DNA of 64,000 nt from Polytrichum commune (lineage: Eukaryota > Streptophyta > Polytrichopsida > Polytrichales > Polytrichaceae). Of this stretch, positions 1 through 64,000 are shown one piece after another (the first letter of the stretch is position 1; each line of letters opens with the position of its first letter). Under the pieces are notes generated by a model. It was not told the DNA's origin. It saw only the letters and a list, made by a program, of their open reading frames with translations, and did not search any database. The stretch lies in NCBI GenBank assembly GCA_950295325.1, contig OX485809.1, positions 9,610,001 through 9,674,000 of the forward strand, in the 5' to 3' direction. Both the position numbers and the translations under genes were made by a program.

Positions 1-285
1 TTTTAAGCCTACTATATCCACTGGCATGGTCCAACGGGTTTTCCGTTGGGAGGGGCAAAAGAGGTGGTCCTGGAAAAACAGTCAGGGGCCCATGGCAGAA
101 AAATGCCAAAATAAATTTTTTAATAAAATTTTATTGTCCGCTGCAGGTTACTGTTAAAACGGATTAACGGTTTAATTTCAGGGCACAATGAAAAGGCCGT
201 TATATGAAGGATTTGTCATTTCTCTTTCTTGCAACATAGTGATAGAGTGATAGATTTTTTTTCGCAAAATTTTTTTTCCGCAGAA

Positions 286-1792
286 ATGGAAGGATACTTT
301 GTTGATGAGGAAGCACGTAGAGAGTCACAAGGAGAGTGGTCACAAAATTCAGAGTGGATGCAACGAGTGTCAAATCAAAATTTCAGAGAGAATCAAAATT
401 CGATTTCACGAATGTTGCAAGGTCCGAATGTGCTCCCCAACACTTTTAGTGTATTTCATCCTCCTCCACTTCTGAACATGACAAATTACAGACAAGGAGG
501 ACAGTTAGATAGTCATCATGTTATAGAAGAAATGTTTGAAGAAAAAGAGGAAACCGAGGGAGCAGCAAAGAGCCAACTAGCAGGAAAAAAGAGGGGGCGT
601 GTTACAAAAGAATCAACAAAGAAGATGAAGAAAGGCGACAAGAGGAATACAATCGAAATTGGCGAATCGGAAGAAGAAGAAGAAGAAATTAGCAGAATCA
701 AATGGAAGGATTTTGAAGTGCATCACCTGATAGCAATTCGCGGGGAGATGGAGGAAGAATTCACAAAAACAGCAAACAAGCAAGGTAATATGTTTTTCAA
801 TTTTTTTTGTAATTTGATTTTTGGTAAAAGGTAAATGTGGTAAAAGGTAGATGTGGTAAATGTGGTAAAAAGTAAATGTGGTAAAAGGTAAATATGGTAA
901 AAGGTAAAAGATAAAAGGTAAGCGTATGATGTTGGCCGTATGATGGGCCCGTAGAGGCCTTAGCCTTAGCCTTAGCCTTAGCCTTAGCCTTAGCCTTAGC
1001 CTTAGCCTTAGCCTTAGCCTTAGCCGTAAGCCGTAAGCCCCTATGCCCCCCCTCCCCCCATAGTCGGGCGGCCGCTGCCGCGGGGGCTTCGAGTTTTGTT
1101 ACTGTATTTAGTAAAAGTTTGTCAAGGTCGGGAATGGAACCCGCGTCTCCTCTATCCTAAACCTCTATCCTTACCACTACGTTACACTCCCTACTTCGAT
1201 ACCAATGACGTCGCTTATGTCCTTATACTACACTTCAACTATGCTGAATTTTTTTTTTCAGGGTCAATTTCAACATCTTTTAGCTTCTGGTTTGGAGTTT
1301 TTAATGTGTTTTCCTGTTGCTACTGTAGGTACCAACTCTTGGCTCAAATTGCAGATTCGAATGGTCGCTGCAATCAAAGGTTTCAACCGTTCCTGGTTAT
1401 CGTGCAAAAAAAAATACAAAACCATCTTAAGTGAATACAGAACTGACAAGAGAGCAAATGAAATTTCAGGCAGTGATAGAAAACAAGAATGCAAGTGGTT
1501 TACAGAGATGGATCAATGGTATGATAGTAGGGCCAGTGTTCACAATGAAATTCCTGCTAGTGCTACAGAATCTTGGGCAGAAGATAATATTCCTTCTACC
1601 CCTACACCGTCTCAGACAACAACTTCTGCACCGCCAACACAAGAGAAGAAAAAGAAGACACAAGAGAAGATTGAAAATCTTCTAGAACAGGTTGTAGGAA
1701 ATTCAGGGGCACTTCTTGCTTCATTCCAAGAATCTACTGCTATCCTCAAGAATATGGATAAGAATTTTGCAGCTCTTATAGCTAAATTCTAG
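286..1792 (+). CDS. Harbinger ORF1, Myb/SANT-like DNA-binding protein (2 exons)
   Basis: The exons are 286-784 and 1329-1792, giving 320 residues. The intron 785-1328 has GT and AG ends, and splicing joins CAAG to GTACC so that the SANT-like domain is restored: KWKDFEVHHL in exon 1 continues into NSWLKLQIRM and GFNRSWLSCKKKYKTI in exon 2. The upstream in-frame codons lack an ATG; the first ATG is at 286 (MEGYF). Exon 1 ends with a basic patch (KKRGRV) and an acidic run (ESEEEEEE). The C-terminus is a likely helical or coiled segment (about EKIENLLEQVVGN onward). In this superfamily ORF1 binds subterminal DNA and works with the transposase in the nucleus. It is still open here although its partner is broken. 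Confidence 0.8.
955..1026. repeat. CCTTAG hexanucleotide array in ORF1 intron
   Basis: About eleven head-to-tail copies of CCTTAG decay at the right end into CCGTAAG units. Just upstream (about 829-920) is another imperfect array of GGTAAA(A/T)GT-type units. Both lie inside the ORF1 intron. The hexamer is not the plant telomere unit TTTAGGG. Confidence 0.9.
1115..1205 (-). repeat. Possible tRNA-derived SINE fragment
   Basis: Read on the minus strand there is an A-box-like stretch (TAACGTAGTGGTAAGG) followed about 40 bases later by a B-box-like GGTTCCATTCC, close to the polymerase III consensus GGTTCRANNCC. No cloverleaf can be drawn, so it is not a tRNA gene. A SINE remnant is the simplest reading; chance similarity is possible. 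Confidence 0.35.
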
Positions 1793-1794
1793 AT

Positions 1795-3189
1795 TTAATC
1801 ACTATCACTATCAGTTTCCATAATACTAGATTTCTGCCGTAGTTTGTATTGCCACAAACTTTCTGCCAATGTTTCGTGCATCGTTGTAGCTTCCCGCAGA
1901 AGGTCATTAGCCTTCTCATTTTCTCTCAATAAAAATAAATTTGTCTCTTCATCATTTTCTTCATCTGCAATTGGCATATCTTCCCTAGCTAATATCCTTC
2001 TTCGCACTTCCGCAATTCCAGCTCTTTCTCCTCGTAATTCACTGCCTTCTCCTACTTCACCCTCGCTAATTCTTCTAGATAATTTATTTTCTGCTTCAAT
2101 AATCCAATCTTCTTCTATACCTTCGTTATTGACAATGCATATATTGTGCAATACTATACAAGTTGCTACAATATCAGGCATATTCCTCAAAGGTACCTCA
2201 GATCGTTTCATTATCAATCTCTATCTGCCCTTTAAAATCCCGAACGCCCTCTCTACGCACATCCTCGTCGAAGATTATATGAAATTCCAATTTTCCTCTT
2301 TCCCGGATAACGCTGTTTTTCCACCCTTAAATGGACAATACATCCAAGGTCGTACCGGATATGCCGCATCTCTTATCAACTTGTAAGGCTGGAATTTACC
2401 CTCAATACAAGCTCGTCCAATTTTTGTCACTTGAAATACTGCCCAATCGTGAAGACTCCCTGCCCACCCAAACTCATAATCCCAAAACATGCAATCAGGT
2501 CCAACAATTCCCTGTAAAATCGCTGAATGAAATGACTTCCTACATTAATAATCTTCTCCCCCGAGTATAGGAGCTAAAACAGGAATATGTGATCCATTTA
2601 TCGCACCTATAATGTAAGGTATTCCGTGCAACTTTTCGAACTTTGAAGCTAAAACCCTAAACTGTGATTCACTTGGAGTTTGCACGAAAATTGGTTGAAG
2701 ATGCTTTCTTACGGCTCTGCAAAATTCTCTCACTATTATAGATATTGTGCTTTTATGTACTCCATACAAATCACCTATTGTTTGCAATCCATCACCACTA
2801 CCCAACCGATGCAATGACATCGCTATCCTCTCTTGCACCGGTACCGAAACCCTAAAACGAGTATCCTCTTTCTTCAAATAAGGACCCAACCTCTCACACA
2901 AGAACCTAAATGTCGTATATGTCACTCGCGTTCGTTTTCTAAATTCTTTCTCCGTCCACGAACCTAATAGCAACCGGTCCACAAAACCTAACATCCTCTC
3001 TTGACTCCATATGTTCCTCTCTTTACGTCCAATGCTTTCGTAAACCACGCTCAAAATTGCAAATTTTTCCCATTCTCCTTGCAAAATCAGTGTTTGAATG
3101 CCTACAACATTCTTCACAAGCATGTACAAAAATATGTACAATCCTAGTAGCACAACTAGCTTCCTCCTCCTCTCTTCCATTTCGACCAT
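1795..3189 (-). pseudogene. PIF/Harbinger transposase, inactivated by three stop codons
   Basis: A single reading frame of 465 triplets runs the full length expected for the family. It has an N-terminal region, a helix-turn-helix near residues 134-160 (LYGVHKSTISIIV), the first-D block (PYIIGAINGSHIPV), the second-D block (WAGSLHDWAVF, 71-residue open stretch 2490-2278), the E block (MCVERAFGILKG, Glu codon 2251-2253) and the C-terminal MPDIVATCIVLHNICI. Stops interrupt it at 2545-2547, 2275-2277 and 2221-2223, all in the same frame. The first catalytic Asp (family motif GAIDG) is Asn at 2596-2598. The lesions are point changes with no frameshift, so the decay looks recent. The family acts as a nuclear cut-and-paste DDE transposase with ORF1. 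Confidence 0.9.
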
Positions 3190-3525
3190 ACTTGCTGAAT
3201 TTTAAGGCGAAAAGAAGAAAAACCTAAGTGAGAAGATAAGTGAAGGCATGTGTAGACAAGTGAAGTCAACAAAATGGTCAAACTTTGTTTTTTACTAAAA
3301 CTGCCCTTTTTGGGCTTTATATTAAAAAAATCAGCACATCCACTCCTTGCCGCATGGTCATTCCTCTTGGTCCACATTCGGTTTACACCTAGTGAGGGGC
3401 CCAACGGCTTTGTAAATCAAATTTTTAATAACTCGGACCATGAAATGTAGACCATGAACTCGTACCAAGGAATAAGGCATCTTCCGTGGGACGAGTTCAT
3501 GGTCTATGGTGTAAACCGCCCCTAA

Positions 3526-6500
3526 TTAGACACAACAGTGTAGCAAGGCAGACAAGGTGAGTCCAGCGGCACTCATCGGCCAGCCTTTCCGTTGCGCCCA
3601 CGCCTTTCGCGTGATGATCGACAAGTTAAATGCGGTAGGAATCAAAGATGCGGCAGATATGATTTGGACGCACATGCACGCACTCACTGTGACCTTTTTA
3701 TTACCCGCGTTTGGAAGTCAACTTGATGTCTATTTGTTCTTTTTGGTCTTTTTTAAGACAGAAGGCCAAAAAGCCAACGCCAAAATGCCAAAAGAATCAA
3801 AGGAAGAAGCGCCCACTTCGAGGGCTTGTGTCTATCTTGCAACCCAAGCTCCTGATGCATCGATCAGTGCTTATTTACTGACTTCATATATCAGGTGTCG
3901 CTCTCAACATATACATGGCTCAAGTTTCATGCAAGTGGGAACATCACCAGCCAATCGAGGCAACGTAGAAGGTAAGGTGACTTAACGCAGCCTGATCACA
4001 AGTTGGTGTGTAGTGCTGGCTTCCATTGCTTCCGTTTATGATGATGATGATGACGACGACGATGATTAGCCTGTGGATCATGTCAACTTCTTGGTGCCGT
4101 CAAGTGTAGTGATGGCTAGGTTGAGAACTTCACCAGATGACATTGAAATTGTAGGGTCATGCATTTCATACTCGCCATGCGGGTTGCATCAATCCACTGC
4201 ACATGGACGTTGAAGGTATGATATATACGTCTCTGGTCGAGTACGGAATTGTTTTTGCAAGCTTAGGCCGGAGGGTTAGGGATGTGATCAATATCGTCTT
4301 GGTAAGGAATTTTGTTCTTTCGGAATTGATGAACTCATCAAGAAATTGTGGGAAATCATATGAAATGGTCTGATTTCTCTCTACTTTGCCTCCTTGCGCA
4401 GTGTGGGTAAGTACTACCCAACCTCCATCGCCAGAAAACAAAAATGTGACCAGGAAAATGAGTCCCCTGCTTATGACTCGGATCTGAAATTGATTAATAC
4501 TGGGCCAGTCGGAATAATATTAATTAGGATGAAAGTAGTTGTTGTCAGTGTCATCAACTTCGCCATTCCAAGCAAAACTCTGGGGAGTACCACGTGATCT
4601 ACACATGATCCTCCAGAAAGTGTAGGAAGCTAATTGCAGCTTCGATGCTTTTCAATCTGGAGTTGTGCATACAATTTTGAAAGATGTTGCAGTGTGCCTC
4701 ATGCCCTCGCCTGCATTTTCAACCTCCCTGCAGCTCCCAGACTATTGCTTCTTCCAATAATTTAGTTCCTCGCGGACGTCACTTGTTGGGGCAGGCCATG
4801 AAGTTAACCCCTGAGATGCACTGTACATAGTCCCAGTAGTGGAGAATTATTGCGTTCCTTAGGAGCGACGGTGCCCAAATTATATTGATGATGGCACCTG
4901 ACTGATTGATTCGACTTTGAGATCTTAGGAATATTGGTGCAAGTCACAATTTGATACACGAGGAATCGAATGATGCTCTCTTAAATTCCTAAAAGCATAA
5001 CGGAAAGACTTGCAGCTCATTTTTAATGCCAAGAGCGGATCCTGTCTCCGTCGGAGCAGCTATGGTTACAAGAAATGACAACATCCCGCACGCGTAAGCT
5101 AATTAATCAAAGCAGTCGTGCTCATACGAAGTGACACACTAAGTGGAAAATACCAGCATCGGCAACTTGCAGTATTGCCTTGAATATTAAAATTGTTCAA
5201 TTTTTGCCTTTGCTCCCCTCAATGAATGCAGGGCTAATTAAAGAATGTGGTTGGGTGTCAGTCCATTGATGGATCCGTTTGTTAGAGATGAAGAAACCAC
5301 TTAGTACAGTAGCTTCAATTTGAAAGAGTACTAAAAGTCGAATCTTGTGCAAGAATTCTGCCATTTTGATATTAGACTCCAAAAAAGTAGTGTTGCAATT
5401 TTTGCATCAGTAGTCGTGTCCATATTGTGCACAAACATCTAGTGAGCACATTTTCATTTGTCTTTCTTCTTCCAGGCACTTCTCGTTACGGCATACACCG
5501 TTTGGGAGGCGAGGAATTCTTCTGTCAGTACCTACTACTCATCCTCGTCCTCCTATTTGGTTTTTTGATCAATAACCCTTGCAGTTTTCTATGAGTTTCT
5601 CAAGTCAATTCTAGTTGTCCATGAATATTCAACCAGTGACATATATATTGTGTCCACTTGCAGGCATGGTGATACAAAGATCTGTTGGAAGCTTGGAGCA
5701 GGGATTCAAAGGTATGGGAGGAGAAGAAGGCAGAGAGGATCAGCCCCAAGTGTCGAATATGAGATCCCGGAAACCAACACTTTAAGGCCCCCGACTGGTA
5801 AGTTTATAGGGCCCATTAATATGACCACTTCGGTGATCATATTTGCATGTGAAGCAGAATTGTTTTTGAATATGAGCAGGGGATCACCAGTGGAGGATAG
5901 AATTGTCAAGCTACCTGGCCAAAAGAACGTGTCCACAGAGTTTCAGTACAGTTGAAAGGAGGGAAGGGATTGAAAGACTAGTCTTCTGGAGTCTATGAGT
6001 ACCTTTGCTAAGGTACATGTATGTGTGCCTTATGTGGTCACTCTTCTTAAACGAGCGTCTATATTTGAGTAGTATGGCAAGGCTTGTAATTAACACTGGA
6101 CACCAAAAAGACATTTAAATGTGTTCTGATGCGATTGGGGCATATGCGTACATATAGACACCACTCTGGGTGCAGTAATGAGCATCACAATTGGGAGGAC
6201 CTATGTGATTCTCAAACGATGAAGAGTTAGAGAGTCTTCATTTTGATCTCTAGTGAACCCTAAACTTTTGCATCTAGTGAACTCTGTGTCTGAAACTTCA
6301 AATGACAATCTTCGTGGTTCATAGCAATTGCTAACCAGTTCAGACTATTCACAACACAACATTTGCAATTGACCTAAATCTTTGCAGGTAGGAGTAATTG
6401 GTGTTGGATGAGGCAATTCTCAAATTAGTATTAGGGTAATATTATTAATTGCATATTAGTACGTATGCGATTAACCTAAATCTTTGCATGTAGGAGTTAT

Positions 6501-6552
6501 TGCTGTCGACACTGCGAAAACTGAGCCTGGAGAAGATTTGCCATCAGCGACC
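3526..6552. other. Intergenic region, upstream of the transporter gene
   Basis: I recognise no complete gene. An open stretch at 3557-3985 lacks an ATG at its start and matches no family I know. A short ATG-initiated reading at 5653-5770, preceded by TTGCAG and followed by strong donors, could be an exon of an unknown gene or a 5' leader exon. About 5930-6380 resembles 35395-35760 (shared AATTGGGAGG block), so it is part of a dispersed repeat. CCTAAATCTTTGCA occurs twice (about 6373 and 6474), each followed by a GTAGGAGT block; the second copy supplies an acceptor-like AG for a 5' leader exon just before the transporter start. Confidence 0.5.
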
Positions 6553-9500
6553 ATGGGCAAGAGAGAGGATCTTGAAGATCAGCTTCTACTGAAGAATGCA
6601 TTATACCCTGATTGCCCAGGATGCAAGGCTGCGTACTTGAAGCACCCAGATGCAAAGCCACCCTACAAGCAACTTGCAATTATTTCCGCTCTGACCCTCA
6701 TCAATGGTACATCTAAGATATATACCTATTTGCACCTGAAAGCAATTTCTTTTGTTTGAGAGTTGTACCTCCATATCTTTCGGACTTCAAAATCCTTTGC
6801 ATGAGTTTTAGGAAGATGTACTTGGAAGCTCAGATTTAATATATGATAGATCAGGATTTCCCCTGACTGTCCTTTAATTTGGTGATATGACTTTCATCTT
6901 TTCAGTATTGCCAACGTCATCATTATATCCATTTCTGTACTTCATGGTATGTTCACCATCTCAGCTACTTCACGTTGTGGTGACAGTTCATTTCGAGCTT
7001 TCCGTTCCTTTGGTTTGCACAGGAGCTAGCTTTCTGCAGCAATGTCATCAAATTTGGTTCGGCCTCCTAAGCAAGTCCATTTGAGGTCTTACCTGCTTGT
7101 CTGTGCAACAGGTTCGGGATTTTCATATTGCCAAGTCAGAAAAAGACATTGGATTTTATGCTGGATACTTAGGTGTGGCTCAATTTAACCCCTGATCCAC
7201 TTGGCACAAATCTATGTCTTCCTGCTTGCAAGTTTTACTCCTGCGCATATATCACAGTTCAGTGTGCATTTCTATTTGTAATTTCGCTTCTTGACGTCCA
7301 GGAGTACATACATCAAACCAATCCTAATTTGCTCTTATTTGCTCGAGTTCAAGAGCTAGAGGCATAAATGTTACTACAAGTTATGATCCGCTTTCTCCTG
7401 AACTGTTAGCTTGTTGTCATTGGTCACTTCCAGGAGCTGTCTTTATGTTCGGAAGATTTCTTACTGCCATTCAATGGGGAATTATAGCTGACAAATATGG
7501 GCGGAAACCTGTGATGATCCTAGGCATCTCCTCTGTGTCAGTACCGCTATACTCTGTTTCTTATCTTTCACAACAGCTGGCTACAGGTTTCCTTAATCAT
7601 GTCATGCTGCAAAATTTGAGAGCTATATATCAACTTTCCTCAATTTCAAATGGTTAAGGTCTGTTGTTCTTGGCATAATCCTACATTTAACTTCCACCAA
7701 AATAAACTAATTAACATGCTATCAAGAAATAGAGTATGTTCTATTGATAGCTTGTAAACTAGTTTATTTCGGTGGCTTGCAGACTTGTGTTTCATACCTT
7801 GTTTGGAGCAAGCACAACTTACTGGATGGCAATCATGCTGAGACTTCTTTTAGGATGCTTCAATGGCATGCTTGGCACTGTGAAGGTAGCATTTTTCTCT
7901 TCTCATTTGTTTCTCTCCAGATCTGCATCAGCCTATTGCAATTGGTGGTTTCAATCGATGAAGCTGTGGCACATCAAATCTTTGCTATTATAATTTGCCC
8001 ATCAATGGTCTCTCAAGTATTGTTATGGTTTAGTTAGACTACCTAATATGCGTAACTTGAACTCTTGGGGCAGGCATATGCATCCGAGATCTGCAGCGAA
8101 AAGTATCAAGCCCTAAGTTCTTCTGTTGTATGGTCCTCAACCTTACGAAGCAATCCTGGTCAATCAATATTCTTACTTCAAATTCAAACTCTCAACATTT
8201 GTTTCCTATTCCTTCTGCACTCCCTTTGCGCTTGAAAGAAAATAATTATATTTGGGTGAGTGGCCGCAGGTTGGCACAATATGGGCTCTAGGGCTCATCA
8301 TCGGTCCTGCGATGGGGGGCTATCTTGCACAGGTAAGCCAACTAATTGCTCTCAAGCAACAACTTCGGTAGAATTGAATGGCAGACTTTTCATACCTACC
8401 ATTGGTTATGGTCATCACATGTGCAATCCTGTTTTGCAGCCTGCAATCAAGTATCCAAGCATATTTCCACCAGGCTCCTTATTTGATCGGTGAGCTTTTG
8501 CTTCTCTTGTTTCCTAAATCCTTACACATGCTTTCCATATCTTATTTGAAATTTATAGCTGCCTAATCTCCTCGCCATCTGGTGAGCTTAAACAAGTAAA
8601 GCAGTATAATGCATGATTAGGTCACATCCAATTAAAAGCTCCTGTTACAGTTCTACCTTGATCGATATTTACATCATTTAACCTAACCTCTAGGGGAATC
8701 TTACCAAAAGTGCTCTTTCATTCGCAGGTTCCCGTATTTGTTACCGTCCGTGTCCGTGACTGTGCTAGCAATTCCGGTGTTCCTCATCAGCTTCATTCTG
8801 CCCGTAATACGCTCCCACCCGCACTACTAGGATTCTGAGTTGCACCTTAATACATTCAACTTGCAATGAATAGCTACAGAATCCTCCTGTGGTGCCGTTG
8901 AGCATCTCTTCGTCAATTTCCTTATACCAATTTGCCAACTACTTTCAACCTCTTCCAACAACATTTCTGCCATATCACCCTGTTAGAATACAAATCCTTA
9001 ACATCTGTCTGTCTGTCTGTCTGTCTGTAGCAGCCATGGTCAAGAGTAAGAGATTCACACATCTTTCCGGAATGCGTGTTGCATGTAGGACTCACATGGG
9101 GTCCCAAGGCCCAAGTCCCAACTTGTGAGCCTCAACTTGTGAATCATTAAAATATGGTTCATTATCATCAAAGTTACATCTTGATTATTTCATGCAAAAG
9201 TATTCGCGGGACATGTGTTGAGAGTTGGGACTAGCTTTTTGCTCCACCCAACTCTCAACACAAACCCCTCGCCTCGCCTCCGAAAAGTGTTGTCATGTAG
9301 GCATCCGTGTCATATATAGTTGGGACTTAGGACTTGAGACCCATGTGAATTGATAAGTCCCAACTTCCATGCTCTCAATGGTTGAGATTCCACAGATCGA
9401 CCTCAAGTGACCTGGAACTTGGGACCCGTGTGGTGATGATGTTCATGGTTACAGGAGACACTGCACAGACATGATCATGATACGAAGGCAATGCAAAGCG

Positions 9501-12500
9501 ATGAGAAAGATGATCACCTCCTTGCCACTAGCCCAGACCAGGTTGCAGATGCCGCCCTGGATGAGTCTGGGCTCATTGTTACACCATTGCCATCATCCAC
9601 TTCACAATTAGGTCAAGAGGATGGAGAAGAAGCAGAAGAAGATGGCAAGCAAGAGGAGGCAACAGTGGGTTTACTTGGGAATTCGGATTACAAAGAAGCA
9701 GATTCCGGTAAGATACACGAAATATTGTATTCAGTGTCACCAATTCTATTTGTCGTGCTCAATACTAATCGTAAACCAACTGTGTGTGTATTGTTACCAA
9801 CACTAATTGTAAACCTAACATTATTTGTCGTTCCTTGTAAATAAAATAAAATTGGGCATCATAGATTTACATAGTTGCAATTACCGTCACTTACTAAGTG
9901 GTTTTGTATCCAAATTTCAATCATACATGAAAATACCTCATCGCATAAATGTTCGGATGTAGAATAGACCTAACTTTTTTTGAATATTGGGCACTTTAGA
10001 TGAACTAAAAGTGAGGTGAAATGACAATACTTGTAAACTTATTCATAGAAAATGTTATTAGAAAAGCTATCAAAATGACATAAAATACCATATGACACGA
10101 AATACATTATTTAGTGTAGACATGCCTAATTCAATTACACTAAATAGTCCTATTAGTGTGGGTGAAAAATTAGCATGGAAATAATTAATGTGGGCCGCAC
10201 TAATTTTCTAGTCAAGGTGAAATTGACGTGGGTCCAAGAAACTCGGTCTTCCCCTAAGTCTTCATAAAGATTGTCGATCAACACTTCATGTAGAATACAA
10301 TAGTCACCAACCATCAAAAGTAGCACAAAAACAAATAATGACCCACATTGATTTTCTAGAAAAAACAGTTATTGTAACCCACATTAGTTCTCATTAAGAG
10401 AATGAGTGTGGGCTTTAGAAATTTACTCACATGGCCCACAAGAATCTTGCTATGTAGTGTACTTATTTGTTTGAACACATGTATTTGAGGTAAATGTGGT
10501 TTCATGTGGCTAGAATAAATACCAAAAAGACATGTGTTTAAAACGTATTGGATTGCGTGCTTAAAATATGATTGCCATTCTAGACTCGATAATCATCATA
10601 GTTGGCAAAACATATATGATAATTTAATGATCATGAGAATCTTCACTTGAGAATGAATAAGATATTCACATGAGCTTCAAAAATTATGAGGACAGTGGCT
10701 ATGACCTCAATGTGGATTTGCGTACTACCATGTGTTTCATATCTTGGGAGAAAATAGGCTAGTTGAAATTTGTATTTATTAAGACCCCTCCACATTATGC
10801 CCGCAACAATGTCGTTGACATAGGGATAGCACCAATAGCCTCTCACATGTACCCTAGTACATGAAAACGTAATTTATTTTTTGCCACTTTCTTAAGATTT
10901 GTGACACATGCCACTTTGGATTCAAGAATGAGTTAATTAGTGTTGAATTTGCCATAGTAATAAGGTATTCATGACATGTTAAACAAAAGATCATCACTTG
11001 TGGCATGTGGGTTACCCTTTGTGGCAATCTTTTGTGGTTGACATGGCACCTCCCATGTTATATACTTCATGAGCTATTGAAAAGGTTGAGTAAAATCCAA
11101 CACCCTGAAGGAGGAGATTATATATCTTTTGTTTTTCACCTCTCATTGTGTATAAATCCATCCCCCCCCCCCCCTTTCAAACCAAATTCCTTATCTTAAG
11201 AGTGAGAATTCACTTTGGTTTCAAATAACTCTATTTTATTTTTTACCGAGTGAAATCATTAAATGTAGAAGGCATGTAGGTTGGCAAAGTAGTTTTGGAT
11301 TGTTGGGTATTGATTGATGGGAAGAGGTTGTGTTTCAGGGTTCCGTGAGACGAAGAGATCGGAGTCATTGTGGAGGAACAAAGGCCTTATTGGTACCGTT
11401 GTTCTCTATTGCATTCAATCTTTGAACGATACTGCTTTCACTGAGGTAATTTGTTGAGGCATGTCTCAACCCTTCACTACATACCATGATTAGATTGGTC
11501 ACATATGTTTCCACCATATGTGTGCCCTATCCTAGTCCCACTGGCTTTACTTTCTACTCATGGAGTCAAAAGGTTTTTCTTGCAATTGAACTTATGAAAC
11601 GAACACATAATCCCAAATTGTAGCCATGACCCAATCATAATTTGCACTTTGACCATACTAATCAACATGTGTACATTCAAGGGTTCATGTAATTAGGGGC
11701 TAAGGCATGTTATCACATCCATTATGGTAGTTGGCCTTAGTCTTATCGAGTGCCATTGCATAGTGAATTAACATGTTGATTGTACGTTGAGCAAGGCTAC
11801 TAACCTTGACTTCGTGAATTCCATTATGTTCATTTTATACATTGCATGATGAAAGTATTGGTTGTTCCTACCTTGAGTTTTACAACCTTAAGATTGCTAC
11901 TAGACATAACCTAGATTATGCTTGTTTTGTTGATTAGAAATCAAATTTGAAATTGATTGATTAGGCTTGCCCCCTTAGGGGATCATGTACACTAGGTAAC
12001 TCCCGTGGACTTGGCCCGCCTGAGTGGGATTATTGGACATAACCATTTGGACACCCTCTTTGCCTAGGACTTCTAATCAGTATAAGTTGACAACTTCAAT
12101 TAAGGACAGGGAAGGGCGTCAGTTATGCCATGCAGAATCATCGTCTTCCTCAATCTTGGAACACCACCTCGCATGGTATTAAACAATCACGACACTTGAA
12201 GACTCTACATTAGATGCAAATGCAAATATGGCATTGGCAAGCAACTGGAGTGTCTTATATATGTGTGGGTTGTGTAGATTTTCTCTTTATGGTGCGTGAG
12301 TCCTGGTCAACATGGAGGGATGGACCTCACAACAACTGATGTCGGCCAAATACTTGCAATATCAGGCATGTGCTCTCACACCAACTTGATTTGCAATTGC
12401 CTCCCGAAATAATTCCAAGTAAACCTACGACTCTGTTTTTTAAGTCCTAAGTTTTGCATCTACAGTAAGCATGATGACCTCATTTGGAGGTTTGTTTTGA

Positions 12501-15500
12501 AAAGGCTTTGGTGTGCCCATTCCGAACACAATTGGTTTTAGGGTTAGGCTCACGTATGTGATCAACTTCAAATTGGTCTGGAGGACAAGCTCCCAAAGCC
12601 AGACACTTTCGACCTTCCCAACGTGCAATTAGGTTGACCCATGCTGACTTTTTGACATTCCACACTAATTTGAATATGGATTACCAGAGTTCAAACTATA
12701 GGAGTTATGAGCTAATTTTGTGATCTGATTTTGACCCCAAGGTAATTTGCAGTCGACCTCTTTGCAAGGTCAACCTAATTTCACATTTCATTGTAGACTT
12801 TTCCACGTGACTATATGACATGTGAAATTTAGAAGCACTGCGATTTCAAACTTCACATGGAGTTGTAGTTGCACGCAGTCGAATCGTGTGGCTCTCCACA
12901 ACTAAAGATGAGGCCTGTTTCAGTAGCCGGTGCAAAGAATCCAACTACCCTCTTGAAACCCAGAGCCAACAAGCGCCTTCTTTTCAGGGCCTCTATTCCT
13001 TCGGAGGGTAGTTGGGCTCTACCTAGATAGATATGCTTTAGGTGAATACTTTTCTCTCTGCACCCACTTCTCGTAGAATATGAAACGTGTAGTTCGTGCA
13101 AGATAATTAGCAAATCTGAATCACGTTCATAGTCATTCGCCTCAAAGTCCTCAAAGTTCGTACGAATATGTCATTCATTATCAAAGTGAAGATTCTTGTT
13201 CTCATGAAACGGTCGTACAAGTCCCCCTCAATCTCGTTGGCCGTTGGACCAAAAATGATTAGCATATTTTGAACACATAGTCTAGTCTCTCTTCAATACA
13301 AGTATGTTTTGGTGTCTGTTCTTAGATCCCCACCCAACCCATCACCACTCAAATATAAGTGTCTGTTTAACTGTCACTCAAATGTAACTGTCCAGATTAT
13401 TTTTTGTGCTCGATTGAGGCACGTCCACCTTAAGACAAATTTCTGTTGGTGATTGTGCAACAGTACATTAACCATTATGTCATATCAGTTGGAACTTGGG
13501 GTCTTGGGGTAATTTGCAGGATTTACAATGCTCCTTTTCCAGATTCTCGCTTTCCCAGCTCTTATTAACAGCATGGGGCCTGTACTTGTAACACGCATAG
13601 CTTCTGTAAGTGACTATCATACGTATCATTCTTGCTCGATTATGTTCCAGTGCTTAAAAAACTGTGGAGTTAATCCAATCCTCATCTGCAGATCCATGGG
13701 ATGATCAACGTCATTCATTTCACTTCCAATCAGATCCAGGTCTCTCATGTGGAAACTTTCAAAATCGAGTTGTCAACTATCTGGTTTGACATAGAATAAC
13801 TTAATTCGTTTTCTGGAAGCAATTTTTGAAGTGATCTCTGTCACATTTGTTGAGACCCTACAAGCTCTCACATGGAAGACACTATGATACAAACAACCAG
13901 ATAGCCCTCTACGGTACTGTTCTATCAGGTACCTAGAGCTCGGAGTAATCATGTTAATGCGAATTTAAGATAGCCTTGCGAGTTGGCCAGAGACTGAGAG
14001 TGTGGGCCTTGTTTGATGCAGTTCCTGACCATACCGCTCATGGCTATTATGCCTTTATTGCCGATGCTTCGTGGAATCGAGCTTTTTGCCGCGCTTAGTG
14101 TGGCATCTATCCTCAAATATATTTTTTCGGTGAGAATCGGAGGATGTGTTGCTAGAGTATACATATCAATGCAAACAAATGCATATGCGTTTATTAGACC
14201 TCTGCATGTTTGAATCAGTGTTGGGCTGATATATATGAGAATACATTGAATCAATACACAATAACAATATCAAAGAACCTATCCCAACTAGTATTAAAAA
14301 TTTAGTACCAGTTAAATGTTCATAAGAGTGGGGATCATAAGATGAGAGAATCATTCTGTACTCGAGATCATGTTTGGGTTGATACTAGGATAACTTTACC
14401 TAGGGTGAAGGTCTTGCATCATATACAACTCCAAATGATATTGAGAATATATATATATATATATGCATATCAAAAAAATTTGTGAACTCCTCATTATATA
14501 CATTCAGAGAGGTAGCAAAAAGAATGTAATACTAGCCTTACAGTGGTGTGCACATGCTCATGGGCTTGGGATTTGTGGTGTCTATGTAAACTCATCAATC
14601 ATGAATGAAGGGGCTCTAATAAAAGACAAGTCCCCTACAAGGTTGAGGACCAATTTATTCCAACTAGAATTCATTAGACTAATTTGGAGTCTTTGCTGAT
14701 ATTTCCAAAGTCAAGTCGTCTAAGAATTATCAATCATAGACTATAATGTAATTCACTACATTTTCACCTCCATGATGAATGAGTTTCCATGGACACCACA
14801 AATCCCTAGCCATGCTAATGGGTTCTTTTGCGTTTGAAGTGCTACAGATCACTCATTTTGATTGCCTACGCTATGAACCCATAATATACCCAACAGCCTT
14901 GTAATCATCTCAAGCACAATAAAAACGAGTTCTCAAAGATTGGAAAATTCTTTCAAACGACCAGATTCATAGAAAATGTTGTGGGACTTGAACTCCATCA
15001 ATGCCTTCGGAACGTGCTAAAATTGTGTGACCCATGCTTGAATGATGTCCTGAGCAACATCGTCCCATTGTGCTCTGCAGGCGCTCATATTCACAAGCTC
15101 ATTCCTGTTGGTGAACAACTCCGTGGTATGACCCATAATCTTCTAACTACATATTTGATTTGTAGAAGAGATCGACTAGGTTGATGTACTTCATAGTTTA
15201 TATTGAAATAGCTGACTTCTATACCAAAGGAAGCCAAATGACGACAACCATGTGCTATACCAATTCTTGGGGATCTGCTCAATCTTAACAAAGTTGTTGC
15301 AGATTCATGACCAAAAATGCACACATGTGATGAGGTCTTGTTTATTGTTCGTGTTTGTAATGTCGACCATATTCACGAGCTCATTCATATTGGTGAACAA
15401 CTCTCTGGTATGACCTATAATCTTCTGTCTACACATGTAAGGTGTAGATACAAGGTTAATACATAGGTCATATTGAAATAGCTGACTTGGTATTTATACA

Positions 15501-17177
15501 TATATCAAAGGAAGCCAATGCCAACAGCGCCATGTTATACCAGTTGTTTGCAGAGTCATGACCATATAATTATGATGTTTTCTTACTCTATATTGATCAG
15601 ACCCAGAAGCAACGAGGGGCAGCCAATGGGGTGGCGACAAGCGCCATGTCCTTATTCAAAGCTTTTGGACCAGCTTGGGCTGGCATGGTGTAAGCTTTCC
15701 TTCTTGTTTCTCATCTGTAAAGTAGATGGGTCTTAAATGGCTACTTTTTTCCGACTAGCCCACTTCTCCTAGTACGTGAAACACGTGACTAGGGCATGAT
15801 GGTTAGCAATTCCAAACCGAGGCCATAGCCACTTTCCTCATAATTTTCGGAGCTCACGTGAATATCTTACTCATCACCAAATGTGGGTTCTCGTGCCGAT
15901 TAAATGGTCATAGAGGCCTCCTCCAAATATGTTGATTATTGAGCCTAGAATGCTTATTGTACTCTGAGAATGTAGTCGATTCTTCTTAAAACATATGATG
16001 TCCTTTTGATATCCATTCTTGGAGCCACACCTAACCATGTACCACTATTGTCCTATTGAGATAAGTAAGCGATTCAGGCATGTCTATCTTATATTAAAAC
16101 TAGAATTTGGTAGTCATTTCAGCGAGCACCTCACCCTTGAGACAATACCAACTATCAACCCAAAAGGAAGCCCGTGATGGGGTCAAGGTTTGTCATTCGT
16201 TGGGCTTTTTGTAGATTAATTGTCAATGAATGTGAATGTGGAGTAATGTATGTAGAAGGAATGATGTACTAGGGAGCCCACTAGCCAGAGAATTTTTTCA
16301 ACGTCTTAAGAAAAGCATGTTCATTTCTAGTTTCATGGTAAGGAAAAAAAAAAAGTAGATATTACATTGCTTGACATGAATTGTAATAGATTTGCTTGTT
16401 TTCGCTAGAATTTAGTCAAGATTGTGATTTTTCCCAACGCCAAAGGTCGAATCTTGATGGTAATTCGCCATCATGACCTACATTCGAATACTAAAGGGGT
16501 TTTGGATTGTTGTGAGTACAGGTTTTCGTGGGCACAAAATCGGCCAGAAGCATACATTCTTCCAGGTAAATGGAGTAGAGATCTTGGACCCCAAACATCT
16601 TGATGTGCTACCATTTCCTCCTTGAGATAACATAATGAACTCAACAAAGTCTCAAATTCAAAAACATGTATGTATCTATGTATGTATGTATGTATATATC
16701 TAAAACTTGTCGAGAACTACTTAGAAATTGCGTAAATAGGCCATACAAAATGAACTCCTTACTGGACCTTTTAACTTCTAAATGCTTTGAGCATGTTCAT
16801 ACTAAATATGTATATGCTCTTCATAATGAATGATTGAAAATCTTCATCAAACTCTTTTCAAATCACTTCGTGTGGGTGTCAAGAAAAATGACCTTGCAAG
16901 GCAACAAAAGTATGACTATCTCCAGAAGGACACATCACATGCTATACATTATACAATTCCAAAATGCCATAATGTTATGAGAGGCCCGAAGTGGGCTCCA
17001 AGGCCGACCTCTTGTTAACCTCTTTGAGTGGGGTCGAGCTCTGATTATTGGCTCTGATTATGTGCAGGCAACCAGCTCGTGTTCTTCTTCTTGGGTGCCA
17101 TTGCAGTCTTGCTCACACTCAGCTCATTCGAGCCCTTTATGTCTCGGACTCTCGATCGGCCCGTTCCGGAGGACTAG
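6553..17177 (+). CDS. ZIFL-type major facilitator (zinc-induced-facilitator-like transporter), 17+ exons
   Basis: Exons: 6553-6706, 6906-6946, 7112-7172, 7434-7536, 7783-7885, 8074-8127, 8270-8332, 8440-8489, 8728-8803, 9455-9707, 11339-11445, 12278-12365, 13520-13605, 14022-14129, 15601-15689, 16522-16565, 17068-17177. Together they give 529 residues in an unbroken frame. Family marks: N-terminal CPGC (residues 21-24), SSLYPFLYFM in the first membrane segment, MFS loop GIIADKYGRKP, LIIGPAMGGYLAQ, PETLH after segment six, DTAFTEIFSLW, QRGAANGVATSAMSLFKAFGPAWAG, and FSWAQ near the end. Relatives such as Arabidopsis ZIF1 and ZIFL1 are 12-helix proton-coupled carriers at the tonoplast or plasma membrane, linked to nicotianamine/zinc handling and auxin transport. 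The start at 6553 has a strong context (GACCATGG). The central loop (exon 10) is long, acidic and begins with HRHDHD. The block expected between YIFS and TQKQRG is missing from its usual place (see 13692-13739). Family is sure; substrate is not. Confidence 0.9.
9003..9028. repeat. (CTGT)n microsatellite in transporter intron 9
   Basis: About six CTGT units lie within the intron between exons 9 and 10. The same intron (about 9089-9436) holds ends resembling a diverged MITE: CACATGGGGTCCCAAG near the left and CTTGGGACCCGTGTG near the right. Confidence 0.8.
9713..10135. mobile_element. MITE family C copy at the donor of transporter intron 10
   Basis: The segment matches 58303-58700 over several blocks (GTCACCAATTCTATTTGTC, CTCAATACTA, GGGCATNATAGATT) and ends in TTTAGTGTAG-type sequence. 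It begins within about five bases of the exon 10 donor at 9707/9708. The superfamily is not clear; the CACTAAAT-rich ends resemble family D. Confidence 0.6.
12366..13519 (+). other. GC-AG intron of the transporter gene
   Basis: Exon 12 ends ATATCAG at 12365 and is followed by GCATGT rather than GT. The acceptor TTTGCAG at 13519 rejoins the frame as LAISG-FTMLLFQ, as expected for the family (LAISGFGLL). GC donors are a known minor class of plant introns and usually keep a strong AG before the cut, as here. The intron also contains MITE 12626-12780. Confidence 0.75.
12626..12780. mobile_element. Short MITE family H, copy 1
   Basis: The element is bounded by CAATTAGGTTGACC and its inverse GGTCAACCTAATT. 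It shares ends and internal words (GTGATCTGATTT, GTAATTTNCAG) with 30145-30320. It lies in the long intron after transporter exon 12. Confidence 0.65.
13692..13739 (+). other. Exon-like block of the transporter, apparently out of order
   Basis: A 48-base open block coding IHGMINVIHFTSNQIQ is framed by CTGCAG and GTCTCT splice signals and has phase 0 at both ends. In the family the segment before QRGAANG is a phase-0 block of about 15 residues with an Asn and alternating hydrophobics. Such a block is needed between YIFS (ends 14129) and TQKQRG (starts 15601), but this one lies before exon 14022-14129. If spliced where it stands it would insert 16 residues between TRIAS and FLTIP. It may be a displaced exon, a cryptic exon or chance. 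Confidence 0.4.
14563..14811. mobile_element. MITE family A, copy 1 (transporter intron)
   Basis: Terminal inverted repeats of about 35 bases begin GGCTTGGGATTTGTGGTGTC at the left and return as GGACACCACAAATCCCTAGCC at the right. Other copies are at 19471-19716, 40591-40819 and 48831-49042, with a fragment at about 50061-50130. Confidence 0.75.
15079..15590. repeat. Tandem duplication inside a transporter intron
   Basis: Blocks at 15079-15330 and 15365-15590 repeat in the same order: TATTCAC(A/G)AGCTCATTC, GGTGAACAACTC, TATTGAAATAGCTGACTT, AAAGGAAGCCAA, then a CAGA(T/G)TCATGACCA block. The second copy ends just before the acceptor of exon 15601-15689, so the duplication reaches close to that splice site. 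Confidence 0.7.
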
Positions 17178-17532
17178 TTCAGTTTCACATTAGCATTTTG
17201 TAGCTCTCGTGTAGGTATATACTCAAAGATAGGCAGTGTGATAGCTAGCAAGCAAGCACCATAACATTATTCAGCTGGTTATCAACCATTCCATTCTAAT
17301 AATATTCAGAGACAGCATGCGAATGATGCACAATCTGTGGTTGAATCTGGCACTTGCATTACCAACCTTCCAATGGCAAGCTCTAGGGTTCGTTCGTTCT
17401 TTCTGGATAGCCATGCCAAACCGACCCTAAACTCTCAGTACCTGGCAATTTAGGCAAGTCACAAACACCAGTTGGACTTGGAACCACTAGGATGTTGATC
17501 GACTGTGCCCAAAAAACTTGTGGACAATATGC

Positions 17533-17838
17533 ATTGCACAAAACATGATATTTAGTGTTTGAGTGTATGTAGTGTTGTTACCACCCTACTCCACTGATTT
17601 TCAATTCTTTGACAAGTAGTGTTGAACACAAGTACTTATCCTGTTGCCACCTCCCTTATTGTATCATTTTTTTCATATCCTTGCTAACACTAAATTCAAA
17701 CATGTAACTTCCACATATTACCATAGATAATACTTAGTGTTTGAGTTTACATTTAATGTTACTTACATTCATAGGGTTATTGATATTTAGTGCTTGCGTT
17801 CATATCTAGTGTATCAAACACTAAATATCATATGTTGT
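17533..17838. mobile_element. MITE family D, copy 1
   Basis: Ends are CATGATATTTAGTGTTTGA and the inverse TCAAACACTAAATATCAT. The inside is largely the reverse complement of 37848-38150. The element lies about 350 bases after the transporter stop. Between them, 17178-17530, is the probable 3' UTR with an AATAAT near 17299. Confidence 0.7.
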
Positions 17839-18642
17839 GGAGTGCAAGAATTCAAGGCCCATGGGAGACTAAGTTAATACAAGCAACCCCACACCATGCG
17901 TGTTATGTGTGCCTGGCACTGTGCATTTAGTGCATAATTCGAGGCCCATGGGAGAGTGATACATGCAACCCCCAACATGGCCGAGCAAGGAGCTTGCAAC
18001 CATGTTTGCACGATTAGATGAGGACCCCATTTCTAGTTGACAAGGCAGATGTTGCAACAATGATCCAAAACCTCATTTGGATGCATTAATGTCGTTAACG
18101 TTACCATCGTATGAGTCCGAGGCAATCGACTTGTGTTGATGAAAAAAATTATGCAAATGTATCATGATGATAGATTTACATATTTTTCAGTAATGCATAA
18201 CAATTTTCAAGTGACCTAAGTCAACTGCGTAGGATGCATATGTTTGTAATGATTTTCCCATGCATTTAGTCATGCTTTATCAAATACATTAAATCTCTAT
18301 AAACCAAAGCAAGGCATCCTAAGTAGCCTTTTTCTTGATTACGACAATAACATGCCCCTTCATCACAATGTCTTGCAACACCGATTGTATATGTATATAT
18401 ATGCTTCTAGGGTGTTGATAACTATACCACTTTCCTAGTAGTATAATGCAGCTAAAACTGGATAATATATTGAGTGCCTTCAATTCTACAATAAGTAAAT
18501 AAATAAGACTTGATATTTTGACAACTTCGACAAACAAGTTCAATATCAAATCCAAGAGCTTTGCAATGCATCCGATTGTACATATGCGAGGGTCTAGTAA
18601 CTAGGTACTTTTAATAAAAACATTCAATTAGTGAAGTTAGTA

Positions 18643-18925
18643 CTCCCTCCATCCCAAAATGATTGTCCCGCCTCCTGGATTTTTTGGTCCCATAATGATT
18701 GTCCGGTTTATCTACCCGGCTAAAACTTTGAAGCTCAAAGTCAAATATTTTCACGCCAAACTTCCATCATCAAGAAGTCCTTCACACCACAATTTTGGAG
18801 GACATTTCAAAGTAGTTCTTGGTTTCTATTTTAAGAGTCATACTTAGAACTACTCGGTGAATGCTCAGTGAGCCTGAATCTCACCAAAGTTAAGAACACA
18901 AACAATCATTTTAGAACGGAGGGAG
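18643..18925. mobile_element. Stowaway-like MITE (Tc1/mariner type)
   Basis: The classic plant end CTCCCTCCATCCCAAAATGA is at the left and its inverse ending CGGAGGGAG is at the right, with TA on both sides (18641-18642 and 18926-18927) as expected for this superfamily. It is 283 bases long with no coding capacity. Confidence 0.9.
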
Positions 18926-19470
18926 TAAATCAACAAGACTCTAATGATAATGTGCGTGTTTCTATACAGATGTTTCTTTTGGAGGCAATGTCATATGAGC
19001 ATTCGCAGTTTGCATATCACTTGTGTTTCATTATCGAGCCTAGCACAGTGCCTAGTAGATTTTGGCACGCAGTCTAATCTCAATATAACCTATGCCGTTA
19101 ATTTGGTTCATTCTTAAGTGCAAGCCTTGCGATTAAGTAGTGTGTTTTGAGCTTGATTAGTCAAGCCTAGTGAGTCGCCATGTCTAGATTAAAAGCAATA
19201 CATGAATGGGGGGTGATTTGCCATAGTAAGATTGGAGGGGAGCCTCACGGTTGGTTGGTGGGTGGTGTGGTGGCAGGCTTTGCCACAACATTGGGAAAAG
19301 AAAGTGGCGGTGAATGTAGAAGGCAGCCATGACATAGACCTAACTATCATGGTTCTTGTGTCAAAGTGCATGGATAAGAACGACAATAACATACATATGT
19401 TATGTTTTGTATGTATACATTATAAGTATATGTATATGTAGTATTTTTGTTTTGAAGATCTTTGTGGGAG

Positions 19471-19716
19471 GGGTTGGGGATTCGTGGCACTCACTAAAAA
19501 TCATCCATCCAAGATATTGTGGATGAAGTGGCTCCAATAAAAAAAGCCCCCCTATGGGGTTGAGGGCCGATTCATTCAAATGTGACGTCACTAGACTAAT
19601 TCGGGGCCTTTGACTTTATTTCCGGAATCAAATTGCCCAAAAATAGCCATTTAGATGATTCATGTGTTTTTTTCATCCGCACGGATGATTTTTAGTGAGT
19701 GCCACAAATCCCCGGC
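19471..19716. mobile_element. MITE family A, copy 2
   Basis: The left end GGGTTGGGGATTCGTGGCAC is answered at the right by GTGCCACAAATCCCCGG. The interior block around 19525-19620 matches copy 1 around 14610-14710. Confidence 0.75.
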
Positions 19717-19788
19717 CTGTGGGAGGCATGCTATACTAGTAGGAAGCCCACAACAGAGTACATAGGCTCAATTTTGCGGCACCACTAA

Positions 19789-20289
19789 GGGCCACTTCAC
19801 ACATGAGCCAAGAGTTGTGACCATGAAATTGTGAGAGCCCAAAAGAAAATGTTCAAAGGTCATCCCAAGACACTTCCAATATCATGTAGTGTGGTCATGG
19901 ACCCCCCCAAGTGTATTGTGAGGTCATATGTGACCATACCCTCGACCAAATGCCATTTCAATGGATTTTCATTCATGCATGTTCTCACACAAGATAAAGT
20001 AATGTCAATCAATGGTCATGAGCGTTCAGAGTGCCATGGTCTCCCAATTTTGTGCTAGGCTTACCTCCAAGAGGTGGTTTCTAAAAATAATCCAAGTGAC
20101 CGTGAAACATGATCCATTCGATGTCATGTAGGATTCCGTGTAGACTTTATATCCATCTTGCATTCAAATACTCTGTTGGTCCCTCAAGCGTAGTGTGAAG
20201 TGAACTTGAACCGGCTCCGCTTTTTCCTCCAATGAGAGTGCTTGAAGTGTAATGGTCACGGGCTCTCAGTCTTGTGTGTGAAGTGGCCC
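19789..20289. mobile_element. Harbinger-like MITE family B, copy 1 (~500 bp)
   Basis: The termini are GGGCCACTTCACACATGAGC and the inverse TGTGTGAAGTGGCCC, flanked by TAA on both sides, the 3-bp target duplication of PIF/Harbinger. Near full-length relatives lie at 49491-49991, 57665-58152 and, inverted, 62144-62642. There is no open frame of note. The ends resemble those of the broken Harbinger at the window start (GGGGCGGTTTACAC), which suggests a shared transposase type. Confidence 0.8.
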
Positions 20290-20419
20290 TAAGTTAGTGC
20301 ATCACATACCACTCAAATATATGTGTTCAGTTAAGAGAAGTGACCACATCCACACAAGTACTTAATCTTAAATTCATATGAAGATCATCTAACAATGCAA
20401 AGGAATTATCATATTCAAG

Positions 20420-21024
20420 CAGGGGCGGAGCCAAGGGGGCTGGGGGGGTCAATTAAAACTAGAATAATTGGGCATCAGTAGTAGAAAACTATGCCAAAAC
20501 GACTACATATTTTTCTTTTTTCTTTTGCAACTGCAATGTTAAAAAACTTCATGACGTGTAATACACTATTGGAAAGGTGTTTTCAAGACCTCTCCAACAA
20601 TATATTATAAGCCCCCAAATTCCTAAAAATTCAGTTGGTAAAACCAACAAAAACCTACAGTCGTTTAGCGATTGCAAAGTAGGTTGATCAAAAGAATTGC
20701 AATGGGAAATCAACAACGATTCTTTTTTGCAATGTCTTCTACGAGTGCATTGAAGGAAAGTTGAGCATCTACTTACTATTGGCGATGATTGGATGGTCAA
20801 TCTAATGATTATCTATATGGAAAAGACCATTGCCAAAGCTTTGGATATTAATGACATTATCAAATTTTTAATGGGGATGTTAGCTCAATGAGTCCAAATC
20901 TCTTAATAAATAACCAAATTCGACCACTTATTGAAATTTGAAAATAAAATATACATACATTGGATATTTCCATATTCTAAGGTCACCCCCCCCCCCGCGG
21001 GTCAAAATCCGAGCTCCGCCCCTG
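20420..21024. mobile_element. hAT-like non-autonomous element
   Basis: Ends are CAGGGGCGGAGCCAAG and the inverse GAGCTCCGCCCCTG. The flanks TATTCAAG and CATGCAAG agree at six of eight bases, compatible with an old 8-bp hAT target duplication. A run of C near 20987 lies just inside the right end. The interior is AT-rich and non-coding. Confidence 0.65.
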
Positions 21025-21433
21025 CATGCAAGCATACTCTCATTCATGGAACATAAAAGCTTTGAAATAGTATGTAACCTAGAGGTTATTATTTCTAGTT
21101 AATTTGACACAGGAATTAACTTTGAAGGCCCACAATTATTCCAGTCCGAGTCATTTGAGATAAATCGACCACAAACCTATAGGAATTAAGTTATTATGTT
21201 GGGATTGATGAGAGGTACGTTCATATGCGATAATTTCCCCCTCACTCTCTCTCTCCCACATCACACTCAAATTTCAAATAGACACAAAGTGGCACTAGCA
21301 CAAGCCTATTCGGGAATTAAAAAGTGAAGTGAACTAGGTAGACCAATGATGGTGGTTGGCTTGGTTTGGCTTGGCTTGGCATTAAAATGTCACCATAAGA
21401 GTCAAAATTGTCAAATCCCAAGAAAGAAACTCA

Positions 21434-22949
21434 GGGCCACTTTACACTACGGTGGAGAAGTCCACTGGTCATGAATTCTAGAGGAATTTTGAATTTTGAT
21501 TGGCTGAGAGTGACACTCTTGTTCGGTGGTGGTTTACAATATGGCCAAGAGTCCTTTGGTGGAGAACTTTGTACATGGATGAAAAAATGACATGGTTGCC
21601 AACGTGGCGACACTTTTTTGAAGGGGAGTTCTCCGGAGGTCAAGTTTCTTGGGCAACCTCAAAGCCTCAGACAAGAAACTTGGCCTCCGGAGAACTCCAA
21701 CTTGAATAAAATGTTTTTTTCCTTTGAGACATCTTTGCACTACTGTTCTCCCTCTTTAGTATGACACGTTTGGGAAACACAAAAGAAGTCGTATTATCAA
21801 TGTGTCATCTTCTCTTTAATATGACAAATGACACACAATTGTCGTATTATTGAGGGAATACGAAAACATAAGTATTACGAGCTTTAAAATATATATAACG
21901 AGTTTAAGCAATAAAGATGGTAGGAAATAATAACTTATAACTCCAAACAAATACAAATATTCTCAAGAACCCTTGAAAAAGGAGTCCAAAGATCTTTGAT
22001 GTTGCCTACCCAAGTTAGCAACTGCCGTCTTATCTAAATTCCCAACTAACTTTTGGAAACTAATAATTTCATTAACACCAAAATATAAAGAGTTCTCTAA
22101 TTAGACACTAGACAACAATGATGTATAACATTTAGCATCAAGATACTGGTGATACTATATCACCCGTGTACAAAGCAACATACTAGGTCAGAGGCCACTC
22201 TAACTCTAACCATGTCCATTCTAGACTAGTAACCCTAATTATCATTAACTTCCCAACAATAAGTGAAGTTCCCAAATAGTTCCCAAGTGGAAATGGATGT
22301 ATTTTTTATGTACATAATATAGATGAAAGAATTCTAGCATTAACTACGTGTTTAATATGACAAAATACAGATTCTAAATGTTGCATTATTGAGTGTTGTA
22401 GTCGTATAAAAGAGGGAATTTTGAACTAAAAAGTTTGGTCTTGCAAAAATGTGTCGTAATATCGAGGGTGTTGTATAAACGAGTGTCGTATTAACGAGGT
22501 TAGACTGTACCAACATGTAATTTCTTTGAAAATCAATAAGAAAATAATGTTACCTACTTATTTGCCTTAATTTGGATGTATTATAGAGGTGGAACATTTT
22601 CAACAAATTCTTCTCATGAAAGAAATTCTCAAACATTGCCATATACATTTTTTTTAATCAATACAATTTCTAAAATTTTAATACAATGGTCATTTAGTGG
22701 GTAAGGTTTCTACTATAGCCGGCTATGACCATTTTGTGAAGTTGTCCGGTAGACTTCTCCTCTTGGTGAAGTTGTCCAATATACTTCTTCTGTAGGTGGT
22801 TACACTACGGTCAATCAAGACTTCTTAAGGCATTTTTTAATTGTCTTTTCATCTTCTCCAGCATACCATCCCTCGCCTCAAATAACCATGTTTTGGGCTA
22901 AAATTCTTGACTGATCGGTGCACTTCTCCACCGGAGTGTAAAGTGGCCC
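21434..22949. mobile_element. Long Harbinger-like element, family B relative, with nested insertion
   Basis: Ends are GGGCCACTTTACACTACGG and the inverse CCGGAGTGTAAAGTGGCCC, 1.5 kb apart. Subterminal motifs repeat inside (GTGGAGAAGTCCACTGG, CTTCTCC blocks at 22750-22800 and 22920). The central part is a separate pogo-like element. The flanking triplets (TCA and TTA) are imperfect. Confidence 0.65.
21743..22507. mobile_element. pogo-like (Tc1/mariner) element nested in the family B relative
   Basis: The right end inverts to CAGTCTAACCTCGTTAATAC; the left end CTGTTCTCCCTCTTTAGTAT is a diverged match, and both are bordered by TA. Words such as TAATACGAC, GTCGTATTAT and AATATGACA recur in both halves, as in long-inverted-repeat pogo derivatives. 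No transposase frame remains. Confidence 0.55.
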
Positions 22950-24298
22950 TTATATACAACAACAATGAACAAACATGGAAAGGATTTGTGTTGTTTGATT
23001 GGGCCCTCCCCCCCCCCCCCCCAATGATACTTAATTTATTAATATAAATTGCTTGGGGCCGGCCTGAGCATTGGCCAATTCATGTGCATGATGAAGCCCC
23101 CAATCTTGGCCAAATTTATCAACTTTTAACGGGTCCAATCTTGCCACATGCAAAGTGATGAAGGTAGATTTTAGGTGTTCTTGAGGGGGAAATCGTAGTG
23201 AAGAGAATCAACCTCCCATGAACCAATGATAGGGATGTTCCTTATCCAACAGATGAGCCCAATCTAACCCATGTTAATAAGAGTTCGGACATTTCTTCAA
23301 GCCTGCCCGAAAGTTTAACACCAAAAGTGGGCCACCTAGGACGCCACATGGGATGAGCGAGTGTTAGGCCCCAGCCATGGTAGGGAGCCCTTGGGCCGGA
23401 TTTGATGAAAGCGAGCGATCCTATTGGCCCAACTTTTCAGAGTCAGCTTGGCCCTCGATCCGGTCCCAAGTGTAAAGTGGGTCTGACCTGTCACCCGGCG
23501 ACCCGGCGAGGCGTGGGTGGCGGACGGGTCCTCATGCCAACTCCTGGAATGTACGCGTCACCAGGATTTTAGTCCCCTTTCCCTCTCCGTCCTCCTGCTC
23601 GCCCCCCGCGACCCGGTACTGTCTCTCGCTCCCGTCTCCCCGCGCCTTCCCGTGGGGCCCCCGGTTCAGCTCACCTCGCACCGGAGGAAGCTCACCGTAG
23701 CTCTCCTGGGGAGCTTCGACGCCTCTCCCATGGCTCCGCCGTCGCCATACACAACGGCGTCACCCCAGGCACCGTTCAATCCAAAAAACTCTCAAAACTA
23801 TGCAGAAATGAGTGTCTACGAGGACCATTTGCAATTAGGGTTTACGGTTCCCTATGGCGGTTTTTGATGTGGTGGACATCAGCATTTTGTCTGGTTTCGG
23901 TGTTTTTTTGGTGTTGATTGAGGGGAGGGAGCGTTGAATGAGATGTGGAGGGGGAGGTGGAGGTGGAGGTGGATGTGTGCGCTGGGGACTCGGTGAGATG
24001 TGGTCTGCGAGGTCTAGGGTTTGTTGGTAACGGTGGTTTCTGATGTGATGGACATCTGCATTTGCGAGGTTGTGGTGTTTTTGCGGATTTCGAGGTTGAA
24101 TGAGACGTGGAGGTGGTGTGCAGTGGGAACTTGGAACGGGTTGAGATGGTGTCTGTGAGGTCTAGGATTTGGTGGAGGTTTGGGGGAGAGAGTGGGAATT
24201 AGAGAGGAAAGTTTGGGATTTTGAGAGGAGGACAAGGACGAGGTTGTATGAAGGGAAGGGAGAGAGAGAGGAGGAGGGAGCGAAGGAGGGAGGTGGAC
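22950..24298. promoter_or_regulatory. GC-rich upstream region and probable promoter of the trihelix gene
   Basis: From about 23440 to 23760 the sequence turns GC- and CpG-rich against an AT-rich background. It then becomes GA/GT-rich purine sequence up to the start codon, typical of a plant 5' leader. A long open frame at 23517-23867 has no ATG at its start and no recognisable domain, so I do not call it. I found no certain TATA box. The left part, 22950-23440, contains a C run near 23010 and nothing else I recognise. Confidence 0.5.
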
Positions 24299-26761
24299 AT
24301 GGAGAATGGCATGGAGCATGTTGATGACACAGGGCAGAGTATTGAGTACGACATTGTGCCTGCAGCGAGGCTGGAGATTGATTTGAAGATTGAGAGGGAG
24401 GGAGAGGGAGTGGATATGGCAGAGGAAGCTGCCACGATGGAGAGACGGCATCATAACACGGTGGTGGTGGTGGAGGAGCTAGGAAGCAGTGAAGGGATGA
24501 ACAATCCTGAGGAGCAGGATGTAGAGGATGGGGGAGAGAATGGGAACATGATCGATCCGAGGAGGAGTGGGCATCATCATCGGGATGGAATGTTCATGAT
24601 GGAGCAGAAGCATGGGATTGTGATGAGACGGGATATGCATTCGGGAGCTGAACCGAGGGAACCTGGTGGGGCGATGATGATGGATGAGGAGCCGATGAAT
24701 ATGGATGATGATGCCCCGACAACACCCACGGGACCTGCAGGTGGAGATTTGGACAGGAAAGACCGGATGTATAAGAAAGGCCCATGGAGTGTCACGGAAA
24801 TGTTAGTTTTGCAATCTGCGAAGAAGGAAGATGTGGTGAGGGCTGGTAAAGGTGCCCCCCGGGATAAACACAGGACTGCTCAGGAGAAGTGGCAGTCTAT
24901 TGAGGATTACTGTTGGTCACATCTTGTCCAGCGTAGTGCTCAGCAGTGCCAGGATAAATGGGAGTCAATGAGCGCGGAGTTCAAGAAGGTGAAGGACTAT
25001 GAAAGTGGAACATTGCAAGGTCAAAAATCATATTGGCAAATGACTATCGATGAACGGAAGGGCGTTCGTGTCCCTCCTAATTTCCAGAAGGAGGTTTATC
25101 AGGCATTGCTGGAGTGGTACGACAAGAACCGGATTATTGAACCAGGTTACTACTACGATGTCTACTTATCTTCGTGTTTCTTCTGTGCAAAGAATTTTGG
25201 GGAAATCCAGTTTCGAGCATGGAATGCATTCTTCCCATTCATGTCGCCTGGCCAAAATTTTACCTACTAGGGGTTTTATTTTATTTTACAAATATGGTAT
25301 TTATGTGTCTATGATTAAGCATGGGTTATTATTGGCGTTAGTAATCAAACCGTTCATACTGCTGACAAGGGTATTTAGAGATGACTAATTGGCAGCCGAT
25401 CCAATCCAGGAGCATAATTGCTGATTAATTTGTGCTCGATTCCTCGAGGGCATCATCACCTTGACCCTCTTCAGTATGTCCAATAAAAGATTGGACAGAC
25501 AAGGGTGGCTGGTTCTGGCTATAGAGGGTTTAGAGAAACCCAGCCTCTTTCATCCTATTACTGACTTTTTAATCTTCTAGGAGGATGTCGTCTTGTTATT
25601 TTTTGATCAAAAGCACAAGGTTTCTCTGGAGCACTTGAGTATAATGTATGCTCATTCAACATGTTCATGGTTTGTCGCAATATCATTTATCTGCATTGGA
25701 AGTAGCATCTTTTCAAAAGTGAGGTCTTCCGAATTTGACGGAAGTGATTTTATTTCACGATATTTACACAGACCTTTTCAAACTGGCATTTCTCAAATCT
25801 GCGTCAACAGTATTGTAGCACAAGTTCCACCAAGAGTCGCACTCATTCTACCAACTCATCTGCTTAAACTGGAGCTGAGAAGCAAGCAATAACATGCCTC
25901 CAGTTAGAATCCTCTTCACAATCCGCCTACCTGCCAGAGCATGTTCTAAATGCATGAGGGGATTTGTCATTTATATTTTGCAAGATATTTTGGCTGCCTA
26001 GCCATTGGTCTTGTCTAGGTTTAGGTGAGTGTTGGGCAGGTATTAAATTGGCACCAAACCCCTGCAGGTTATCGTGGTGGTTCTTTAAATTTATAACTGT
26101 GGTTCTCAAATTTTCAATTAACTGGACTTGACTCATAACCGTGGTTTTCAGAAAATCAAAACCCAGTCAAATAACCTTCTAAAAAACCTCCAGCTCTTTG
26201 CTGGTTCTTTCATGAAAACCGCCAGATCTTTGGATTTTTTAAAATATCCGTGACCAGAGGTTCTTTTATTGTAAAAACTCTCAACCTTGGAACCGAAGGT
26301 TTTTTGCTTCTAATTGGCTTCAAAACTGATACCAGAGGTTATTAGAAAAATCAAATACCCCCCTAACACTAGTTTAGACTCAGCTCTGATGCAAGTATAT
26401 TGCTATGTTGCAGGTACAGCCATGGTTCTGACCAGCGTTACAAAAGTTGAAGATATTAAAGTGCAGTCACCTATTGCTGTTGGATCATCCTCACCGACAG
26501 GAACTGTTGCACAATCAAGAAAGCGAGCAAATGAACGCACAGTGGCTCGGGTTCCTCGGAAAATTTCTCGGTCGGAGGGTGTCTCGGTACCAACAAATTT
26601 GGATCCTCGATTAATGTCACTAGGTGAATTTTTTCGTACCTATCAGCAGTTATTCCACTTGTGCAACCTGTATTCCTTTGTCAACCAGTGTTATGAAAGT
26701 CTGAGTCATATTCTTGATTGCAGTCTTGCATGGACTTTCAACAGAATGTGAGCAAGGAGAG
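24299..26761 (+). CDS. Trihelix (GT-type, Myb/SANT-like) DNA-binding protein
   Basis: Exons are 24299-25145, 26414-26623 and 26724-26761; phases match (EPG-TAMVL and MSL-VLHGL). Residues 1-155 are acidic and Met-rich. Residues 160-273 form the trihelix fold: GPWSVTEMLVL, then a basic loop, EKWQSIEDYC, QQCQDKWESMSAEFKKVKDYE, SYWQMTIDERK and FQKEVYQALLEW, with the tryptophans at about 163, 198 and 221 that mark the three helices. Exon 2 adds a basic, NLS-like stretch (QSRKRANERTVARVPRK). The layout resembles ASR3/At4g31270-type plant factors, which act in the nucleus. The end is unclear: exon 3 has a strong donor (GAG/GTAAGC) and may continue into the hydrolase, or be read through to a stop near 26809. 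In-frame ATGs also exist at 24221 and 24248; 24299 has the best context. Confidence 0.75.
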
Positions 26762-29212
26762 GTAAGCACTCAGATATCCCATATCCTAGTTGATAATTAT
26801 CTTTAACATGGTGAAAATGATCTACGGGCAAGTCTTATTTCTGATACGTTAATTGATCTAGGTTTGTTGGAGTCTGATGAGACATTTTCACATTATGTGG
26901 GCAATACGAACATTTTCTCTTCTTGGCAATTCATTTTGAAGGTGCTGTTAAAGGAGGCTTGTCTGTTGCATGGTGCACTATTTGAGTCTTGGGCTATCAA
27001 TTACAACTAATTCAATATTCATGTGTTTCTGTATGTGTGCTCCAAGACAGCCGAAAGAGAAGCATATGCTATTTTTGATCTAGGAGATTTTGTTTTAAAA
27101 GAAGGTGCAACTTTAAGAGGGGCCAAACTGGCTTACAAGACCTGGGGCACAATGAATGAAGATCGCAGCAATGTGATTATGTACCCATCTTGGTTTTCAG
27201 GCAGGCATTGGGAGAATGATTGGCTTATAGGGCCTGGCATGGGTCTGGACCCTTGCAAATATTTCATTATTGTTCCAAATATGCTCGGCAATGGTCTCTC
27301 CACTTCTCCAAGCAACTGTCCACCTCCCTACAACAAGGCTCGATTCCCTAAGGTCTAGTCTCTCTCCACTATCTTACAATCAGGCTTAGCCTGAGTCTGA
27401 CAGACCAGTCTGGTCTAAGGTGTTAATTGACTGGTTGATAGCAGCAAATGCAAGTTTGTATTAATTCCAGAACTTGTATCACAACCTCATCATGAACATC
27501 AAACCATGGTTGGAGGAGTTTGTGTGCTATAACGATTATAATCACCAGTTTTAATATGGAGTGCAATTCATAGCCCTTTCGCTTCTGGTTTTTATGTAGA
27601 AGTTTGTTTACAGATTCTTTGAGTGTCTAACTGGTAAGCACGTATCCTTACACATGCAGTTTAATGCAGGTTAGGGTTGAGGACAATGTTCGAGCCCAGT
27701 ACAAGTTGGTGACTGAGAAATTTGGGATTCGAAAGCTCAAGCTGGTGATTGGTTGGGCAATGGGTGCTGGGCAGGCCTTCCAGTGGGCCGTCAGCTTTCC
27801 TGATATGGTGGAGCGCATTCTCCCTTTCTGTGGCTCAGCACGCACCAGCCCACACAATGTGGTAAGTTTTGTGGAGGAATCTGAAGTAACTTGCAATTTT
27901 GCTGCAACATTTAAAATAATGTCACTTGTGATCCACACCGATGACAACGTTGGTACCACATGATGTATGAACAAGATATTTAGATTCTTTGACTTCATAA
28001 TATACCTTATTTTGAGCACTTATTCGCCTGTGAATCTGTAGAACACAGGTGAAATTTTAGGCAGAAGATCCAGGAGACTCCTTTCTCACTCCTTTTGGAA
28101 ATTTAGATAGTCCGAGAGGCTGAGGCAGGTCATACTGTCGCAGTCTATGTATTGTGATGCTGCTGTTGTACAGATCAGCATGTATTTGTACTCACCTTTC
28201 TGTACTTTTGCATTACAGGTTTTCCTAGAAGGTGTCAAAGGAGCTTTGACAGCTGACAGTCTATGTCAAGATGGCTGGTACGAAAAGGTTCCGTATAAAG
28301 GTCTTCGTGCAGCTGCTCGGGTTTATGCAGGCTGGGGTTTTTCACAATCATTCTACTGGAATGAGGTGAGCTATTGTCATGATGCAGACATTTTGAAGTA
28401 TCAATCACTAGTCAAAATACCAACCCACAAGTTGCAAAACTTGCACCAATTTCTAGCTCACAGTATTTCTGATAGTAAATGTTTATGGAGGTCACACCAA
28501 TTATTAAATAACTGAGAATTGTGACACCAATCCATATTCTAGTACTGCGATGATTATGTTTCTATGTATTGAAATCTTTTTTCTGGTTGTGATGTCATAA
28601 TGGTACTTTGAATGCTAGATTATTAGCATAATAGTCGCACCAATCAGGTGTGACTATGGGAAATCACATCAATTAATAGGGTGTTGTAATTAAAACTTCA
28701 CACTCTGTACACAAATCTTCAGGCCATCACCAAAGAAGAATGTAGAAAGAAGACATAACAATACTACAAGAGGTTTATCTTATCTAGTTCCATTACATTC
28801 AGGACCATTTTGATATCCTTGTTGTATTGTTCAGGTGTGGCGGGAGATGGGTTACTCAAGTTTGGAGGATTTCTTGGTAGGATTTTGGGAAGGATTCTTT
28901 TTGGATCGTAGAGATCCCAACAATCTCTTAAGTATGTTATGGACATGGCAAAATGGGAACATTGGCCTGACGGAAGGTTTTGATGGTAGTGTGGAAAAGG
29001 CTCTGGCTTCCATCCGAGCCAAGGCAATTGTCATGCCAGCTCAACAGGATCTCTTCTTCCCAGTCTGTGATGAAGAGTATGAGGTGAAGTTTATGCAAAA
29101 TGCTGAACTCCGAATTATTCCGGGTGTCTGGGGTCACTTTGCAGGGGCCGGCCTGAATGCTGTGGACACCAAATTTATTGACAATGCAGTGCGGGACCTT
29201 TTGTCCATGTAA
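26730..29212 (+). CDS. MetX-like alpha/beta hydrolase, catalytic Ser replaced by Ala
   Basis: Exons: first exon uncertain (26730-26761), then 27047 or 27058-27352, 27670-27861, 28219-28365, 28835-29212, about 347 residues, the usual length of the homoserine O-acetyltransferase-like family. Recognisable blocks are LAYKTWGTMNEDRSNVIMYP, GLDPCKYFIIVPNMLGNGLS, the nucleophile elbow GWAMGAGQAFQWA, PFCGSARTSPHN, FLEGVKGALTADS, WQNGNIG, PAQQDLFFP (Asp, 29048-29050) and WGHFAGAG (His, 29135-29137). The family elbow is GWSMG; here the Ser codon is GCA (27757-27759), so the acyl-enzyme route should be blocked. The frame at 27023 has no ATG. A start at 26730 (MDFQQNVSKER) with an acceptor at 27057 fits, as does fusion to the trihelix exon through the acceptor at 27046. 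A soluble protein is likely; no transit peptide is evident. Plants do not use acetyl-homoserine for methionine, so its role is unknown. Confidence 0.8.
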
Positions 29213-30144
29213 TCTATTCACGTTTTTTTAAATGTATAAAGCCAGCAGAAGTCTCTTATCGAACAAGGGTTCAACTTCGGATCGATCGTCAACCAGAACA
29301 GCAATTTGATATCGGTTAGATCCTGTGCAAAAGTGGAGAAAGGATCTGAGAAGCTGTACTGGGCTACATACTGGGCAATCTTGGAGTCGATCATTTCAGG
29401 ACTATGTTTACATTCCAGAAGACAAGACAAGCGTAAATGTCAACGGGGTTTACGCTTCACTGGATGGAATGTCTAGGTTTGAGTTTTTTGAGGTTTCCCA
29501 ATGCATGTTTGTGCAGGTATTTAAGTTGTAGGAAGGTTCAACACTGTAAATAGAAGAGCAGCCTGGAAAATGCTGCTACATGATTCACTTCTGTTTTTTG
29601 GGAGTGTGGGTTCCACACAGTGATCATGAACTGGTTTTAAATTTCTTCTGATAACGAAGTGGTAATTTCTACTTTTTTTTTTTAATGCTTTTGAAGGTGA
29701 ACAACAACCTAGGTATGGTGTACAATGCATCCTGCCCAGCAAAAGGTATGTCCATGTTCACACGTACACAGTTCCATTAGTAGTGCCACCTTCACTCAGT
29801 TCCATAAATAGTGCAATTTTTTTGCAAGCTGTAGCTTGCTTGCCCTGTAAATGGGGTTATTATGCAGACATGTCTTGATGTAGGCTGGACTCCCAAGGAA
29901 GTCTCAAGTATATGATGTAGATCTAGTTGCCATACATACAAATCATCTCAGTCTACAATAATTTGCACCAAGTGTGCCAATATTTCAGGATGTTGGCATA
30001 CTGCCACGCTTTCTATGCAGTCTAGGTATTAGAGCATCTGAATTTCAACAGCATAATGAACAAACAAGGTCATCTGCCTGCTGCCCTCAGCTACTTTTTT
30101 AAGGACTGACCCGCTGCTCTCTTCAATTTATCTACACATATGTG
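29213..30144. other. 3' flank of the hydrolase gene
   Basis: Probable 3' UTR and intergenic sequence. Open stretches here lack ATG starts or domains. An A/T-rich tract lies at about 29670. No clear AATAAA signal was found close to the stop. Confidence 0.4.
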
Positions 30145-30320
30145 CAATTAGGTTGCCCAATGCTAATTTATTGATATCCCATGCTATTTCGATTTATGTA
30201 TTACCACGGCAACAAACTAGAACAATCATTTTTCACTGTGGTTGCCACAAGGATGAATAAACAAAAGTGATCTGATTTCGACCCAATGTAATTTACAGGG
30301 ATGAAGAGGCAACCTAATTG
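30145..30320. mobile_element. Short MITE family H, copy 2
   Basis: CAATTAGGTTGCCC at the left and GGCAACCTAATTG at the right. It shares the interior with 12626-12780. Confidence 0.65.
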
Positions 30321-31795
30321 GACATGTCAGTATAGACATCTGCTCACTTCATTTCAAGCTATGGCTCAAACCCAAGGAGAATTTACTTTGTCAGTTTTGA
30401 GGTCTAAATAATTTCCTGTAATTGCCGATTTCAACTTGCAGACCCTTAACTTTATGATTCTCACTTACACCAGATCGCTTATGGTATTTAGTGTCATGCA
30501 AACTATTGGCAAACAGTCTAAACTAGATGCCTAGAGGTCTGAGGGTCATGTCTGTAAGTTGTTAACATGATATTATTTGTGATTCTAAGTAATTTTATGA
30601 AGTGCATAATGACATTGAGTGTAGCACATTGAGATACTCGAGATGATACCTAGTTTAGTGTTTGAGTCGAGAGATGTAATTTGAGCATATGAATGGCAAG
30701 TGTTGTTTGTGTACACTTTTAGTCCGCTTGGAGACCATTGATATGAGTGTGTTTTTAGTAAGCAAACTTGAATGTGAAGTGTCATGAGTTGACAACAATG
30801 GTAAAGTTGATCATTGGTGTAACCTAGCATATGCCTCAAAATGGGTTACGTGACATTGTTATGCATGTGACACTAAAAACCATGAACGGTGTGCACATTT
30901 GAATTAGTTTGGCCCACAACTTCCACCATCAACCCATGTAAATGATATTGCAATCGATGGTTGGCAACTACATTGATTGTGACAAATAGGTACATTGTAA
31001 GTAAAGACATATGCTCACTTCATTGCAAATAGGTGCACCATATACCAACCACAATATGGGACATTCAAGGTCCACATTGTAGATTATAATGTTTCTATTG
31101 GATAGAAAATAGTATGCAATGTATTGTTGTATATTCAACAAGGGAGCTTATGCATATTAAAGGTGGTGTTCACCACTACAACTTATGTACAATAGACATC
31201 TCTAGTTGCTTCAAATTTTGTTTGGTTTCCATAATCAAACATCTCATCTTATATAGTCACCAAGGCTGCATGATATTCGTTAGTCAATTGGGTGCAATGA
31301 CCGCTGAATCTTGGTTGCTTTTCATGTTGATTTTTGATGTTGTATGCGTAGATGCATAGAGTTGATAAATGAATTTAGGCTCTTTGGATTTGCATTTTCA
31401 GTAGTTTACATTTGATACCTTGCCCACAACTGAAAGTGAAAAGATGAGAACATACTGAATGGTTGAAGATTCAAGTGCCACCAATTGCACATTGTTTTCT
31501 TACTTGATAGTGCATAAATGTGGGCCACATTAGGGTTGCCCATGGAGATTTGGATTAAGTCCAAAATTGTAGTAGGTTGGGGCATCCCATGGTTATACTC
31601 TTAGGGTCCACATGAACAAACGCACACTGCTTAATAATGCTATGCATTTTCTTTACATGAACAAGCAAACACTCTTGAATGTGTTTATTGTTAACTATAA
31701 TGATGTTAACTTATAATAATATTTAGATTGTGACACATGGCTTACGATGTCCATTTTTAACTACAAGCATTCCCATACACCACTCCAATATGCCC
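30321..31795. other. Gene-free region with diverged repeats
   Basis: No credible coding sequence. Approximately 31020-31360 is distantly similar to 46890-47340 (CACAATAT, AAAGGTGGTG, CTTCATGTTGATTTT blocks in the same order), so part of it is an old dispersed repeat. Confidence 0.45.
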
Positions 31796-32155
31796 TAGGC
31801 TACATCACATCTTCATTTGGTTGGGCCCCGCCCCTCAATGCCCGGTCTTCATGCCCGCACCTGCGTGGGAACTCTTCCCCGTTGGGAACCAATGTGATAA
31901 TACCCAATCAGTTAAGCCATTAAGCACCCGGTCACTTCCACCATTAAGCTCCTTTGGCATGTGAAGAAACTCCATCAATTAACCAGGGAACAATGCAAGT
32001 GATGTCAACTTGAATATTTGTAATGTTGACAAGGTATTGTCACATTGGTTCCCAACGAGGAGGAGTTCCCACGCAGGTGCGGGCAAGAAGACCATGCAGT
32101 GAAGGAGGCGTGAGAGGGGCGGGGCCCAGCCGAATGACAATGTGGTCTAGCCCAG
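31796..32155. mobile_element. Foldback MITE with ~100-bp arms
   Basis: Left arm 31796-31897 and right arm 32034-32155 are inverted copies, for example GTTGGGCCCCGCCCCTC against GAGGGGCGGGGCCCAGC, and CCCGCACCTGCGTGGGAACTC against its inverse. The centre is about 135 bases. A transcript would fold into a long, GC-rich hairpin. Confidence 0.8.
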
Positions 32156-32978
32156 GGCCTCCAATACAAGTGTCCAATTAAGAAGAGTGGCCACGTACCC
32201 CTACAATACACTTCCGTGGAAATTTCTAATATAGGACATGAGGCTCCTCAATTAGTCATCCTAGATCCCCAAGCACCAGGCATTATAGCCTAGGGTTTGT
32301 TAAGAAGATTCCAAGTCCTAGCCTACATAAACACAACTTTAATTTGTCATACCAACAGTGCCGCCAGTGGCAGGCAATAAGTTTATAAGTTGAGACTTGG
32401 ACCATATCATAAAACTTCCAACCCGTGTGTAAATTAAACACATGCTTGCATTGACTTGCGCATCAGTCATGCCTTGCTCTTTTGTAAATACAGCCGATTA
32501 AGGTAGCTCAGATTGTTTTACGAGGTTAGCTATGATGACCATGTGCGGACTGTGTATAAGCTTAACTCGATATAAATTATGTATCCATTTTTGGATATGT
32601 GTTGTAACTTGTTCTCATGAAGGCCGTTGAACTTGTGGAGATTCCAAAGACCTTGATGCCAAATTGGTTCCACTGTAGAGTAACGTTCCAAAACATTGAA
32701 TGTATCCTATGATGATCGAGACAAAAAGACATGGCACGTACCCTATTAAAATACCTTTTAAGGATGGTCCAAGTCGTAGCTTGTATTTGCCAGTATGATG
32801 CAATTTGGTAGGATTAAGCTAGCACTACAAATCACATGTGCCCTAGACAATTGACGTACGTCACTAGAAATTTGTTCTATGTAACTCAAAGATTTGTAAA
32901 TTCAGCATAGTGGTAGATTTGCATCGTTCTTTCGTCGACATGGGACGATTGCGTAGGACTCGTATGCTAGGTAGTGTA

Positions 32979-33465
32979 GGGCCACTTGACACACAAACCA
33001 AGTGCCGTGAGCATGAAAATCTAGGGGTCCTTGAAAATCATCCAAGGGATGTATCATTGGAAATAGAAATCCAATTTTACAATTGATGGGCCCTCAAGCT
33101 TGGTGTGTAGTGAAAGTGGACCATGTTGAGGGACTGCAACATATGTTCGGGTTCCGGTCCCCGCCATGGCAATTGAAGATTCATAAGAGCCAACGACAAT
33201 CTAATTGATTTTCCATGGTCCCTAGTTTTGCGAAGACCCACTTCTTTTTTATGGCCCAATGCACTATATGGCAAACCACGAAACAAAATTCACTTGTTGT
33301 CATCTATGCGTCATATAATTTCTTCATCTATTCAAATTTCTTTGGTCCCTCGGGCCTTTGAGGTGAGGTGTAAAGTGAACTTGGACCATTTCCAGCTTCT
33401 CAACCAATCACATAATTTGTATATCACGGGGTCAAATGCCCTTTAGCTCTAGTGTAAAGTGGCCC
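32979..33465. mobile_element. Harbinger-like MITE, family B2
   Basis: Ends are GGGCCACTTGACACACAAACC and AGTGTAAAGTGGCCC. The left half matches 44130-44290, which lacks the right end. The ends match family B; the interior is different. Confidence 0.7.
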
Positions 33466-33524
33466 TCGTTTCACCCAATCGACTCTTGCCTGATACAATT
33501 ATGGATAATTTATGATAGTTATGA

Positions 33525-34057
<533 letters not shown>

Positions 34058-34221
34058 TTATCAAGGTGGGTGCATCACTAGTTTGTCCTCCCTCTCCCCT
34101 TCACAATGAATATAATCATCATATATAACACATATGACATCAATTAATTTCGGCATTACATGTTTTAACTTACATATAAACTACATTGTTCTCTCTCTAT
34201 ATGTACATATATGATTTAGAG

Positions 34222-34315
34222 TTGGAGCGAACCAACCCGTACACTGGTTCCTTGGAGGCAAGGGTTTAGGCATCCAACAAGGAATGAGTGTATGGGTTGG
34301 TTTGCCCAAATCTAT
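34222..34315. repeat. Compact hairpin (inverted repeat with ~30-bp arms)
   Basis: GAGCGAACCAACCCGTACAC near the left is matched by the inverse of GTGTATGGGTTGGTTTGCCC at the right, with a loop of about 35 bases. It may be a tiny MITE or a small-RNA precursor-like fold; no mature small RNA can be named. Confidence 0.6.
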
Positions 34316-34509
34316 GATTTAGTGGGCCAATCATGTTTTCAAAGTTATTATTCTAGATAGAGTTCACTACCTCAAAGAGGCTATTCAAGCATGCTTCCTC
34401 TCCACAAGCCAACACTCATACTATTAATACTACTATGATTTAATGTGGCCCAATCTATTCATCGTCTTGATGTGTTAACATTAAACCATTTATCGTGGGT
34501 CACATCGTT

Positions 34510-34800
34510 TTTTTTATTGTAACAAGGTTCGAGATGACCCTAGACTATTGGGTGATAGTGGAGAGGTACCCATTTCCGAGTGGAGTGGGTGGCGGTTCAA
34601 TTCCCACAGTGGATATTCTCTCTACCTGACAGGAAATTAAAATTAAAAACTAAAAACTAACTAGGTAGGTAGGAAACCAAGAGCCCACCCACCGCAGGGT
34701 AGGCCGTGAACCCCATCATACACCAAGAGGATTCTTGAGTAAGGTAGGGCCCATGGGCTCAGATTCACGTCGAATTGCGCAATGTTGATTTTTATTTCAT
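34510..34800 (+). repeat. Possible SINE-like element
   Basis: An exact polymerase III B-box match, GGTTCAATTCC (near 34595), lies downstream of an A-box-like GGGTGATAGTGG. The A-rich stretch near 34630-34660 and the T-rich stretch near 34790 could be tails. No cloverleaf forms. Weak evidence. Confidence 0.25.
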
Positions 34801-35131
34801 TTTATTGTAACATTTTCTCCATTGGTCACTACTTCGATATTACTATATTGTGATAAACCTTGATTACTATCACCTTGAATTGTTATATCAATGTCTGTTA
34901 CTAGTGTATGACAAGTGCTTGGACACTGGGGAAGAGGGAATTACTATGTGCAAGCATACCTCTCATTTGTCCAAACAAAATGTTTTTGGACAATATGTGG
35001 GTTGGATGTTTCTTATTTCAAATTTATTTGACACTTTTGATTATAATTTAGATAACTTGAAATTAGTCCAATGAAATGGAATTGATTCTAAAGTCCGGGA
35101 AGCCCAAAGGTTTATGGGGGTTAAGAGTACA

Positions 35132-35395
35132 TCAAGATGTTGTCATATATGCTAACTCCCTAGAGCAACGTAGTACAATAACTTCCGTGAGATAGAGGCA
35201 AATATCAACTTGATGGTCCAATTGAAAGAAAGACTCGAGACCCCGTAGTACTACATTCTCAAATAATGAAGGGACCCTATCTCTAATGGAGTTGCAGAGT
35301 GGGCATTCAAACATAAGGTGTGCTTCATTTTCAACTACATTGTAAGAGCAACATGTTGTAAGCGAAGTGGTTACGATCCCTAATCACTCCCAAAC
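35132..35395 (-). pseudogene. Reverse-transcriptase C-terminal-like fragment, copy 1
   Basis: The minus strand reads CCSYNVVENEAHLMFECPL followed by CNSIRDRVPSLFENVVL and a conserved tail. This resembles the Cys/His block near the end of LINE-type reverse transcriptases (E-x-E-x-H-x-x-F-E-C-P). The same peptide, diverged, is on the plus strand near 42300-42400, so it was a repeated coding sequence. No polymerase domain is seen. Confidence 0.45.
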
Positions 35396-36057
35396 ATTCA
35401 GTAAGTAATCCAATTGGGAGGGCCTATGTGATGGCTCGAGAAGAAGGAAGAAGCTTCATTCTATTATCTCTTGTAGCATTTGTATTCCAACTCCGATTTC
35501 AATACCCGAAACGACCCGACAATCCTCATGATTCACCATTGCTAACTAGACGAGACAATTTACAGTCTTAATAAACAACCAAAATTGTATGTGGTCGTGG
35601 GAGTGTCCACTATAGGCTTGCATCCCATAAGACACGTGGCCCTTATTTGTTGTTTGTCCAAGTTGGACACCTATATTTGAGTGGTGTGTGGTTAGGTTAG
35701 ATCTAAGAACAAACCCAACAAGACGGGTGCTTTAAAAGATATCAGACCATGTGCTTAAATTTTTATCAATCATTATAGAGTCAATGCTCAACATGATTAG
35801 AGGGACACTAGCTATCCATTCAAAAGAATTAGCACACACGCACTTGTGATAATTGTAAGTGAATCAAGGGAGGTCTGATTTTTTTCATTCCCATTTTTGC
35901 TGATGCTTCACCATAGATCTGCTATTGCAACACAATTTTCACCGTCTACATACGATCCATGGAAGTTGTAGCCGAATGAGGAAAAGAATGAACCAAATAA
36001 CACCCACGTCACTTACCCAACCATGGATCCATGGGGCTTGGTAAACTATTTCCTCCC

Positions 36058-37350
36058 AGTGTTTGGAGGGATTTTTAGCATCATCGGTCAAGATCCTAGT
36101 GTTTCCAAGACCAACCGCTTCCATGTCGACTTCTGTCAGTTTTTCCTTCTATAAATAGTAGAATATTCCATACATCCCTCCTCACATTATCTGTGAGTTT
36201 TCCCTGAAGCCTTGAACTGTGACCCGGTTATTTCTCCAAACTCAACTGGTTCTTCATGTGTAACTAACTAGCCTAGCGGCCGGTTGTTTCTCCCTGCCTG
36301 TATCCATTGGCTTCCTCCAAAACCAATATTGAATGAGTTGAATGCGGAAAGAGGAGCTTGGGACTCGTCGACACCTTTCAGTTTTTCCTTCTATAAATAG
36401 TGGAATATTCCATACATCCCTTCTCGCATCATCTGTGAGTTTTCCCTGAAGCCTTGAACTGTGACCCGGTTATTTCTCCAAACTCAACCGGTTCTTCATG
36501 TGTAACTAACTACAGTAGCCTAGCGGCCGGTTCTTTCTCCATGCCTGTGTCCATTGGCTTCCTCCAAAGCCAATATTGAATGAATTGAATGCAGAAAGAG
36601 GAGCTTGGGACTCATCGACATCTTTCAGTTTGTCCTTCTATAAATAGTGGAATATTCCATACATCCCTTCTCGCATCATCTGTGAGTTTTCCCTGAAGCC
36701 TTGAACTGTGACCCGGTTATTTCTCCAAACTCAACCGGTTCTTCATGTGTAACTAACTACAGTAGCCTAGCGGCCGGTTCTTTCTCCATGCCTGTGTCCA
36801 TTGGCTTCCTCCAAAGCCAATATTGAATGAATTGAATGCAGAAAGAGGAGCTTGGGACTCATCGACATCTTTCAGTTTTTCCTTCTATAAATAGTGGAAT
36901 ATTCCATACATCCCTTCTCGCATCATCTGTGAGTTTTCCCTGAAGCCTTGAACTGTGACCCGGTTATTTCTCCAAACTCAACCGGTTCTTCATGTGTAAC
37001 TAACTAGCCTAGCGGCCAGTTCTTTCTCCCTGCCTGCGTGCCTATGTCCATTGGCCAATATTGAATGAATTGAATGCGGAAAGAGGAGCTTGGGACTCAT
37101 CGACATCTTTCAGTTTTTCCTTCTATAAATAGTGGAATATTCCATGCATCCCTTCTCACATCATCTGTTTCTTTTCCCTGAAGCCTTGATCTGTAACCCA
37201 GTTATTTCTCCAAACTCAACCGGTTCTTCATGTGCAACTAGCTAGCCTAGCGGCCGGTCCTTTCTTTCTCCCTGCCTGCCTGCCTGCCTGTGTCCAATGG
37301 CCAATATTGAATGAATTGAATGCGGGAAGAGGAGGTTGGGACTCGTGGAT
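36058..37350 (+). repeat. Five-copy ~245-bp tandem repeat with CCAAT and TATA boxes (family E)
   Basis: Unit starts (CAGTTTxTCCTTCTATAAATAG) are at 36137, 36379, 36626, 36873 and 37111, so periods are 242, 247, 247 and 238 bases. A partial sixth unit ends near 37350. Each unit has TATAAATAG, then the palindrome GGAATATTCC (copy 1 GAATATTCC), then CCCGGTTATTTCTCC and CAACCGGTTC (CAACTGGTTC in copy 1). Before copies 2-5 a CCAAT box lies exactly 69 bases upstream of the TATA box. A diverged single unit at 36058-36137 leads in; dispersed single copies are at 46673-46880 and 60450-60672 and lack the TATA sequence. Confidence 0.9.
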
Positions 37351-37847
37351 GAGAAACCCTACGACACTGGGGCCTTAACTTATTACTGCTTGCAATATTA
37401 TTAATGTGGAGCCATGATGCCCACACTGGGCTTCTGAGACAAAAGGGCCGTGTGGCCATGTGCACGCTCTTCAGGCCTCCATTGATCAGAAGAGTACTAC
37501 TACTAATGCTGCTTCCTTCCTTCCTTAGGGCAGCTGCTTGTCGACGTGGGCCCCGCCCCCGCAAAATAATTGCTCTGCCCTGAAAGGTAGGTGCCCGTGC
37601 GCTTGCTTCACAGGTTTTTAGGTAAGAGATTTGGACACCTTTTTTACAACACGGATTCTCTCTTGTCCTAGCCTATGTGCACTCTACACACTACAACAAG
37701 TTTGTTAGGGTCGCATGATATTATTACTCATACCATGCCCACATTTACCGGTGTGGGCCACCGGTGCACGCCTCCTATCAGCATGGGCCACTCTTCGAGT
37801 TAGTTTAGCCAGTGAGAGCCACTGGATGTAACCAGGGTTGGTAGGAA

Positions 37848-38150
37848 CTACACCAAATATGATACTTAGTGTTAGATACACTAAATATGAACACTACACT
37901 AAATATCACTAACCCTATGAAAGTAAGTAACATTAAATGTAAACTCAAACACTAAATATCGTCTATGGTAATATGTGAAAGTTACATGCACGGATTTAGT
38001 GTTTAGTAGGAAAGAGGTGGCAACAAGGAAGGCGACAGCGGCGCATTTATGTCTAACACTAATTATCAAAGAATTGAAAATTAGTGTTGAGCAGAGTAGG
38101 GTGGTAAAACACTAAATCTAATCAAACACTAAATATCATATTCTGTGTAG
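37848..38150. mobile_element. MITE family D, copy 2
   Basis: CTACACCAAATATGATACTT at the left is matched by the inverse of AATATCATATTCTGTGTAG at the right. The interior is the reverse complement of 17533-17838. Flanking sequence (about 37690-37840 and 38151-38225) has GCCCACA/TGTGGGC blocks suggesting it landed in an older inverted-repeat element. Confidence 0.7.
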
Positions 38151-40590
38151 TAGCCCGCACCAAGAAGTGTGGGTGGGCTATCATACCATGCCTATACACT
38201 AGTGCGAGAGTTTACCTAACGTAACGTGTATCTAATTGATTATTAGTTATCTTTGCAATCTCTAATTCCAACTAGACTCTATTATGTGTAAGACCATAGG
38301 ACTCCAGCCCGGGAGATCAAGTAATTTTAAATGGTAAAGGGGAGTTACCCACTAGTCGGGGCCTTGGTGTTTACACAATGTTCTCATCTCGTAAGTAACG
38401 ACCATTGGTTAAGAGCGCTAACCTCACTCCAAAGGCATGGAGGGAGAACCAACTAACTTGTTGCTTGAGGACTAGTTGAGGGGAGCTTCAACTCCGAGTT
38501 CCTTCAAGTACACATGCTTTGCAATACCTAACAATTGGGTAATAAGATGGTCTACATTGTAGTGTTTGTCGTGCTTCCAAGGTGGGATGGATCATGCCTC
38601 TCATTTCCTCTATGCTTTTGAGAGAGATTATATTGGTACCAAAGCTCCAAGCTCTTGTACCTTGGTGTTTTGAGTGTTGTTATTTTTCCGCTGCATAACA
38701 TTTGTGTTTCAAGTTGGGGAGATAATTAGAGTTATTTCACAAAGGAAGGGAATGAGTATGTTGCTTTCTAAAGTATAGGGAGTAGAATTTTGTTTTGTTT
38801 TGTTTTAAGAGAGGCAAGAGGAGCGCTTAAGGCAAGTGCCCTAAATTATTTCAACATGCATTGTAATTGAAAAGTCCAATGTATTTGGAACTTGTTCATT
38901 AATTCTTCCCTCATTGGAGGATTTGCATAGTCAAAAAGAGGTATCCTATGATATCAATGCATGTTTTGTTGTTGGAAAACATAAGGCAAAGTACCTTAAG
39001 AAAAAAATTACAAGGTTTAAATCGTTGCATCAATTTGAATATAATTCAAAACTATGGCAAATATATATGGTTGACGCCATGCCACACCATTTGAATAAGC
39101 TCACTCTATCATCTCAATTGATGATAAACTTCTCGGGGCAAGTAATGCATCATGATGCATTTGTTTTAATGGAGACAAACGTTACATCCAATGAGGTTAT
39201 TGTGAGTAGCACCAAACAATCCTATACTGATAGCAGTGAAATTTTGGAAAGAGAAACACTTTCCTTATCAAGAGGGAGTCCTCCTACTATCCAAGTCCAA
39301 CAGGTGGCCCTAGTGTGGGCATGGTATCAACTCCATCCAAATGTTATGTGAGTCCAAGAATAATTCATGCATTATGCCTCCATTATTATGTAATGCTCCA
39401 TGATTTATGTAGATTCGGGTTGTGCACTATAGAGAAGGGAGACAAAATCACCGGCAATTGTGTGCATGAATGCCCACCTGCTTGAGAGGGTGGACTTCTA
39501 CATTGGCTTACTAGTGTAGTGATACAAAATATGGACCAAAAACATTGTTTTTGGGATGTGGATATCCATAAACACTCTCACGCCCAATTGCAAGGTAGAA
39601 AATAAAATAAGAGATATGCAATCTTGCACACGAAGACGCTAGCTAATCACTTGAGATGCTTCTAGTGCAAGAAATTCAAAGGTCCACCTAACCCGCTCCA
39701 CCTCTCCGGATTCTTTCTCAAATTGAGAATATGCACAAAGTAGTGAATCGAAGTTAAGATCAAATGTGATGGGGTGACCTGGGGGTGGACCCTTCACGCC
39801 ATGTGTGAACTAATGTGAGTGTAGAAAGGGGTACTATTTGAGGCATCATCATACATTGTATACATATAATAGAGGCATTGTTTCTCTTCAGTTTGTGCAT
39901 TTAAGAAGGCTATTTAGAATATTGAAACGAAGGTGGATGTAAAAAAAAAAAGGCTTCCTAAGGTTTGGAGATAGAATTGACAGTAGATGTGCTAGTTTCA
40001 TCCAATTCACATTCCTCATCCAAATGATGTGTGTTTTAAGGTTCGATTCCTATGAGTTACAGCCTATGAATGACAAATTGTACAACAACTTTCACGTTGG
40101 AAAGGCACAACAAATTGTATATGTAACAAAAGACCTATTTACTTTGTAATTTATACTTCATGTATACAATGGACGCGTTTATCGCATTAAAATGTAAAAA
40201 AAACTTAATGTACATACACAAATCCATTTTCTAGCTCACCATTAGTAAGTATACATTTGTTTTTCCTTTATACCGGATCCACCACTCACCAAGGGAGATC
40301 GGGACATAGTTGTGGACCCGGTTTGCTAGCTACGTGAGGGTTTTGATTAGTCACTTTCCCTTAATCAAAGCATGTTGCCATACTTAGAAAACGGACCACA
40401 GCAATGGGGTTGAGTGAAGTTATGCACGGGTATTCAACATGGAGATTATTAACAATGATCGGATCGGGAACTCCTCCATAATTTGTGGAACTACACCTTC
40501 TCACCTATCATTATGGCTTCACCATATCACGATCACTATGGCTTGTGTAGCTTTGATTGATCCATGTCATTTTTGAGCCCACATTGTTAT
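38151..40590. other. Gene-free region
   Basis: An open stretch at 38914-39351 starts with TTG, not ATG, and has no motif I recognise. Otherwise AT-rich sequence with short homopolymer runs. Nothing else supportable. Confidence 0.4.
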
Positions 40591-40819
40591 GCTAGGGATT
40601 CATGTTGTCAGTACAAAAAATCATCCATTAGGATTTTAAAATTTTAAACGACTATTTTCGTATCTTTTTGATTTCATATATGGCATCAAAGACCCCAAAT
40701 CAACTTAGTGGATTGTAATTGGGATGAATCGGCCCTCAACCTTGTAGAGGGGTTTGGTTTAATTACAATTCTTTCATTCACGATAGATAAGTTTACATAG
40801 TCGCCATGTACCCCAAGCC
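40591..40819. mobile_element. MITE family A, copy 3
   Basis: GCTAGGGATTCATGTTGTC at the left, CATGTACCCCAAGCC at the right, and a shared interior (GGCCCTCAACCTTGTAGAGG near 40730). Confidence 0.65.
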
Positions 40820-42129
40820 ACAATAGCATAAATTTTGAACAAGGTGTATAGAATCAATGGTTTTTTAAAAAAAATATTTTACGTAGTGTGATTTTTTTTG
40901 CGGGTTGATCAATTAGTTATAAATGTGTGTTAATATTCAACACAAAAATCATTTTTATATATGAATATGGGCATTTTATTGATTATAAATCGCCTTAATT
41001 TTCAACCCACACGTTATATACAACATGCCAGAATAAATTTTAACCCATGCTAACTTTCACCTCACGTTAATAGGTGTGACGGTGTATGGGTGCCTGCAAT
41101 GGGGGCCCTATGGATAAGTCCGTCAAGGCCTTTAAAAGAACCCTTTGGGTCACTTGACCCAGGTTCTTCAACCATTTAAGTAGCATATGGGGCATAACAT
41201 TACTCAACTGATGAATTGTGTTCACGGGCCCAACAATAGATTTGAGAATAAAAGGTTTGGATGTTGAAATCCCACTAATTCAAATTGAATTTGAAGTTAG
41301 GGTAATTGAACACGACTCATTGATTGAGTAATGTTATGGGTGGTAAACATCATAAGTTTAAGTTGTCATTAATAGTACGGTAGTTATGGTTGAACTAGTT
41401 GAGTTTGAGAAATAATCGATTGAAATTCCAAGGCTTCGGGAAATTGCCAGTCGTTCTTGATGAAATTAGAGAATATACCTAAAATCAATATATAAAGAAA
41501 AGCCTAAAGATGTCAACTTGTAACTAGTTGGACTTGGAAATACTAGGAACTCCACCGATTATGCCCAAAAACCTCCCCGGATAATGATCACAAGGACTCG
41601 ATGAATCACAAACCTAGGGAGACTCAAAAACCAATTGTGCATTTTTCAGTGGTCAATGTTAGTTCACATTCTATATAAAGCCGGGTTTGACACATTCCTA
41701 TTCACGGTTCATTTTTCACAACATTATGCAATCATAATATTACTAAGATGATGCTCTTTTTTCAAAGAATGAGGTTGTAGTTTTTTAAAAAATTAATTTT
41801 TTTTAAAAAAAACTTTGAATTTATAGTTGCTTGTCGAAAACTCCACAATCCACAATATCAACCTCCCCATACACGAGGAATCACGGGATATGGGAGACTT
41901 ATCCTTGACTAATATTGGGTCCCACAGAAAGTGACCAAGGAGTTGAGCAATGTTATGTTGTTTCCGGATACATTGTAGTTCATTATTTTGTATTATTTAC
42001 AATAATTGTTGGTCATCCTCATTCTCATACTCATACTAAAAAGGGGCCAATATTCGAATACATTTGAGCTTATGCAAGCATCTGGGAGGGTGGATGTTGG
42101 CCCTACCAAGCCCAACACCCCAATTGACA

Positions 42130-42490
42130 AAAGTTATGGGTGATAAAATGGATGATAATTTTTTTGTGCGATATAGATTTCAATTTCATATCTACAACAC
42201 ATTTTCATTAGTACAACATACTGTTGATGTGCATGAGTCATTCCAATGCAAAACTATTGTTGCTTACCACACCTCAAATCATAGACTTACCTTTGCTCTT
42301 ACAATGTAGTTGAAAATGAGGCGCACTTTGTTTTGGAGCAGCCCCTCTACATCTCCATCAAATACAAGTTCCTTTCATTATTTGAGAATGTAATATTAGG
42401 GAGTCCAAGTCTTTCTTCCAACTAAACCATCAAGTTGATCTTAGCCTTTGTCTCACTAAGACTATCGCCCTCTACTACTGTAAGAAATGA
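42130..42490 (+). pseudogene. Reverse-transcriptase C-terminal-like fragment, copy 2
   Basis: The plus strand reads YHTSNHRLTFALT, then NVVENEAHFVLEQPLYISIK and FLSLFENVILGSP, matching copy 1 at 35132-35395. The Cys of FEC is Gln here, and frame breaks separate the parts. The SNHRL block before it fits the segment that precedes the Cys/His region in such enzymes. Decayed; no active element. Confidence 0.4.
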
Positions 42491-43099
42491 ACATGTTTGA
42501 CACCACCTTGATATACTTTTAATCTCATAAGCCTTTAGACTTCACGAGGTTTAAAACCAACTTCGTTTTATTTCATCTCACGAGACTTAGTGTAGGCTAG
42601 ACTACATCAAGAATTCGGTGTAGTTGTCCATGCCACATAGGTCCTTGAATCTTAAATTGTATAAGGTTCCTTTTCAAAGTGGATTTTTCCATCACAAGGG
42701 ATTGCAACTATAACATCTAATTCCAAGGATTTAGCATTTCGTGAGTGACTTGAGGTGACTAGATTCTAGCTCGCCTATTTCGAGATCCCCTCGCCCCAAC
42801 TGCTAGTCACAAATGAACCGGTTGAGTTTGAGAAACAATCGGTCGAAGGTCAAGAGGCCGTCAATTTCCATCCATCAAAGTGCAAGAAACCAAGGATTCA
42901 GCCTCTCGACCCTTCACACTAGAGGCCAAAGTCTAAAGGTTGTCGCTCTCCAAAATGCTTGCATGGCAATACTTTTTTACCAAGGCGACGGACTCTTGAA
43001 GGAAGTTTGGGTCAGATAGGAATGGAATCCCAAACTATGGTTGAGAGGTTGTTGATTTTTTTTCACACAAAAATAAAAAAAAATTCACAAGATCTTGAC

Positions 43100-43385
43100 C
43101 ATTAGATTGGAGGGGTTGTTCTGGGCCAAACAAATGGATATGAGTTTGGGTTTTGGACTTGACCTTTGGAGGCTTCACAATGTGGCCGTCCAGATTAAGA
43201 GGTTGTGGGAGTTCATGGCCAAAGGTTTGGACTTTGGGCTTGGCCTTTGGAGGCTTCACACTGTGCCCGGCCAAAGGCTCCAATTCCTATATTTTATTGG
43301 CTATTTTCAACCCACTCATTTGGACTCTCAACATATTTTGGCCATTCCATCCCACGACCTCTCGACTTGGACGGCCATAGTGTGA
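43100..43385. repeat. Local direct repeats
   Basis: CTTTGGAGGCTTCACA occurs twice about 85 bases apart (near 43165 and 43245), with matching flanks. A third related block, GACGGCCATAGTGTGAAG near 43370, is in the opposite sense. They look like piled-up transposon ends. Confidence 0.5.
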
Positions 43386-43587
43386 AGTAACCCTAAGACT
43401 TCAAGAAAATTACCCACCATTATAAAAGAATTTAGAAAATATACATGATTTCACATTTTTTTTAAAATCAAAATATGTCAACATGTAACCGGTCATCATG
43501 CCCAAAAATCTCCTAGATGATGGCCCCAATGGGCACTTGTGGTAATTATATCGCCACAAAATAATGTCGACACAAGTAAGCAAGTTA

Positions 43588-43981
43588 GAGCATCCTCAGT
43601 CGGTCTAGGTAAAGCTCACTGCAAACCAAAACCTATCTTCTGACTGACCTAAAATTAGAAACTGAAATTACCATCATTAGAAGCACACCTAAATAAACGT
43701 GAGATATTTCTCAAGAAAAAAGAATTGTAAAAATTTGACGTAGGTGAAATCCCTCATTGAAAACACCACATTTTCAAAATTTAGAGGGAGTGCACCAAAT
43801 CTTGCTTAAAAATGGAAAGATCCTCCCACACTCCCTCCAAATTTTTGACATTTAGAGGGAGTGTGGGAGGATCTGTCCATTTTAAGCAAGATTTGGTGCA
43901 CTCCCTCTAAACTTTGAGCAATTTTAAGCAAGATAGGTCTTGGTTTGCAGTGAGCTTTACCTAGACCGACTGAGGATGCTC
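43588..43981. mobile_element. Foldback MITE of the GAGCATCC type, near-complete hairpin
   Basis: GAGCATCCTCAGTCGGTCTA at the left is exactly inverted at the right end, and TTA flanks both sides as in PIF/Harbinger-type insertions. A second, inner pair (GAGGGAGTGCACCAAATCTT and its inverse; GATCCTCCCACACTCCCTC and its inverse) makes nearly the whole element self-complementary around 43848. Confidence 0.85.
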
Positions 43982-44129
43982 TTACACGAGCCATAACAAC
44001 TTGTGGCACTTAAAATAGCCAATGATTGATAGGTAGTTGCTCCTCTTCCAAAAAAGGCCATCATTAACTTCTAATCATCCGAAGGCCACTCTAAACATGG
44101 ACCATGAGACATGACCATGAAAAATCTAA

Positions 44130-44290
44130 GGGCCACTTTACACCCGGACCAAGAGTGGTGACCATGAAAATCTAAAGGCCCTTGGAAACCATTCAAATGT
44201 TGTACCATGGGAAATAGAAATCTAATTTTGCAAGGCCCTCAAACTTAGTGTGAAGTGAAAGTGGACCATGTTGAAAGACCACAACATATT
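44130..44290. mobile_element. Family B2 MITE fragment
   Basis: Starts GGGCCACTTTACACCCGGACC and matches the left half of 32979-33465. No right end is found. Confidence 0.6.
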
Positions 44291-44478
44291 TTATGAACGA
44301 TCCAAAATGATAGGTAGTCTAGGACCTTACCATGACAATGTAACATGTTGGCAAAACTTTATGCAAGTTCTCTTAAGTATTTACGGTGGTTTGGCGCTAT
44401 GCACAATACATGGGTGATTGCACCGAAATTATGTCATCATGGAGCTTTAAAATGTGTTAATAGGTACACTTGACCATG

Positions 44479-44480
<2 letters not shown>

Positions 44481-44534
<54 letters not shown>
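44481..44534. repeat. (GA)n microsatellite, 27 units
   Basis: Perfect GA run of 54 bases. Confidence 0.95.
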
Positions 44535-44536
<2 letters not shown>

Positions 44537-46672
44537 ACCTTCATCATAACACATGAGCTCATATGTCAATCCGAAACATGTTTACAGTGCATGACTATGG
44601 GACATGTGCTAATGTCTTATGTTGGAGGAATGCAATTGGAGAACCATTAATTTGACACGAGGTTGTTTTTGGCGTAATGAGCAAAAATTAACATTATAGT
44701 TCAAACATGCACTTATGTACATTTTAAAGTCTCGAGAGGAGAGGAATAAAGAAAATTTAACCCTATGTGTACCAAATAGATAGGTCACGAAATAAACTCA
44801 CCTTGTTGAAGCACGAGGGTTTTTTTTTCGCTTGGGGCTAATTTCCATGTAAGTTGCTGGCCTACTAGAATTCGGTGGGCGAGTGGCCTACACAAGCAGT
44901 CCACGCTTGACATGGGATTTCCATGTCTCTAAAGATTAGAGAGGTGCAAGTCACTTGAGGTTTGACTTTGAAGCAAAATTGAGCTCAAAGAAAGTGACCG
45001 ATAGTTGAGTGTGGATGCAAGCTTTCTTGCTTGTGATTACATTCGTGACCATGTTATATTGAATATTCAAATATTCAAATATTTTAGCAACATCTCCAAC
45101 ATGACTTCACATAAAAAATTTAAAAGAACAAAAAAGACAATGTAACATAGGTCTCCGGAACAAAATACATTGTACTTGGTCAACAAAGTGTGATCCCCTT
45201 TAGCATAGTCATATGAACTATAGGTTATAGTGTAATTCTAATATTTAGAACCTTGTATCTCACATCGCACAACTAAGTGAATTATCATACATTGTACTTA
45301 TCTGTTGTGCCATCCCCAATCAAAACATTTTTTCATTGGTTGTCAAAATCTTCACCTTTGCAACCATTGCATATTTTTAGATGTTTTTTTAATTAAAAAA
45401 ACACGTAAAATATCGTAGTTGACTTTGTGAAACCTTTTTGTGACCATGTGATGTGGACCTTAGCATGTTCATGTCACAAAGTTGCACAATAACTGTAAAA
45501 GAGAGTCCATTCTTATGTACATTGATTATGTATTATCACATGTCATAATATAGAGATTTTATTTCTTTCGGAAGGTGTGTTCCTTGTAATTAGGTGATCA
45601 GAATACGGAATTGCACAATGTGTGTAATTTGACAACAAATAGTTGTGACCTTGACTCCAAATAAACCGGTAAATGATCATGTCACCAATCCAAGATTTAC
45701 GGGTCAAGATACTATACTACTGTATGTTGTTGAATACCATGGTTGCCTATATGATGCATCATAAAATAATTATTTTATATAAGAAAATTGCCATTTGTTG
45801 ACATTGTGTTGGTTTCCACCTTACAACATCCCACTTGAAATTACACGCCAACCCTAAAGCCCAATCATAGCAGGGGGTATATGGAAAACCCGTATATTTT
45901 CAACCAACCACGTGGGAACATGTGGGCTCGCCCTTGGTGAAGATGACTGATGCCCGGTTTGTCGGTGCCCGTTTCAAGGTGTTCACCTTTGAAACAAGGC
46001 ATTAGTCGTCGGGGGCCCTCTAATTATTGTAATGTCCATTTCAAAATAACATATAGTTTTAGACCCACTTGAAAACAAAGCAACATCATAATACATGTTG
46101 ATGGCAACATTGGAGTCATCTTTCTTTCTATCGGCACTTAAAGTATGTAGCTCTCTATGGTGAACTAATAAAACCACGACACTATTAAAGGTGAAATTCA
46201 CTCGAGAAGGTCGTCAGGCTTGAGAGGGCCTTCAGGCTTGGAGTGTCTCATGCGGTGATTGGAGCATTGCCTCACTATGGGAATTATGCCATGGTCTTAC
46301 CATTGGTTGTCTTAAAGTATATGGTATTAAACTATACCAATATGGGTGTTGATATTACCATCGTAGTAGATCATAAGATCATATAGTGGAATAGCACTAC
46401 ATCATTTTACTATTTCAAGTTACACGGTGTTGTAACATTTTATTATGGATCTCATTTTTAACCAACAAAAAATCAAATTGGTTGTTTGCACACTATGTAA
46501 CATGAACATCTTTACTTGATAAGAAATTACATTAACACTAAAATGTTATAGCAATGTGTAACTCCGAATAACAAGTGGCACTAAATGCCGTAAACAATGT
46601 ACATGTGTTCTAGGAAATATGATGGCCATACTATCAATGATATATGCACCTTACAAACATTGTAGGCAGTGT
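44535..46672. other. Gene-free AT-rich region
   Basis: No coding sequence, inverted-repeat element or long array that I can support. Short open stretches on both strands have no domain and mostly no ATG. Confidence 0.4.
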
Positions 46673-46880
46673 CCGAGGAGTTTTTTTGGCACAATCGGCC
46701 AAAATCATAGTGTTTCCAAGTCCAACCGGTTACATGTTGTGATCTTTTGGTTTCTCTTTAGTATTTGAGGTGTGTTCCATGGATTCCTCTAAATGATCGG
46801 TTATTATCATGAAGTCTTGAATTTCAATTGGTTCATATGTAAGTAGTGGTCGGTTCTCCCCCATGCATTGGTTGGGGGTA
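46673..46880 (+). repeat. Family E dispersed single copy
   Basis: Shares AGTGTTTCCAAG(T/A)CCAACCG, GTTCCATGGATTCC and the CGGTT(A/C) and GTAGTGGTCGGTTCTCC blocks with 36058-37350, in the same order. The TATAAATAG sequence is absent. Confidence 0.6.
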
Positions 46881-47436
46881 AAAATATGGTTTACACTATT
46901 TATCAACCCACAATATATAGCATAAGAGGTCCAAATTGTAGGAAAAAAATGTGCTATATACTACTATCTATTTGACAAGTTACTTTATGATTCTTTGGAA
47001 GCAAGCATTGCCTAGTAAAGGTGGTGCTCGTCACCAAAACCTGCCTTTGAGAAACACCTTAGCTACTCCAAACAAAGACATCTCCTTCAAATATTGATTT
47101 CTTTCCACAGAGAAACAATCGTAGAACTTCATATGTTCCTTATGTAGACACAAAGACCATTGCCTAACTCTTATCCATTTGGGAGTAGTGACCATTCAAA
47201 GGTCACCAACATCTATCTTCAAGAAACACTTCCATCTAATTCAAGGTCGATTGCTCTTCATGTTGATTTTTATGAAGTTCTTCCTCAATCCTTGGAGCTA
47301 CAAAGTAAGTTTATGATCTTTGGACTTCCATCCTCAATGGCCCTTCAATTGATACCATGCCCACATCTACAAGTAAAACTAAATTAAAAAAAAGTTTACA
47401 TGAAGCAAATAAAGTAAGAATGACCATGGAACTGGA

Positions 47437-47552
47437 GGTCCCCCATAGGCCTATTTGTAGGCCTATATTATCCATTGTCATGGTCCAATGGGTTTTGTGG
47501 TGAGAGGCAAAAGAGGCTTTCTCATTGCAAAAGTCAAGGGACCATGGCAAAG

Positions 47553-47630
<78 letters not shown>

Positions 47631-47904
47631 GGCTAAACATTGTTTTAGTTAAAAAGTAAATAAGGGGAGAAGATAAAACATGAAGAAATCACATAATTTC
47701 CCTTTAGGATATATACTTAAAAAATGAGCACATCCACTTTTGGTGTAAAGTCACTCCTCTTGGTCCACGCTCAGTTTACAACTAACGAGAAGCCCAAAGG
47801 CTTTAAAATTTGCATTCTAGGAATATGACCATTTAAGTGTGATGATGGAAAAAAAAGACCATATGACATGGGACAACTCTGTGGTCCATAATGTGAACAA
47901 CCCC
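47437..47904 (+). mobile_element. Internally deleted Harbinger derivative 1
   Basis: The left part (ATGGTCCAATGGGTTTT, GAGGCAAAAGAGG) matches 25-65 of the window and the right part (GAGCACATCCACTTTTGGTG to GTGAACAACCCC) matches 3330-3522. The coding middle is gone and a CT/AT microsatellite (47556-47630) sits in its place. No left inverted repeat is visible. Confidence 0.75.
47556..47630. repeat. Compound (CT)n(AT)n microsatellite
   Basis: About 24 CT units pass directly into about 13 AT units. Confidence 0.9.
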
Positions 47905-47907
47905 TTA

Positions 47908-48456
47908 GGGCCGGTTCACATCAAGGACCATGAAATTAGACCATGGAAAATGGTTTTTCTCCATGGTTTGATTTGATGGTCCAACATCCATGGTCCAATT
48001 TCTTAAAAAAAATCGATTTGCAAAGCCCTTGGCCCCTCACTAGGTGTAAACCAAATGTGGACCAAGAGGAATGACCATGCACCAAAAGTGAACGTTATGT
48101 TTTTTTTTTAATATATGCCCAAAAAGGGTAGTTGTGAAATAAATTAAAGTCTGATTTTCTTTTTCTTTTTCTCTTGTCTTCATCTTCTCTTCCCCCAAAA
48201 ACATTTCATTAAAGAACCACTACAACATAATTGATGCTACAAGAGCACCTCTTTTGCCTCTCCCACCGCAAAACCCGTTCGACCATGTGGATAATGTAGG
48301 CCTCAAAAGATGTCTTTCGGAGACCTCGAACTCAGTGTCACTTTGACATTTTTTTCCTTGGCGTAAACCGAACCGATCATGGGACGAGTTCAACAGCCAA
48401 TCACAACTTTTACATGGCCTTGGGATGACTTCATAGTCCATGGTGTAAACAACCCC
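47908..48456 (-). mobile_element. Internally deleted Harbinger derivative 2, opposite orientation
   Basis: Both ends are present: GGGCCGGTTCACATCAAGG at the left and CCATGGTGTAAACAACCCC at the right. The sequence is the reverse complement of the same parent: GGCCCCTCACTAGGTGTAAACC inverts the block near 3385-3405, and CTCTTTTGCCTCTCCCACC inverts that near 50-68. It abuts derivative 1 with one shared TTA at 47905-47907. Confidence 0.8.
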
Positions 48457-48830
48457 TCATCATCGGTGTAGTGGTTGGTTCTCTCTCCATTCATTGAGTT
48501 AAATGCTTTTAAGGGTCGATTATGTAGTAAGTTATTTATTGAGTGACAAACATAGATACCATGATGTCGGGTGTCTCCATTAGTGAACAAGCATCTCTAG
48601 CTACTTACTTGACAAATGGCTTTCTAAGCTAAGCTAATCCTTATCTCCGATAAAGCACTAGAGGCTTGAGTGCATGGTGGGATCCGACCATAAACCGAGG
48701 AATAACATATTTATAGTGGTAATAATAGAAGGAGCATTCAACACGTAGCCACTGATAAAGCCTAAGCTCACACGGCCCATTTACTCCCGTATTCATACAC
48801 CCATCATCACTACACACCCAATAGGTAGGG

Positions 48831-49042
48831 CTAGGGACTCGTGGTGTTTATGTAAACTCATCCGTTGCGAAGGTGAAAACATAGTGAATTATTTTGGCAA
48901 CTTGTAAATAAATTCAGAGACATTGATTACTTTAGTCTAGTGGTGAAACAACTTTCAATTTTGTAGGGGATTTTTTTTTTAATAATTGGAGCCCCTTCAT
49001 CTATGATGGATGAGTTTACATAGACGTCATAAATCCCAAGCC
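48831..49042. mobile_element. MITE family A, copy 4
   Basis: GCTAGGGACTCGTGGTGTTT at the left and CGTCATAAATCCCAAGCC at the right. A fragment of the same right half recurs at about 50061-50130. Confidence 0.7.
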
Positions 49043-49490
49043 AGTTCACATGCTCATTTACTTGTGTATCATGCACCCGTCACCAATATCGTACATACTC
49101 GAGAGGTGGGAGCCAACCTCTGAAAGGATGGAAGTAACCTTACACCGGAGGTCAGTAAAAACATGGTCACGGTCTGAAAGAATGGGTTCCCATTCAGTGA
49201 CATGCTATGCATTTGTAAGAAGTTGATTAGCATTGAGGGTGTGGATGAGTTAGGATTTCTTCACAAAAGCAAGGTCCAAAAAGTTAGCTAGCTGCTAGTT
49301 TGGTAACTTTGAATTAAACATCAATTCTAACTAGGTGGGTGTGGGCATGTGATTGATTATTTCTCATGTGAGTTAACTACCTCATGTATTAGTTAATTTT
49401 CTTAACCATGTTGCAACCACTATGTAATTGATTTGAGTAGGTTCCTATTCTAACCAAAGCCTTACCCGGAAAAGTGGGGGTGGGCTCTTA

Positions 49491-49991
49491 GGGCCACTCC
49501 ACACATGAGCCAAGAGCCATGACCATGAAATTGTGGGAGCCCAATAGAAAGTGTTCAAAGGCCGTCCCAAAACACCTCCAAAATCATGTAGTGTGATCAC
49601 GGACCCTCGAGTGTAGTGTGAAGTTATGTGTGTTTTGGGCCCTCAACCAAACGCTACTTCGATGAATATCTAGTCATGCAGGCCCTCGCACATGATAAAA
49701 TAGAATGAATCAACAGTTATGAGCATTTGAGATGCCATGGTCTCCCGGTTTTGTGTTAGGCCTACCTCCAAGAGATGGTTTTTGAAAAATAGTCCAAGTG
49801 ACCATGAAACACGATCCATTCAATGTCATGTAGGAAACCATGTAGACTTTACATCCATCTTGCATTCAAGTACTCCATCGGTCCCTCAAGCGTAGTGTGA
49901 AGTAAACTTGGACCGCCTCTGCCTTTTCCACCAATGAGAGTGCTTGAAGTTCAATGGTCACGGGCTCCCAGTCTCATGCGTGTAGTGATCC
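49491..49991. mobile_element. Harbinger-like MITE family B, copy 2
   Basis: Starts GGGCCACTCCACACATGAGC after TTA. It is collinear with 19789-20289 throughout, including GACTTTACATCCATCTTGCA and GGTCCCTCAAGCGTAGTGTG, and ends GTAGTGATCC, a mutated right terminus. Confidence 0.8.
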
Positions 49992-52900
49992 TTGGTCTAG
50001 CAACACCTAGTTACACTGAAGTGTCCCTCGACTCGTATGGGGGTTGTCTGTACTAAGTTAGAGCCCCTTCATCCACAATGGATGAGTACTTTACTTAGAC
50101 GCCATGAAACCCAAGCCATTTGGTTCAAATTTTGAGTGGGAATGTCGTGCACTTATGTGTTGTGCAAGCATCACATTGTGAGCATCATGATCAACTCAAG
50201 CATTCAAGGCTAAAAACACACAACACATATTGTTCAAAAGAGTCGATAGAGGTAATAAACCATCTATAATTTGTTTTGGTTGGTTTCGTATATTTTTGTT
50301 TAAGTTGGATGAGATGTGTGTGCATAAATATTTAGCAGTGTCATCAAGGATTGTCTAGTGTAGGAGACTAGCTTGGACCCGGTGAGTGCGTACCTAAGCG
50401 GTAGAGCCCATTGCATTTGGGCATATGAATCGGTTGTGGTTTTTCCACCTTTTTGGAACAATAGGCAGTGATGGGGAACAACAAGGTGACGGCCTCACCA
50501 CCGCCATATTGTCCACTGTACATCACACACGCACTTCCACAAGTTTTGTTATGTGAGTTTGCTCATCAAAAAGTTGGTAATCATGAAAGAGCCAAAATAC
50601 CAACCTTGCAAGTAAAAGAACTACTAAAACATACCCACCAAATTTCAATTACATACTTGACATGTCTCATACTAAACAAACAAACACAAGCACCAACCAC
50701 ATCCACCTAAATTTATTGGGGCTACCTATATATGCCACATAGTGCCCATCTTCCAAAAAGAAGGCACTAAACCTTAAAAACCATCCTATGGTAACATGAA
50801 TGACCTTAAGGCCAATGGGCACTCAATCACATCCAAGCAAAAATGCACTAAGTTTTTTTTTTTTTTTCCTTTTTCCTTTTCATGAAGTCTTACTTGAATA
50901 TATGATGCCCACATACCTTATTACCACATAAGGTAGGCGTGCTTTACTCGAACACAACAATAATCCATAAACTAGTTTTTGAGTGGTATGTGCTTAGGTG
51001 TGGATATAAGAACTAGCACCAAACATACACGTGTGTAGAAGAGAATGGACTACATGCTAAAATATGTTGCCTAATCTAAACTTCGTAGTCAACATGGTTG
51101 AGAGGACCCATATGAGCATGAGAATCTCCACTTTGAGATTGGCACAATATATTCATACGAGCTATGGAAATTATGAAACAAATGGATGTGGACACGATTT
51201 GGATTTGTTGACCATCTTGCCCCAATTGTGTGTCTTGTATCTTACAAAAAAACTCATAGGTGCATAGAGAAAAGAGTATCCATCTAAGACGCATCTACGT
51301 TAACTTAGAACATGAATTCCTTTACACAAGTGTGAAGCGACTTCCATTCTTGCCGACACTTGATCCCATTTCTCTTCCTCCGTGTCGACCCACATACCGA
51401 CCGGACCCTACCGACCTCGAGTCGAGGTACAACATGATTCACGAGTTTGAACTTCGATATGCTCGAAAGGTGCGATGCCAACTACTAAGGAGCCACTCCC
51501 TATGGAAAGAACGGAATTTGAAAGCCCTCCATTATTTGAGGATCAACCCTAGACCCTTCCAAGTCAAAGGGTTTGGGTGACAAAATGTATGCCCCAAACA
51601 AAAAGGCCATCATCATTCACACATCTCAAATCGCCCGTACCTTGCCTCGGGCCACCACCATAAGGTCCCTCCACTCCCAACAAAGCAAACAAACGGCCGG
51701 GCCTTGTGATAAGTTAACGAGGGGGATGATGACATGATGCACGGACACCTAGTACCTTACCCCCATGTAATGCATATTTTCGCTTACCACAAGTGGATCC
51801 CTAAAACTACACTAAACATATCTCATTTAGTAGTGTGGTCCACATTGTTCGTCATTGATACACGTTGAATGTCTTGCAATCATTAGGAGGCAATAAGGGA
51901 AGGTGTCGTATGATACATGTTTCGACGAGTAGTTATAATGGTCGCTTCAATTAACATGGTACACCAGTTTGAATGTCACTCCATCTCATACGTTTGGTGG
52001 AGTTATATGTCATCTGACTACACAAAATTGGATGTCTAATTACTATCCGCCTTTCAGTGCGGTGTTGTGAAATGAATTTATCGACACGAGAAAGATGTGT
52101 ACATATAGTTCCATTGGTGTTGTGGGAGACAAGTGCCAACCAACTTGTCTATGGCCATTCAAGGTGTTCACCTTCAAAAGGACACGCTAATCTTTAGGGG
52201 GAGGGGGAACTTTTAAATCTTGTAATGCCCCGATTTGGAATTACACATAGCCTTAAAGCAAATAAAAATAAAGCAACACTATGATTCACACAAGCGGCAT
52301 TATTATTATTGTTATTGTTATTGTTATTATATAGATTCATTACAAGTCCATCGCATAGACCCGTTGGTCTACAACCACAAAATGACAACTAAATCTACCA
52401 CCCTAGTAGATACATGTATCATCTTATGGTCGTCGATGGTTGTTTTGTCCACTCAAACCTTGTAGTTGATGAGACACATTGGTTTTGGATGTAAAACTAG
52501 AGTTTATTGTTGTAAACATGTTTACATGTACATTATGTTATGATGAAAATAGCACGCATCGAGTGATATTTCGACCACATTGCTTCTCAAAGTATGTATA
52601 ATTAGGGTTCCCGTCACATGTTTTAATTTTTACCCTCCAATGCACATGCATTATTACTTTAGGACATAATGTGATGTCTACATTACCTTAGAACTTGGTG
52701 ATAGATGTGCAATTTTCCATCCATTCTCTCTCCAAATTCGAGCTTATTGTGTCCATTGACTTGTTGGCTGAACAAAGAGACTCGATGTTCCAAACGTTTC
52801 CCCAATCCACAATCCCCCAATGCATGAGCCCCTTGCACAATCTACATATGTATTCATACTTCAAAAGGTTGTATTTTGGTTCCTTTCTTGTAATTGATTT

Positions 52901-54839
52901 TTCAATTTGTGTAAAAAATAATAATAATATAAATCAATCAAAAGGCTATTATCAGTGAATGTTGTGGTAAATAGTGAGTTGAGTTTCACTAGACTAAATC
53001 AGACCCTTCGGTACATAATCTACTATGAAACCTCTACAAACATTCAAAACTAGGAGAATGTTGAACCGATCACATAGTTTGTTAAAATAACCACGGACAT
53101 GCATTGTGTGATCACATGACCTGTCAAATTTTGATTTTCATTGCATATAAAGAGGAGCAAGGTGTCACCTTTGTGTTAGAATTTAAGAACTTCGCCAACG
53201 CTTCTATAAGCACCTTTGTGGTCATTTTAACAAGTACGTGGTCAATTTAACAACCCCATGGAACTAATGTGCCAATATTATTTCTTACCAATCACGCAAA
53301 TGTCATAAAGAAGGTATGGTTATGGCCCCCAAGGTTTGGAAGAATTTTGAATATCAACCATAATTTGTTATATAACGGTGGGGTCAATATGTTGTTTCTT
53401 ACATTGTTCATGAACCAATGATGTACCTTACTTATGTTTTAAATTATTTTGATTGGAAAGCATATGGTTACAATGACTAAATTGCAACCATGTATACATC
53501 AATTTCAACTCATTTCCTCTTGGAAAAGCATGACAAGTACATACAATATCAAGAACATTTGAGGTTGACATGACTCACTAATGGTGGGTTAACGAAGGAG
53601 ATGATAAAGTAAGCATACCCAAATCAATAGGCACTTGACCTGAATCCTACGCTTAGGAGTCTTGTACAATACAAACACAATGATTGTGAAGATGTAGACC
53701 ATCTGAACATTTGATATAGGTGTTGGTTTTAAGTCGTCTACTTACAAATGAAACTTCAAACCATTGCGACTATTGCATAAAGTGTCCAAATGATGCGTCT
53801 TTTGATGCAATTTAATTTCTTTTAACTTTGCAAATAAGAAAATATGAAAGTTATAATGATAATAAATGTTCATTGTCTATTATGTTGGTTTTAGGCATAC
53901 TTACCTTAGAATGTTGCAATCTAAATCGTGCATAGAAGTGGTGCAAGTACGTTACAAAATTGTATTTTCATAAAAAATTACAAATGATAAAGTAGTCCAC
54001 ATATCACTCAAGATGCCACAAAAACATCACGATATAAATAAGGGAAACATCACATGGGCCCTCATAATAAAAGAATCCCTTCGGAGCCCCCCCCCCCCCC
54101 CCGCACACCCCCCACACTATGCGTTAATTCATATGAATTGGGTTGCCCTAGATTAATTAATGGTAGTCATTGTTTATGAAGGCATGTTCAAACCAGTGAC
54201 CACAAACCATGACCGTCATTTTCTAGATCTTTGTTTGGTTGTGAGTTGAGTGGCGGCCTCACTTTTCTTTACACAAGGTCATCAACAAAAGATTGTAAGT
54301 GACTTATGATCTGGATGATATTTGGTGATCACCCAATTTTTGCAACAAGACAACCCAAATAAGGTGTTTCTTCCATAAACAAAAGTCATGATAGTTGGGA
54401 AATTATTTTACTAACATCAATTCATAGTAACATAATGCAATAACATATTTGTAAGAATCCTATACTTAGTTACATAGTCAAGTATAGATTATTTGTAGTA
54501 AAGTTCCATCTGCATATTCGCATCCAAAACGGTGCACCCCCAACCTAATTCCACTTTAAACTATTACATGTGACCAAGACTTTAATAAAAGGGTGTGATG
54601 TACTCTTGGTCAAGGCTTTGGACTCTTGATCATGTGAATCTTTTTATCTTTTTATCTTTTTTTTCTCTTTTTTTTCTCTTTTTTTTTCCCCTCATGGCAC
54701 GTGTGTAAATTGGACCCCATGTGTCATGTCAAATCGATATCGTGAAACTTGTAGTCTCACCTTCGGACTAATGTATGTGGATGCTATTGGGTTTGCTTTT
54801 CATGTTCTCCAACTTTTTTCAACTACAATTACACAACAA
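49992..54839. other. Gene-free region with small repeats
   Basis: The sequence around 51110-51310 resembles 10619-10760 and, inverted, 13010-13200 (an old dispersed repeat). TTATTG/TTATTA repeats lie at about 52297-52331, poly-T near 50855 and a poly-C run near 54088. The open stretch at 51260-51580 has no ATG start and no known domain. No gene is supported. Confidence 0.45.
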
Positions 54840-55190
54840 AACTAGCGTTGCATTAGCAAATCTACAATGAAACATATGCAAAAAAGAAAAAGAAAAAGAA
54901 GGATTGAAAATTGAACATCAATTTATTTAATTATGGTTATTGGACATGCATGTTTGTTGATTTCTTAACTAGATATCCAAGTCCTCCCAAATATGCTCAC
55001 TATTGAGTATGGAGTAGTTATTAATATTTGAGAACATACTCCAATCTCTTTTGAACACATGTCTATATGATGTTTGCTCTTCGATCCCTTGTTGAACCAC
55101 GTACCAATCAAATCTAGGGGTCCAGTTAAGAAAACAAGCCACTTAAGACCCGTCTCCTTTAGATGTAGGGGTTTTGTGGGCACTAGGAAG
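54840..55190 (+). repeat. Dispersed repeat family F, copy 1
   Basis: GCATTAGCAAATCTACAATG, an AAAAAGAAAAAG tract, GTTGATTTCTTAACTAGAT, CCAAGTCCTCCCAAATATG and GAGTAGTTA(T)TAAT recur in order at 62700-62950 and 63567-63900. No terminal inverted repeat or coding region is seen; the element type is unknown. Confidence 0.65.
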
Positions 55191-57664
55191 CATTGGGCTC
55201 TTTCATGCCACGTTACTAGTTCAAATTTATTGTCCGCAATTGTTCCAAATTGAATGAGCGTAGAAGTGGGTCATGCCAACGAGATCGATCATGGGCTCGT
55301 CTTGCATGCCATGAATTTAATATATCTCGACCTGGCAAAACTTTTCGTACTTTACAAAAAAATTTCCTCTATTACTATTCCACACTCTTATAAAAGGAAA
55401 AAGCGATGTTCTCAAGTGGTAATTCAACAAACAAGAGACTTGGCAAGATTATAATTCGTGTTGACTCCAAGGGTAGTGGTGAGGCTCAATGGTAGATTTC
55501 ACCACCTTTGACTTTTCCACACATTTGCACCACATTAATGCAAACCGTAGCACGTGGTGGTTTCGACGTATAATTTTGGAATTTGTTGAGAATTTTGAGG
55601 AATCAATTTAGTCTAAAGAGGTATTTTTTAAATTATAAATCACTTAATTTTGCAACATTTGATTGTGAAATAAGAAACAATCCATTCAACAACGGTTTGT
55701 AGAATCCGGATCGGGATGACGGTAACTTACTTGACAAGCATGGTTGTCGGTCATTGTGGTTGAGATCCCCGCTAGCTTGCTTGGTTTGAAAGGTGTAAGG
55801 GTGGTTTGGCATGTGAGATAACTTTGAACATTTGAATCTTATGGCGGGACACTAGTGTTCCGTAATACACCGGTTGAACCCTAAAGCCCGTGTCAGACAT
55901 AAAAAATGGTCAGTTGAAGGCGGTCAAAGCGGCATTGAGATTATCTCAACGCCTTATACACGCTATGATGTTCAAAGTTGGTATTTATTTATTTTATCAC
56001 TTACAACCGCAAAACCAATCGTTAAAGAGGCTCCAATTTATTTGGGACACCGGTGTCCCTATGTACAGTTCATTTGTTGCATGTTGTTGCTATGTTTCTT
56101 TAGAACTTATCTTAAATTAACTCATTCTTTTAGTGCACTCCTTTATATCAATTGAAAATCTTCATTCTATTGAACATTTGAATTAGAATACACAACCCAT
56201 GTGCCCTTGAATGCAAATACACACTTAATAATTTAATCATCAAAGTGACATGCTAATATATTCTTGTTTTCTTTTTAGCATGGGATAATGTACGATTGAA
56301 GTTTAAACCTTAAAAGCAATAAAATGGTGTGTTTTCAAGACTTGTTGCCTATATCTAGCCCTTGGTCCTTTAGGAGTTAAGTGGAACATGGAAATTTGGC
56401 CCTTTGTGTTGGACACTTAAAGCATGAACATCTTGTGGATGCCCAATGTATAGGGTGAGAGAGTGGGCAAGATGGACGAGGGACATGTCACGAGACGACA
56501 CATGGCGTAATGTCATTCCAAGTCAAAGATACATGCAACCTTCATGAGAAGCATGCAAAATGCACGTAGCTTGTCATTTGCTTAGAGGTAATAAGTATAA
56601 GTTATTGGTGATAAATTCCCCAACATGATAAAAATCTATCAACATAGTTGTTAACATACCGTTTAGAACTAAGGTTCGTGGGTGGTGCGACTCTTCCCTT
56701 GGCTTTGTACCTTGAATTTGCTAGCACGATTGATTCGCCTATGTTTTTATGAGCAAGGAAGGAGGGAGGGAGGGAGGGAGGGAGGGAGAGCGGTAATCAT
56801 GAATGAGAGATGCTTCACCTTGATCATAGCCATGAGCTTATATGCAAACTTGACCACTGTAGGCTAAAATATGATTACCATGTGGGATTTAACAATGTCT
56901 TGACCAAATTATGTAAATATTACACATGTCAAAAGTTTATTCCAAGAACTTGGTTTTTGTAGGGTGTTGTTTGGTTTCTTAAAATGATTGCAACTTGACA
57001 TGATTCTAACCCTTAAGAAAATCAAGGGTGTTATGAGATTTTGAGATGACTTGAAATGAAAGATTTAACTGATATGATATGTATAGATAGATAGATAGAT
57101 AGATAGATACACACACATACACACACACATCACCTTAAATACACGTCCATGTGATTCATAGTTGGATTTAACATGTTGATATGACATAAAATCGTGTATA
57201 AGAAGATGACTACAAATATTCATAAGCGGTTTATAGCATGGTTTTATTGTAGACCAACTTATTTACACCATAGTTTGAAATATACAAAAAACACATCATG
57301 TGTATAAGAATAGTGACCCAAATTACTATATAGTACACATATTTGTACATTGGATTGTACAATGTACTTGATCATATTTGGGTCCTATTTTGAACTTATA
57401 TCTTAAATAGGAGAATATCACTAGGAGAACAAAACTATTCTAAGATGGTTTACTTTTTAAAGAAGCAAGCTCTCCGAGGCCCCATCGGGGCTTCGGTAAC
57501 ATGTAACGGTTAACCCTTTCCCCACCCGATTATGGGAATGGAAAACCGGTCCAATGAATGTGGGAAGGAGGAATGAGAAGTGGACGGATACTTATATGAT
57601 GAAGTGTAATCGAGATGGAGTCAGCGTTTCCCTCCCTTTCAAATTTGAAATTCATGTAAGTCAA
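55191..57664. other. Gene-free region with microsatellites
   Basis: (GGGA)n at about 56759-56787 and (TAGA)n followed by (CA)n at about 57083-57130. Open stretches at 55874-56155 lack ATG starts and domains. Confidence 0.45.
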
Positions 57665-58152
57665 GGGGCACTTCACACAAGAGCCAAGAGCCGTGACCAT
57701 GAAATTGTAAGCCCCTAAAGGAAGCGTCCAAAGGCCGTCCCGAGGCCCTTCCAAAATCATGTAGTGTGGTCACGAACCCTCAAGTGTAGTGTGCCTAGGC
57801 CCTCGATCAATGCTATTTCAATGATTTTTTTATTGACGCGGGGTCCTCACGCATGATAGAACATAATAAATCAACGGCTGCGAGATTTTGGAGTGCCATG
57901 ATCTCTTGGTTTTGTGATAAGTTTGGCTCCAAGAAGCGGTTTGAAAAAAATGATCCAAGTGACCATGAAACATGATCCATTCGATGCCATGTAAGAACCC
58001 TTGTAGACTTTACATCCATCTTGCATTCACTTACTCCGTTGATCCCTCAAGTGTAGTGTGAAGTGAACTTGGACCGGCTCCGCCTTTTCCACCAATGAGA
58101 GTGCTTGGAGTGCAATGGTCACGGGCCCTCAGTCTCATGTGTGAAGTGGCCC
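57665..58152. mobile_element. Harbinger-like MITE family B, copy 3
   Basis: GGGGCACTTCACACAAGAGCC at the left, GTGTGAAGTGGCCC at the right, and an interior collinear with copies 1 and 2. An open stretch on its minus strand is not a gene. Confidence 0.8.
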
Positions 58153-58302
58153 TAAGTTAATTTAGTGACACCGAGCTCATCTTGTTTGCCAAAGGGATCA
58201 CCTCATTGGGATCCTGGTTTGGGGGTGTGATGATGTGTCAAATGAGTTAGATAATTATAAAGAACTGGTTTGGAGGCATTGGGCTTGTACGGTGCTCGGG
58301 CT

Positions 58303-58700
58303 CACTACACTAAATGTTGTATTTAGTGTCACCAATTCTATTTGTCTTGCTCAATACTAGTCACAAACCGCCCATGTAGTGTTGACAACACTAAATGTAA
58401 ACCTACCAATATTTGTCATTCCTTTTTAAAAGAAAGAAAGAAATGGGCATTATAGATTGACAATGTCCTAAGAAGTTTCATCCAAACTTCAATCATCCAG
58501 GACAACATTTCATCATAATTTTGTTAGGATGTAAAATGTACCAAACTTTGTATAATTATCGGCATGGATTGTATCCAAATGTAAATGGTCCCTGACAATG
58601 CTTGTAAACTCATTCATAAGAAGTGTCATTAGAAATTTACCACATTGACATAGAATGATACTAAATAAAATATTTAGTGTACTAACTACTGTAGATCTTT
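58303..58700. mobile_element. MITE family C, copy 2
   Basis: Begins CTACACTAAATGTTGTATTT and ends in ATTTAGTGTAC. It matches 9713-10135 in order. Confidence 0.6.
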
Positions 58701-60449
58701 ATTTTATATTTCATATTTCATGGACAACATTTCATCCATTTGACATATCCCCAAAATAAAAGTGAAATGAGGAATATGGGAGCCAACTTCATATGTGACA
58801 TTCATTATGGTGACATGTTTTGTAAAACGTATATAATGAAATTATGATCACAACCACGACTTGTGGTCAAATTATACTACGTAGAATTGTCCGCACCATC
58901 TACAAGAAAAATGGGGTTGGGAAAACATTACTCATAACAAACAATGTTTCGGGAGATGGATGACTTGTCGCTTCCTTACATGGTTTGTCATCGGTCACAT
59001 TTGGTATGTAGTCCATTCACATACCTCTTTGCTCTTTGGCTTTGTACCATCCATTGCAATGGAAACTTCCAAGAAGTAGATTCTTTTCATGTCAATTTGG
59101 AAGAGGGAATCACCATCCCAACACTCGCAAGAGTAACTTCTCATATATGGTCGTTTATCCAAGTGAAGATTGGTTTCAACAACATAACATTATTTGGATT
59201 CATAACAATGTGTGAATGTGGGGAATATCCATGAATATTACGTGGAATATTGTCAATCCCACTAAACATCATTATGAATTTGAATAATGTTATGTTGTTG
59301 AACCCTCTCATTGTTTGTTTGTTGTTTTGTTTTGTTTTGTTTTAATCCACACAAAGAGCACTTCATCCATACCAAGTGATCTCCACTCATGAGCATAGCA
59401 ATTATGTCTCATATACAACTTTAGCATACGAAGGTCTCGTCAGCTAGTGTGACGACATGGATGAAAGTCACGCTTCATGACACATGGTTTGTTATGGGAC
59501 CTTCTATTGAAACTTGTTTCATCGACATTATGAAAAGAATAAAGTAACGACTGTGTCTAGGTACCAGTGTGAATGTGAGCCCGTTAGCCTTATGTTAATC
59601 ATGGTTATCCATGGTGCAACATAAGGTGTTATGCCTCCTTTATTCATCAACACTTAGGACCCCTCTCCGACGCCAAGAACATTGTAGCAAGATGAGAGAG
59701 AGAAAAAAAGGAAGAAAAAGACGATCCGCGTTGTCACAAAAGAAGAAGAAACATCCTCCAAACACGCCATTGAAGGGCAAATTTTGCGATTGGACTACAT
59801 AGTGCAAAAGGATAAATCCTTTCCAAAGCATAGCATTACTCAATGTTTGGCCCTTGTTGTGTGGAACCTCAAAATTTAACAACGAGATGCTCGAAAAGTT
59901 GCGTAGGGAGACTCGTATTCAGATTGAACTCCCAACATCCCACTATTATATTACGAGGGCCCACGCCAGTGAGTAATAGTACGAGGATGTTGCTCCCTTA
60001 ATTGTTTGCAAACAACCATTGTCCTACATCTCAAGCATCTAATTGTTGCATTAACTAATCTACTAGAGGGTCGTTCTTCTTGCTCACTATGGGCGATTGT
60101 CCACGCCAATGCTCGACCACTATATAGGTGGATGCATGTGTATCAATAACGAACATCAACAATGGTACCAAAAAATCTTCCCATGCATATCAAAATCGTA
60201 ATACCATTCATATACTAATATGTGATGAGCATGTCAAGGTGAGAGAATGGTCCAACTACAAAACTCTTTTTCTTTTTCTTATCTTTATGCTCGTGCTTCT
60301 TTCCACCACCGAGTTATTATTTGGATCAGTACCATCCTAGAGCACATCGATACTATGTTAACCCTTTCCTAGGTATGAAGGTTCTTGCATGGTATCGAGA
60401 ACAAATGCACCTTCAAATACCCAATACCCTATTAGTTAGTACAAAACAA
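58701..60449. other. Gene-free region
   Basis: Open stretches at 58944-59234 and 59611-59802 carry no motif I recognise. (GTTTT)n lies near 59325. Nothing else is supportable. Confidence 0.4.
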
Positions 60450-60672
60450 TGTTCGGGGAGGATTTTGAGCATAATCGGTTGAGATCCTACTGTTTCGAAG
60501 TCCAACCGGTTACATGTTGACATCTTTCGGTTTTCCTTCATTAGTTTGAGGTATATTCCATAAATTCGTATGATACAATGGGTAAATTTCTCCAAGTCTT
60601 GAATTTCAACCAGTTATTTCTCAAACTCAACCGGTTCACATGTAACTAACAGCCGGGCCTCCCCATTCATTG
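60450..60672 (+). repeat. Family E dispersed single copy
   Basis: Shares TCGGTTGAGATCCTACTGTT, GTCCAACCGGTTACATGTTG, TCAACCGGTTCACATGTAAC and CCCATTCATTGG with 36058-37350 and 46673-46880. No TATAAATAG. Confidence 0.65.
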
Positions 60673-61024
60673 GTATGAAACCTTGGTCATGTATACTTGA
60701 ATGGTATACAAAAGAAAGACGATACTAATCCAACATCGATCTACACGTTGGTTCAAGTTCACTTGCAAGTGGTGCTTTAGCCCCGTACTTGAGATGGTTG
60801 AAGAAAGCAATGACCAACATGCGATTTATTTATTCATTTCTTGTCATCATCTTGTAAGTCCAAAACCCTCGTCTCAGGTTAGGAACCCCCCCCCCCCCTT
60901 ATGCCTCTCTTATTAGTCCTTGATTTTTGGAGGGACTTTAGTTGTTTGGTGCTCAAATCCAGGGACACAGGCTTGCTCAAGTGAGGCAATTAGGATGGGC
61001 ATTGGACCCATGTGAACATATGTA

Positions 61025-62122
61025 CAGTCCACCCTCTATAAATGTTAGGCGGGTGCAAGCACGGTAAAGTGGATAACTCCTGATCCCTGTCTAGTGTTAA
61101 GTGAAAGTGATTCAATTTTATGTACTAACTTTGAATTTTGTGAAGAAATAAGCCATAGACATTTTTAAAACATCTTGATCTACAAAGCCAAGCAATTTAT
61201 GATGACAAAAAGAATTCCAAGAAAAGTCTACCTATTTTAGAAGACGGTGCAAGTGGCATGCAAGTAGGTGATATTGAATAAGTGACTGTCTAAAATTTGT
61301 TTAAAATATGATAAAATTACATTAAATTGATGGTTTTTTACAGAGTTTTGTGGTGATGCCCTCAAGTAGATAATGAATTCAAGGAATATAAAAAATTCTA
61401 ACTTCAAAATAGTTAAGGTCATAAAATCTACATCCAAAACCAGGCTCAATCATTTGTTTTTGAGCATCACTTTTGATGGTAAGTATTGAAGATCTCAACT
61501 GGAAATTCTACATTTGAGTATTTAACACAATAATAGAGGTCATCATAAAAAAAATCCAATTTAAATAACTCTTTGCTACTACTTTTAGGCCTTTGACCAA
61601 AAAAAAAAATGGTTTTAGTATACCAGAGCACTTTTTTGGTCCACTTTACCATGCTTGCACCTCTGGAGTAAAATTTTCCTAACATTTATAGTGAGTTCAC
61701 ATTGTAACAGTTATAAAAGGAGCTTTTTGAATGCTTAACAAATATAAATTCATTACAATTATGGAGGGAGAGTTTTGCAAAAATTATCATATATAAAATA
61801 TGTGTATCAAATCAATCTTTTATTTTTTTGAAACAAAATAAGAATCAATATAGTCCATATGAATAATTTGATCACAAAAGTCAAATTTGGTGGCTTTTGC
61901 CACTTTGAAAGGTTGTGAGTCAATGTAATGGATGTCATCACACAATATTGGATGTATTTCGTAGGTTAAATTATAAGTGGCAAATTAACAAAGAGGGGAG
62001 TAAATTATTGTTAACATTTAACATAGTTAACATTCTAGTTAGCAATATGAGGGGAGTACGATTTTGGTAACAAATATAATGAGTTAACGTTTATAAGCGT
62101 AACATTTATTGAGGGTGGACTG
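61025..62122. mobile_element. pogo-like non-autonomous element, 1.1 kb
   Basis: CAGTCCACCCTCTATAAATG at the left and the inverse CATTTATTGAGGGTGGACTG at the right, each bordered by TA, the Tc1/mariner-pogo target. The ends are of the same type as 21743-22507. The interior is AT-rich with no transposase frame. Confidence 0.75.
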
Positions 62123-62143
62123 TATAAGGCATGTGGGTGCCAA

Positions 62144-62642
62144 GGGCCACTTTACACACGAGACCGAGAGCCCATGACCGTTACACTTCGAGCATTCTCA
62201 TTGGTGGAAATGGTGGAGCCAGTCCAAGTTCACTTCACACTACGCTTGATTGAGGGACCAACGGAGTATGTGAATGCAAGATGGATGTAAAATCTACATG
62301 GATTCCTACACGGCATCGAATGGATCATGTTTCATGGTCACTTGGATTGTTTTCAAAAACCACCCCTCGGAGGTTGGCCTAACACAAACCCAGGAGACCA
62401 TGGCATTTTGAATGCTCGCCACTGATTTATTCTATTTTATCATGTGTGAGGACTACGCGAATAGAAATTTGCCGAAATAGCATTTGGTCGAGGGCCCGCT
62501 CACATATGGCTTCACACTACGCTCGAGGATCTGTGACCACGCTACATGATTTTGGAGGTGTCTTGGGACGGCCTTTAGACACTTTCTTTTGGGCTCTCAC
62601 AATTTCATGGTCACGGCTTTTGGCTCGTGCGTGAAGTGACCC
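62144..62642. mobile_element. Harbinger-like MITE family B, copy 4 (inverted)
   Basis: GGGCCACTTTACACACGAGACC at one end and GCGTGAAGTGACCC at the other. The interior is the reverse complement of copies 1-3. Confidence 0.8.
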
Positions 62643-62699
62643 TAAGTGGCTTGTTTCTCTTGTTCTCTAGCAGGCTATTGTTTATTCTTATGCTTCAAA

Positions 62700-62950
62700 T
62701 TTGTGATGCATTAGCAAATCTACGATGGAAAATCAACACAAATCATAGAAAAAAATCCATATCTCCTTATTTAGGTTATGCTTTATCCTGAAATACGTGT
62801 CCGTTGATTTCTTATCTAAATACACGAGTCCTTCCAATTATGTTCACTATCGAGTGCGGAATAGTTAATAAAATTTGAAGACATGGTCCGATCTCTCATA
62901 AACATCGTTTCTTACCAATTTGAAATCACATGAGCTAGTGACACCAGCTC
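62700..62950 (+). repeat. Dispersed repeat family F, copy 2
   Basis: GATGCATTAGCAAATCTACG, TTGATTTCTTATCTAAATAC and ATGTTCACTATCGAGTGCGG match copies at 54840 and 63567. Confidence 0.6.
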
Positions 62951-63039
62951 AATAAAGAATGCATAATGTTGGCCTTGCCAAAGGGAGCCCTAGGCCACGT
63001 TTTTCACCTCATAGCACACCTCCCCCTTAATCGAATCGT

Positions 63040-63420
63040 AGGAGACTAATGAGAAATGGAGGAATGAAGAACACACTAGACACCTTACAACAAGAAGGAT
63101 TATTAATGTGTGCCTACCGTATGGGATGGATGACAATGCCAAAATCTCATCCACACCATACCATAACCATACCATACCACACTTCCCCATGACGGATGAG
63201 GAACGGAGGGATGAAGAACACACGAGAGACATCTAACGTGTATGAGGATAGTTGGCTTCTGCCCATGGGTTGGGACAGGATGAGGCCAAAATCCTGATAC
63301 TCCCATATCATACCATACTTGCCATGAGCCATGATGGAAATAGTACTCTATGGATGAGAAAGGGGAGTAACGGAGGAACCCATTTGACACCTACCATGGA
63401 TGAAACTCGTTGATATGTGC
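63040..63420. repeat. Imperfect tandem repeat, about 145-155-bp period, ~2.5 units
   Basis: GGA(G)GGATGAAGAACACAC-type blocks occur near 63060 and 63205, with a weaker third near 63360. Each is followed by GACA(T/C)CT and then ATACCATA clusters. Confidence 0.6.
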
Positions 63421-63566
63421 CCCACCACCGAATGAGCAACCGGCAAAACAAACATTGGATACACAACATCATGTTAGCATCACTCAATCAAATTCGTGAT
63501 CCGAGTTGGCTGTGTTGACTGCCCCTTCCCTTCGTCCCGTTTGAGAATTCGCTTATTCACTCAACT

Positions 63567-63900
63567 AAACTCGTGTGGCATTGGCAAATCTACAATGAAA
63601 CGTCGGCAAAAAAAAGAAAAAGAAAAAAAGGGTGGAAAATCGAGCCTCTTCTGATTTAGTTATGGTTAATTGAAAGTGCATGTTCATTCATTTCTTTTAA
63701 TTGAATACGAAAGGTCCTCCTAACTATGTTCATTGTCGAGTACAGAGTAGTTAATACAATTCGAAGACGTGATTCGATTTCTTTAGCACATGTGTCTTTT
63801 TATCGTGTTTGGTCTTTGATCCTCACCGAACGACATACACACCGATCAAATACACGTGTCCGATTCAACCAAGTAACCCGAATAACACCCACACCTGTCT
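63567..63900 (+). repeat. Dispersed repeat family F, copy 3
   Basis: GGCAAATCTACAATGAAACG, an AAAAAGAAAAA tract, GTTCATTGTCGAGTACAGAG, then GATCAAATACACGTGTCC. It matches copy 1 along its full length. Confidence 0.6.
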
Positions 63901-64000
63901 GAGGCCCGGTTCAAACAAGTGCCTCGATGAAGCGTGAACAAGGACACCCCGACCAATCTTTCATCCCACCAAAGCGCGCTCACATCACTGGGACCGTCGT

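Follow-up and report, generated by a model that had tools for sequence, protein, structure and literature searches.

Plant RNase J (At5g63420) is described as an active chloroplast RNase in which a metallo-beta-lactamase domain is combined with a GT-1 trihelix domain (PMC7154860, PMC4195496), and BAM7 and BAM8 as BZR1-BAM transcription factors, with beta-amylases being assigned a eukaryotic-host origin (PMC6394054). The gibberellin receptor GID1 is reported as a protein of alpha/beta-hydrolase fold that probably became a ligand receptor after the loss of a catalytic residue (PMC3531792). HGT-chimeras of arthropods join host and horizontally acquired parts in one frame, with contiguous transcripts reported for 36 of the 41 tested (PMC13389597), and YAN/AltYAN is reported as a dual-coding moss gene at a haemerythrin locus (PMC5908804). 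Our literature search returned no paper combining 'trihelix' and 'homoserine O-acetyltransferase', and no trihelix-hydrolase fusion was named in the titles and abstract openings of the matches listed. The main text of PMC11228847 mentions neither hydrolase, homoserine nor fusion; homoserine and trihelix go unmentioned in PMC11131428, as do homoserine and gene fusion in PMC12448838.

Here we analysed a window of 64,000 nucleotides from the moss Polytrichum commune, in which a preliminary description had seen either a trihelix-hydrolase fusion of about 700 residues or two overlapping genes sharing one exon in different frames. Both of the domains it named were recovered. The first belongs to the trihelix (GT factor) family (PF13837, 7.4e-12, 45.9 bits against a cut-off of 27); the second matches the alpha/beta-hydrolase model PF00561 (8.9e-9) and falls within the PRK07581/MetX-like family (NF005757, 520.2 bits against a cut-off of 332, residues 5–339), and scores below the equivalog level for homoserine O-acetyltransferase MetX (TIGR01392, 141.4 bits against a cut-off of 500). 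We think it fairly probable that the locus is a single gene, a predicted fusion in which a complete MetX-like domain of bacterial origin has taken the place of a trihelix factor's C-terminal exon.

Exons, frames and joins

The exons of the locus, all on the forward strand, are as follows.

24299-25145, +: exon 1, acidic N-terminus and trihelix (Myb/SANT-like) DNA-binding domain, from domain match and codon score; donor CAG/GTTACT, phase 1
26414-26623, +: exon 2, a 70-codon linker with the basic stretch SRKRANERTVARVPRK, from codon score; both ends phase 1
26724-26761, +: exon 3, optional, 38 bases, with ATG 26730 in another frame; donor GAG/GTAAGC, phase 0
27047-27352, +: exon 4, start of the hydrolase; candidate exon starts 27047 (AAG), 27051 (ACAG) and 27058 (AAAG)
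27670-27861, +: exon 5, nucleophile elbow GWAMGAGQ, with the Ala codon at 27757-27759 where bacterial relatives have Ser
28219-28365, +: exon 6 of the hydrolase
28835-29212, +: exon 7 of the hydrolase, which includes the stop as well as conserved Asp 287 and His 316

Intron 1 contains an inverted-repeat stretch, and an AATAAA stands at 25482. The hydrolase frame runs through 340 codons in four exons with GT-AG introns and neither stops nor frameshifts, and those of its acceptors that are fixed by homology are CAG in 3/3. Exon 1 has a positive codon score in frame; its continuation past donor 25145, as far as the stop at 25270, has a negative one, and a trihelix ending at 25270 was therefore rejected as the simplest model. 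Exon 2 is coding-like in the trihelix frame, with an equal score in none of 46 open control windows.

The route by which the trihelix frame had been proposed to reach the hydrolase, through exon 3 and its phase 0 donor 26761 to 27047, is indeed a single open frame of 705 aa, though with its AAG acceptor it is probably not the main one. Acceptor 27051 (ACAG/CC), overlooked in the preliminary description, takes exon 2 into the hydrolase in frame from 26623 and skips exon 3, so that the main protein would comprise exons 1, 2 and 4 onwards and have 691 aa; exon 1 spliced directly to 27051 also reaches the hydrolase frame (621 aa). Inclusion of exon 3 would yield either the 705-aa protein with acceptor 27047 or, with 27051, a trihelix-only product of 375 aa, since the latter join runs into a stop. 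The hydrolase was rightly said to have no ATG upstream: before the core its frame extends back no further than 27011 and contains no ATG, and a start inside its own exon was rejected.

The other branch of the earlier proposal, in which exon 3 belongs to the trihelix gene in one frame and in the other starts a hydrolase of 347 aa from ATG 26730 through acceptor 27058, strikes us as quite unlikely. Both frames are open, as had been claimed, and exon 3 has a better codon score when read in step with ATG 26730 than when read on from the trihelix, with 12 codons being too short to tell. Random non-coding stretches of 423 nt were set in front of exon 4 in silico; of 600 such stretches, 15 held an ATG and a donor as strong as 26761 that joined the exon in frame, and no such join was found in the three later introns of the gene under a laxer donor limit; at 15/600 the 26730/27058 frame is unusual, not beyond chance. 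Other ATG-donor pairs also join the hydrolase in frame, e.g. 25644 or 25648 with donor 25718. Against the two-frame reading, acceptor 27058 lies behind a purine-rich lead, 11 bases behind the AAG at 27047 and 7 behind the CAG at 27051, unlike the CAG acceptors that homology fixes in the rest of the hydrolase. The added residues MDFQQNVSKE, moreover, gain nothing against NF005757 (520.2 bits either way) and no more than 1 bit against two further models, and were for their zero gain rejected as the remnant of a bacterial N-terminus. Two-frame use of exon 3 is weakly supported, and the locus can be explained without it.

Trihelix paralogues and the place of the hydrolase

The genome holds 83 trihelix matches, the window's own included. 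Wide flanks were taken for six paralogues (L125–L130), which rank first to fifth and seventh by E-value; sixth in rank is L096, which is nearer than L130 and came, like the more distant L094, from another set of 20. A C-terminal exon with a basic stretch and a charged helix is clear in 6/7 of the closest paralogues (L125–L130). A model of it built from five of the six recovered the held-out L129 at 1.9e-34 and matched L096 weakly (0.0098), with no match to L094 at E 0.01. In the six frames of the window this exon is absent (best E = 3), and its place is occupied by the hydrolase, which is one reason to favour a fusion. A second is that phase 1 is continuous from the donor of the trihelix exon (25145) through exon 2 to acceptor 27051. 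Donors after the trihelix exon, picked by eye, are likewise phase 1 in L125, L127 and L128, as is the first [CT]AG where the C-terminal frame opens in 6/6 paralogues; only [CT]AG was looked for, so these positions carry no evidence on acceptor type. As a counterpoint, phase agreement at one join is a one-in-three event.

Homology of exon 2 to the next exon of the paralogues was dropped as an argument for fusion, there being no detectable similarity between them in 2000 shuffles (p 0.71 for the sum and 0.89 for the best score); the link between exon 2 and the trihelix rests instead on frame, phase and codon score. The same lack of similarity counts in favour of two separate genes. The trihelix would then end early, at the stop 25270 or after exon 2 or 3, and the hydrolase would have a promoter within 25146–26413 and start at ATG 26422, with exon 2 as its own N-terminal extension. 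This ATG lies within exon 2 in the strong context GCCATGG, a further counterpoint to fusion, and is in frame with the hydrolase by both routes, for a protein of 406 aa through 27051 or of 420 aa through exon 3 and 27047; the AATAAA in intron 1 also fits. We nevertheless regard two genes as unlikely, because exon 1 read on to 25270 has a non-coding score there, because the trihelix would be left without the C-terminal part that its close paralogues keep, and because donor 25145 and acceptor 26414 are both phase 1, as read in those paralogues. The fusion of about 700 residues thus gains indirect support, from the missing paralogue exon, the agreement of phases and the hydrolase without a start codon, and a single mRNA may be predicted to span the locus.

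Bacterial relatives and the lost nucleophile

The relatives with which the hydrolase was compared were all bacterial, 80 in number and 59–74% identical to it; 79 of them passed the filter for the tree and the count of invariant positions. N-termini were read in 40 of the 80 loci, and in 38 a possible start codon lies 2–7 residues before the position at which the window hydrolase begins (L026 and L030 have no clear start). The domain therefore begins where its bacterial relatives begin, without their start Met. It was found in one place in its own genome, and a scan of viral contigs gave no match. In the tree it groups with 29 Actinomycetota (support 100/97) on a long branch (0.58), its placement inside or beside them not being settled (81/48). 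That the hydrolase begins like its bacterial relatives, lacks a start Met, is single-copy as found and groups with Actinomycetota again favours the fusion; the gene was most likely acquired, and of bacterial origin, with a direction of transfer read from this similarity.

Beyond what had been described before, the assembly carries a Ser-to-Ala substitution at residue 132, where the nucleophile elbow reads GWAMG in place of the GWSMG found in 80/80 bacterial loci; Asp 287 and His 316 are kept. Activity as a hydrolase is doubtful: the loss of the nucleophile Ser makes hydrolysis most likely lost. The window hydrolase keeps 100 of the 107 positions invariant in the bacteria, and its seven changes, most of them conservative, exceed the count in 78/79 bacterial rows under leave-one-out. 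The lost nucleophile, the hydrolase exon without a start codon, the long branch and these seven changes are also what a decaying gene pair would present, and the Ala codon could be a one-base assembly error. We judge it very unlikely that the locus makes no functional fused protein for such reasons, given that the frame, spliced from four exons at GT-AG introns, is unbroken by stop or frameshift for 340 codons, and given the invariant positions kept and the conservative nature of most changes. The domain is, on its sequence, probably foldable and inactive.

A predicted regulator and its comparison with known systems

Returning to the fusion, a trihelix factor would have had its original C-terminal exon swapped for a complete MetX-like alpha/beta-hydrolase of bacterial origin, and such a domain, foldable but probably without activity, points to a ligand sensor or dimeriser when attached to a DNA-binding protein. 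With its conserved core, Asp and His and with Ala as nucleophile, the hydrolase part would most likely perform no hydrolysis, and may serve the DNA-binding domain as a ligand-binding and/or dimerising module. A bolder possibility, which we offer as speculation and consider doubtful, is that the acquired enzyme domain, having lost its nucleophile, became a metabolite receptor on the DNA-binding domain, with exon 3 and the tandem acceptors switching between receptor-bearing and bare forms. If the fusion is true, it would give a concrete example of how a plant transcription factor can recruit a bacterial enzyme domain, one that has lost its catalytic residue, while sister genes still show the host exon that was replaced. 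The order from capture through domain replacement and activity loss to a new role would be testable in related species, and a sensor-type regulator would be added to the trihelix family.

Like plant RNase J in the available descriptions, the predicted product would unite a trihelix with a hydrolase domain of bacterial type in one land-plant protein; RNase J differs in its fold, in its reversed order (trihelix C-terminal) and in being active. BAM7 and BAM8, as reported, pair a DNA-binding domain with an inactive sugar-hydrolase-type domain, much as a probably inactive hydrolase would be paired with one here, whereas their fold is another, BZR1 takes the place of the trihelix and the origin is the eukaryotic host. 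GID1, as its account has it, is likewise a plant protein of alpha/beta-hydrolase fold with a catalytic residue lost; in contrast to the window protein it has lost His and kept Ser, is kin to hormone-sensitive lipase and has no DNA-binding fusion. YAN/AltYAN, from its description, provides a moss precedent for two frames at one locus, but as a dual-coding gene, whereas the earlier proposal here was of two genes with a short exon in common. As in the reported HGT-chimeras of arthropods, host and putatively acquired parts may be joined in one reading frame; those are animal genes with transcripts shown, whereas the joins at the plant locus are predictions from DNA sequence.

Gene structure and joins into the hydrolase

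The coordinates of the locus in the preliminary description proved correct on rechecking against the sequence; it lies in a genome of 408 Mb in 64 contigs, by gene content apparently that of a land plant and perhaps a moss, and comprises the following exons.

Exons of the locus
Exon 1, 24299-25145, + strand: acidic N-terminus and trihelix domain (PF13837, 7.4e-12)
Exon 2, 26414-26623, + strand: 70 codons, including a basic stretch
Exon 3, 26724-26761, + strand: 38 bases
Hydrolase exons, 27047/27051-27352, 27670-27861, 28219-28365, 28835-29212, + strand: match to NF005757

The hydrolase domain is complete (NF005757, PRK07581; 520.2 bits, residues 5-339) and, as first described, lacks an upstream ATG: its frame is open back to 27011 only, with no ATG in that interval, so that translation has to begin in an exon further upstream or at a codon other than ATG. 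In the fusion frame, the coding score of exon 2 was equalled by none of 46 open control windows, and the read-on of exon 1 to the stop at 25270 was not coding by the same score. We translated twelve exon and acceptor combinations, of which seven enter the hydrolase in frame and five meet an early stop.

Translated joins (acceptors named by the first base of the opening hydrolase exon)
Exons 1-2 to 27051: in frame, 691 aa
Exons 1-2-3 to 27047: in frame, 705 aa
Exon 1 to 27051: in frame, 621 aa
Exons 1 and 3 to 27047: in frame, 635 aa
ATG 26422, exon 2 to 27051: in frame, 406 aa
ATG 26422, exons 2-3 to 27047: in frame, 420 aa
ATG 26730 to 27058: in frame, 347 aa
Exons 1-2-3 to 27051: early stop, 375 aa trihelix protein

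Acceptors 27047 (AAG) and 27058 (AAAG) had been recognised previously, and 27051 (ACAG) had been missed. All three hydrolase acceptors fixed by homology are CAG. Because plant acceptors favour C or T ahead of AG, 26623 to 27051 is the likeliest join, giving a fusion without the 38-base exon; with exon 3 included, a fusion would thus need the AAG acceptor 27047, the product otherwise being the bare trihelix form. Scanning 25271-27046 revealed further ATG-donor pairs able to reach the hydrolase (e.g. 25644 or 25648 with donor 25718).

It seems improbable that the 38-base exon is used in two frames, with the hydrolase translated from ATG 26730 via acceptor 27058. That frame is open, as originally noted, and exon 3 scores higher in it (over 12 codons only), but its acceptor is unfavourably placed, and the extra residues do not raise the NF005757 score and improve those of two other models by 1 bit at most. 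A comparable join arose 15 times among 600 random stretches and was absent from the gene's three later introns. A dual-coding gene is known from a moss (PMC5908804).

Intron 1 holds a stretch of ~350 bases (26010-26390) with imperfect inverted ends (AGTGTTGGGCAGGTATT / AGTGTTAGGGGGGTATT), resembling a small non-autonomous transposon; no further copy was found among the other loci fetched from this genome. Elsewhere in the window, a transposon-like cluster at 208-3201, which we take to resemble a PIF/Harbinger element, contains a Myb/SANT-like ORF (1115-1792, + strand, 7.6e-5) and one with a weak transposase helix-turn-helix match (2545-3201, - strand, 0.0012), and a third ORF (38845-39351, + strand) weakly matches a beta-propeller (PF24981, 0.0011), all below cut-off. 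The long RERERE repeat in a minus-strand frame at 33726-33897 is a GA/CT-rich simple repeat.

Trihelix paralogues and the case for fusion

The seven closest paralogues in the same genome were, in E-value order with identity to the window trihelix, L125 (57%), L126 (53%), L127 (44%), L128 (53%), L129 (38%), L096 (41%) and L130 (42%). In L125-L130, the exon downstream of the trihelix exon encodes a basic segment together with a long helix rich in charged residues. A model of this C-terminal exon, built on L125-L128 and L130 with L129 held out, matched L129 at 1.9e-34 and L096 only at 0.0098, and left the more distant paralogue L094 unmatched at E 0.01. Searching all six frames of the 64-kb window did not recover the exon (best E = 3), and the hydrolase occupies its expected place. 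L129 (G000:C3:49386000-49395500) resembles L127 and carries one in-frame TAA within the DNA-binding domain, with its C-terminal exon open; it is possibly a young pseudogene.

Visual inspection of L125, L127 and L128 placed the donor after the trihelix exon in phase 1, which is also the phase of the first [CT]AG where the C-terminal frame opens in six of six paralogues. The gene in the window shows phase 1 at donor 25145, at either end of exon 2 and at acceptor 27051. We consider it somewhat probable that trihelix and hydrolase form one fused gene, favouring this over two genes because the trihelix lacks its sisters' tail, the phases agree and exon 2 scores as coding. Against fusion, exon 2 does not detectably resemble the exon of the paralogues, a single phase agreement is a one-in-three event, and a separate protein could start at ATG 26422 in exon 2.

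Origin and active site of the hydrolase

Within this genome, a search found the hydrolase exons at this locus only. Scanning genome contigs yielded 171 relatives, of which the 80 kept share 59-74% identity across the best segment. In 38 of 40 bacterial loci read, translation could begin at an ATG, GTG or TTG 2-7 residues ahead of the core's first aromatic/His position, and the start is indistinct in L026 and L030; the plant hydrolase has no Met at the bacterial start position. A tree with 79 bacterial rows grouped the plant hydrolase with 29 Actinomycetota rows (100/97), its branch being long (0.58) and its place either beside or among them (81/48). Judged against bacterial relatives, the simplest reading would be transfer from bacterium to plant; an intermediate donor, fungal or algal for example, may have stood between them.

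The nucleophile elbow reads GWAMGAGQ, compared with GWSMG in 80/80 bacterial loci, and Asp 287 and His 316 are retained; triad residues were assigned by alignment to MetX-type structures and, in part, from the general features of the alpha/beta-hydrolase fold. The Ala codon (27757-27759) could be one base from a Ser codon, and the change might be an assembly error. The plant sequence retains 100 of the 107 residues that do not vary among the 79 bacterial rows, the changes being L36M, T48S, Y50F, E58D, T104R, S132A (the nucleophile position) and Y289F (two residues from the Asp); positions 48 and 50 presumably lie close to the oxyanion hole. Since leaving out bacterial rows singly cost L049 8 of 115 positions and every other row at most 2, seven changes are high for the family, yet not decay. 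Solved relatives (5d6o, 5e4y) were deposited as homoserine O-acetyltransferase, and the plant hydrolase falls short of the MetX equivalog cut-off (141.4 vs 500 bits).

Proposed function and precedents

MetX enzymes are dimers. The fused product would most likely be a DNA-binding protein with a catalytically dead alpha/beta-hydrolase domain, which might bind a small molecule and/or dimerise, substituting for the lost helix. Precedents include GID1, a hydrolase-type protein believed to have lost a catalytic residue and turned into a receptor (PMC3531792), BZR1-BAM factors, whose amylase domain is inactive (PMC6394054), plant RNase J, which carries a trihelix domain (PMC7154860, PMC4195496), and arthropod HGT-chimeras (PMC13389597); each differs in architecture from the protein proposed here.
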